Part shown: positions 1 to 40,180 of the stretch, piece by piece | Numbering within the stretch: position 1 is the first letter of the stretch | Layout: each line of letters opens with the position of its first letter | Assembly (NCBI GenBank): GCA_021785125.1 | Contig: JAJYGF010000022.1 | Span: 1-40,180, forward strand | Length of the DNA stretch: 40,180 nucleotides | Source of the DNA: a bacterium | Lineage (GTDB): Bacteria > Patescibacteriota > Minisyncoccia > Moranbacterales > UBA2206 | Direction of reading: 5' to 3' | Position numbers and translations under genes: made by a program | Notes under the pieces: generated by a model | The model's input: the letters and a program-made list of their open reading frames with translations, nothing else | What the model was told of the DNA's origin: nothing | The model's database searches: none

Positions 1-291
1 TCTATTGCTAAATACATCAAAAAGATAAAATATTTTATCTTCTCTAGCTTTTAACAAGTTATGGATTTCCCCATATTTAAGACCTGCCTGATAAAATTCT
101 AGATGCAAAATTCTAATACTAGATTTTTTTTCAGCCAGAGAAAATTCAAATTCATGAAAAAATATACTTTCCTCATTATTAGAGTCAGGCTTGTTTAGCT
201 CAAGCATTTTAGAAAAAATAAATTCACCGCCCCTTATTTTATAAGCTGACCGTAAAATGTGGATAAATTTTTTATATTTTAAATTGTCCAT
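1..291 (-). CDS. Partial hypothetical protein, paralog of the partner protein at 1360-2256
   Basis: This is the N-terminal 97 codons of a gene that runs off the left edge. The ATG at 291 lies two bases after the stop of the radical SAM gene at 294-1391, so the two are very likely co-transcribed. The visible part starts MDNLKYKKFIHIL and has no signal peptide or membrane segment. By eye it aligns with the 298-residue protein at 1360-2256: both have an FEFSL stretch, then a basic segment, a conserved tyrosine, and an ending like KIFYLFDVF versus DIFLTF. I infer that it belongs to the same unrecognised family and is the second member of a duplicated radical SAM plus partner cassette. Its function is unknown and its C-terminus is not visible. 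Confidence 0.7.
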   Translation of the reverse strand, partial: MDNLKYKKFIHILRSAYKIRGGEFIFSKMLELNKPDSNNEESIFFHEFEFSLAEKKSSIRILHLEFYQAGLKYGEIHNLLKAREDKIFYLFDVFSNR

Positions 292-293
292 AG

Positions 294-1391
294 TTATTCA
301 AAAATGCTTTCAGCTGCTATTTTAGAATATTTTTTAAACATACTGCGGTTTTTAGATCTTTCCCTTATTTTTTCGGCCGTGTAGATTGAAGATAAATTAC
401 GGAAATGCAAAACATCATTAGCAAAATAATTATTAGAGCTATCATCATATCCACTCCAGCATGCCTGACATACTGGACTTCCATAAGAATGCAAGCAGGA
501 TGAATATTTTATGTTCATACCTCTACTAATATCTCCGACAAGATAGTTTATTTTGTTTCTCGAATTGATCAGAAAGGGAGAAAAAGACATTTCTCCGTCG
601 GGATAAATTTCGATATTTTCATAAATTGGACATGTCCTTCTATTCCCACTTAACCGATTATTCCGAAGCTCCCTATTGATAGAATTAAGAAAAATAAAAT
701 TTCCCGCCGGAATATTTTTATAGATATGATTGATAAACTTAGATAGATTCCTATAAAATAATTTTTTGTGTGTTTCTCGCCAAATAAATTTACTACTTTG
801 TATAGGCTCAACATTTATATTTTTAAAACCGCAACTGACCAAAAAATTCAAATTATTCAACATGACTCCAGCCGCATCAGGCAATACTCCAAATAATACG
901 CTGATATTCTGCTTTTTTGTCATTCCAATAGCCAATGGTATATTTTTAATCACTTTGTCGAAAGAACCAGCCTTATTCGAATAGACCCTAGCTCTATCAT
1001 GTATTTTTTTTGTACCATCCATGCTGATAGCTAATTTAACATCATATTTCTTAAAGAATTCCAACCTACTTTTGTTCAACAAAATAGCATTAGTACCTAC
1101 AGACACCATCACATTTTTCCTCAATTTTTTTCCTCTTTGCCTGTAAAATTTAATTATACTCTTGAGCAAAATCCAATGAATCAAAGGCTCTCCCCCATAA
1201 ATTATCAGTAACTTTTCTCTTCCGGGCGATTCCAACAAGAAGTTTACAGCCTTTTTAGCAGTGGCAAGCGACATAACCCTTTTATCCTTATCGACAAAAC
1301 AATACTTGCAATCCAAAACACATTCGGTCGTTATGGCAAGCCTTAAAGCATAAATTTCCTTATTGAATTTTTGTTTTTTTCGGTTTTCCAT
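294..1391 (-). CDS. Radical SAM/SPASM-like peptide-modifying enzyme (cassette B)
   Basis: The protein has 365 residues and is a radical SAM enzyme of the SPASM/Twitch type that modifies ribosomal peptides. The [4Fe-4S] motif CxxxCxxC is at residues 24-31 (CVLDCKYC) and a canonical GGEP is at 66-69. The C-terminal third has SPASM-like features: a cysteine before an IEIYPDGEMSF stretch, then YLVGDI, then CLHSYGSPVCQACW with closely spaced cysteines that could bind an auxiliary cluster. It overlaps the upstream partner gene (1360-2256) by 32 bases and is followed two bases later by a paralog of that partner, so translation is probably coupled. No precursor peptide gene is visible beside it. It is most similar in layout to the enzyme at 2231-3307. 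The enzyme class is clear; the substrate and the bond formed are unknown. Confidence 0.85.
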   Translation of the reverse strand: MENRKKQKFNKEIYALRLAITTECVLDCKYCFVDKDKRVMSLATAKKAVNFLLESPGREKLLIIYGGEPLIHWILLKSIIKFYRQRGKKLRKNVMVSVGTNAILLNKSRLEFFKKYDVKLAISMDGTKKIHDRARVYSNKAGSFDKVIKNIPLAIGMTKKQNISVLFGVLPDAAGVMLNNLNFLVSCGFKNINVEPIQSSKFIWRETHKKLFYRNLSKFINHIYKNIPAGNFIFLNSINRELRNNRLSGNRRTCPIYENIEIYPDGEMSFSPFLINSRNKINYLVGDISRGMNIKYSSCLHSYGSPVCQACWSGYDDSSNNYFANDVLHFRNLSSIYTAEKIRERSKNRSMFKKYSKIAAESIFE

Positions 1392-2256
1392 AAGTCAAAA
1401 AAGTTATATAAAGAGATAATCTGTTTTTTTCCAGAGCTACCACCTCAATCTCTCCTTCAGTATTTTTTATTATAGTCCTGATCCTATCAAGTAGTACCTT
1501 ATTTTTGGTGACGGCTAGTAGTTCTGCAAGAAAATTTCTGCTTACCCTAGGATGGATTTCAATCTTTTTTGAGATAAAGCTTCCACCAGAATATCTTTCC
1601 ATGACATCAAAATAGTCCAGTCTATTTCTTTTGTACAGCCAATCAAATCTATTTCTTATTTCTTTTGTAAAATACATAGAAATAAAACGTTCATTGTTAT
1701 ATATATAATATATCTTATGACTAATTAGACTGCCGCTTGCATTGTAAATTAATCCCAGCATAGCTATTTTTTCTTCTTTAATATTTGGATCTATTTTTAA
1801 TATCTTTAAGATTGTTCCCACGAAATTATTGGCCAATGATTCATCCTTAAGATTGAGATTAAAAAAATTTAGATATAGTTTGAAAAAAATATTCCCTTGC
1901 TTAATTTCAAAACCGATTGTCAGGGGAAATTTCAATGATTTAATACCCTTGAGAATGATTAAAACATTTTTTAATTCTGACTCCTCCGAGAAGGTTAGAA
2001 AAATATCCTCGAGCAGACTTATCCTTCTTAAAAAACTAGCTCTATTTTCATGATAACTATCATAATTCACAAACCTCAGGGTCTTTTTTAATTTCTTATT
2101 TTCTATTTGCAATGAAAATTCGAATCTTGTTTTTTCATCTTTATCGCTTATGCTTATTAAATTCAAAATCAAATCAACCTTGGATCTATTCTCTGGATCT
2201 AAACTAACTTCATTAAATAACTTATTAAAATTATTTTTTAATTTCTGAAGTGACAT
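1360..2256 (-). CDS. Unrecognised partner protein of the radical SAM cassette
   Basis: This 298-residue protein is not one I recognise. It has no signal peptide, membrane helix or cysteine cluster, so it is probably cytoplasmic. It is rich in Lys, Ile, Phe and Asn. From about residue 100 it has alternating hydrophobic stretches that look like beta strands (for example near TIGFEIKQGN, FFKLYLNF, AMLGLIYN, KIYYIYNN). The gene overlaps the stop of the upstream radical SAM gene by 26 bases and the start of the next one by 32 bases, so it sits between two radical SAM enzymes in one transcript. A truncated paralog follows the second enzyme. The strand pattern vaguely recalls PT-barrel prenyltransferases, but no diagnostic motif supports that. 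It could equally be a recognition or scaffold protein. Confidence 0.75.
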   Translation of the reverse strand: MSLQKLKNNFNKLFNEVSLDPENRSKVDLILNLISISDKDEKTRFEFSLQIENKKLKKTLRFVNYDSYHENRASFLRRISLLEDIFLTFSEESELKNVLIILKGIKSLKFPLTIGFEIKQGNIFFKLYLNFFNLNLKDESLANNFVGTILKILKIDPNIKEEKIAMLGLIYNASGSLISHKIYYIYNNERFISMYFTKEIRNRFDWLYKRNRLDYFDVMERYSGGSFISKKIEIHPRVSRNFLAELLAVTKNKVLLDRIRTIIKNTEGEIEVVALEKNRLSLYITFLTYGKPKKTKIQ

Positions 2257-3307
2257 ACTCCGAGACTTTTAGCCAAATTTTAAATAATTCTCTATACATC
2301 TCTAGCGGCCTATTGGTATCTCCACCGATAAGATAATTCCAAGCAAAACAACTCATATTCGGATTGATTCCTTGAAACTTAGCCAGGATTTCTGGATTAC
2401 CTATGCCATTTTCTATGTTTCCACATATCAAATCATCCTTCTTATTGTAACGGACCGAACTTAAGAAATAACACGGATAGATGTCTCCGTTCTGCGCAAT
2501 ATTAATATTTGTTCCACCTCCACAGCAGGACTGCGCCATCGTGTTTTGTTGTTCGACCAGATTCAAAAAAGTGAAGTTCATAGGAAAACATTCGGAACTA
2601 CATATATTTATCAGCTTGTTTTTTCTGAAATTAGCTATAAAAATATCAGCAACTTGGAATAATTGATTCTCAAACATAGAATAGTTTTTTCGCTGCCATT
2701 GTCCACGATCGACAACTGGACTAACATTTATCCTGGTTTTATAGGCCAATCCTTTATTAATTACATATTGGATGGTTTTGCTCAAGAATGGAAGAGTCTC
2801 GGGGGTAATGGTTACTCTTATTTCTATATGTTTATTAAAATTTTTTCTTAGTAAATCCAGTTTTTTATCTAATATCTCGAAGGTTCCTTTGTTTTGTTCA
2901 TATACTCTATTGACATTCTGCGCTTCCTTTATTCCATCTACACTAATCATAGGTACGACATTGTGCTTACTGAAAAATTTCAAAATTCGCTTGTCCAAAA
3001 GCAAAGAGTTTGTCCCAAGATCAAACCTCCTTACTCCCATTTTTTCAGAATACCTTATAACAGATTTCACTAAATCCCATTCCATCAAAGATTCAGCTGT
3101 AACAAAGCTTACAATAACATCCTTATACCCTAAAGACACAGCAAAATCCACTGCTTTTTTAGCAGTGTCCAAAGACATTCTGCCCTTACCTTTATTGATA
3201 TAGCAATACTTGCAATGCAAATTACATTTGTCCGTTATATTTAAGGACAAATTAAGAAGGTCCTTTCTACCAGGGATAACTTTTTGCTGAGATTCATTTA
3301 AAAACAT
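2231..3307 (-). CDS. Radical SAM/SPASM-like enzyme with altered GGE motif (cassette A)
   Basis: The 358-residue protein has the radical SAM cluster motif at residues 28-35 (CNLHCKYC). Its C-terminal SPASM-like region contains two adjacent cysteines, an NINIAQNGDIYPC stretch and further cysteines. Where the family normally has GGEP, after a beta strand, this protein reads TAES (about residues 70-73): both glycines and the proline are gone and only the glutamate remains. That motif normally contacts the amino group of SAM, so binding or activity may be changed. The rest of the domain, including LGTNSLLL and SVDG, looks intact. It is the first gene of the second transcription unit, just downstream of a promoter-like sequence and the terminator of the HXS operon. 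The substrate is unknown, and no precursor lies within this unit. Confidence 0.85.
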   Translation of the reverse strand: MFLNESQQKVIPGRKDLLNLSLNITDKCNLHCKYCYINKGKGRMSLDTAKKAVDFAVSLGYKDVIVSFVTAESLMEWDLVKSVIRYSEKMGVRRFDLGTNSLLLDKRILKFFSKHNVVPMISVDGIKEAQNVNRVYEQNKGTFEILDKKLDLLRKNFNKHIEIRVTITPETLPFLSKTIQYVINKGLAYKTRINVSPVVDRGQWQRKNYSMFENQLFQVADIFIANFRKNKLINICSSECFPMNFTFLNLVEQQNTMAQSCCGGGTNINIAQNGDIYPCYFLSSVRYNKKDDLICGNIENGIGNPEILAKFQGINPNMSCFAWNYLIGGDTNRPLEMYRELFKIWLKVSEYVTSEIKK

Positions 3308-3314
3308 ATTGTTA

Positions 3315-3344
3315 ATTTTACCATAAAATCCGCCGTTTTGTCAG
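3315..3344 (-). promoter_or_regulatory. Promoter of the second radical SAM unit, possibly leaderless
   Basis: On the minus strand a CTGACA at 3339-3344 is followed after 18 bases by TAAAAT at 3315-3320. The ATG of the radical SAM gene begins only seven bases past the -10 box, so transcription would start at or next to the start codon. No Shine-Dalgarno sequence is present. The box matches are seen directly; promoter function and leaderless initiation are inferred. Confidence 0.45.
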
Positions 3345-3346
3345 AA

Positions 3347-3374
3347 TCAAAAAAACCGGCAGAAACCGGTTTTT
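3347..3374 (-). terminator. Rho-independent terminator of the HXS operon
   Basis: On the minus strand, just after the stop of the Cys-rich gene, the arms AACCGG and CCGGTT form a hairpin followed by a run of T residues. It separates the HXS unit from the downstream radical SAM unit. The opposite strand also carries T residues, so it may act in both directions. Confidence 0.75.
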
Positions 3375-3384
3375 CTGATTTTAT

Positions 3385-4332
3385 TTACTTGAATTGATCC
3401 TTACACTGCTGGTAATGAACTCTATTCGCAGAGTCCTTTTGGGGTATTTTTTCACAAATAGACGGATCGTTCTGCATCTTTGCCAATTCTGAAGCATACA
3501 TCTCATAGCATGCATTATTCTTGTAAAATTCATTCAGTTCATTTTCTGGATCTTTTACAGTGGCCATTTGACAAAAAAGATTGGTAAGCCCATCAGTCGA
3601 ATTGGTTTGTAAGCATTCATTAGAATTTTTATCTACAATAGCCTTTACAAACTCCACACTTTCTTTACAAAGACTTTGCGCTTCGCTAGCTGAAATTTGA
3701 CCACAGTCCTCAATAACACCTTGGTCCTTGGAAGAACCACCATTTGTAGATATGCATGCTCCGATACTATCGTAATTACTTGTTAATTTTTGACATATGC
3801 TATCATCTCTCGTAGCTGAACCTATGCATATATTATTTTTTAGCTCATCCTTTATATTGCATAAAGAACTGTCTTTTTTAACTGTCGCCAAACAAATAAT
3901 TCCATCATCGGCATTTATTTTTGCAATTTTATCGCAATATTTATCATTATTTTCCGCAATTGCGGTTATCCCATATAAAGTTTTAAAGCAGTAATTTTTA
4001 TCTTGATCATTTGAAAGTTCATCACAGCTTTGAATATTCTTATCAGCAATAGCTTGTGCAATAAAATAAAAGATGCTGTTTTCATAATCGCTAAGAGTAA
4101 CACTGGAATCATATTGTTTTTGCCCTATGTCTTTCTGACAATTTTCCAGAGAAGCTACTATTTCTTTATCCACATTGCTAAGTTTTTTTGTTTGCTCTTG
4201 ACCAGTTTGCTTAATTTGATTAGTTGGACTTTCCAATTTTACATGATGCAACTTATAGCTGCCCACAACAATAACAATTAGGATTATTGTAATAATTGCT
4301 GCTATTATTAGTATTTTTTTTGTTTTCTCCAT
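3385..4332 (-). CDS. Membrane-anchored Cys-rich repeat protein of the HXS operon
   Basis: The 315-residue protein has a short Lys-rich N-terminus, one strong hydrophobic segment at residues 7-24 and a long hydrophilic remainder that should lie outside the membrane. The outer part has 16 cysteines (65, 103, 115, 133, 147, 158, 169, 180, 193, 210, 222, 240, 254, 275, 293, 310), spaced 10-38 residues apart. They form degenerate repeats of the type D-x-x-x-C-x-x-L/I ... C ... A ... D. Similar Cys-repeat proteins of unknown function are known to me from CPR bacteria and archaea. It is the last gene before the terminator and starts ten bases after the precursor gene. Possible roles are binding, exporting or displaying the mature peptide, or disulfide bonding with it. 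I cannot assign a function. Confidence 0.8.
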   Translation of the reverse strand: MEKTKKILIIAAIITIILIVIVVGSYKLHHVKLESPTNQIKQTGQEQTKKLSNVDKEIVASLENCQKDIGQKQYDSSVTLSDYENSIFYFIAQAIADKNIQSCDELSNDQDKNYCFKTLYGITAIAENNDKYCDKIAKINADDGIICLATVKKDSSLCNIKDELKNNICIGSATRDDSICQKLTSNYDSIGACISTNGGSSKDQGVIEDCGQISASEAQSLCKESVEFVKAIVDKNSNECLQTNSTDGLTNLFCQMATVKDPENELNEFYKNNACYEMYASELAKMQNDPSICEKIPQKDSANRVHYQQCKDQFK

Positions 4333-4342
4333 TTTTTTTATT

Positions 4343-4573
4343 TTAGCACCAACCTCCTACGGAATGCGAACCATGGGAACCATGGGAACCATGGGAAGTA
4401 TGGGTGCAATTAGCATTTGCATCGCCTGGTTTTATCAATCCATTCATAGCCCCGGTTATTGCTGCTAGTGTTATACCGAACTTGATCGCATTTTTTTCAA
4501 TTATTTTTCCCTCCTCGCTTGATAAAAATGCTTTGAGTTCTTTTTTAATCTGAGGAAAATCTGTTTTTTTCAT
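4343..4573 (-). CDS. HXS-type RiPP precursor peptide with His-Gly-Ser repeat core
   Basis: The 76-residue peptide has a charged leader (MKKTDFPQIKKELKAFLSSE and onward, with the SSEEGK stretch that I recall from HXS leaders), a hydrophobic helix at about 30-48 and a short Cys-flanked core. From residue 56 the core reads C-T-HTS-HGS-HGS-HGS-HS-VGGWC: four His-Xaa-Ser triplets plus a fifth His-Ser, with cysteines at 56 and 76. This matches the His-Xaa-Ser repeats of HxsA-family substrates, though it is far smaller than many. The gene lies ten bases downstream of a radical SAM/SPASM gene in the same operon as HxsB and HxsD. The hydrophobic segment and the ANAN before the core suggest export and cleavage there. 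No clear Shine-Dalgarno sequence precedes the ATG. Identification as the substrate is inferred from repeat and context. Confidence 0.85.
   Translation of the reverse strand: MKKTDFPQIKKELKAFLSSEEGKIIEKNAIKFGITLAAITGAMNGLIKPGDANANCTHTSHGSHGSHGSHSVGGWC
4371..4397 (-). repeat. Three perfect 9-bp repeats encoding His-Gly-Ser
   Basis: CCATGGGAA occurs three times in tandem without a mismatch (4371-4379, 4380-4388, 4389-4397) and is flanked by diverged copies. The unit length is exactly three codons, so gain or loss of units would lengthen or shorten the peptide core without shifting the frame. Confidence 0.9.
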
Positions 4574-4583
4574 TTTTATTTAT

Positions 4584-5696
4584 TTAAAATTTATATAAAT
4601 TTATAAAGCTTGGATTATATTTCAAATCTTTTTTCAATTTCAAAAAATTTTTGATATATGCCTTAGAAATTGAACAGAATGAATCAAAATAATCTCCGCC
4701 ATTCTCTTTAAAATAAATTTGATTGCCCAAGGGACAGAAACAATAATCTTTATAAGAACATTCTAGACATTTTTGGCCTACAGTTTCAAAAAAACCCTTT
4801 CTCAATCTATTCAAAATCCGCTTTCTTTTTTCATCATTTATCTTTTCAACATCCATCTTGCCTACTAAATACTTTTCCTTTGTTTTTCCATTCAAAGAAA
4901 GCGCCTTGTCACAAACATAAAATCCGCCCTGCGGTCCAACATTGATTTTTCCGCAATTATTCATTCTTCCCAGGCCTATATCATTTGTAAATGAATCCAA
5001 TAGAGAATTTTTAAATGATTTTTTATTTTTTAAAGTTGTTTTATAAAATTTGGAAAATTCAGCCAATGATTTTTCAAAATTCTTTATTTGTTTAGGAGTC
5101 CATGTAGCATAAAGATCCGGATAAAATTCAATGTAATAAAAATCCTCGGCCTGTAATCTTTTTATATTTTTCAAAAGCTCACTTGCCGATTCAGGCACAA
5201 CGACCATCGAGGCCGCCAATTTAAGATCGTGTCTATCTATATTATGCAAATTTTCCATCACTCTGTCAAAGCTGGATGCGCCTTTTTTTTGCACAAATGG
5301 CCTGTTGGCATCGTGTGTCTTGCGATCACCATCAAGGCTGATTTTTACTATAAACTTATTTTTTCTAAAAAAATCAACCTTATCTTGATCAAGCAACGTC
5401 CCATTAGTCACAATTGACACATCCAGCACGATTTTCTTTTCATCAGCTTTTTGCCTGGCGTATGAATATACTTCTTTAATCAGATCAAATTCTATCGTCG
5501 GCTCACCTCCGCTGAAGGCTATCGTTTTTTTCTTCCCCGGGTATTTAAAAAGAGCATCGATGGATTTTTTTATCTGCTCCAAGCTCAAGGTCTTTTTGCC
5601 AATTTCTTTTTTGCTGACGAAGCAATATTTGCAATTCAAATTGCATTTTCCGGTCAGGAAAAGATTCAGAGATTGGGGATAGTCCTTTTTATCCAT
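4584..5696 (-). CDS. Second radical SAM/SPASM maturase of the HXS operon
   Basis: The 370-residue protein has CxxxCxxC at residues 18-25 (CNLNCKYC), GGEP at 63-66 and a full SPASM-like C-terminus: NCGKINVGPQGGFYVC, then CLECSYKDYCFCPLGN. This predicts a SAM-cleaving cluster plus one or two auxiliary clusters for peptide cross-linking or epimerisation. It lies seven bases after hxsB and ten bases before the precursor gene. In the classical HXS system the second enzyme is HxsC, which as I recall carries a CLMCSQPP-like cluster motif. That is absent here, so this looks like a replacement rather than an orthologue. A generic anSME-like or SPASM maturase that acts on the same precursor is the most likely role. 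Direct proof of pairing is lacking. Confidence 0.87.
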   Translation of the reverse strand: MDKKDYPQSLNLFLTGKCNLNCKYCFVSKKEIGKKTLSLEQIKKSIDALFKYPGKKKTIAFSGGEPTIEFDLIKEVYSYARQKADEKKIVLDVSIVTNGTLLDQDKVDFFRKNKFIVKISLDGDRKTHDANRPFVQKKGASSFDRVMENLHNIDRHDLKLAASMVVVPESASELLKNIKRLQAEDFYYIEFYPDLYATWTPKQIKNFEKSLAEFSKFYKTTLKNKKSFKNSLLDSFTNDIGLGRMNNCGKINVGPQGGFYVCDKALSLNGKTKEKYLVGKMDVEKINDEKRKRILNRLRKGFFETVGQKCLECSYKDYCFCPLGNQIYFKENGGDYFDSFCSISKAYIKNFLKLKKDLKYNPSFINLYKF

Positions 5697-5703
5697 TACG
5701 TTG

Positions 5704-7140
5704 TTATAGCCAGCTTTCCAAGATCGGTCTTACTCTTTTATCATTTATCTTCGCAAATAAATAATCCAGAATGGCCTTATTTATCTTGCACTTATCCGTA
5801 TTTGTAATTTGCGGAAAAATCGTGCCGTATTCTATGTAGTTAGTCAAAGGGCAGATGCCGCAATATGGCTTGTAGACGCAATCCAAACATCCTGCCTGAT
5901 TATCCAAGCAGGAGGCAAGCCCCATGATCTTGACGGTCTCATTATTGAGCATCCTGTCGTAATCATTTTCAAAGACGTTGCCCAATCTAAAGTTACTATG
6001 CCCCATGCGCTCAGCCATCCTTCCTTCATCGCAAGTATAAACGATGCCGTTGTAATCATACGCCATCTGTCCGATTCCCGCGCCGCACGGGGATCGCATT
6101 TCTAAATAATTCGGATCTTTCTTTTTCAATATCTTTCTCAGTAGATAAAAAGTATTTATCTCTTTGAAAAATTGGCCTTTCAAATTCAGCTCCAGGATAT
6201 AGTCCATGGATCTTTTATAGAATCTTATGAATTCTTCCGCGCCATACCCAATGATTCCCGCCGTCTGCCTTTCGAGTCCCAATGGACTGAGCGGACGCAA
6301 GAATATTCCGTCCAAACCCAACCGCTTATATTCATCGATAATCTCTTTGTACTTATTCAAAGAAAATCTGGTCGTGGTCAAAATACCATGGATAGGAAAA
6401 ATTGTTTTGCCTTTTTCTTTCTTTCTTTTTTCGGCCATGGACTTTTGGATCTTTTTTATTTGGGCTGTTACCAACTCATGGCTGTCACCTTCGGCAAAGA
6501 TCCTGTTTTTATTATGCACGTCGGCTGGACCGTCAAAAGAAGTTGAAATTTCCACATCTTCTTCCAACAAAAACTTCAACTTCTCACCATCCATAAGGGT
6601 CAGATTCGAAACAAGACTAATTAGGAGATTTTTTTTCTTCGTCTCATTCAGGCCTTTGGCATATTTAACGATGTATTTCAATACCTTCCAGTTCAACAAA
6701 GGCTCCCCGCCTTGAAATTCGATCCGTATATTATTGGACGGTGATTTAAAAATCGTATCCACCACCTTTTTGGCGGTCATTTCCGTCATGTCGGTTCCAG
6801 ACACATCCTTAGCAACCGGACTAACCTGGCAATACAAGCAGCGATGATTGCAACGCAGAGTCAGAACGATGATATGCAAGCTCGGCCCTTGCAAGAAAGA
6901 TTTATTAAATCTCAGATATTTATCGATCAATTCCGGATAATTTTTCTTGTTTCTGATAAAAAATTTTTTCTCCAATTCAGCAAACACATGGCTTTCGGCA
7001 GACAACTTCCCATTCTTAAAATCAGCAAAGTCTTTTTCCGAAGCATACATCCATTCGCCGAAATCATTCGTCAAAAGATATTTGCCCTTTATTTTTTTAA
7101 AATTAAATTTTGCCGGTTTAAACGGATTAGATTTGCTCAT
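5704..7140 (-). CDS. hxsB: His-Xaa-Ser system radical SAM maturase HxsB
   Basis: The 478-residue protein matches the HxsB layout. An N-terminal domain (about 1-85) contains YLLTNDFGEW and serves as a leader-binding-like region. Then follow SLHIIVLTLRCNHRCLYCQVSP with the cluster cysteines at 97, 101 and 104, GGEP at 144-147, the STSFDGPADVHNKNR stretch and FLRPLSP. The C-terminal SPASM region includes SPCGAGIGQMAYDYNG, CLDCVYKPYCGICP and more cysteines. I recognise these motifs from the HxsB family (radical SAM paired maturase). It overlaps the upstream HxsD-like gene by 14 bases and precedes another radical SAM gene by seven, so it belongs to the HXS operon. The GC content looks higher than in the genes to its left. 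The chemistry on the HXS core is not established from the sequence. Confidence 0.92.
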   Translation of the reverse strand: MSKSNPFKPAKFNFKKIKGKYLLTNDFGEWMYASEKDFADFKNGKLSAESHVFAELEKKFFIRNKKNYPELIDKYLRFNKSFLQGPSLHIIVLTLRCNHRCLYCQVSPVAKDVSGTDMTEMTAKKVVDTIFKSPSNNIRIEFQGGEPLLNWKVLKYIVKYAKGLNETKKKNLLISLVSNLTLMDGEKLKFLLEEDVEISTSFDGPADVHNKNRIFAEGDSHELVTAQIKKIQKSMAEKRKKEKGKTIFPIHGILTTTRFSLNKYKEIIDEYKRLGLDGIFLRPLSPLGLERQTAGIIGYGAEEFIRFYKRSMDYILELNLKGQFFKEINTFYLLRKILKKKDPNYLEMRSPCGAGIGQMAYDYNGIVYTCDEGRMAERMGHSNFRLGNVFENDYDRMLNNETVKIMGLASCLDNQAGCLDCVYKPYCGICPLTNYIEYGTIFPQITNTDKCKINKAILDYLFAKINDKRVRPILESWL

Positions 7141-7354
7141 TTATGCATAAAGATAACAAGTAATTAGAAAATTCATTTGCGAAAGCGTCCGGGTTAAAAA
7201 CATCCATTGCTAAAATTTCCGAATGATTCATTTTTGCCTTTACTGTAAATTTTGCCAGGCCGGCATAATCCCTTATCGCCCTTTTGATGTTTTTGGCCGG
7301 ATAAATCCTGTTATTGAATTCCAGCACGATCTTATTTTTTTCGTTTTTTTGCAT
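7127..7354 (-). CDS. Short HxsD-like protein
   Basis: This 75-residue protein follows the longer HxsD and overlaps it by 23 bases; it also overlaps hxsB by 14. Its pattern resembles the longer protein: a beta strand (IVLEFN), then RIYP, a helix with A and Y, two strands, and a closing NEFSNYLLSL that matches the NELL part of HxsD. It lacks the long C-terminal tail. HxsD is a small accessory protein of HXS systems, probably a leader or enzyme-binding partner. Two such proteins in tandem suggest a heteromeric pair. Homology is judged by eye and is weaker than for the first copy. The translational overlaps make co-expression with hxsB very likely. Confidence 0.72.
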   Translation of the reverse strand: MQKNEKNKIVLEFNNRIYPAKNIKRAIRDYAGLAKFTVKAKMNHSEILAMDVFNPDAFANEFSNYLLSLCINEQI

Positions 7355-7820
7355 TTCCTTGGATTATGGTTCTTATGTTCAAAGGATCGCTTTCGTAATC
7401 ATCTCCCGCATCTAAAGCCTCTATCTCCTTTTTCAAAAGAGCGACTTCGTCTTCCAGTTCTTTTTCTTCCGAATCAACCGCCTTGGTCTCAAACTTATTT
7501 TCCAAAGAAGCGGCGATGGCCCCCTCTACAATAGTTTCAACCAACTTTTTATTGGCGGAAAAAATTTCTTTTCTTACAAGCCCATTCAATAATTCGTTTA
7601 GAAATTCTCCCTTGGCTTTTTCAGCTTCACCTTTTCTGAAGCCGTCTTTAGATCTCAGCCTTACGCTGAATTCGGTTTTATTTTTATCTAGATAAATATA
7701 AAATTTATCAATGAACGCATAGCAAGCTTTAAAAATTATATCCTTACTGTATATTTTTTCACTTACATTAAAAACCGCTTCTTGATTAGTTGCACTTATT
7801 TTAGATCTTTCTTTTGCCAT
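7332..7820 (-). CDS. hxsD: His-Xaa-Ser system protein HxsD, with acidic C-terminal extension
   Basis: The 162-residue protein is the first gene of the HXS operon. Residues 15-90 fit the HxsD family: NVSEKIYSKDIIFKACYAF, then FYIYLD, a strand reading EFSVRLRSKDG, and GEFLNELLNGLVRKEI at 71-86, which corresponds to the family's LLNDYxLRE-type motif. HxsD proteins are short, so the stretch from about 110 to 162 is an added acidic and basic tail (EEKELEDEVALLKKEIEALDAGDDYESDP and onward, ending KKRKK). The role of HxsD is thought to be accessory to the radical SAM enzymes. The gene starts with a plain ATG 40 bases downstream of a promoter-like -10 box. Its family is fairly secure because hxsB lies two genes downstream. 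Confidence 0.82.
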   Translation of the reverse strand: MAKERSKISATNQEAVFNVSEKIYSKDIIFKACYAFIDKFYIYLDKNKTEFSVRLRSKDGFRKGEAEKAKGEFLNELLNGLVRKEIFSANKKLVETIVEGAIAASLENKFETKAVDSEEKELEDEVALLKKEIEALDAGDDYESDPLNIRTIIQGNAKKRKK

Positions 7821-7859
7821 TTTTTTGGTTAATAGTTTATCTTATTGTATTATATTTGT

Positions 7860-7887
7860 ATTATATCAACATAAAAAATTATATCAA
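7860..7887 (-). promoter_or_regulatory. Promoter of the HXS operon
   Basis: On the minus strand TTGATA (7882-7887) and TATAAT (7860-7865) are separated by 16 bases, about 40 bases before the hxsD ATG. Further TATAAT-like hexamers at 7849-7854 and 7878-7883 lie in the same AT-rich intergenic stretch. A plus-strand TATAAT at 7901-7906 may serve smpB, so the region holds divergent promoters. Confidence 0.55.
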
Positions 7888-7930
7888 ACACATATTTGCC
7901 TATAATTACCTGTACTTATAAAATACTAAC

Positions 7931-8377
7931 ATGCCCATATTAGCCGTCAACAAAAGGGTCACCTACGATTACGCGATCTCGGACAAATACGAAGCCGGCT
8001 TGGTGTTGGCCGGACAGGAGGTAAAATCGGCAAAAACAGGACATATAAGCCTAAAAGAAAGCTTCGTGACGGTCCGAGGCGGCGAACTTTATCTGACCAA
8101 TGCCAACATCCCTCCGTATGAGCATGCCGGCGAGATCAAAAACTACGATCCGACCCGACCCAGAAAACTTCTGCTCAAAAAATCGGAAATCCGGCATTTG
8201 ATCGGAAAAGTTCGCGTCCAAGGCTTGACATTGGTACCGATCCGAGTGTATACTAAAAAACGACTATTGAAGCTGGAATTCGGCTTAGGCAAAGGGAAAA
8301 AAGAATTTGATAAGCGTGAAGACATTGCCAAAAGAGAAGCAGACCGCAAAATGAGGCAGAAGCTTAAAAATTTTTAA
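7931..8377 (+). CDS. smpB: SsrA-binding protein SmpB
   Basis: The 148-residue protein binds tmRNA and brings it to stalled ribosomes for trans-translation. Typical features are the NKRVTYDYAISDKYEAGLVLAGQEVKSAK start, the GHISLKESFV stretch, the RKLLLKKSEI segment, and the basic GKKEFDKREDIAKREADRKMRQ tail that inserts into the decoding channel. Length is normal for the family. The gene lies about 120 bases upstream of ssrA on the same strand, the expected partner. No strong Shine-Dalgarno sequence precedes the ATG. The AT-rich spacer upstream is shared with the divergent HXS operon. Confidence 0.97.
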   Translation: MPILAVNKRVTYDYAISDKYEAGLVLAGQEVKSAKTGHISLKESFVTVRGGELYLTNANIPPYEHAGEIKNYDPTRPRKLLLKKSEIRHLIGKVRVQGLTLVPIRVYTKKRLLKLEFGLGKGKKEFDKREDIAKREADRKMRQKLKNF

Positions 8378-8385
8378 TTTTTTGT

Positions 8386-8463
8386 AATTTTTAATTTTCG
8401 AATAAACCCTAATTTTAAATTTTTAAAAATTTGGGTTTGGAAATTATTCGAAAATTAAAAATT
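8386..8463. repeat. Long AT-rich palindrome between smpB and ssrA
   Basis: Perfect 20-base outer arms (8386-8405 and 8444-8463) flank an inner AAACCC/GGGTTT pair (8404-8409 and 8433-8438) and an AAATTTTTAAAAATTT palindrome (8417-8432). The whole 78 bases can fold into one long hairpin on either strand. It may end smpB transcription, shield ssrA from read-through, or be a copy of a dispersed AT-rich repeat. Confidence 0.8.
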
Positions 8464-8500
8464 GGAAATTTGAAATTCGCGCGCCAAAGGCGTCGCGTCC

Positions 8501-8883
8501 GGGGTTGCTTAGTTTCGACAGGTTGTACGTTTAAAATATGCAAGCCGAGAATGATGATCACTCGTAAAAATTTTATCGACGTTATAAGTGCAAACTTCAT
8601 AACAAAAGCAAAGTCGGCATTTGCGCAAGCATTTGCATTTGCTCCTGCTTTGGCCTAATTGCCGAAGCCATCGGCGCGCCGATTCTCAATACGCGTTCAC
8701 CGGTGCCATATCATTGAGATAGGAATATGCTCCGCTTAAAGCATATCTTGAAAGCAACTAAGCTGGAATAAAAAGGTTTTGTCCGTTTATTACTTTTTAT
8801 TCGAAATCATAAACCGACTACGCTTGTAGATTATTTTGAATGGATAATTTTGGACGCGAGTGCAATTCTCGCCAACTCCACCA
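8501..8883 (+). ncRNA. ssrA: Transfer-messenger RNA (tmRNA)
   Basis: The 5' end GGGGTTG pairs with CAACTCC near the 3' end to form the seven-base acceptor stem, with the last bases ACCA encoded. The 3' part carries the expected T-arm (GGACGCGAGTGCAATTCTCGCC). The resume codon is most likely GCA at 8590, by comparison with the E. coli GCA-AAC start after an ATA-like upstream motif. The reading frame from 8590 to the TAA at 8656-8658 gives a 22-residue tag that starts ANFITKAK and ends AFAPALA. That is longer than the common ten-residue tags but has the usual hydrophobic Ala-rich end recognised by proteases. The spacer to smpB and its partner function are typical. Confidence 0.95.
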
Positions 8884-8950
8884 CGTAAAAGAAATTCGAA
8901 AGAATTTTACGCGGTAGGCATGTTATGAAAAATTAAAATTTTCATTTTAC

Positions 8951-9523
8951 ATGCCGCTGAAAGTAATAATTAAATACAAAAAAATTAGAAGGCCACCGAG
9001 AAAAATATTCCCCAAAAAAGCTCCGAAAGACAGGATAAACGAGCAGATCCGGGTTCCCCAGATCCGTGTCATTGATGACGCCGGAAACCAATTAGGAATC
9101 ATGAGCCCGTTCGAAGCTCTCAAAATAGCACGCGAGCAAGATCTTGATCTGGTCGAAATAGCGCCGCAAGCGTTGCCGCCCGTCTGCAAAATCATGGACT
9201 ACGGTAAATATCAGTATCAGCAATCCAGACAGGAAAGAGCGAACAAAGCCAAACAAAAGAAAGTTGATGTGAAAGGGATCCGCATCGGATTCAGGACCGA
9301 TGATCACGATCTGGCTTTCAAGCGGGACATGGCTGAAAGATTTCTGAAAAAAGGCCATAAGGTGAAGATTGAAATTTTCCTGCGCGGAAGGGAAAAGGCC
9401 CATCAAGATCTGGCCAGGACCAATCTCGAAAATTTCGTCAAATCGATCTCAACGCCATTCAAGGCAGAACAGGAGATGAAGAGATATCCGGCCGGATGGA
9501 ACATGGTGATCGCACCGGAATAA
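8951..9523 (+). CDS. infC: Translation initiation factor IF-3
   Basis: The 190-residue protein binds the 30S subunit and proofreads start-codon selection. The N-terminal domain begins at RINEQIRVPQIRVIDDAG (about residue 28), followed by DLVEIAPQALPPVCKIMDYGKY. The linker KQKKVDVKGIRIGFRTDDHDL leads to the C-terminal domain with KVKIEIFLRGREKAH. The first ~27 residues (KVIIKYKKIRRPPRKIFPKK) form a basic extension compared with many IF-3 proteins, so the true start could be further inside, although no better-supported start codon is obvious. It heads the conserved infC-rpmI-rplT operon. The spacer upstream has AT-rich sequence and a weak CGTAAAA/TTTTACG inverted repeat after the tmRNA. Confidence 0.95.
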   Translation: MPLKVIIKYKKIRRPPRKIFPKKAPKDRINEQIRVPQIRVIDDAGNQLGIMSPFEALKIAREQDLDLVEIAPQALPPVCKIMDYGKYQYQQSRQERANKAKQKKVDVKGIRIGFRTDDHDLAFKRDMAERFLKKGHKVKIEIFLRGREKAHQDLARTNLENFVKSISTPFKAEQEMKRYPAGWNMVIAPE

Positions 9524-9567
9524 CCGAAATTTTAAATTGAAAATTTTAAATTTTAAATTATTGAGAT

Positions 9568-9768
9568 ATGCCTAAATTAAAGACCAGGAAAGCCGCCGTA
9601 AAAAAATTCAAAAAAACCGGGAAGGGAAAAGTGACCCGACGGAAGACCGGACAGAACCACTACAACCGCAAGGATACCGGAAGAGAGGGCATGCAAAAAC
9701 GAGGCGACATCAGACTGACATCGGCTGATGAGAAGAACGTTTTGCGCGCCATGCCATACGTTAAATAA
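9568..9768 (+). CDS. rpmI: 50S ribosomal protein L35
   Basis: The 66-residue basic protein starts MPKLKTRKAAVKKFKKTGKGKV, the classic L35 signature, and continues with RRKTGQNHYNRK. Length is normal. It is the middle gene of infC-rpmI-rplT, 44 bases after infC. That spacer is made of AAATTTTAAATT-like repeats, an AT-rich motif that also occurs elsewhere in the window. It is probably co-transcribed with rplT. Confidence 0.97.
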   Translation: MPKLKTRKAAVKKFKKTGKGKVTRRKTGQNHYNRKDTGREGMQKRGDIRLTSADEKNVLRAMPYVK

Positions 9769-9792
9769 TTAGATTTTCAATAATATAAAATT

Positions 9793-10137
9793 ATGACGAG
9801 AGTTAAACGCGGGGTTGCCGCTTCAAAAAGAAGAAAAAATCTGCTCGAAGACGCCAAAGGATATCGCTGGAAAAGAAATTCTCTTTACAGATCCGCAAAA
9901 CAGGCGGTAATCAAGGCCGGAAAATATGCCTACCGCGACCGGCGCGCCAAAAAAAGAACTATGCGAAGATTATGGATCATCCGCCTGAATGCGGCAGTGC
10001 GAGAATTTGGCATGAAATACAATCAACTGATCGAAACCATGACCAGCAAGAAGATCGCGATTGACCGTAAGGTCCTGTCCCAGATGGCCATGCAGAATCC
10101 GAAAGTATTCGCAAAATTCATCGAAAAGGTTAAATAA
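9793..10137 (+). CDS. rplT: 50S ribosomal protein L20
   Basis: The 114-residue protein binds 23S rRNA early in large-subunit assembly. It shows MTRVKRGVAASKRRKNLL, the GYRWKRNSLYRSAKQAV stretch and YAYRDRRAKKRTMRRLWIIRLNAAVR, all diagnostic for L20. It follows rpmI by 24 bases and ends just before a strong bidirectional terminator. In other bacteria L20 represses this operon by binding the leader mRNA; no clear target is visible here. Confidence 0.97.
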   Translation: MTRVKRGVAASKRRKNLLEDAKGYRWKRNSLYRSAKQAVIKAGKYAYRDRRAKKRTMRRLWIIRLNAAVREFGMKYNQLIETMTSKKIAIDRKVLSQMAMQNPKVFAKFIEKVK

Positions 10138-10148
10138 TTTCTTTCAAA

Positions 10149-10176
10149 AAATAATCCCGAGTACTCGGGATTATTT
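10149..10176. terminator. Bidirectional terminator after rplT
   Basis: AATAATCCCGAG and CTCGGGATTATT form a perfect hairpin with A residues before it and T residues after it, so it can end both rplT and the converging gene at 10171-10359. Confidence 0.88.
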
Positions 10177-10359
10177 TTTCTTTTTTGCCAAAACTTCGTG
10201 CGACAATCGCCAAAGAGCATAGACCGGCAGCCATATCCAGCGGTAGCGGCGCATGATCTTTTTATCTAAAAATTCATTCAGCGTACTGCTTTGAAAGAGT
10301 TCGACCGCATGCCAGACCAACACTGCCGCCAATATAAGAAGAACTATTGTTATGACCAT
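10171..10359 (-). CDS. Small single-pass membrane protein
   Basis: The 62-residue protein has a hydrophobic N-terminal helix (VITIVLLILAAVLVWHAV, about residues 2-19), then a short region and a basic, Trp-rich second half (RRYRWIWLPVYALWRL) that ends in KKKK. I do not recognise a family. The last codons overlap the bidirectional terminator shared with rplT. The gene is convergent with the ribosomal operon. Small proteins of this type are common in CPR genomes. Existence is moderately supported by length, hydrophobic pattern and clean spacing to neighbours. Confidence 0.55.
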   Translation of the reverse strand: MVITIVLLILAAVLVWHAVELFQSSTLNEFLDKKIMRRYRWIWLPVYALWRLSHEVLAKKKK

Positions 10360-10418
10360 AATTTTGCCTATGATTAAATCTTAGCTGCCGCCGTCCGGCT
10401 TTTGTTCCAATTATACCA

Positions 10419-10898
10419 TCATCTCAAAATTTCATAAATCGCTATGCCCGCCGCGACGGAAACATTCAGTGATTCTTTGCGGCCGCGCATCGGAATGCCG
10501 ACCACATCGTCGCACAGACCCAGGATATCATCCGCCACTCCGTCCACTTCATGACCCAAAACGAGAGCCATGGGAAATTCCGGCTTGAAATCCGCGATAC
10601 TGATGCTTCTATCGGTTTTTTCCAAAGCTATGATACGCACTTTTTCTTTTTTTAGCCTGTTTATGAGAATAACCGGATCTTCAACTTTTTCCCATAGTAC
10701 ATTTTTTTCGGCGCCCAGTGCCGTTTTGGCAACCATCTTTTCCGGCTTGCTTTTGGCCTCTCCTTCGGCCGGACTCTGAGTGTAACCGGTCAGATAGATT
10801 TTATCCACGCCAGCGCCGTCGCAAGTCCGAAAAATGGCACCGACATTGTAGGCGCTGCGGATATTATGTGCGATGATATATAATTTCGCCTCTCCCAT
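10419..10898 (-). CDS. SpoU/TrmH-family RNA 2'-O-methyltransferase
   Basis: The 159-residue protein belongs to the SPOUT superfamily and would methylate ribose in tRNA or rRNA with SAM. The three SpoU motifs are present: NIRSAYNVGAIFRTCDGAG near residue 12, ALVLGHEVDGV in the middle, and IPMRGRKESLNVSVAAGIAIYE at the end, which form the trefoil knot and SAM pocket. It lacks the N-terminal RNA-binding domain of larger relatives, like other short SpoU proteins. Its start codon overlaps by one base the stop of the exonuclease gene at 10898-11566, so the two form an operon. The exact RNA target cannot be read from the sequence. Confidence 0.92.
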   Translation of the reverse strand: MGEAKLYIIAHNIRSAYNVGAIFRTCDGAGVDKIYLTGYTQSPAEGEAKSKPEKMVAKTALGAEKNVLWEKVEDPVILINRLKKEKVRIIALEKTDRSISIADFKPEFPMALVLGHEVDGVADDILGLCDDVVGIPMRGRKESLNVSVAAGIAIYEILR

Positions 10899-11566
10899 CA
10901 GAATCTCAAATATTTATCCCAATAATCGAACAACTCTTTGGTTGTCACGAGATCCCGCTGGCAATAGCGCGCCACGTCCACATAGTGGCCTTCTTTGTAC
11001 AGATCGCCCACCATCGATCCGTCGATGCCTTCGTCCTTCGAGCTCTTGATGCCGAATGATTTGGCGTAGAAATCCAGGTTGAACTTGCGAGTCGCGCCGT
11101 AAAAAGTCAGTTGATCCATCAGATCGCAATGAACCTTGTGATCATAGCGATAGCCCATCAAATCTTTGGTCGGACGGATTTTGTTTATGGCACTCCGGAT
11201 CAACAGAAACGGAATGTCAAAGCCGCGGCCATTGAAAGTGACGACCTGCTGGTACGTCCTGACAACATTCCAGAATTTTTCCAGAATCTCTTTTTCCGAA
11301 CCGGACTCATAAATCACTCCGCGTTCTTCGAACTTGTCGCACTCTGCGCCTTTGTTCTGAAAGAATACGACGCCTTTCATGGTTTCAGGATTCAACATGC
11401 CGATCGTAACCACTTCGCCGGTCAAAGCGTTGAGCGACAGATTTTTTTTGGCCGCTTCTTTTTCTTCCTCCGTCGCGCAATATTTCAAAAGATATTCCTG
11501 GCTGCGCTTGTCGTAGATTTCAAAATCGCGGCCGACCGTTTCAATGTCAACTATGATTTTAGACAT
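10898..11566 (-). CDS. DEDD-type 3'-5' exonuclease (PolB-exonuclease-like)
   Basis: The 222-residue protein resembles stand-alone exonuclease domains related to that of DNA polymerase B. Motif I is VDIET near residue 7 (DxE), motif II is TFNGRGFDIPFL in the middle, and motif III is YCQRDLVTTKELF near the C-terminus (YxxxD). These residues would bind two metal ions for 3'-5' removal of nucleotides. It is co-transcribed with the SpoU methyltransferase, overlapping by one base. Whether it acts on DNA or RNA is not evident. A terminator-like hairpin lies upstream, between its start and the small gene at 11639-11812. Confidence 0.85.
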   Translation of the reverse strand: MSKIIVDIETVGRDFEIYDKRSQEYLLKYCATEEEKEAAKKNLSLNALTGEVVTIGMLNPETMKGVVFFQNKGAECDKFEERGVIYESGSEKEILEKFWNVVRTYQQVVTFNGRGFDIPFLLIRSAINKIRPTKDLMGYRYDHKVHCDLMDQLTFYGATRKFNLDFYAKSFGIKSSKDEGIDGSMVGDLYKEGHYVDVARYCQRDLVTTKELFDYWDKYLRF

Positions 11567-11586
11567 AAAAAAATAAATAATCTTAA

Positions 11587-11624
11587 TCCTAGCCGAATAT
11601 TTCCAAGAATATATCCGGCTAGGA
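11587..11624 (-). terminator. Terminator after the small membrane-protein gene
   Basis: TCCTAGCCG and CGGCTAGGA are perfect outer arms, with further ATAT pairing inside. On the minus strand the hairpin lies after the stop at 11639 and is followed by a T-rich stretch. It sits upstream of the exonuclease gene and may insulate it. Confidence 0.7.
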
Positions 11625-11638
11625 CCAACATCGACTGT

Positions 11639-11812
11639 TTAGGCTTTCGCTTTTGATTTCACGTAAATTCCCCACACGCCCAACACTATCGCCACCAGCA
11701 TCCATTGGGTTCCGGCCAAATTCAATATATCGGCTTTGAACATGGAATCGATAGCTGAAATTACCGCCGTAGCGACAGACAACCAAATCAAAGCGTCAGA
11801 TTTTACTTTCAT
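11639..11812 (-). CDS. Small two-helix membrane protein (57 residues)
   Basis: A 57-codon reading frame starts MKVKSDALIWLSVATAVISA and ends VWGIYVKSKAKA. It has two hydrophobic helices (about 8-20 and 38-52) joined by a short loop, with basic ends. A good Shine-Dalgarno stretch (GGAAGGTGA) lies about seven bases before the ATG, which is unusual in this window and supports real translation. A strong hairpin with a T-run follows the stop, so it is probably transcribed alone. I do not recognise the family. Confidence 0.65.
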   Translation of the reverse strand: MKVKSDALIWLSVATAVISAIDSMFKADILNLAGTQWMLVAIVLGVWGIYVKSKAKA

Positions 11813-11894
11813 ACTTGTTCACCTTCCTTTCCACTTTATTTTCGTCTGGATTTTTGTTTTAATTTTACCATGAAAAACATGGGCTTAACAGCTG

Positions 11895-12917
11895 TCAGCG
11901 CGGATCTGCATACAGCTTCTTGGCCGCATCCCACATCTCGGGATGATTTTCTTTGACTTTCAGCCAATACCACCACTCCACTCCCCATAGGTAAATCTGA
12001 GGGAAGCCGACTTTTTCGGCATAATCGACATTGGTACGCAATTGATCCGGATTCATAGACTTGAATTGTTCACTAAGCGGATCGGTAGTGGTCTCTCCGT
12101 TTATCCATGGCTCCGCTTGAAGTTCGATTACGATCGCATTGTATTGATGCGCGAATGTTTTGATCAGCCAATCCTTGAACTGGAAAAATCTCGGACCGAT
12201 CGGATACTGATAATATCCGATGCCTTTTTTCCAGATCGTGCGATACATCGTCGTTCCGAAAATGTCGGCTCGGCTGGCAGCCGGAATCCACATGCCCAGC
12301 TCGCCACTGTCCGTCACAATCACCTTGCGCGTTGGATCGATATTGTGCACCAGTGCTATTTCGCTGTCCAAAAGATTCGCGTCCGCCGGCGGACAAATTC
12401 CGAAGCCCAAAAAAGGCTCGTTTTCGACCTGCCAATATTTTACGGTCGGATCGGACTTGTATCTTCTGACTGTCGTATCGATATATTTCAAAAGATCTCC
12501 GTGATATGCCTGCTTATCATTCTTGGCCCAATCCGGCACGTTGCACTCCGGCCAACGGGGCGTCTTTTGGCCGACAGCCAAAATTATTTCGGCGCCTCTT
12601 TTTTTCGCTTCACTCAATTCCCAATCCACATCGGCAAAATCATAGCCGCCTTTATACGGCTCAACCTGACTCCAATAAACCGGAATGCGAATCTTGCGGA
12701 TCTTCAGATCATCAAGCATAGCCGTATAAGCCGCTTTCCAATCCAAGCCGATGCTTGTGGCGTACGTATCGGAAAAAGTAACTCCCAGCCGCGCGTTGAC
12801 GTTAGTATTGGATACGGGCAAGTTGAAATATCCCAGAAGCGCCAAGGTCAATCCGAAGATAACCGATAAAGAGATCCCCAAAAAAACAAATACTCTTTTG
12901 ATGATTTTTCTAAACAT
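11895..12917 (-). CDS. Membrane-anchored TIM-barrel glycoside hydrolase
   Basis: The 340-residue protein has an N-terminal anchor (residues 8-30) and a TIM-barrel glycosidase of the GH-A clan type, similar in style to GH5 or GH39. RIPVYWSQVEP (about 77-87), YWQVENEP (E167 as likely acid/base) and VIELQAEPW (E265 or E269 as likely nucleophile) fit the pattern of glutamates at strands 4 and 7. GVEWWYWL occurs near the C-terminus. The substrate is unknown. The gene overlaps the upstream EamA gene by one base and ends with TGA, which supports the standard code. It may cleave exopolysaccharide or host glycans outside the membrane. Confidence 0.8.
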   Translation of the reverse strand: MFRKIIKRVFVFLGISLSVIFGLTLALLGYFNLPVSNTNVNARLGVTFSDTYATSIGLDWKAAYTAMLDDLKIRKIRIPVYWSQVEPYKGGYDFADVDWELSEAKKRGAEIILAVGQKTPRWPECNVPDWAKNDKQAYHGDLLKYIDTTVRRYKSDPTVKYWQVENEPFLGFGICPPADANLLDSEIALVHNIDPTRKVIVTDSGELGMWIPAASRADIFGTTMYRTIWKKGIGYYQYPIGPRFFQFKDWLIKTFAHQYNAIVIELQAEPWINGETTTDPLSEQFKSMNPDQLRTNVDYAEKVGFPQIYLWGVEWWYWLKVKENHPEMWDAAKKLYADPR

Positions 12918-13846
12918 TATCTAAATTTAATGGAAAGCAGAACGATTCCGGCCGAAATAATGATAATTGATATTATTTTTTGGAAAATGCCGAGAAAATC
13001 TTCCTTCTCCTGGAAAATTTTGGGAAATTTAAATGATAAGCTCAAGCCAAAAATAAGGATAAAAACATATTCCACGGAAACCATGGCATTGACGATCGTG
13101 ACGCTGCCCAAAGCGATCGCATAATTGGTCAGAATTGAACCTATGCCCCCCAAGGTTTTGTTTGCCACAAACAGACTGCCGGTCTCATAATGCTCTTTGG
13201 ATGGATTTTTGAACCTGCCGAAAGAATTGACGATTTTTTTTCGCCAAGGCCTGTATGAAAGCAAGCTGACTGCGCCGAAAAATAATCCGATCCGCGTCCA
13301 AATGAAAACATTGGCGAAATTGTCATGTTCGAAAAAATGCTTGAACCAAGTAAAAGCGATAGCCAATAAGACTCCCGCTCCGATCGAATACCAAAAACCG
13401 TGGAAGAATTTCTTCTTGTTGATATGCAACGGGAATTCAAAAGAAATCAGAAGTCCGCCGACGATCAGAGCGATGACACCTATGATTTGGACTGATCGCA
13501 GCCTTTCCGACAAGAAAAAGACGGACAACACGAATGTCACAATCGGAACAATAGCGCCAACCACTGGCGTCACCCGGCTAGCTTCGCTCTTATTTATGGC
13601 AAAAAACATGCACAGTATGCCATACGTAAAAACAATTCCGCTCAAAATACTAAGAAGCGCCCGTCGCAAGCCGATCAAGTGGAACCCGAAAGGAAACAAA
13701 AAAAGCGCGAACAAGCTCATCATGCCGACATAGAAAGTATAGATGGAAGGATGGGAAACTTTTTTGGAAGAAAGAAGAAACTTATCCAAAATAACTTCCA
13801 GCGCGACCAGAAAATACGCAAAAATGGCTATAACTACATAATTCAT
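12917..13846 (-). CDS. EamA/DMT-family transporter
   Basis: The 309-residue protein has about ten hydrophobic segments in two similar halves, as in EamA permeases of the drug/metabolite transporter superfamily. Marker stretches are the SRVTPVVGAIVPIVTFVLSVFFLSERL segment ending the first half and VNAMVSVEYVFILIFGLSLSFKFP in the second. The substrate cannot be predicted. It starts two bases after the YgjP-like gene and overlaps the glycosidase start by one base, so the three genes are one operon. Confidence 0.85.
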   Translation of the reverse strand: MNYVVIAIFAYFLVALEVILDKFLLSSKKVSHPSIYTFYVGMMSLFALFLFPFGFHLIGLRRALLSILSGIVFTYGILCMFFAINKSEASRVTPVVGAIVPIVTFVLSVFFLSERLRSVQIIGVIALIVGGLLISFEFPLHINKKKFFHGFWYSIGAGVLLAIAFTWFKHFFEHDNFANVFIWTRIGLFFGAVSLLSYRPWRKKIVNSFGRFKNPSKEHYETGSLFVANKTLGGIGSILTNYAIALGSVTIVNAMVSVEYVFILIFGLSLSFKFPKIFQEKEDFLGIFQKIISIIIISAGIVLLSIKFR

Positions 13847-13848
13847 AA

Positions 13849-14427
13849 CTAGTATTGATAATAATTATTCTTCAAATCCTTTCTGCAGCGTTCATAATCA
13901 GGCATAGCCTCAGCCACCAGCTCCCAAAACTTCCGGCCGTGATTGAGCTCTTTGAGATGGCAGATCTCATGTATAATTATATAATCCCGCAGTCGATCCG
14001 GCAACTCGGCCACGCGATAGTTGAAATTCAAATTGCCTTTCTGGCTGCAGCTGCCCCAGCAAGTCCGCTGATTTTTGATGGCGATCCGCTTGAATTCGAA
14101 ATTATACTTCCGGTTGAAAAATTCCACCCGTTTGCGGATGACGATTCTTGCCCATTCCTTCTTTTTCCGGTAATCTGCCTCCTTTTGGGCCAGAACTCTC
14201 TGCACGGAATTGGTATCCGAGCCGGCTAATTTTTCCAAGACCCAATCCGCTTGCTCGATGATGAATTTATTGATGACGTAAAGCGGATACCATTTCGGCG
14301 CGTTCACCACGAAATAGCCGTCATTGTAGATGGCCAGTCGCACGCTTTTGGTGCCGCTTCTTTTTTGGAGAACATATTGCACTTCTCTTTCCCCTAATTT
14401 TATTTTCTTCTTTTGTTTCATTTTCAT
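13849..14427 (-). CDS. YgjP-like metallopeptidase (DUF45 family)
   Basis: The 192-residue protein carries the zinc-binding HEICH at residues 153-157 followed by LKELNHGRKFW, and the family's RTCWGSCSQKGNLNFNYR at about 121-138. This is the DUF45/YgjP group of gluzincin-like proteins; the substrate is unknown. The N-terminal half holds short strands typical of the family. It is the first gene of an operon with the EamA transporter and glycosidase. The likely Shine-Dalgarno sequence (AAGGAG) is inside a hairpin arm, so translation may be modulated. Family membership is clear; the biochemical role is not. Confidence 0.9.
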   Translation of the reverse strand: MKMKQKKKIKLGEREVQYVLQKRSGTKSVRLAIYNDGYFVVNAPKWYPLYVINKFIIEQADWVLEKLAGSDTNSVQRVLAQKEADYRKKKEWARIVIRKRVEFFNRKYNFEFKRIAIKNQRTCWGSCSQKGNLNFNYRVAELPDRLRDYIIIHEICHLKELNHGRKFWELVAEAMPDYERCRKDLKNNYYQY

Positions 14428-14433
14428 TATCCC

Positions 14434-14471
14434 CTTCTCCTTATCAAGGAGAAGATGTCCGCTTGCGGACA
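14434..14471 (-). promoter_or_regulatory. Two adjacent hairpins in the leader of the YgjP-like gene
   Basis: Arms at 14434-14442 and 14446-14454 pair perfectly (CTTCTCCTT/AAGGAGAAG), and TGTCCGC/GCGGACA at 14456-14471 pair next to it. On the minus strand the AAGGAG of the first hairpin lies just before the ATG at 14427, so the fold would hide the ribosome-binding site. The second hairpin resembles GC-rich palindromes often dispersed in CPR genomes. Confidence 0.5.
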
Positions 14472-14478
14472 GAAGAGA

Positions 14479-15747
14479 TTATTCAACTCCGTTGTTTTTG
14501 ATTATATCGCGATAAGCATAGAAACTTTTCCTCGGCTTTCGTTCCAATGTCTTGTAATCTATTTCGATCAAGCCGAACCGGGGCCAAAACCCGCGCATAT
14601 CCACAAATTCAAAATTATCCAGAAGTGACCAATGGAAGTACCCTCTCACATCAATGCCTTCTAAAATAGCATCATGCAAAATTTGCAAATGCTCTTTCAG
14701 AAATCGTTCACGATCTTTATCCTCACTATCAGCCAAGCCGTTTTCCGTAATATAAATAGGCTTGCCGTTTTTAGCCGCTTTTTTGAGAACGTGATACAAG
14801 CCTTCTGGAAATATTTCCCAACCCAAATCATTGCACCATCCGCTTTTCTGCTTATTTTCAAATAGCCCCCAGAAGCGGCCGCCTAATTTTAGATTCACCC
14901 AGAACGGCTGATAATATTGCACCCCGAAAAAATCAGAAAAATTGCGGAAAGTTTTAAAAAATCTATAATCCGCAAAGTAATCCATAATTTTAGCCGCCAA
15001 AATATTCCAAGGCAGATTGTTGTAGGGCCGGATATGAAACATAAAATGCGAGCAACCCACCTGAAAATCCTCCGAGATTGATTTGGCAAGCCCATACACA
15101 TCCTTCTGGGTTTGCATCAGATTATTGAATGCCGCATCAGCCAGCTTTTTATTTTTTATAGCTGGCGGTTGCTTGCCAAAAAGATACCCGTAAGAAACTT
15201 CTGTTCCGGGCTCGTTGAACGGCATCCAAAATCTTACGAGATCTTTATATTCAGCAAAGACTTTTTCTGCATAACGTAGGAAATATTTCCCAGTTTCATG
15301 ATTTCCCCAAGCGCCCATCTCTCCGATCCAAACTGGACTGGTCCAATGCCAGAGTGTAACAAACGGCTCCATGCCCCTTTCGCGTAGTGCTATCAGAACT
15401 TTTCTATAATGTTCGATCGCCTCTTGATTGAACTTGCCTTCTTCAGGTTCAATACGCGACCATTCCAAAGAAAATCGATGGGCGTTATGGCCGCCTTCTC
15501 TGGCTAGGTCGAAATCTTTTTCAAATAAATTGTAATGATCGGTCGCTCGTCCGGAAATATAGTTCTCAACCGTAAACATTTCCGGAAATTTTTCCTGTTG
15601 CCACTTTTCCCATTTGGCGCTAGCTTCTTTTGCCAGCCTTTTTGCATTATCCTTTTCCCATTGCGTCCAGTCATTCAGAGTATTGCCTTCGACCTGATGA
15701 GCCGAAGTCGCCGATCCCCACAAAAAGCCTTCTGGAAACTTTTTCAT
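14479..15747 (-). CDS. Glycoside hydrolase family 1 (beta-glucosidase-like)
   Basis: The 422-residue protein starts KFPEGFLWGSATSAHQVEG, the standard GH1 N-terminus. The acid/base glutamate is E179 in FNEP and the nucleophile is E335 in ITENG, as in retaining beta-glycosidases. HWSLLDNFEFVDM and RFGLIEIDY near the C-terminus are also typical. It is slightly shorter than many GH1 enzymes (about 440-470). No signal peptide is seen, so it is probably cytoplasmic and acts on small beta-glycosides. It lies about 50 bases upstream of the YgjP-like gene on the same strand. Confidence 0.95.
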   Translation of the reverse strand: MKKFPEGFLWGSATSAHQVEGNTLNDWTQWEKDNAKRLAKEASAKWEKWQQEKFPEMFTVENYISGRATDHYNLFEKDFDLAREGGHNAHRFSLEWSRIEPEEGKFNQEAIEHYRKVLIALRERGMEPFVTLWHWTSPVWIGEMGAWGNHETGKYFLRYAEKVFAEYKDLVRFWMPFNEPGTEVSYGYLFGKQPPAIKNKKLADAAFNNLMQTQKDVYGLAKSISEDFQVGCSHFMFHIRPYNNLPWNILAAKIMDYFADYRFFKTFRNFSDFFGVQYYQPFWVNLKLGGRFWGLFENKQKSGWCNDLGWEIFPEGLYHVLKKAAKNGKPIYITENGLADSEDKDRERFLKEHLQILHDAILEGIDVRGYFHWSLLDNFEFVDMRGFWPRFGLIEIDYKTLERKPRKSFYAYRDIIKNNGVE

Positions 15748-15790
15748 ATATGTTTTTATTATATTTTAATTTTACCCCAAAAAAGCCATT

Positions 15791-15817
15791 AAAAAAAGCG
15801 GCTATCTTAGCCGCTTC
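15791..15817 (-). terminator. Terminator after the rhodanese gene
   Basis: On the minus strand GCGGCTA and TAGCCGC form a hairpin with a short loop, followed by seven T residues. It lies about 45 bases after the rhodanese stop and before the GH1 gene. Confidence 0.8.
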
Positions 15818-15861
15818 CCTTTCAGATTATAAACGTTATAAAAATTATAATCCTTATAAAA

Positions 15862-16209
15862 CTAAAAGTATCCCGCGCAACAGGCCGGGTCTTTCTGAAG
15901 ACAGTCGCAATTGTCCAGATTCAGCTCGTATATGCCATATGCCAAATTGGCCACGTCTTTGCCATGAGCCGCCAGAAGCTGAGCGATGTAGCCTGAGCGA
16001 CTGCCGCTCCTGCAGACCAGGACCACCTTCTTGTTCCAATCTATCTCCCCCAGCCGCATGCCGATCTGGCTGACCGGGATTAGCTTGGAGCCTTTGATCT
16101 TGACCAGATCAAACTCATCTTCCTCGCGCACGTCGATGATTTCCAAATCAGCCGGATTCTCCTCCAGCATCTTCTTCAATTCCTTGCCGTTGATATTTTG
16201 AATCGCCAT
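15862..16209 (-). CDS. Single-domain rhodanese-like protein
   Basis: The 115-residue protein is one rhodanese domain. It has IDVREEDEFDLVKIKGSKLIPVSQI and the active loop CRSGSRSGY (catalytic cysteine near residue 70), which can carry a persulfide. The C-terminus is Cys-rich (CDCLQKDPACC), which is unusual and could bind metal or take part in redox chemistry. No signal peptide is present. Likely roles are sulfur transfer or thiol detoxification. It is followed by a clear terminator and appears to be monocistronic. Confidence 0.93.
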   Translation of the reverse strand: MAIQNINGKELKKMLEENPADLEIIDVREEDEFDLVKIKGSKLIPVSQIGMRLGEIDWNKKVVLVCRSGSRSGYIAQLLAAHGKDVANLAYGIYELNLDNCDCLQKDPACCAGYF

Positions 16210-16310
16210 AATTTATAGGTTTGCCGCGGCAGAAACCGCACGTTTCCCATAGTAACATTTTTATCCGTTGCGGTCAACGATCCGATCAAAAAAGCCATGC
16301 GAGTAGCCTT

Positions 16311-17039
16311 TTACCGTTTATCAATTCGATTGAAATAATAAGCCACGTCATTTTTCCATCTTTGGACATCCGCCGGATCATGACCGGCACAAGATCCTCC
16401 GCATTTCCAGATGAGCATCTGCGCGGGAGTGTTGAAATTTTGGATATCGTTCAAAGCTTGTATTCTGTTTCCGACCACATCGACCGCTTGGGCCGGCGAA
16501 TCGAAACAGCTGTATCCTGACTCGGTCTGATTATATGTCCCGCGGAAGCCCCAATAATTAAAGCAGTCTTTCCCGTCTTTTTTCGGAGAGAATTCCCCCA
16601 GATTGCTTTCATGTTTAGCAATCGCCACAAGATACGCGGCCGTCTTCGGATCTCTGGCGGCAATCTCATTTACCATGCTCGCCATCGGCTTATCGCCTAC
16701 CAGCTTTTCGATGTTCTGCCTGACTATCAATTGGCCCAGGCTATATTTACCGGCTAAAATATCCGTCCTGCCGGCATCGCCCAAATTGCAACGCAACCCG
16801 TCGTCCGCCATAGCCGATTTTTTGGGCGCTATTTTGGGCAATGCGTCGACGGAATTTTTTGCCGCAATAACCGGCATACTTTCTTCAGCCAAAGCGTTCC
16901 AATTGAAATACTGATAAAAAACAAAACAGCCGGCCAATCCGACCAATAGGACCAGATTGGCTATACGATCCTTGGAATCGGCATATTTTTTGACAATCTG
17001 GCCGATTCGCCCTACATTTTTTTTCAATTTGATCTGCAT
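16311..17039 (-). CDS. Membrane-anchored lysozyme-like protein (paralog 1)
   Basis: The frame is open from a TTG at 17060, but that lies in the terminator hairpin of the preceding gene, so I choose the ATG at 17039 (242 residues). After a basic stretch there is one membrane helix (about 30-45) and then an outer domain with AIAKHESNLGEF, CFNYWGFRG, GYSCFDSPAQAVD and WKCGGSC. The glutamate of HESNLG is the likely catalytic acid, as in lysozyme-like or transglycosylase folds. Paired cysteines may form disulfides outside the cell. The neighbour at 17141-18229 has the same domain, so the two are a tandem duplication. A role in cutting peptidoglycan, of its own or of a host wall, is plausible. Confidence 0.8.
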   Translation of the reverse strand: MQIKLKKNVGRIGQIVKKYADSKDRIANLVLLVGLAGCFVFYQYFNWNALAEESMPVIAAKNSVDALPKIAPKKSAMADDGLRCNLGDAGRTDILAGKYSLGQLIVRQNIEKLVGDKPMASMVNEIAARDPKTAAYLVAIAKHESNLGEFSPKKDGKDCFNYWGFRGTYNQTESGYSCFDSPAQAVDVVGNRIQALNDIQNFNTPAQMLIWKCGGSCAGHDPADVQRWKNDVAYYFNRIDKR

Positions 17040-17055
17040 AATTAGCCTTAACAAA

Positions 17056-17084
17056 AGCAAAAACGGGAATTTTCACCCGTTTTG
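17056..17084 (-). terminator. Terminator after paralog 2 of the lysozyme-like proteins
   Basis: On the minus strand AAAACGGG and CCCGTTTT pair around a short AT loop, followed by TTGCTTTTG. It lies between the two lysozyme-like genes and argues for the downstream ATG as start of the next gene. Confidence 0.65.
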
Positions 17085-17140
17085 CAAAGCTTTTATTGAT
17101 TGTATTATAGCATATCGCGCATTTCTTGTCCAGGCCAAAA

Positions 17141-18229
17141 CTAGTTCTTGTTCAATTTGTCGAAATAAATACTGACATCACTCGCCCATTTGGCCACATC
17201 CGCCGGATTGTCCCAACTGCAATCGTAACCGCATTTCCAAACCACCATCTTATCAGGCGTATTAAGTTTCTCGTTAGAAACCAGGAATTTTATTCTCTTA
17301 GCCACGGTATCTACCGCATCCTTGGGACTGTCAAAACATGTATGACCCCCGGTTCCGACCGGATTCTTGCCCCTATAGCCCCAGTAATTGTAGCAATTTT
17401 GGCCTTTGTAGACCGGCACGTGTATGCCCCAATTGCTTTCTTTTTTAGCAATCGCAATTATGAAAGCGGCAACGATCCGGTCCTGCTTGGCAATCTCCGG
17501 CACCATATCCTCGATCGGATAACCTTTGACCATCTGGCTTATTTCACGCTCCAAGCCGCTGTTGACGTTTTTCCCCGAATTACCAAGCAGTTTCGTAATG
17601 AATGCGGTATCGATATTGCCTGCACCGTCATCTTTGGAATTAGCATCTAAAATATTGCTGCCAGAATCAAGATTGCCGTTCTGCTGCGCTTGCACCACTT
17701 GAGCGTCATCTCTTATCTGGGCGGAAACTCCTTGGCCCAAATATCGATATATCATAGTCATGGTCAGCATACCGAAGATGACCGCGCCTACGATAGACAA
17801 ATTCCACATTTTTGTGACCGAAACGCCCTGTACGGAACCGGAAATAAGATCCGTCAGATAATTGCGCAGGCTGGAATAACGGCGGCGGATATTCAAATAT
17901 ATGATGTCCTTATGCCCGATAGAATAGATGCGGGTCTTCTCGAAATTCCTGGAAAGCGCACTATCCATACGATTCGAGACTCTGACGATCTTCTCGCCTT
18001 TTTCCATGCGACGATATTCGTCCGGAGTTATGTATAACTTGGAATCTTCGGTGTAAAAAACGCCCGTACGACCGCGCCTGGAAAGCAGGATCGAGGAATT
18101 TTTGTATTTTCCGACAAAACGGGCCAGAGGAAGATCGAAAAATTTTATTCTTCTGTCTTTTTTTTGCAGGCCGTCCATCCGCAATTTTCCTTTTCTGACG
18201 GAAAGATCGGCCTTTTGTTTTTCACCCAT
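17141..18229 (-). CDS. Membrane-anchored lysozyme-like protein (paralog 2)
   Basis: The 362-residue protein has a long basic N-terminal cytoplasmic part (about 150 residues, with RRGRTGVFYTEDSKLYITPDEYRRMEKGE), one membrane helix near LSIVGAVIFGMLTMTMIY, a Ser/Asp-rich linker and a C-terminal lysozyme-like domain: AIAKKESNWG, CYNYWGYRG, GHTCFDSPKDAVD and WKCGYDC. The domain clearly matches that of the gene at 16311-17039. The likely catalytic glutamate is in KESNWG. The cytoplasmic part is unlike its paralog and could link wall cutting to an inside partner. A promoter-like TTATCA/TATAAT pair lies upstream. Exact enzymatic activity is inferred. Confidence 0.8.
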   Translation of the reverse strand: MGEKQKADLSVRKGKLRMDGLQKKDRRIKFFDLPLARFVGKYKNSSILLSRRGRTGVFYTEDSKLYITPDEYRRMEKGEKIVRVSNRMDSALSRNFEKTRIYSIGHKDIIYLNIRRRYSSLRNYLTDLISGSVQGVSVTKMWNLSIVGAVIFGMLTMTMIYRYLGQGVSAQIRDDAQVVQAQQNGNLDSGSNILDANSKDDGAGNIDTAFITKLLGNSGKNVNSGLEREISQMVKGYPIEDMVPEIAKQDRIVAAFIIAIAKKESNWGIHVPVYKGQNCYNYWGYRGKNPVGTGGHTCFDSPKDAVDTVAKRIKFLVSNEKLNTPDKMVVWKCGYDCSWDNPADVAKWASDVSIYFDKLNKN

Positions 18230-18264
18230 CCAAAAGAAATAAAAAAATTTATTCCGTTGAAACC

Positions 18265-18293
18265 ATTATACACCACTTTTGGAATTTTGATAA
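18265..18293 (-). promoter_or_regulatory. Promoter of the lysozyme-like gene at 17141-18229
   Basis: On the minus strand TTATCA (18288-18293) and TATAAT (18265-18270) are 17 bases apart, about 35 bases before the ATG. The -10 box is perfect and the -35 box matches partly. Confidence 0.5.
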
Positions 18294-18312
18294 TGCTATC
18301 TTTGACAGCTGA

Positions 18313-18714
18313 TTATTTGCCGTCACCCATTCCGGCCGCTTGTTGGAAAAAATTCTCCACGTCCGGCGTTCCGATATAGCACTTACCTTTCGAATAGACA
18401 AATGGCACGCCCACTTGGTCTTGCGATATGCCGCATTCTTGGGCTTTCCGCAACATCAGATTCGCATTGGCTTGATTGTGCCAGACCTCCAACGAATCAA
18501 ACTTGACCTTAGAATTGATATTGTTATCACTTAGAAATTTTTCAACATCATGACAATGGGGACACTCTTGGCCGTAAAAAAATATTATATCCGAAGTTAC
18601 CGGCGTCTGAACATCGCTGTTTTGAGGTGTCTTGCCGCTGTGCGATGCCCAAAACCAAAGGCCGGCGGCCAAGACAAAAATTATCCCGATGATGGTAAAA
18701 ATTATCTTCTTCAT
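18313..18714 (-). CDS. Membrane-anchored thioredoxin-fold protein with CPHC
   Basis: The 133-residue protein has an N-terminal anchor (about residues 3-22) and a thioredoxin/glutaredoxin-like domain with CPHC at residues 51-54, the active site typical of DsbA and of extracytoplasmic oxidoreductases. GVPFVYSKGKCYIG matches the cis-Pro loop and contains a further cysteine. It would work outside the membrane on disulfides. It is encoded between lgt and the lysozyme-like genes, whose outer domains contain paired cysteines, so these could be substrates; that link is inference. Confidence 0.87.
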   Translation of the reverse strand: MKKIIFTIIGIIFVLAAGLWFWASHSGKTPQNSDVQTPVTSDIIFFYGQECPHCHDVEKFLSDNNINSKVKFDSLEVWHNQANANLMLRKAQECGISQDQVGVPFVYSKGKCYIGTPDVENFFQQAAGMGDGK

Positions 18715-18727
18715 ATGCTATTTGACA

Positions 18728-19603
18728 TTAATTATTATTTACAAATTTCCTGCTTCTTAAAGTATATATAAAAATTCCGACAAGGGCCATAGCAAGGCTT
18801 AACAGCTGCCCCATTGTCAATCCGTAAAAGACGAAGTTCAGCTGCGGATCCGGCTGTCGGAAAAATTCCACGCCGAATCTGGCTGCGGCATATCCTATCA
18901 CGTATACGGTTAAATTGAACCCGTCAAATTTTTTCTTATTGCGAATCGTCCAAAGTATCGTAAAAAGGACCAGGCCTTCAAAAAAAGCTTCGAACAGCTG
19001 GGACGGATAACGCGGGTACGGACCCGCGCCGGTCCAAAGCGGAAAGTGCATGCTAAGCGGACTGTCCGCTATCCTACCATAAAGTTCCAGATTCAAAAAA
19101 TTGCCTATCCGGCCAAAAAAATAACCGGCCGGGACGACCGGCACCACAAAATCCGCAAATTTCCAGAAATTCAACTCGTATTTCCTGACAAACAATACCG
19201 ACGCCAGAACAACACCGATCAATCCGCCATGATAACTCATACCATATATGCCAGTCCATCGTCCGGCCGCAAAGTCATACGGCGATATGACAGCCAGCGG
19301 ATTATGAAGATAGTAAGGGAGATTGTAAAACAGGACATAACCCAATCTCCCGCCTATCAGTACTCCCAACACGGCATAAAACATGAAGTCCCAAGCGATA
19401 ATTTGAAATTTGAAATTTGAAATTTGAAATTGATCCGCTTGTCCATCATGTTTTACTCGATATCCAAGAAGCAAATATGCCACACTGAAAGCCATTATGT
19501 ACATCAACGGGTACCAGCCAAGAGAAAAAGATCCGACAGATACGACCGTCGGATTTATATGCAGCGGCATGTTTTGATAAAACTGCGAGAAACTGTCCAT
19601 CAT
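18728..19603 (-). CDS. lgt: Prolipoprotein diacylglyceryl transferase Lgt
   Basis: The 291-residue membrane enzyme adds diacylglycerol to the lipobox cysteine of prolipoproteins. Marker stretches are GGRLGYVLFYN, YHGGLIGVVLA and the signature FFGRIGNFLNLELYGR, followed by RYPSQLFEAFFEG and RFGVEFFRQPD. About seven hydrophobic segments are present. Residues 58-69 (QFQISNFKFQII) are encoded by a 7-bp tandem repeat and look like an insertion in the loop after the first helices. The start overlaps the stop of the AI-2E gene as ATGA, so the two are co-translated. Confidence 0.95.
   Translation of the reverse strand: MMDSFSQFYQNMPLHINPTVVSVGSFSLGWYPLMYIMAFSVAYLLLGYRVKHDGQADQFQISNFKFQIIAWDFMFYAVLGVLIGGRLGYVLFYNLPYYLHNPLAVISPYDFAAGRWTGIYGMSYHGGLIGVVLASVLFVRKYELNFWKFADFVVPVVPAGYFFGRIGNFLNLELYGRIADSPLSMHFPLWTGAGPYPRYPSQLFEAFFEGLVLFTILWTIRNKKKFDGFNLTVYVIGYAAARFGVEFFRQPDPQLNFVFYGLTMGQLLSLAMALVGIFIYTLRSRKFVNNN
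19400..19432. repeat. TTTGAAA tandem repeat inside lgt
   Basis: About four and a half units of the 7-base sequence TTTGAAA run without interruption. The array lies in frame inside lgt and encodes a short Phe/Gln/Asn-rich stretch. Similar AAATTTG or AAATTTTAAA elements occur at 8386-8475 and 9527-9560. Confidence 0.9.
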
Positions 19604-20652
19604 TTGTTAAAATCTTTCAGCTGATGCTTGAATTCCAAATAGTATATTTCCCACAAAGCCACAAACAGCGCCATTATGATCGGTCCGACGATAAATCCGG
19701 AGATTCCGAACAGCGCCAGGCCGCCGAGAGTGGCGAACAAGACCATAAGCGGATGCATCTGAGTGTCTTTGCCGACCAGATGCGGCTTAACTATATTATC
19801 AATCATGCTTATGACCAAGATCCCCACCGCAAAGATAATGATGCCCTGGGCGGTATAACCCAGCAATATCATGACGATTCCAGCCGGTATCCAGACCAAT
19901 CCCGATCCTATCGCCGGTATGACGGATGTCAGCGTCATGAGCACGCCCAGGATGATCGGAGAAGAGACGCCGGTCAGCTTGAACAATATGCTTCCGATAA
20001 TGCCTTGGATTATGGCCACTAAAATCGTCCCTTTGATAGTGGCGCGCGAAATCGAGTTGAATCTTTCAATCAAAGTCTTCTCGTATTCATCCCGTATGGG
20101 GCTAAGCAGCATGATTTTTTTTACGAATTTCTGACCGTCGATAAATATGTAAAACAGCGAAAAGAACATTATAATGGTCACAAACATGAAATACGCGGCG
20201 CCGGAATATGTTTTTTCCAGGATCAGAAGCGCGTTTTGAGAAACGGTTTGGAGAGCCGACAATATGATGTTTCCATTGATGAATTTTTCGACTCCGAACG
20301 TCTTGATAAATGGAACGGAGGCAATGCCGTTCTTGAGGTTGTCAACGAACACGACGGCCGATTCGGATGAGAATCGAGCCAACATGCTCTGAACTTCTTC
20401 AACCACTAAAGATGAGACGAAGATCAGCGGGATCAAGATAATGAGCGCGACCAAAAAACAGGTTAAAAGCGAGCTGATGCTTTTATGGCGAACAACTCTC
20501 AAAATTCCACGATAGATGAAATTGAAAAGATGAGCCAGCACGGCCGCCAAAATAAATGGAATAAGGAATGGCTTGAGTATCAGGCCGGCCAGAACCGTAA
20601 CCGCCACAAGGACGGTGAAGAAAAAATATATATTGTAATTTTTCAACCGCAT
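19600..20652 (-). CDS. AI-2E family (PerM-like) membrane protein
   Basis: The 350-residue protein has the AI-2E/PerM layout: hydrophobic segments at the start (TVLVAVTVLAGLILKPFLIPFILAAVLAHL), a hydrophilic middle, and a C-terminal block including GVLMTLTSVIPAIGSGLVWIPAGIVMILLG and NIVKPHLVGKDTQMHPLMVLFATLGGLALFG, the most conserved part of the family. Family members have been linked to autoinducer or ion transport; the substrate here is unknown. It is co-translated with lgt and lies 35 bases after the copA stop, so it may be read with the copper operon or from its own promoter. Confidence 0.92.
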   Translation of the reverse strand: MRLKNYNIYFFFTVLVAVTVLAGLILKPFLIPFILAAVLAHLFNFIYRGILRVVRHKSISSLLTCFLVALIILIPLIFVSSLVVEEVQSMLARFSSESAVVFVDNLKNGIASVPFIKTFGVEKFINGNIILSALQTVSQNALLILEKTYSGAAYFMFVTIIMFFSLFYIFIDGQKFVKKIMLLSPIRDEYEKTLIERFNSISRATIKGTILVAIIQGIIGSILFKLTGVSSPIILGVLMTLTSVIPAIGSGLVWIPAGIVMILLGYTAQGIIIFAVGILVISMIDNIVKPHLVGKDTQMHPLMVLFATLGGLALFGISGFIVGPIIMALFVALWEIYYLEFKHQLKDFNK

Positions 20653-20687
20653 GACTGCATTATACTACTTTCAGCCGCAAAATAAAA

Positions 20688-22874
20688 TCATCTTCTATGA
20701 CGATATATCCTGAGACTGTTTACCACCACCGAAACCGAACTGAAAGACATGGCGGCGGCGGCGATGGCCGGACTCAAGATGCCGGAAATGGCCAATGGAA
20801 TAGCTACGATATTATAAAAGAACGCCCAGAACAGATTCTGCTTGATCACGCTGAAGGTGCGTTTGGACAATTTGATCGCCTCGACCACTTTTTCCAGATT
20901 GTTCTGCGTCAAGATGATCTGGCCGGCTTCTTTGGCGATGTCCGTCGCGCTGCTCATCGCGATTCCCAAGTCCGCCTGCGCCAAACTCGGTGCGTCATTG
21001 ATGCCATCTCCGACAAACACCACTTTTTCTCCTTGCGCTTGCAGTTTTTTGATTTCCGCTGATTTTTCGTTCGGCAAAACTTCCGCCAGAACCGTATCGA
21101 TTCCCAGCTCCTTAGCCACCGCCTCAGCCGTTTTTTGGTTATCTCCGGAGAGCATAACCACTTTCAGATTTAATTTTTTGAGCTCGCTTATGACTTTTTT
21201 GGATTCAGTTCTGATCTCATCCGCCACGATGATTGTACCGATGACTCCTTGCCCGTGATGTACAACAAAAAGCTTGGTTCCCACTCCATATTCATCAGAG
21301 TCTAGTATTTCTTTAGCCCATTTTATGTCTAAATTATTTCCTTCCAATAGCTTGATGTTTCCTAACATCACGTCTCCATTATGCTCTTCGCATCTGGCCA
21401 TTATGCCCTTGCCTTTTTCTTCTTTGAAGTTCACAAAATTTTTCAATTCTATTCCTTTTTCCACAGCATACTTCGCCACAGCCTTGGACAATGGATGTTC
21501 AGAATTTTTCGCTACCGATCCGGCAATTTTCAATACTTTTTCTTCCGGAAAAGTAAATTCTGGATTCGCAATTATTTTTTGCACTTCCGGCATTCCTTTG
21601 GTCAATGTTCCGGTCTTGTCGAAAACCACCATGGAAATCTTTTTGGCCCGCTCGAAGCTTTCGCCATTTTTGAATAAAATTCCATTTTTGGCTCCTTTGC
21701 CCGTTCCCACCATGATGGCAGTCGGCGTGGCCAGACCCATCGCACATGGACAAGCTATGACCAACACCGCCACCGCATCGATGAGCGCGGCGGAAAAATT
21801 ATCGGCCGCCAGATACCAGCCTAAAAAAGTCAGAAGCGCAATACCGATGACGGCAGGCACAAAAATACCCGAGATCTTATCGGCCAGTTTCTGGATCGGT
21901 GCCTTGGAACCTTGCGCCTCTTCCACCGTCCTGATGATCTGCGCCAGCACGGTCCCCTCGCCAACTTCAGTCACTTTGATTTTCAGAATTCCATCTTCAT
22001 TAAGCGTGGCGCCAAAAACTTTCGCTCCGGTTTTTTTCTCGATCGGCATAGATTCTCCGGTCAGCATGGATTCATCCACATTGGACTGTCCTTCGACCAC
22101 CACGCCGTCCAGCGGAATTTTTTCGCTGGGCTTGACCAATATCACATCCCCGCTTTTGACAGCCGAAATATCTATTTCTCTTTCTTGTCCGCCAATGATG
22201 ACTCTGGCCTTTTTTGCTCCCAGCTCCATCAGTTTTCGCATCGCCTCGCCGGCCTGGCCGGTGCTCTTGGCTTCGAAATATTTGCCGAGCAGGATCAGCG
22301 TAACGATCAAGGCGGCCGATTCGAAATATTCCATACGTCCGACGATCATCGCCCATAGGCTATAAAAATATGCCACCAGAGTTCCCATAGAAACCAAGGT
22401 GTCCATGTTAGCCTGGAAATGCTTGGCCTGCTTCCATGCCATCCGATGGAAACGCCAGCCAAAATAGAACACGACGACCGTCGCCAAAACCAGATTAATC
22501 CAGCCGACGATCGGATTTTCGACATGTACGAACATCTCCAGAAGGAGCGGCAAGCTCAAGATCGCGCTCCCCAGGAACACTTTCCAATCTTTTTGCGCAT
22601 CTTCCGCGCCGTGCTCATGCGCGCCATTGTGCATATGCTCCTCATCGGCATGCGTATCCGGCTCTTCGATGTTGTAGCCGTTATCCACGATGACTTTTTT
22701 GACTTGCTCTTCCGTTAGGATGCTGTCATCATATTCGACGAGCGCTTTTTTGGACGCGAAGTTCACGTTGGCATTCAGGATGCCGGCCGCCTTGGTCAGC
22801 GCCCGCTCGTTGTTCAAAGCGCAAGCCGTACAGGTCATACCGGTAATTTTTAAAATAAGTTTTTTATTGGCCAT
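20688..22874 (-). CDS. copA: Copper-translocating P-type ATPase
   Basis: The 728-residue protein is a P1B-type ATPase that pumps Cu(I) out of the cytoplasm. It has one N-terminal metal-binding domain (GMTCTACA, cysteines 15 and 18), a His-rich linker ([20 protein letters not shown], about residues 77-96), TGES in the actuator domain, the CPC motif in [14 protein letters not shown], the phosphorylation site [16 protein letters not shown] in the nucleotide domain and [18 protein letters not shown]. The CPC triplet fits Cu(I) or Ag(I). It is the last gene of the csoR operon, 17 bases after the fusion-protein gene. The His-rich linker may bind additional metal. Confidence 0.95.
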
Positions 22875-22891
22875 AGTTAATTTATAATTGA

Positions 22892-24280
22892 TTATTTAAC
22901 TATGAATTCGCCCTGGACCATGCCCATCCAACATGAAAACGGAATCGTTCCGGATTCGGTCGGCGTGAATTCCACCACATTGTCTCCAGCAGAAAGAGTT
23001 TTGGTGATATTCAGACTCGGAACGATTATCTTATTGGTGCAACCGGCCACATCGTCACCCTTGATCACCCATTTGACCGGAACGCCTTTTTTGACCGTTA
23101 ATGTCGCCGGCAAAAATCCTGCGGCAGTCACATGCATCTCCACCATCTGCATATTTTTGCCATCCGTCACTGTTGTATTGCCATTATGAGCGGCTCCAGT
23201 CTCGTCGGTAGTCAATATCGCCGTATTTACTCCTTTCAACGCCAATCCGGAGTTTAGAGTATAGAACGCGAACAAGACGACTAGGATACCCGCTACTTTT
23301 TCAAACACCACCATTCTCTTGCTTTTGGTCCAAGAAGTCGTTATGCCCAAAGTTATAAGCACCGGCACAGTGCCCAGCGCAAATAGAAATAGCGTCGCGC
23401 CACCGATCCAGAAACTGCCGGAAGTCAAAGCGAAGATCTGCATGCTTTGCGTGAATCCGCACGGCAGGAAGAAGCTCAATCCCCCCAAGACAAACGGCGC
23501 CGCTTTGTGTTCGCTCATTTTGAGTCCGGACCAATGCTTGGTCAAACTTTTCGGCATGCTGATGCCCAAAGCGGAAATGGAGGGCACAATGCCTAAGATA
23601 TTCAAGCCTAGCCAAGCCATCACGATCGCGATAATCATCGTAAAGATCGAAATGAAATTTCCGGTAATGTTTATTTCGCCTCCAATCAGGCCGAGCAGGC
23701 CGCCTAGCACGAAAAATGTCGCCAGCCGCCCGACATGGAACATCAGATTCGGCTTGACCGCACTTTGATAGAATCCATTGCCGCCGGCTTTGTATTTTTC
23801 TCCGAAAGCGATGATGACGGAACCGACCACCACCAAGCACGACGAGACGGAAGCCACCAATCCAACCAGCACTGCCACGCCAAAAGTTATCGCGGAGCCG
23901 ATATGCACATTGTCCATTATGCCGCTGCCTTGGAAAATGTTAAATAGTATCCAAAGCGTAACAACGATCACGATGGCCGTAGTCCAGTCCGCCCAACCCG
24001 CGCGAAAGACATCCGATGTCTTTTGTCCTCCATGCTTGTTGGACATCGGATGTCCAAATGCTTCGGCTTCGTCTTCAAAAGCGTCATAGCCGTATCTTTT
24101 GGCCGTCTTTTTTATTTCCTCAAAACTCGGCTCCTGTCCGTCATAATCCACTTCGCCCGTATTCTTGTTGCGATCGACACGCACGTCTTTCACGCCCGCG
24201 ATCTGCCGGAACTCGTCATCCAACAATTTTTCGCAACTGACGCAGTGCATGCCTCGGATAAAAAATTTTTTGGTCTTCAT
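22892..24280 (-). CDS. HMA - TauE/SafE-like membrane - cupredoxin fusion protein
   Basis: The 462-residue protein has three parts. Residues 1-65 form a heavy-metal-associated domain ([11 protein letters not shown]). Residues about 95-350 form a six-to-eight helix membrane block of the sulfite exporter TauE/SafE or UreH-like type, including [16 protein letters not shown] with a Pro-Cys in the membrane. Residues about 385-462 form a cupredoxin-like domain with [11 protein letters not shown] and [12 protein letters not shown], giving likely Cys and Met copper ligands. The order suggests handing copper from the cytoplasm through the membrane to an outer cupredoxin. It starts one base after the csoR stop and precedes copA. 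Confidence 0.9.
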
Positions 24281-24544
24281 TTATTTTGATAATTTATTTA
24301 TCTGTAAAATTTCCTCGATCATCTCCTGTTTTCTTTTTTCATTCGTCCCTTTCATCGCGTTGGCAAAACAGCTGTTGAGGTGCCGGGCCATAAGTTTGTT
24401 GTTGCCGGATTTCAAAAGCCCGATCACGGCCAGGTTCTGCTGCAGAATGTCGATGCAATATTCTTTGTCCTCCACCATCCGTATTACATTTGCAAGATGG
24501 GTTTGCGCCTTTTTGAGCGCCGTCAATATTTCTTTGTCTTCCAT
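24281..24544 (-). CDS. csoR: CsoR-type copper-sensing repressor
   Basis: The 87-residue protein is an all-helical DUF156-type regulator. The copper ligands Cys30, His55 and Cys59 have exactly the spacing of the known CsoR triad (25 and 4 residues). When it binds Cu(I) it should leave its operator and allow transcription. It is the first gene of the operon with the HMA/cupredoxin fusion and copA. A palindrome and a G-rich site that overlaps the promoter lie just upstream, so autoregulation is expected. Length is typical. Confidence 0.95.
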   Translation of the reverse strand: MEDKEILTALKKAQTHLANVIRMVEDKEYCIDILQQNLAVIGLLKSGNNKLMARHLNSCFANAMKGTNEKRKQEMIEEILQINKLSK

Positions 24545-24581
24545 AATTTCAAATTAAAAGCTTAGATTCCGCGTGACGGGC

Positions 24582-24600
24582 ATACCTGCCCTACAGGTAT
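24582..24600 (-). promoter_or_regulatory. Palindrome in the csoR leader, possible operator
   Basis: ATACCTG and CAGGTAT form perfect seven-base arms around CCCTA. The site lies just downstream of the -10 box of the csoR promoter and has the G-rich, TAC/GTA-flanked look of CsoR operators. It may instead be a dispersed palindrome, so function is inferred from position. Confidence 0.55.
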
Positions 24601-24601
24601 G

Positions 24602-24629
24602 ATTATACCCCCTACCCAGGTGCTGTCAA
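24602..24629 (-). promoter_or_regulatory. Near-consensus promoter of the copper operon with overlapping CsoR-like site
   Basis: On the minus strand a perfect TTGACA (24624-24629) and a perfect TATAAT (24602-24607) are 16 bases apart. The spacer contains ACCTGGGTAGGGGG, a G-tract typical of CsoR targets. A repressor bound here would cover the -10 region. Confidence 0.8.
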
Positions 24630-24632
24630 GCA

Positions 24633-24663
24633 CAAAAAAACGGCCCTGTCCAGGCCATTTTTT
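24633..24663 (-). terminator. Terminator after the DipZ-like thioredoxin gene
   Basis: On the minus strand GGCCTG and CAGGGCC pair around a short loop and are followed by seven T residues. It separates this gene from the csoR promoter that starts a few bases further on. Confidence 0.8.
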
Positions 24664-24675
24664 ATCGTAAGGCGA

Positions 24676-25617
24676 TTATTCCACGCATCCGGAAAATGTG
24701 AAAGCATAGGCCCGGAAATTATTTTCTTTGGCGCTTATTTCCAACACTCCTTCCAAGCCACCCTCTTTGCTTTTCACTAAGCCATACATCTTGGGACTGT
24801 CGATTTTCACTTCCCCGTTTTTGACATCTTGCCCCCAAATTTCTTTCGGCAGATTCCGGTTGTTCAATTTTATCTTTATTTTCGCCGCTCCATTTTCCAC
24901 CGGCGCCAAAACCAGATTCACTTCGGTCGCGTGAAAATGCAGGATGATTTTAGACCCCGCTTTTTCGCTCTCCACATATTCCGCCTTGGCCAAAAATTCG
25001 CCGGACAAAGCCAAGCTGTCCAGCGGCAACTCCTCCGGTTCTTCATAAGAAAAAGGGATGTCCAAACGATAGCCGCCGAAATTGGCAATATCGCCACGCA
25101 GATATCCGCAATATGTTTCTGGTGTCGGCTCGAAACAGAACGGCCGCGGCGCAAATTCTTCTTCCGTCTTTACTTCCAGCGTGATCGGCTCGCCCAAAGC
25201 GCGAAGAACAGCGCGCTCCGTCTCTTCATAGCTCCCCTCTCCGTGATGTTCATACGTAAAGTTACCCTCGCTATCGAACAGATATTTGCTCGGCCAATAC
25301 TTGTTGGCGAAATTGTTCCAGTTCTCTTTGTCCGGATCCAAAACCACCGGCCACTCGATACCGAGATCCCTCACTGCCTGCCGGACATTGGCTGGATTTT
25401 TTTCGAAATCGAATTCCGGGGAATGGATACCGATCATAATAAAACCTTTGTTCTTGTACTTGTCCCATAATGCGCGCAAATGCGGGATTGTCCGTATGCA
25501 ATTCACGCAAGAATATGTCCAAAAATCGACCAGAACGACCTTGCCAGCCAAATCGCGCGGACCGAGCGGACGGGAATTGATCCACAGATCTCCTTTTATT
25601 TCGGGCACTTTGACCAT
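24676..25617 (-). CDS. DipZ-like thioredoxin-fold protein without membrane domain
   Basis: The 313-residue protein has a redoxin domain with DFWTYSCVNCIRT (cysteines 37 and 40), a hallmark of the DipZ family, and GIHSPEFDFEKN after it. The C-terminal half (about 160-313) fits the beta-rich domain that follows the redoxin part in DipZ. The CcdA-like membrane part that DipZ carries in front is missing, and no signal peptide is visible, so it may be cytoplasmic or exported by an unknown route. It lies upstream of the copper operon on the same strand and is closed by its own terminator, so it is likely independent. Confidence 0.85.
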   Translation of the reverse strand: MVKVPEIKGDLWINSRPLGPRDLAGKVVLVDFWTYSCVNCIRTIPHLRALWDKYKNKGFIMIGIHSPEFDFEKNPANVRQAVRDLGIEWPVVLDPDKENWNNFANKYWPSKYLFDSEGNFTYEHHGEGSYEETERAVLRALGEPITLEVKTEEEFAPRPFCFEPTPETYCGYLRGDIANFGGYRLDIPFSYEEPEELPLDSLALSGEFLAKAEYVESEKAGSKIILHFHATEVNLVLAPVENGAAKIKIKLNNRNLPKEIWGQDVKNGEVKIDSPKMYGLVKSKEGGLEGVLEISAKENNFRAYAFTFSGCVE

Positions 25618-25684
25618 ATTGTTGCTGTTTTAGGATATTACATCTTAGCACATCCGTTCTTTTAGGCAATACCGGAGCAAATTC

Positions 25685-25707
25685 AAAAAGCCCACCGCGG
25701 GGCCTTT
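25685..25707 (-). terminator. Terminator after the Ser/Asn/Asp-rich protein gene
   Basis: On the minus strand AAAAGGCCC and GGGCTTTTT pair around CGCGGT, just after the stop at 25722. It precedes the DipZ-like gene. Confidence 0.7.
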
Positions 25708-25721
25708 TGAATTATGGAAGT

Positions 25722-26645
25722 TTATGAGAATAATCGCACCAACCAGCCGAATATGCTGGCTTTACTTTCGTTCGTGTTTACAAAATTCTGCAACTGCGTG
25801 TTCTGCTGCTGCAGATTGTTTACCTGATCCTGCAAAACGGTCTTTGCGTTCGCATCCTGGATCTGGCCCATCAATCGGGTCAGGACTTGTATGCGATTCT
25901 CGTTGGCGGAAATCTCGGTCTTGATATTGTTCAGTTGACCATAATTCGGACCGATCAAAAATTTCAAGAAACCGCTTCTGTCATCCACTGCCGTAATCGC
26001 CGAATCGACTTCTGTCTGGGAATCATTCTGGGCCTGCGCCACAACTTTCACCTGCTGGCCGATGCCGCCCTCCTTGTCAGCCAAATCAGAAAGGGAATGT
26101 ACGAATTGCGCAACTGTATTTTTGTATTCTTTGGCCAGATCGTCTCGGTTCCCATTTACATTCTCTTTGCCCTGATTGTCAGCGCCAGCCTGTTCATTTT
26201 GATCGGCACCGCTATTTCCTGCCGCTTGTTCATTCTGATTTTCCGTATTATTTACCGATCCGTTATCCTTGGACTCGACAGCGTTCCCATCCGTTTTCAC
26301 GGTATCGACATTATTTGTTTTGTTGTCACTCTCATGATTGTCGGACACCGCCTGCTTATCCCCACTGCCTTGATCTGTTTCAGCTGTCGTATCGACTTTT
26401 TTAACTTCAGAGACATTCTTTTTTGAATCGCTCGAACTTGAATCTTTGTTATTGTTATCACCAGAGTTTGCACTGTCCGCTTGGCTGCCATCCCCCCCGT
26501 TTTGCTCTATGGCATTTTCATTATCATCAGCGGAAGCGACACTCATCTTTTTGATAAGGTTGAAATATCCCAGATAGGATATTCCCAGCACCAGAGCGAT
26601 GCCGAGCGCCACTATCAACGATGTCGTTTTTTTCAATTTTTGCAT
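25722..26645 (-). CDS. Anchored low-complexity coiled-coil surface protein
   Basis: The 307-residue protein has an N-terminal membrane anchor or signal (about residues 10-30), a long low-complexity region (about 40-165) rich in Ser, Asn, Asp, Gly and Gln, and a C-terminal part with coiled-coil pattern (DQVNNLQQQNTQLQNF). The last residues are hydrophobic (FGWLVRLF). I do not recognise a family. The disordered region probably spans the outer layer, with the coiled coil used for assembly or attachment. It is divergent from the ChbG-like gene and monocistronic, with its own terminator. Confidence 0.8.
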   Translation of the reverse strand: MQKLKKTTSLIVALGIALVLGISYLGYFNLIKKMSVASADDNENAIEQNGGDGSQADSANSGDNNNKDSSSSDSKKNVSEVKKVDTTAETDQGSGDKQAVSDNHESDNKTNNVDTVKTDGNAVESKDNGSVNNTENQNEQAAGNSGADQNEQAGADNQGKENVNGNRDDLAKEYKNTVAQFVHSLSDLADKEGGIGQQVKVVAQAQNDSQTEVDSAITAVDDRSGFLKFLIGPNYGQLNNIKTEISANENRIQVLTRLMGQIQDANAKTVLQDQVNNLQQQNTQLQNFVNTNESKASIFGWLVRLFS

Positions 26646-26686
26646 TTTTTTGTTTTATTTATTATTGTTTATATTGTATCATAAAT

Positions 26687-26702
26687 AAAAAGGCGCCTTT
26701 TT
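26687..26702. promoter_or_regulatory. Perfect palindrome between divergent genes
   Basis: AAAAAGGCGCCTTTTT is fully palindromic and lies between the divergent genes at 25722-26645 and 26769-27473. It could be an operator or a terminator for read-through in either direction; no evidence separates the two. Confidence 0.4.
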
Positions 26703-26768
26703 ATATTGTCAATACTTTAGCCGGACATTGATCATCCGCCAAACTCACAAAAAATCAACTTACGCTTT

Positions 26769-27473
26769 ATGAAAAGCATAACTCCATACCGTAAAAACCT
26801 GATCGTTACAGCCGACGATTTCGGCATCAGTCCCGTGGCCAACGAAAATATCCTGCTTCTGGCCGAAGACGGAAAGATCGACCGCGTGGCCGTCATGACC
26901 AACGGGACTTGGAGCGCAGAAGATATTGAACGATTGAAAAACTCGGACGTGAAGCTGGATATCCATCTTGATCTGTCTGAAACCATACCGGCCAAAAGAA
27001 AAATGAAGGAAGGTGTCTTTATGCGAGGATTAAAATTCATGATACGCTACGCTTCCACTTATTCCAGGACACGCTTGCAGGAGATGCAATGGGAAAAACA
27101 ATTCGAAGAATTCAAGAAAATTTTCGGCCGCTATCCGGACGGCATCAACTCCCACCAGCATATCCATTTTTTTCCGGCTTACTTCAAAATCATCCGGAAA
27201 CTGGCGAAAAAGTACGCCGTACATTTCATACGTTTTGGCAAGAAAGGCATGATCCGGAGCAACAGCAACGTCTACCGCATCCTGAATCCTTTGCGAAAAT
27301 TGGATGCTAGGCTTTTTGCCGCCTCCGGCTTGGATTCGACCGATTACATGATCAGTCTGGATTGGGTGCGCGATACAAAAAAGCTGCTGGAAAGCCTCGT
27401 TGATAATCAGATCGAGATCGTTTGTCATCCGGAAAGGCCGGAAGAATTCGAACTGATGCGGAAATATTTCTAA
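26769..27473 (+). CDS. ChbG/YdjC-like carbohydrate deacetylase
   Basis: The 234-residue protein has the YdjC-family metal motifs: TADDFGIS at residues 14-21, NSHQHIHFFPAY in the middle and CHPERPEEFE at the end. The aspartates and histidines bind a metal that removes acetyl groups from N-acetylated sugars such as chitooligosaccharides. No signal peptide is seen. It is slightly short compared with many members. It is convergent with the DUF5654-like gene, overlapping by four bases. Confidence 0.9.
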   Translation: MKSITPYRKNLIVTADDFGISPVANENILLLAEDGKIDRVAVMTNGTWSAEDIERLKNSDVKLDIHLDLSETIPAKRKMKEGVFMRGLKFMIRYASTYSRTRLQEMQWEKQFEEFKKIFGRYPDGINSHQHIHFFPAYFKIIRKLAKKYAVHFIRFGKKGMIRSNSNVYRILNPLRKLDARLFAASGLDSTDYMISLDWVRDTKKLLESLVDNQIEIVCHPERPEEFELMRKYF

Positions 27474-27742
27474 CTTCTTTTCTTTCTGCTCTTCTTCTCC
27501 TTCTCCGATTTTTTGTCGTTGCTTTCTTCGCCCTCAGCGCGCAAGATATATACCGTCACAAATACCAAGATGAAAGTTATGACGATGGCATAGACGAACT
27601 CAGCCACCATGCCGTTTTGTCGCATCGGGAAAAAATAATTAATGAAAGATTTTATCGCTTCGTTCCAAGCCAAACCAGCCACGAGTCCGAAGGCGGTCGT
27701 AATATAGCCAACCGATCTTTTTTTGAATTCATCTAGGATCAT
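27470..27742 (-). CDS. DUF5654-like two-helix membrane protein
   Basis: The 90-residue protein begins MILDEFKKRSVGYITTAFGLVAGLAWNEAIKSFI, the style of the DUF5654 family, and has a second helix (FVYAIVITFILVFVTVYIL). The C-terminal ~25 residues are highly charged (KKSEKEKKSRKKR) and should be cytoplasmic. The function of the family is unknown. The end overlaps the ChbG-like gene by four bases in convergent orientation. Confidence 0.8.
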   Translation of the reverse strand: MILDEFKKRSVGYITTAFGLVAGLAWNEAIKSFINYFFPMRQNGMVAEFVYAIVITFILVFVTVYILRAEGEESNDKKSEKEKKSRKKRS

Positions 27743-27777
27743 GTTCCGACAATCTTGATTTTAAACATTGCGCCCCG

Positions 27778-28086
27778 CTATTTTATGCTTCGAAACGGCG
27801 GCGGAGGCAGAAGAAAAGATAATATCCAGAGGATAAGATAATAGATAAGGATATACACGATTATAGCAAACAGTGTGGAAAATTCAATCACAAATTTTCC
27901 GCCACTGATGCCATAGGTCGGAAAAACGCCCACAAAAGGCCCTAAAAAATGTTGAGCAACCATATATACCCACTTCACGAAAGGCACTGCTGAATTGGCG
28001 CCGAAAAATTTCAGCAAAAATCGCAATCCGAGAAAAACCTCGATAACCCAGAAAACAATATCAATTATTCCATATATGATAAACAT
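27778..28086 (-). CDS. YggT-family membrane protein
   Basis: The 102-residue protein has two hydrophobic parts with the YggT-like stretch RFLLKFFGANSAVPFVKWVYMVAQ, then GPFVGVFP and KFVIEFSTLFAIIVYILIYYLI. Members of this family occur near cell-division genes in other bacteria, but the role is unclear. It lies downstream of the ABC permease gene on the same strand, separated by a bidirectional hairpin terminator, so it is likely a separate unit. Confidence 0.8.
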   Translation of the reverse strand: MFIIYGIIDIVFWVIEVFLGLRFLLKFFGANSAVPFVKWVYMVAQHFLGPFVGVFPTYGISGGKFVIEFSTLFAIIVYILIYYLILWILSFLLPPPPFRSIK

Positions 28087-28142
28087 ACAATTTCATTTAT
28101 CAAAAATTAATACAATCTTGAAAGAATCATATTTTGGCAAGT

Positions 28143-28167
28143 AAAAAGTCGGCTAAACCGACTTTTT
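28143..28167. terminator. Bidirectional terminator after the ABC permease gene
   Basis: AAAAAGTCGG and CCGACTTTTT form a perfect stem with a five-base loop and T residues on both strands. It ends the ABC transporter operon. Confidence 0.85.
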
Positions 28168-28193
28168 AGAATTTTTAAATCACATTTTTCAAG

Positions 28194-29675
28194 CTATTCG
28201 TACCGCAAAGCGTCGAGGGCGGATATTTTTTCCGCCCTTTTGGCCGGAAAGATTCCTGTTATAACACCCACAAGAAGGGAGGCGAACAATATTATAAAGA
28301 CCAGTGAGAACGGAACTGACGCAACATTCAGAAACCCCAGCCCGAGTTTTTTATACATAGCCACAAATGTAAATATCAAGCTTAAAATTTTTCCGCCGAT
28401 AAAACCGGCTAAGATTCCCAGTAAGCCGCCTGAAAATCCCATAATCATGGATTCGGTCAAAAAAAGCTCCTCCACTTCCTTCGACTTCATTCCCATCGCT
28501 TTCATCAAACCGACTTCCCTGGTCCGTTCCAACAGGGAAACCGTCAACGTATTGAACATACCCAGAGCGGCGACCGCCAAAGCGATCATTCCGACCAATG
28601 TCAGCACCAGCCTAATCGTTGAGAAAAGGCTAACGATCTGATTGACCGTGTCAGTCGTGGAATGCGTATCGTAGCCCATCGATTCCACCTGTTTCCTGAC
28701 ACTGGCTAAAGAATCCTGGGAATCCGCCACAATTTTGACTTGAGAAAAATTATTAACGCCCAAAGAGCGGATGTTGACAAACGGCACATAGAAAAGCGGC
28801 GTCTTGCCTTCTGAAATCACTCCTTTTATGACGTAGTCGCTCGGCGTTGAGCTTCCTTCCGATCCGCCATTGCTTTTCAAATCGCTGGTAAGCGCGAATG
28901 ACACGGAAAAAGTCTTGCCGACGGCCTCATTGTCTTTCAAATTCAAAACTTGAAGCATGGATTCATTGACGACCGCTTCTTTCTCCAAATTGGAAACGGC
29001 CGTGTCTTGCGTGTCGGAGCTCACAGGCACGGACATATCGTTGTTGTTGAATATGCTTCCGGCCACCGGTTTCATATCGGATTCCTGCAAATATTGAGAA
29101 GTGACTCCGTAAGCCGCCATATTGAAAACGGAATCGTTAAGATTTACCTGTCCGACCGCCACAATCAGGGGCAGCGCCGCTTTTACGTGCGGGATGGCCG
29201 AGAAATCAGCCAATGTTTGGTCGTTTATCGCCAGTTTGCTTCCGGCCGGAATCAGAACATCGGCCTGCTTCATTTCCTCCAGTTTGGCCACTCTTGAAAG
29301 AACCAATCCTTGCAAGCCGTAACCGATCGAGACCAGAAAAACAATCGCGCCCACGCCAATCATCATGCCGCCGATCGTCACTAAAGTCCTGGTTTTTTTT
29401 ATCTTCATGTTCCTGATAGACAATTCGATCAGCTCCGATTTCTTTATCCCGTCCTCGCGAGGATCGATCTTCGCGGATATTTTTTCATAGCCGAGAAACA
29501 TTTTATAAAAAAATTTTTCTTTAAGCTTGGGCGAAAGAAACGAATAACGTATCACAAACGAAATGAGGCTTATGGCCAGATATAGCGACAATAAGATGGA
29601 AAATATAAAAATATTCCAGACAAATATTCCGAAAGAAACGGCCGATCCTATCAATTTGTTATTTTTGCTGAACAT
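28194..29675 (-). CDS. MacB/FtsX-like ABC transporter permease
   Basis: The 493-residue protein has a hydrophobic N-terminus, then a first membrane helix in TRTLVTIGGMMIGVGAIVFLVSIGYGLQ, a large extracytoplasmic MacB-like domain (about 130-340) and three C-terminal helices of the FtsX fold with ERTREVGLMKAMGMKSKEV, the conserved coupling region. The first ~90 residues, with an extra hydrophobic stretch and a charged segment, are not usual in MacB. The start overlaps the stop of the ATPase gene by 17 bases. The substrate is unknown; export or release of the neighbouring large surface protein or a lipoprotein is a plausible role. Confidence 0.93.
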   Translation of the reverse strand: MFSKNNKLIGSAVSFGIFVWNIFIFSILLSLYLAISLISFVIRYSFLSPKLKEKFFYKMFLGYEKISAKIDPREDGIKKSELIELSIRNMKIKKTRTLVTIGGMMIGVGAIVFLVSIGYGLQGLVLSRVAKLEEMKQADVLIPAGSKLAINDQTLADFSAIPHVKAALPLIVAVGQVNLNDSVFNMAAYGVTSQYLQESDMKPVAGSIFNNNDMSVPVSSDTQDTAVSNLEKEAVVNESMLQVLNLKDNEAVGKTFSVSFALTSDLKSNGGSEGSSTPSDYVIKGVISEGKTPLFYVPFVNIRSLGVNNFSQVKIVADSQDSLASVRKQVESMGYDTHSTTDTVNQIVSLFSTIRLVLTLVGMIALAVAALGMFNTLTVSLLERTREVGLMKAMGMKSKEVEELFLTESMIMGFSGGLLGILAGFIGGKILSLIFTFVAMYKKLGLGFLNVASVPFSLVFIILFASLLVGVITGIFPAKRAEKISALDALRYE

Positions 29676-30513
29676 ACTGTTTGTTCCTGTTTTTCACCAA
29701 CGCTTTGTTATTTTTCATCAACGCTTTTTTATACCCCAAGCTGTTATCCAACAGCCTCTCTCTGTCTTTTTCATCATAGGTGCCCACGATCGAACCATCC
29801 AGCATTTCAATAATTATTTTTGCGCTTTTCAGATATTCCAAGTCATGCGTAACCATAATGATTGTCTTGCCGATATGATTCAAATCTCCCAAAAGGTGGA
29901 CCATATCCCGTCCGGCCTCAAAATCCAGATTTCCCGTAGGCTCATCCGCGATGATTATTTCCGGATCGCCGATCAAGGCGCGGGCTACCGACACTCTTTG
30001 TTGCTGTCCGCTTGAAAGTTCCGAAGGACGATAATCGGCCCACTGATCCATATGCACGGCTTTCAACATTTTTTCGGCTTTTTGAAAACTTTCTATCCGT
30101 CCGGCACCGTTGAGAATCATCGGCAAAGCGACATTTTCAATCACTGTCAGAGCTTTGAGCCAATTTGATTGCTGATAGACCATGCCGAAATGTTTCTTCC
30201 TGATTTCCGTCCGATCGTCTTCGGACGTATTTTTGTACAAATCACGTCCCATAAAAACAACTTTGCCGGAAGAGGGCGTTTCCAGCCCCAGGAGCGTGTG
30301 CAAAAGAGTCGACTTGCCGCAACCGGACGGTCCGAAGATGATCAAAAAATCCCTCTCTCTGACGGAGAACGATATATCTTTCAACACGTTCACTTTCTGT
30401 TCTCCCACCTCGAAAGATTTTGAAACGTTCATGATGCTTAGAAGTGCGGGTCTTTCTGTCAAAATTTTTTTTGAAGCGCCTATTTTTCTTTTTGCAGAGT
30501 CCGATTTAAACAT
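29659..30513 (-). CDS. ABC transporter ATP-binding protein (MacB/LolD type)
   Basis: I start this gene at the ATG at 30513 (284 residues, MFKSDSAKRKIG), because longer forms would run into the surface-protein gene that ends at 30524. Walker A is GPSGCGKST, the Q loop is in GMVYQQSNWLKAL, the signature is LSSGQQQRV and Walker B is IIADEPTGNLD, followed by the H loop in VTHD. About 40 residues precede the domain and about 40 basic residues follow it. It forms the motor of the transporter with the permease downstream, with overlapping genes. Confidence 0.93.
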   Translation of the reverse strand: MFKSDSAKRKIGASKKILTERPALLSIMNVSKSFEVGEQKVNVLKDISFSVRERDFLIIFGPSGCGKSTLLHTLLGLETPSSGKVVFMGRDLYKNTSEDDRTEIRKKHFGMVYQQSNWLKALTVIENVALPMILNGAGRIESFQKAEKMLKAVHMDQWADYRPSELSSGQQQRVSVARALIGDPEIIIADEPTGNLDFEAGRDMVHLLGDLNHIGKTIIMVTHDLEYLKSAKIIIEMLDGSIVGTYDEKDRERLLDNSLGYKKALMKNNKALVKNRNKQYVQQK

Positions 30514-30523
30514 ATCGTATTTA

Positions 30524-33500
30524 TTAGTTTCCAAAGCCGCTAAAAATTTGGCCCAAATTAGAAATAACCAGATCGTACGCACTTTCAGTCGCTTTCGGAG
30601 TGATGGTGACATTGTCCGGAGAATTTCTCAAATTGCCGGCCGCATCTTTGGAGGCGGCGCGCAAATGGTAGACTTGCGACGGAATGAGTCCGGAAACTAC
30701 GACCAGATGATTGTATGTCAGATTGCTATCCTCGGAAGTTTTTTGCGTATAATAAGCATTGACCCCTTCGCCGAATTCCACTTGAGATGTAGCTGGTTCG
30801 TCCGTATTCCACGATACGACCAATTGCGAAGAGCTGTTTGAATTGGAACCGGACATCGTCGTACTTTCGCCTTCCACGCTCAAATTAGAAATTTCAGGCG
30901 GACGCGTATCACTGGCCGTAGTGAAGCTGTAATCGTCCGAGATCGCCTCGTTGCCGGCCTTGTCTATGCCTTTTACGACCACGTGGTACGTTTTGACAGG
31001 ATTGAGGCCTTTGATGATCAACTTATGCGGACCGGAAACCAGATTGACATCGACCACATCACGGCTGTCGGCGGGATTATCTTCCGGATGATACGTGACT
31101 ATGGAAGAAATCTCCGTGTTGCTCGTCCAGTCCACCTCGATCTCCGAGTCAGGCACATCATAAACGTTTTGCAGCTGCACGTTTGAAATTTTCGGACGCG
31201 GCAAGGTGGTGAAAGAATTGATATCGCCGGAATATTCATCTCCGTCGCTGTCAAAAGTGTCGACTTTATAAAAATATTTCGTTCCATCCATGAGTCCGGT
31301 CAATTGTACCGTGTATGTAGTCTCGGAAGTCGAAGTGGAAATTTCTTTCACTCCGCCGAAGCTGGTCGTCGTACCGTAATATATCTTGGCCTTGCTGGCG
31401 CCCTTCGGAGTAAACTGGATCGTCGCGTCGGACAAGCCGACTTCTGTCGCGCTTATCTCTTTTACTTCCGGCGCAGGATCCGTCTTGAAAGTCTCTTCTT
31501 CCGAAGTTCCGGTATTGCCGTCCCCGTCCGTCCATTTCGCCACATAATAATAAGTCGTTCCCGGATCGAGATTGGTCAGATTTATTTCATGGTCGGTGAC
31601 TTGGTTGGAGTTGGACAGTTCTTCCGCATAATAATCTCCGGATTTCAAACCGTAAGCGATTTTGGAATCGGAGTTTCTGTCGGTCGACCATGAAATAGTC
31701 GCTTTCTTGGTAGTGGTGTTTGAAACGCTGGGACTAGATGTCATTATGGCAGGTTCCGTATATTTTCCCGTCGGATAGGCTGAAACGGTGGTTGAGGCCG
31801 CCGAACAATTATTGGCATTGTCGCAAGCCTTGATGCAGTAATAGTACGTCTTCTGGTCCAACCCGGAATCGGTGTATGATATGCCGGCTGTCGTTCCGAT
31901 TTGAGAAAAATTGGACATGCTTGAAGAACAGGTGCCCGCCGTAACGGACCTATAAACTTCATACGAAGCGATGCCGGCACCAAGATCGGTCGGTTGGCCC
32001 CAAGAAACGGCCAGTCTCCATTCTGAAGACGCTTTGATGGATATGTCCGCCACATCCGCATTTGAAGGAATACCGGGAGCTGATCCGGAATATGTGAAAT
32101 CCACGCTGGCATAAGTGTCATAATTGATATTGCCCGATTCTCTGGCGACAACATACAAGGTATTTTTGCCGGGAGTGGTGGCAAAAGCGTCTTTAGCGAG
32201 AGACGTAACGCCGGCATTGGTAAAATTGCAGGTAACGGCGGATGGCAGAACATTGACAGTGTAACAATAACTTATGTCGGACGGGGATCCGGCATAGGTG
32301 GCCGGAGGATCCCAAGAGAAAGAATAGGCGTTGGTCTGGGCATCCGCCGGGCTGACCGAAAGGTTCAGCGGCGTCGAAGGCGAGGTTGTGTTTATCTTCA
32401 AAGCGCCTTGGATGTACGTGGAAACATTGCCCGCGTTATCAATCGCCCGGACATAAATTATGTTCGTGCCTTCCTGGATATTGGCAAAGTCCGGACTGGT
32501 TTGGAAAGTATATGCTCCGTCCGAAAGAGACAACACATCCGTCTGGTCCTGATTGCCGTTATGTGATGTTCCGTACCAGATCCCGGAAGAACCAATCCGA
32601 TACTGCAGTCCGGCGATTCCCGAAGAACCATCCGACGCCGTATTCGAACCGGAAGTCGGCCAGGTAAAAGTCGCGCCTTTCGAAGAAACAAAATCACCCG
32701 GCAAAGAGAAGTATGCGATATTTGCAGGCGCCGTATTGTCGAAACGAAACTGGAACTGCGCGATCGGATCGGTCGTCACGTTGTTGCTGTTGTCTATAGC
32801 TTTGATGTTCAGATAGTACGGGCTGCTGGAAGATGACAACCAGGTCGAGCCGCGATACGCCGTGTTGGCAAAATCGATGTAAGTCGAGCTGGTGATGAAT
32901 TGGCAGCCGGTTCCGACAGTCGATACCGGAGATGTTCCGAGAAGTCCTTCGGAACCGCCGCCGCCAGTCGCGCCCGGATTGCCCGTGGCCGAAGTGCCCA
33001 GATACAAACAATATCCTTTGATGCCTGAGCCGGAATCCGATCCGGCCGTCCAAGAAAAATATGGCGCCAAATTATTGGTCCAGCCGTTTGAAGCAATAGC
33101 CGCTCCGCCGGCCGTTTTTTCCATAGCTACATTTGAAGCGTTGGTCGGAGGTGTCGTATCTTGCAGATAATTTATGGTGAAAGAATCCAATTGCGGAGTC
33201 GTGCCGTCGGTCTGCGCCAGAGTCAGCCTGACTTGTATATAGCTGTTGGCGCCGGCCGCCACACCTAAAGAATCCAGATCGGCCTTGGTTTTCGTAAAGG
33301 TGGTGCCGCCGGTCGCCGTACCCAGATTGATATATGTGGCGCTTGCCAATCCGGCCGCGGTAGTGGCCGTGCGCATCTCGAATTTGATAGTATCACTGGC
33401 GCTGACATTGGAAATATTGGCCGAAAAAGCCGTGGATCCGGCATTGACACCATCTCCCCAGCCGTTGTTCCAGCCGGTATTTATAACATTGGAATCCGTG

Positions 33501-34435
33501 GCCGATTCCCAAGTGCCGGATGGAGCATACAGCGATCCAGCATAATGAGCGGCAACCTCAGAAGCACTTAAAGCTCTGCTATAGATTGCGGCCTCGTCGA
33601 TAGAGCCGTGAAAATATTGGTTATTACATGCTTTATTTCGGCCAATATCTACTGGCTGATTATTGGTACTGATAGCGCCCGAAAGGGCTTGAGAACCATC
33701 CAAATTTCCATCCACATAAAGCTTCATCGTTGAACCATCATATGTACCAACAACATAATGCCAGGCATTAGCGGACCAATTGGTAGTGTTACCGCCTAAA
33801 ACGTGATTCACTCCTCCAGTGGTAATATCAAAAGCAAATTCATTCGTGGCAGCAGCCATCCTTATGTCATACATAGACCATGGAGCGCCGCAGGAAGCAT
33901 TGGATTTGTCAATGATCCTTGTCGAGCCATCCCCGACTGCATTGAAATTAACCCAGGCTTCCAAAGTTATCTGATTGGTAATATCCAAACTAGGATTATC
34001 CGCAACTTCCGCAAAGTTCGTTCCATTAAAAGTTCCAGCACCAACACCATATCGGGCAGCGCCAAAAACTGCGCCATAATTAGTAAGACCATTGTTTCCC
34101 CTGGAATCATTCCAGTCGTTGTCCATCTTCCAATAAGAAACCAGGCCCGCAGTGTTTAATACATTCGTCTGATAACTATTCTGGACCAGTTTGAGAATTG
34201 CTGCCGAACCAGTTCCTGAAATCGCCGTCGAAGACAAAGTTCCCTGCGAAAAATCCGTGTCCGTATCTTTGGTGATGGAAGCTGTCAGATCGGCGGCGAA
34301 AATTTTCGGGATAACTCTGGACACGGTCAGATAAAATCCGGCTATGATTCCGAGAAAAATGCAAAACACGCCAAAAAGATTAAATTTCCATTTGGCAATG
34401 GTAATTTTCTTTTGAAAAAAGTTTTTCATCTTCAT
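30524..34435 (-). CDS. Giant anchored surface protein with LamG and fibronectin type III repeats
   Basis: The 1303-residue protein has a basic start, one membrane or signal segment (about 20-45) and an outer region. Residues about 97-306 form a LamG/concanavalin-like domain (GLVSYWKMDNDWND, ITLEAWVNF, WHYVVGTYDGSTMKLYVDGN, GSIDEAAIYSRALS). Ig-like and FN3-like modules follow, with repeated motifs such as DNAGNVS, GTTYYYVAKWTD, GTKYFYKVDTFDSDG and VYHLRAASKDAAGN. No second membrane helix is present. An ATG six bases further in (34429) has the better Shine-Dalgarno spacing (AAGGA). It is read just before the ABC ATPase and permease. It probably mediates attachment to a host or to sugars; the ligand is unknown. 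Confidence 0.92.
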   Translation of the reverse strand: MKMKNFFQKKITIAKWKFNLFGVFCIFLGIIAGFYLTVSRVIPKIFAADLTASITKDTDTDFSQGTLSSTAISGTGSAAILKLVQNSYQTNVLNTAGLVSYWKMDNDWNDSRGNNGLTNYGAVFGAARYGVGAGTFNGTNFAEVADNPSLDITNQITLEAWVNFNAVGDGSTRIIDKSNASCGAPWSMYDIRMAAATNEFAFDITTGGVNHVLGGNTTNWSANAWHYVVGTYDGSTMKLYVDGNLDGSQALSGAISTNNQPVDIGRNKACNNQYFHGSIDEAAIYSRALSASEVAAHYAGSLYAPSGTWESATDSNVINTGWNNGWGDGVNAGSTAFSANISNVSASDTIKFEMRTATTAAGLASATYINLGTATGGTTFTKTKADLDSLGVAAGANSYIQVRLTLAQTDGTTPQLDSFTINYLQDTTPPTNASNVAMEKTAGGAAIASNGWTNNLAPYFSWTAGSDSGSGIKGYCLYLGTSATGNPGATGGGGSEGLLGTSPVSTVGTGCQFITSSTYIDFANTAYRGSTWLSSSSSPYYLNIKAIDNSNNVTTDPIAQFQFRFDNTAPANIAYFSLPGDFVSSKGATFTWPTSGSNTASDGSSGIAGLQYRIGSSGIWYGTSHNGNQDQTDVLSLSDGAYTFQTSPDFANIQEGTNIIYVRAIDNAGNVSTYIQGALKINTTSPSTPLNLSVSPADAQTNAYSFSWDPPATYAGSPSDISYCYTVNVLPSAVTCNFTNAGVTSLAKDAFATTPGKNTLYVVARESGNINYDTYASVDFTYSGSAPGIPSNADVADISIKASSEWRLAVSWGQPTDLGAGIASYEVYRSVTAGTCSSSMSNFSQIGTTAGISYTDSGLDQKTYYYCIKACDNANNCSAASTTVSAYPTGKYTEPAIMTSSPSVSNTTTKKATISWSTDRNSDSKIAYGLKSGDYYAEELSNSNQVTDHEINLTNLDPGTTYYYVAKWTDGDGNTGTSEEETFKTDPAPEVKEISATEVGLSDATIQFTPKGASKAKIYYGTTTSFGGVKEISTSTSETTYTVQLTGLMDGTKYFYKVDTFDSDGDEYSGDINSFTTLPRPKISNVQLQNVYDVPDSEIEVDWTSNTEISSIVTYHPEDNPADSRDVVDVNLVSGPHKLIIKGLNPVKTYHVVVKGIDKAGNEAISDDYSFTTASDTRPPEISNLSVEGESTTMSGSNSNSSSQLVVSWNTDEPATSQVEFGEGVNAYYTQKTSEDSNLTYNHLVVVSGLIPSQVYHLRAASKDAAGNLRNSPDNVTITPKATESAYDLVISNLGQIFSGFGN

Positions 34436-34507
34436 CCTTCTTCGAATTTTATCACAAAAGCAAAGGTCTTGCCATATCTTGTCAAGAATTTATCGCAAGA
34501 AAACAGT

Positions 34508-34537
34508 AAAAAACTCCATCGGAAGATGGAGTTTTTT
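34508..34537 (-). terminator. Terminator after typA
   Basis: AAAAAACTCCATC and GATGGAGTTTTTT form a near-perfect hairpin with A and T tracts on both sides, five bases beyond the typA stop on the minus strand. Confidence 0.88.
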
Positions 34538-34541
34538 AAGC

Positions 34542-36323
34542 TTATCTTGAATTTCTGCGCCGTTCAACTTCCGTCAGATATTTTTTGCGCAAGCGCACAT
34601 TTTTCGGCGTGATTTCCAGATACTCATCTCCGGCCATGATCTCCAATCCAGTTTCAATCGTGATTGCGTGCGGAGGAATAAGTTGCAACGCTTCATCCGC
34701 TCCCGAAGAACGCGATCGGAACATCTGCTTTCCCTTAGTCGGGTTGACCGACATATCCAAACCTTTGGCTGTGTCGCCAATAACCATCCCTTCATAAACT
34801 TCCGTAGCCGGTCCGATATACATCGTGCCGCGATCCTGCAGATTAGCCAAAGAAAATCCCAGAGCCTTGCCGCTGGCCATTGAAACCATCGAGCCAGCCA
34901 TTCTTTTGGCAATTTCGCCGACATACGGCTTGAATCCGATCACGCGGCTGGACATGATGCCCTCGCCTTTCGTGTCGATAATGAATTCGCCGCGATAGCC
35001 GAGAAGCCCCCGGGTCGGGCCTTCAAACATCAAGCGTGTCTGCCCATTCATCTGTTTCATGTTTGCCATCGTCGCCTTTCGGCGTCCCATCTTCTCAATG
35101 ATGGTTCCGGCAAAAGCATCCGGCACATCGATCGTGATTTCTTCGAACGGCTCCAGTTTTTGCCCAGCTTCTTCCTTGATGATGACTTGCGGCTGGGAAA
35201 CTTGCAATTCATAGCCTTCGCGGCGCATATTTTCCAAAAGGATCGCAATATGCAATTCGCCCCGGCCATAAACTTTGTAATGATCCCCCTCAAAATCAAT
35301 CTTGAGTCCGACATTAACTTCCAGTTCTTTTTCCAATCTTTCGCGCAGCTGTTTGTTGGTCACAAATTTTCCATCGCGGCCGGCAAACGGCGAATCATTG
35401 ACCAAGAAATTCAAGGAAATGGTCGGTTCATCAATCGTGATAGCCGGCAATGCTTCCTGCTCAGCATTCTCGCACACCGTTTCGCCGATATATATATCTG
35501 CGATTCCGGCAATCATCACGATGTCCCCTGCTTCCGCTTCTTTCACTTCCTCTTTTTGCAATCCCTTGAAAGTATATAGCTTGGTGATTCTTCCGGTTCT
35601 GGTTTCGCCGGTCGGCTTTTTGATCGTCACAGTCTGGCCGTCCTTGATCTTGCCCTCCTGGATCCGGCCGATCGCGAGTCTGCCCAAAAAATTGTCATAA
35701 CCCAGATTGAACGGCTGCATGCGAAGCGGCGCCTCTGTGTCAGAATTGGCCGGATGGACCTTGGCAATAATAGTCTCGAGCAATGGGGTCAGATCCTTTC
35801 CTTCATCATCCATATGCATCTTGGCAATACCATCGCGGCCGATCGCATAGACAGTTGTGAAATCCAACTGTTCATCATTGGCGCCCAGATCCAAAAACAG
35901 CTCAAAAACTTCTTCTTGCACCACATCTGGCTGTGCCGCCGGCTTGTCGATTTTGTTCAGAACCACGATCGGCTTAAGTCCCAGCTCCAAAGACTTTTTC
36001 AAGACGAATCTGGTCTGCGGCATCGGACCTTCCTGCGCGTCCACCACCAAAACCACTGAGTCGATGGCGCGCAAGACACGTTCGACTTCCGAACCGAAAT
36101 CGGCATGGCCTGGCGTGTCCACGATGTTAATCTTCGTGTCTTTGTAGAAAATCGACGTGTTTTTTGAATAGATAGTGATTCCCCTTTCCTTTTCCAAGGC
36201 ATTGGAATCCATGCTGGCCGTGCTTTCGTCGCTCAACATGCCGGTCTGATGCATCAAAGCATCGGTCAAGGTTGTCTTGCCGTGGTCCACGTGCGCAATG
36301 ATTGCGATGTTTCTGATTTCCAT
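34542..36323 (-). CDS. typA: Ribosome-associated GTPase TypA/BipA
   Basis: The 593-residue protein is a translational GTPase related to EF-G. The G motifs are AHVDHGKTTLTDAL (G1), the RGITI switch region (G2), DTPGHADFGSEV (G3) and NKIDKPAA (G4). Domain II and the C-terminal parts (GRGELHIAILLENMRREGYELQVSQPQV, then GLLGYRGEF) are typical of TypA. Length is normal. It supports ribosome assembly and stress adaptation in other bacteria. It is transcribed alone from a clear promoter (36385-36413) and closed by a terminator. Confidence 0.97.
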   Translation of the reverse strand: MEIRNIAIIAHVDHGKTTLTDALMHQTGMLSDESTASMDSNALEKERGITIYSKNTSIFYKDTKINIVDTPGHADFGSEVERVLRAIDSVVLVVDAQEGPMPQTRFVLKKSLELGLKPIVVLNKIDKPAAQPDVVQEEVFELFLDLGANDEQLDFTTVYAIGRDGIAKMHMDDEGKDLTPLLETIIAKVHPANSDTEAPLRMQPFNLGYDNFLGRLAIGRIQEGKIKDGQTVTIKKPTGETRTGRITKLYTFKGLQKEEVKEAEAGDIVMIAGIADIYIGETVCENAEQEALPAITIDEPTISLNFLVNDSPFAGRDGKFVTNKQLRERLEKELEVNVGLKIDFEGDHYKVYGRGELHIAILLENMRREGYELQVSQPQVIIKEEAGQKLEPFEEITIDVPDAFAGTIIEKMGRRKATMANMKQMNGQTRLMFEGPTRGLLGYRGEFIIDTKGEGIMSSRVIGFKPYVGEIAKRMAGSMVSMASGKALGFSLANLQDRGTMYIGPATEVYEGMVIGDTAKGLDMSVNPTKGKQMFRSRSSGADEALQLIPPHAITIETGLEIMAGDEYLEITPKNVRLRKKYLTEVERRRNSR

Positions 36324-36384
36324 GATGTTTGTTCAAATAAAAATCTGCTGTCAGGCAGCAGAAATAATCCACTTAACTAATTAA

Positions 36385-36413
36385 AATATAGCAATAAAAA
36401 TGGGGTTTGTCAA
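36385..36413 (-). promoter_or_regulatory. typA promoter
   Basis: On the minus strand a perfect TTGACA (36408-36413) and TATATT (36385-36390) are 17 bases apart. The likely start site leaves a leader of roughly 55 bases before the ATG at 36323. Confidence 0.75.
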
Positions 36414-36427
36414 TAAAACGTAAAACA

Positions 36428-36521
36428 GCCGGACCAGGCTTGAGAGGAACATTCCCCCAGGAGTCGACATCCTTGCCTGGTCCGGCCTTGTCCATGGTTA
36501 GCCCTGCCAAATGTCTGGACA
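36428..36521. other. GC-rich structured intergenic element, possible small RNA
   Basis: Twelve-base arms (GCCGGACCAGGC at 36428-36439 and GCCTGGTCCGGC at 36475-36486) enclose two small hairpins (GGAACATTCC and AGGA/TCCT), giving a three-way junction. Next to it TGTCCA (36489-36494) and TGGACA (36516-36521) can pair too. The stretch is GC-rich while other intergenic DNA here is AT-rich. I do not recognise it as SRP RNA, RNase P RNA or 6S RNA. Strand and function are unknown. Confidence 0.5.
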
Positions 36522-36582
36522 TGACATAAGGCTGGCATAATACGCTTGAACAAATTCATCTTATCTGGATTTGTTCTGAAAA

Positions 36583-37047
36583 TCAAGTTTTAATTCTTTC
36601 GTATTCTTCCCATGTCAGCCAGATGACCGCCGCATCCAAAACGGTAAGCGCGAGCAACAGGATCGAATGCGTAAAAGTGTAGCGATAGATCTGATATATG
36701 GCAAAGACGGCGAAGATGATGATGGCCGCCGGATACGACCACAATCTTTTCCTCCAGAGCGAATCTACCAGAAACATCTTGACGAAGCCATGCGACAAGA
36801 GATAGATCGCCCCGAAAATCTGCGCGTCCACGGAAAAATTATGCGCGAAATTCAAAAGATGCGCCGCCACGAAATCGTGCGGATCCTGGCTCAATTCGTG
36901 CTGGGTCAGACCCAGAATCAGCCGGTTCAGTGTCGCCGGATCGAGAAAAAACAGGATGATGCCGCCGACAACCTCCAAAAGGCCATCGATCCCTTTTAGG
37001 AATATCCCCCATTCGAAAGCTTTATGTTGCAGATTCTTGGTTTCCAT
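36583..37047 (-). CDS. DUF2127-like membrane protein
   Basis: The 154-residue protein (from the ATG at 37047; a GTG at 37077 would add ten residues) has the DUF2127 pattern: GIFLKGIDGLLEVVGGIILFFL, then a hydrophilic loop, AIYLLSHGFVKMFLVDSLWRKRLWSYP, and two more helices ending in a charged tail. About four membrane helices are present. The role of the family is unknown. The start is uncertain because neither has a good ribosome-binding site. It ends with TGA and is followed by a GAACAAAT/ATTTGTTC hairpin. Confidence 0.8.
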   Translation of the reverse strand: METKNLQHKAFEWGIFLKGIDGLLEVVGGIILFFLDPATLNRLILGLTQHELSQDPHDFVAAHLLNFAHNFSVDAQIFGAIYLLSHGFVKMFLVDSLWRKRLWSYPAAIIIFAVFAIYQIYRYTFTHSILLLALTVLDAAVIWLTWEEYERIKT

Positions 37048-37134
37048 ATACCTATTACAAAATGTCATTACAAGCACGTTTTAGGAAAAAAGAAAAGCAC
37101 TCCTGCGATCGACAAAGGGGCTATCTAAACTTAC

Positions 37135-37332
37135 TTATGCTTTCTTGGCCGTGTTGATTCCGAACAGCTTATAGAGAGGACAGAATCCGACGATGGCTGT
37201 CACGATCATGACGAGCGCCAAGGCATAAAAAACCAAGGAAGCCGTGTCCGCGAACACATAAAACGCCAAATACAGGAATGCGAGCGCCAAGATCGCCCGG
37301 ATGATCCTGTCCGCCTTGCTTTCATTTTTCAT
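37135..37332 (-). CDS. DUF2892/YgaP-like small membrane protein
   Basis: The 65-residue protein has two helices with a charged start (MKNESKADRIIRAILALAFLYLAFYVF) and a GFCPLYKLFGINT ending, which is the conserved signature of the YgaP-type membrane domain (DUF2892). In other bacteria this domain is often found next to or fused with rhodanese domains. Here it stands alone. A single cysteine is present in GFCPLY. Function is unknown. Confidence 0.85.
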   Translation of the reverse strand: MKNESKADRIIRAILALAFLYLAFYVFADTASLVFYALALVMIVTAIVGFCPLYKLFGINTAKKA

Positions 37333-37361
37333 ATTATGAAAGTTAAAGATTACGCTTTACA

Positions 37362-37736
37362 TTATACACCTTCCGGACGGATTTCGTTAGTTTTTTTGAA
37401 ACGGACAGCGTAGATCGGTTCGTATCTGTTGTTGAACTCATCCACCACTTCGACCGTTTTGCCGTCCATCAATGTGGTCATGGCGATGTCATTGATGAGC
37501 TGTTCCCACGCCGCCACGTCATTTTTCAGATCCTCGAACCTTCCATAGGCTTTGCCCATCTGGTTCTGGACGCGGGTTTCGATCTGCTTCTTTTTTTCAC
37601 GCAGTTCCTTGGCCTTCTCAACCGTCTCGTCATACTCATCCGTCTGGCTTAGTGCGTCCTTGTACATGGCGCGGATATCCTTCATCTCCTTTTTCGCTTC
37701 GCGGATCTGGTTGAACACTGTCTGCAAATCTTGCAT
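37362..37736 (-). CDS. Hypothetical coiled-coil protein
   Basis: The 124-residue protein is charged, mostly helical and without membrane segments. The first ~75 residues have heptad-like spacing (VFNQIREAKKEMKDIRAMYKD, KAKELREKKKQIETRVQNQMG), followed by DVAAWEQLINDIAMTTLMDGKTV and a short strand-like tail. I do not recognise a family, although similar small coiled-coil proteins occur in CPR genomes. It lies 29 bases from the YgaP-like gene on the same strand and might share a transcript. Confidence 0.7.
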   Translation of the reverse strand: MQDLQTVFNQIREAKKEMKDIRAMYKDALSQTDEYDETVEKAKELREKKKQIETRVQNQMGKAYGRFEDLKNDVAAWEQLINDIAMTTLMDGKTVEVVDEFNNRYEPIYAVRFKKTNEIRPEGV

Positions 37737-37791
37737 AAATAAAAAATTAAACGATTAACAACACGTTTTTCATTCTAGCATACGCCAGCCG

Positions 37792-38610
37792 CTATGCCAA
37801 AACTCCCGCATTCAAAAGGGCGGCGGCGGCATGCATGGCGAAAACGTCATAGAACTCGACATCCTTGGCATCGATGATTTTCTTTTTGGCAAATCCCAAA
37901 ATAATGAATCCTTTCAGCCGTCCGTCTCTTTTACGCACAAGAGGAATAGCCAAAAAATGTTTCAATTTGTTCATATCAAAAATCTTGCATCCGTAATCGA
38001 GGCAATCACCTTTCATGATCGCCTTTTCTTCGACCAAGCAAGAAACAAGCTCGTCTTCCTCCAAAAATTTTATCCGTTTGACTTCCTTCTTTTTGACATT
38101 CTTTGAATTTAGGAGACGAAAGCCTTTGCCGGCTTCTTCTTTATACAAATATCCCGCGTCCGCTTGCGACAGATTGGAAGCGATATCCAGGATGTGGTTT
38201 GTCAAATCCTTTTTGTTTTCCCAATAATGATTCCGGTCCAAATCAAGAAGCACTGAAAATTTGCGATTGATCAATCCGGCATGGCGATACGATCGAACCA
38301 ATTCTTCTTCGACTTTTTGATGGGCTTTTTTCAAAATCAAAAACGCTTGCCGAATTGACCGCAAATCTTCTTCCAGCTTTTTCCGTTCAGACATTTCCCT
38401 ATGGAGACGCCGGCTGATTTTTAAAAGCTTGACGTTCTGGCTTATCGTCTTTTCAAAGATGACCATTCTTCCTTGTTCCATTCGGCGACGTTTAAGTTTC
38501 CGCGCCTTATTGATCTTATACAAATTCGTTTTATAAATAATCTCACGCGCGCGCTTTGATTTAGTTATAATATGATCGGCTGCTTTGATTATCCATTTTC
38601 CGAAAAACAT
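37792..38610 (-). CDS. GAF-domain protein with N-terminal coiled coil
   Basis: A TTG at 38622 opens the frame, but I choose the ATG at 38610 (272 residues, MFFGKWIIKA). The first ~115 residues are basic and coiled-coil-like (KKLEEDLRSIRQAFLILKKAHQKVEEELVRSYRH). From about 125 to 272 a GAF-like domain follows (HILDIASNLSQADAGYLYKEE, FLAIPLVRKRDGRLKGFIILGF, FYDVFAMHAAAALLNAGVLA). GAF domains bind small ligands or act in signalling; no output domain is attached. It is divergent from the ECF sigma gene with only a 49-base spacer. Confidence 0.85.
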   Translation of the reverse strand: MFFGKWIIKAADHIITKSKRAREIIYKTNLYKINKARKLKRRRMEQGRMVIFEKTISQNVKLLKISRRLHREMSERKKLEEDLRSIRQAFLILKKAHQKVEEELVRSYRHAGLINRKFSVLLDLDRNHYWENKKDLTNHILDIASNLSQADAGYLYKEEAGKGFRLLNSKNVKKKEVKRIKFLEEDELVSCLVEEKAIMKGDCLDYGCKIFDMNKLKHFLAIPLVRKRDGRLKGFIILGFAKKKIIDAKDVEFYDVFAMHAAAALLNAGVLA

Positions 38611-38659
38611 GTTAAGATGCAAAAAAGTAACGAATTCGCGCCTAAAAACGTACTAATTT

Positions 38660-39202
38660 ATGACGGTTTTATTTGAAAAGACGCGCTGGAACGCCACAGC
38701 GGAAAAAATGAAGTCCGGCGACAAGGAAGCGGCCGGCAAAATTTTCGACCATTTCAGCCCTCTCATATACCGGTATTTTATGGGAAAAACTCTCAATCGG
38801 CCGGTTTCAGAAGACCTGACTCAGGACGTTTTTTTGAAAGTTATCGATAAGATCGGCACTTTCGATAAAAAAACCGGCAATTTTACCGCCTGGATATGGA
38901 AGATTGCCAAAAACAGGCTGATTGACCATTATCGGGAGAAGAAGTCTGTTCCGCTTTACGAATTTATGATCGAAGGCGATGAACCGTCGGCCGGGCCGGA
39001 AACAATCCATAAGAAAATTTTGGCGGAAGACATATCGCGAGCGGTCAAATCCCTGAAGCCGGAAGAGCAAGAAATTTTTTCTCTGTATTATTTCGCGGAT
39101 TTGCCATACAAAGAAATAAGCCGCCTGACCGAAAAAACGGAAGGGGCGTTGAGAATTTTGATCCATCGCACGAATAACAAATTAAAAAAAATCTTAAGAT
39201 GA
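38660..39202 (+). CDS. ECF-type sigma-70 family sigma factor
   Basis: The 180-residue protein has sigma region 2 (EDLTQDVFLKVIDKIGTF, FTAWIWKIAKNRLIDHYREKK) and region 4 (LKPEEQEIFSLYYFADLPYKEISRLTEKTEGALRILIHR), with no regions 1 or 3. It would redirect RNA polymerase under stress. The next gene overlaps it by four bases (ATGA) and encodes a membrane protein of the DUF5667 type, which often accompanies such factors. A TAAC-17-CGTA pair upstream resembles ECF promoters and would start transcription very near the ATG; that is speculative. Confidence 0.95.
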   Translation: MTVLFEKTRWNATAEKMKSGDKEAAGKIFDHFSPLIYRYFMGKTLNRPVSEDLTQDVFLKVIDKIGTFDKKTGNFTAWIWKIAKNRLIDHYREKKSVPLYEFMIEGDEPSAGPETIHKKILAEDISRAVKSLKPEEQEIFSLYYFADLPYKEISRLTEKTEGALRILIHRTNNKLKKILR

Positions 39203-39933
39203 AAAACGGCATTGATAATTTTTTATACAAGCTCCGTCTGCGTTCAGTCTTGAAAAAGCATGTTAAGATCGATAGAAATTTTTCGATCAGAGCCAAACAG
39301 GCTTTTCTGGATGAATTCGACAGAAAATTTGCCGGAAAACCGGTTATTCCCTATTGGCGCCGACATATTTGGCGCTATAGCTTCTTATCGGCATCGGCCA
39401 TTTTGGTCATCAATGGATCCGCCATCGTCTTTGCGGATCAGGCCAATGTCAAAGCCAGCAGTCCTTTATATCCTTTCAAAAGAGCCAGTGAAAGTATCCG
39501 TCTGAAATTGGCCTCTTCCGAACAAAAACCGTATCTGCGCTATAAATTCGCCCAGAGAAGAATCGAAGAGATAAACGATCTGGCGGCCGCAACCGACAAT
39601 TCCAGCGCGGAAAAAATCAAAGATCTTAGCGATGATTTTCATAATCAGCTGGACGGTGTGCTGGACAAATTGGATAACGGAAATATAAACAAAATCGAGC
39701 GATCGAAGTTATGCCAATCGGCCCATGATATCGTTTCGGAATACAATCAAGCGTCTCCGAATTATCCTGAAGACATGGCTGATCTGGAAGCCCGTTGCAA
39801 AACCAATAACTCGCGCCTCAAAAACATGCCCGATAATTCCAAAAATCAGGCTTCGACGGACAAAAAGAAAAAAGATGGCGTGAATATGAATGACAAAAAC
39901 TCTTCTTATGGCGGAAACCGGGGACGCGACTAG
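39199..39933 (+). CDS. DUF5667 membrane protein, putative sigma-factor partner
   Basis: The 244-residue protein has a basic cytoplasmic N-terminus (about 1-55), one membrane helix (RYSFLSASAILVINGSAIVFA), then a DUF5667-like outer domain with SPLYPFKRASESIRLKLASSEQKPYLRYKFAQRRIEEI, and a disordered, polar C-terminal tail. DUF5667 proteins are often encoded right after ECF sigma factors and may hold or release them, though no zinc-binding anti-sigma motif is visible in the N-terminus. The start overlaps the sigma gene as ATGA, so the two are co-translated. Confidence 0.85.
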   Translation: MKNGIDNFLYKLRLRSVLKKHVKIDRNFSIRAKQAFLDEFDRKFAGKPVIPYWRRHIWRYSFLSASAILVINGSAIVFADQANVKASSPLYPFKRASESIRLKLASSEQKPYLRYKFAQRRIEEINDLAAATDNSSAEKIKDLSDDFHNQLDGVLDKLDNGNINKIERSKLCQSAHDIVSEYNQASPNYPEDMADLEARCKTNNSRLKNMPDNSKNQASTDKKKKDGVNMNDKNSSYGGNRGRD

Positions 39934-39948
39934 CTCTTCTTTTTTTCA

Positions 39949-40180
39949 CTATTCGCGATGAAACAGCTTGAAGTCGGCTGGGAATAATTTTTGAGACATG
40001 TGGAAAATTCCGTAAGCGATGAAGAAGGCGGAAAAAACATCGATCGAATAATGCAGATGCCCCAGCAGGACGCTGATCGCAAAAATTGCCGTAGAAGCCA
40101 GGGCGACGTTACGGATAGTTTTTTGTTCCCAAAAAATAAGCGCCACAGTGAACGGGAAGCTGGTATGGCCGGAAAAAAAA
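39949..40180 (-). CDS. Partial PAP2-like phosphatase (C-terminal part)
   Basis: The frame is open to the right edge, so the N-terminus is missing; a GTG at 40146 is inside the frame and not the start. The visible 76 residues show FFSGHTSFPFTVALIFW and LLGHLHYSIDVFSAFF, matching the SGHT and H-x3-D motifs of PAP2 phosphatases, with a layout close to the sphingomyelin-synthase-like PAP2_C group. Two membrane helices are included. It would remove phosphate from lipid phosphates. It is convergent with the DUF5667 gene, with a 15-base gap. Confidence 0.85.
   Translation of the reverse strand, partial: FFSGHTSFPFTVALIFWEQKTIRNVALASTAIFAISVLLGHLHYSIDVFSAFFIAYGIFHMSQKLFPADFKLFHRE

Follow-up and report, generated by a model that had tools for sequence, protein, structure and literature searches.

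What kind of peptide-maturation system is encoded by a tightly packed set of His-Xaa-Ser (Hxs) genes in a member of the Patescibacteria (CPR), and where does it end? We have analysed a window of 40,180 nucleotides, positions 1–40180 of a contig, from an assembly of 917 kb (~0.92 Mb) in 24 contigs. An earlier note on this DNA had claimed a complete six-gene variant His-Xaa-Ser operon at 3385–7820. The hxsDBCA His-Xaa-Ser system (NCBIfam TIGR03976–TIGR03979) is named, after Haft and Basu, in PMC9062424, which calls its maturation putative. Hxs systems have so far been defined in silico, and in the open-access literature we have found no prior report of an Hxs product or its chemistry, nor a prior description of RiPPs with radical SAM enzymes in Patescibacteria or Elusimicrobia.

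All six open reading frames have been recovered at 3385–7820, on the minus strand and separated by gaps of −23 to +10 nt. The curated NCBIfam cut-offs were used throughout (HxsB 370, HxsD 50, HxsD-like 41, HxsA3 65, HxsC 267.9 and PapB 340 bits). Both proposed HxsD-family genes exceed them, namely HxsD at 7332–7820 (TIGR03976, 62.1 bits) and an HxsD-like protein at 7127–7354 (NF038315, 51.4 bits). The gene at 5704–7140 encodes the HxsB radical SAM/SPASM maturase (TIGR03978, 512.5 bits); that is, the lack of an HxsB match, which the earlier note had named as the outcome counting against it, is not what we have found. Next to it lies the predicted second radical SAM/SPASM enzyme (rSAM2, 4584–5696, minus strand), which has SPASM-like cysteines and occupies the HxsC position. 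No protein of the window genome exceeds the HxsC cut-off (TIGR03977), and the best of them, rSAM2, reaches 54.3 bits against 267.9. Therefore rSAM2 is not HxsC, and the system is a variant rather than the classical hxsABCD, in agreement with the earlier note. The best match of rSAM2 is PapB (176.1 bits), followed by HxsB (135.3 bits); as the PapB model (NF047865) requires 340 bits, we have rejected its identification as a PapB ranthipeptide maturase. An ortholog with 44% identity is found at the same place in L063 (L-numbers denote fetched loci, and G-numbers genomes of the same class, of which 384 were sampled).

The His-Gly-Ser precursor at 4343–4573 (minus strand) is also as predicted; it has four contiguous HxS units, and no other ORF of the window has as many as three in a row. 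It is composed of a conserved charged leader, KKELKAFLSSEEGKI, a hydrophobic segment, ANA at residues 52–54, and the core NCTHTSHGSHGSHGSHSVGGWC; the residues available in the core are His, Ser, Thr and Trp. We class it as HxsA3-like only, since its NF038309 score of 45.3 bits (E 5.5e-12) is under the cut-off of 65; the counterpart in L069 scores 61 and a related precursor in L036 scores 65.4. The leader K-K-x-I-K-x-F-L-x-S-E-E-G-K and the hydrophobic segment are common to ~60 HxsA proteins, many of which carry an A-x-A-like site ahead of the repeats. Considering that the number of HxS repeats varies from 4 to ~56 and that several of these proteins are fused to long C-terminal domains, a displayed or structural product is favoured. 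The leader, the hydrophobic segment and the repeat range fit export and display, with secretion a prediction from them. In four HxsA proteins (L037:1503–3068, L060:5248–6915, L084:3311–4825 and L082:10505–11959), a long C-terminal domain that terminates in SKGYYT or similar comes after the repeats; the fusions of L037 and L060 match no Pfam family above cut-off. Such domains suggest a displayed protein.

On the other hand, the claim of a complete six-gene system does not hold, and 3385–7820 was too narrow a boundary. Same-strand Hxs-associated genes run on past 3385 with three further genes and a truncated one, down to position 1, which is the contig end and cuts the array. These genes, all on the minus strand, encode a radical SAM protein (rSAM4, 2231–3307), a 298-aa relative of ABBA-fold peptide prenyltransferases (PT1, 1360–2256), another radical SAM protein (rSAM3, 294–1391), and the N-terminal part of a second PT-family protein (PT2, 1–291). 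The two prenyltransferase relatives, outside the coordinates first proposed, are the most unusual parts of the array. The GC content is 31–37% over 1–8000, the island, versus 42–50% further along. Between the two blocks, a consensus scan gives a terminator-like palindromic hairpin at 3351–3374 (plus-strand row, no strand assigned) and then a promoter-like site upstream of rSAM4 (3315–3344, minus strand, 10/12, consensus scan only), which may split the island into two co-directional units. Another promoter-like site, upstream of hxsD (7860–7887, minus strand, 11/12), comes from the same scan only, in which the overall count is near chance. A tmRNA gene at 8501–8883 (Rfam RF00023, 155 bits; not called by ARAGORN) and an SmpB-like ORF at 7931–8377 flank the AT-rich island.

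No Pfam or NCBIfam model covers the PT1 family; PF11991 and TIGR03429 reach at best E 0.011 and 0.17 among its members, below their cut-offs. Iterated profiles have gathered 12 near-full-length members of this family of PRENYLTRANSFERASE relatives and one fragment, all inside Hxs loci. The profile of this alignment, compared with the PDB at E up to 10, matched only SmiF (1.1e-5) and 8ye0 (0.0057), the latter a peptide prenyltransferase of the LynF/TruF/PatF family titled KgpF. The AlphaFold2 model of PT1 (pLDDT 80.9, pTM 0.80) shows repeated alpha-beta-beta-alpha units with five strand pairs, and among the matches listed by Foldseek against the PDB all 50 are prenyltransferases, including IptA (2.9e-7), LimF (1.3e-6), PirF (1.4e-6), KgpF (2e-5), PatF (1e-4) and CymD (TM 0.67). 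The PT2 fragment aligns to the family with an hhalign E of 6e-8 and a genome-search E of 3.6e-7. By sequence and predicted fold, we identify both proteins as relatives of ABBA-type peptide prenyltransferases. They resemble the F-family cyanobactin-type enzymes (SmiF, KgpF, LimF, PirF and PatF) in the five alpha-beta-beta-alpha units, the length of ~300 aa and the profile and Foldseek matches, but PT1 is only 12–15% identical to the solved enzymes and reaches no family model, and the window PTs lie among radical SAM genes rather than in a cyanobactin cluster.

As to the prenyl donor, the window genome has IspH (2.7e-87), and no PF00348 or PF01255 synthase has been found in it. The closest PT-bearing relatives (G624, G542 and G693) possess both IspH and PF00348, the carriers G642 and G530 neither, and G349 PF00348 only. 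A C5 donor is thus plausible here by virtue of IspH, while the supply is uneven across PT carriers. As to the acceptor, a terminal Trp as the PT-specific target was rejected. In each of the 11 PT loci an HxsA terminates in W or WC, yet the majority of precursors from loci lacking PT share this ending (11/13 with PT vs 29/43 without, p 0.20), and p falls to 0.008 only in the subset of Patescibacteria, Omnitrophota and Schekmanbacteria. Most short HxsA forms terminate in W, WC or Y, and short HxsA3/A4 precursors from different phyla conserve a C-terminal aromatic residue (GGWC, GQW, GSW, GSY), PT or no PT.

The two radical SAM proteins beside the PTs both retain CX3CX2C. In rSAM3 (PapB, 151.8 bits) the SPASM cysteines are incomplete; a relative with 34% identity lies beside a PT in L117. 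In rSAM4 (PapB, 169.2 bits; PF04055, 3.1e-15), TAES replaces the SAM-binding GGEP of relatives, including one with 31% identity in the L117 array, and judging from this motif the protein may be altered or inactive. PapB is the best family match of rSAM2, rSAM3 and rSAM4 alike, but all three score at about half its curated cut-off, and the window precursor does not belong to the Cys-rich PapA type.

The remaining gene of the six, at 3385–4332 (minus strand), encodes the Cys-rich anchored protein foreseen by the earlier note, with 16 Cys and, in its AlphaFold2 model (pLDDT 81.7), a membrane-length N-terminal helix and helical hairpins. It matches no known family in Pfam, NCBIfam or the PDB sequences, and its model has no significant fold match in the PDB. 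Profile iteration from six seeds has yielded 47 family ORFs in the fetched loci, distributed over Patescibacteria, Omnitrophota, Schekmanbacteria and Elusimicrobia. As they are only 13–29% identical to the window protein, position is stronger evidence of membership than sequence: all 47 lie at most 1.5 kb from HxsA or HxsB, and 31 of them at most 150 nt from HxsA. In the class-wide search, the eight strong matches (E below 1e-29) all fall in HxsB-positive genomes, and six weaker ones (E 1e-6 to 1e-10) are scattered. The protein belongs to a hitherto unnamed family that accompanies HxsA/HxsB in at least four phyla, and it provides a second marker tying Hxs loci together across them.

Overall, the description of the locus as a variant His-Xaa-Ser operon in a CPR-type genome is supported, and it is not a one-off. 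HxsB is over the cut-off in 19 of the 384 class genomes (~5%); in a phylum-wide set of 380 genomes, 3 reach it. Only one of the 19, G638, also has HxsC over the cut-off (362.6 bits), in the classical hxsDBCA order, and it belongs to the same family of genomes as the window host. A contig search with a three-sequence HxsB alignment returned 79 loci, while the single HxsB protein alone gave no matches. Outside the phylum, HxsB relatives occur in Elusimicrobia, Omnitrophota, Schekmanbacteria, Myxococcota, Planctomycetota and one Woesearchaeon. The order HxsD, HxsD-like, HxsB, rSAM2, HxsA3, Cys-rich gene and a further radical SAM gene is repeated in L063, L066 and L069. Since HxsB recurs in the class and the relatives keep the gene order, we regard the system as real and recurrent.

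In the HxsB tree, the window protein clusters with those of L063, L066, L069 and L068 at 100/100. For the Patescibacteria, the label has to change five times or more along well-supported branches, and the proteins of a Patescibacterium (L056) and a Schekmanbacterium (L074) are paired at 100/100; these two loci each carry HxsA, the Cys-rich gene and a PT. The cassette thus appears, from its sequences, to move between phyla, and the GC contrast of the island together with the cross-phylum pairing favours horizontal transfer.

By its sequence, the island comprises HxsD, HxsD-like, HxsB, an HxsA3-type precursor, three further radical SAM proteins, two PT relatives and the Cys-rich protein, and this array recurs in other genomes. 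From this gene content and the predicted fold we infer the chemistry, the order of steps and the display as follows. The charged leader of the precursor would dock on HxsB/HxsD in the cytoplasm, where radical chemistry by HxsB and the adjacent rSAM2 would change the His-Gly-Ser units. PT1, rSAM3 and PT2 would together modify the core once more, most likely by placing a short prenyl group on His, Ser or its C-terminal Trp. Export of the modified core across the membrane would then be directed by the hydrophobic segment of the leader and its ANA site, and the membrane-anchored Cys-rich protein would hold, fold or display it. A secreted or surface-displayed modified peptide is more likely as the product than a freely diffusing antibiotic. 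That the array is a horizontally acquired HxsA3-type peptide-maturation island with this mechanism is our main reading, to which we give a probability of roughly 0.55. Against a prenylating island speak the hairpin at 3351–3374, the losses in PT motifs, the uneven isoprenoid genes and the divergence of the Cys-rich family.

The hairpin, followed by its promoter-like site, would in particular suit an arrangement in which only the Hxs block at 3385–7820 acts on HxsA3 and the PT/rSAM block is a separate neighbouring pathway sharing the AT-rich island. Many Hxs loci have no PT, in line with two pathways, and no second precursor has been identified within 1–3307, where the contig ends. We nevertheless consider such a separation unlikely. 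The PT family occurs in 8 of the 384 class genomes, all HxsB-positive (Fisher 7e-12, a value overstated since the genomes are related). In L069 the PT starts 10 nt past the Cys-rich gene (12019 to 12030), and PT and HxsA share one array in L117, L108, L074, L056 and L060, the last of which also repeats the PT1-rSAM3-PT2 order. In G567, PT and HxsB are on different contigs, with the PT beside a weak Cys-rich-family match and an HxsC-like radical SAM gene. Against our main reading, the Hxs loci of Elusimicrobia show no PT although their precursors are of the same type, so prenylation would not be general to Hxs.

It is rather improbable, in our judgement, that the PT relatives do not prenylate and are ABBA barrels with altered catalysis, binding the peptide or a different donor, though their low identity to solved enzymes and the uneven isoprenoid genes among carriers point in that direction. 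So do the motifs in part: in R-x-K-x-Y, PT1 has F in place of the R of most relatives, and the K is missing in two close relatives, L069 and L117. However, K181, Y183, R221 and Y283, candidates for the basic diphosphate-binding residues and the tyrosine shield, are invariant or nearly so and lie on strands, and they retain the alternating K-x-Y spacing, which faces the barrel in ABBA enzymes; E46 of PT1 is aligned with the acidic LECS residue in SmiF, and IspH is present in the window genome. We attach little probability to a plain Hxs operon, with a diverged HxsC in its normal role and the additional genes as bystanders. The HxsA3, HxsA4, HxsC4 and HxsD-like models of NCBIfam imply that curators have met such variants, but rSAM2 matches the PapB and HxsB models better than the HxsC model, G638, from the same genome family, has a true HxsC, and the PT and Cys-rich families are without any model.

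Returning to the array itself, it shares with classical hxsDBCA, e.g. in G638, HxsB and HxsD over cut-off and a His-x-Ser repeat precursor beside the enzymes, but it lacks HxsC, has an extra HxsD-like gene, carries an A3-type leader and precursor instead of a long HxsA, and adds the Cys-rich partner, the PT relatives and three more radical SAM proteins. It resembles the HxsA3/HxsA4 and HxsD-like subtypes (NF038309, NF038313 and NF038315) in its HxsD-like protein over cut-off, A3-type leader and repeats, but the precursor has 45.3 of the 65 bits, and no model covers the PT and Cys-rich genes. It is conceivable, at a little short of even odds, that this is a hybrid RiPP class, in which several radical SAM enzymes modify a surface-displayed or secreted His-Xaa-Ser peptide, a new ABBA PT family prenylates it and a Cys-rich membrane protein is its dedicated partner, all encoded by a cassette mobile among Patescibacteria, Omnitrophota and Schekmanbacteria. 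One cluster would then link radical SAM chemistry with predicted prenylation, and reduced Patescibacteria would be predicted to invest in elaborate peptide modification. As the PT family is confined to HxsB-positive genomes of the class, it offers a concrete, assayable candidate modification.

Some related loci contain other enzymes. A relative of A24 (prepilin-type) peptidases is present in 36 of 96 distinct Hxs loci, from Elusimicrobia, Omnitrophota, Patescibacteria and a Woesearchaeon (e.g. L117:17617–18486, L069:4008–4958 and L083:13695–14849, plus 33 more loci), with two catalytic-type Asp invariant (D22 and D82 in A4). These may process HxsA leaders (FLxSEEG-K). For the window HxsA a dedicated A24 peptidase was rejected, as the only A24 protein of the window genome is an ordinary one adjoining pilin genes; in the relatives such processing is plausible. 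At least 12 radical SAM enzymes surround HxsB within ~20–30 kb at G349:C7:81760–104519, G540:C1:171372–190318 and G594:C56. A YcaO cyclodehydratase lies at L066:13247–14590 (PF02624, 1.6e-58), inside the Hxs/PT array of G693, and weaker YcaO relatives are found in the L069 and L084 loci.
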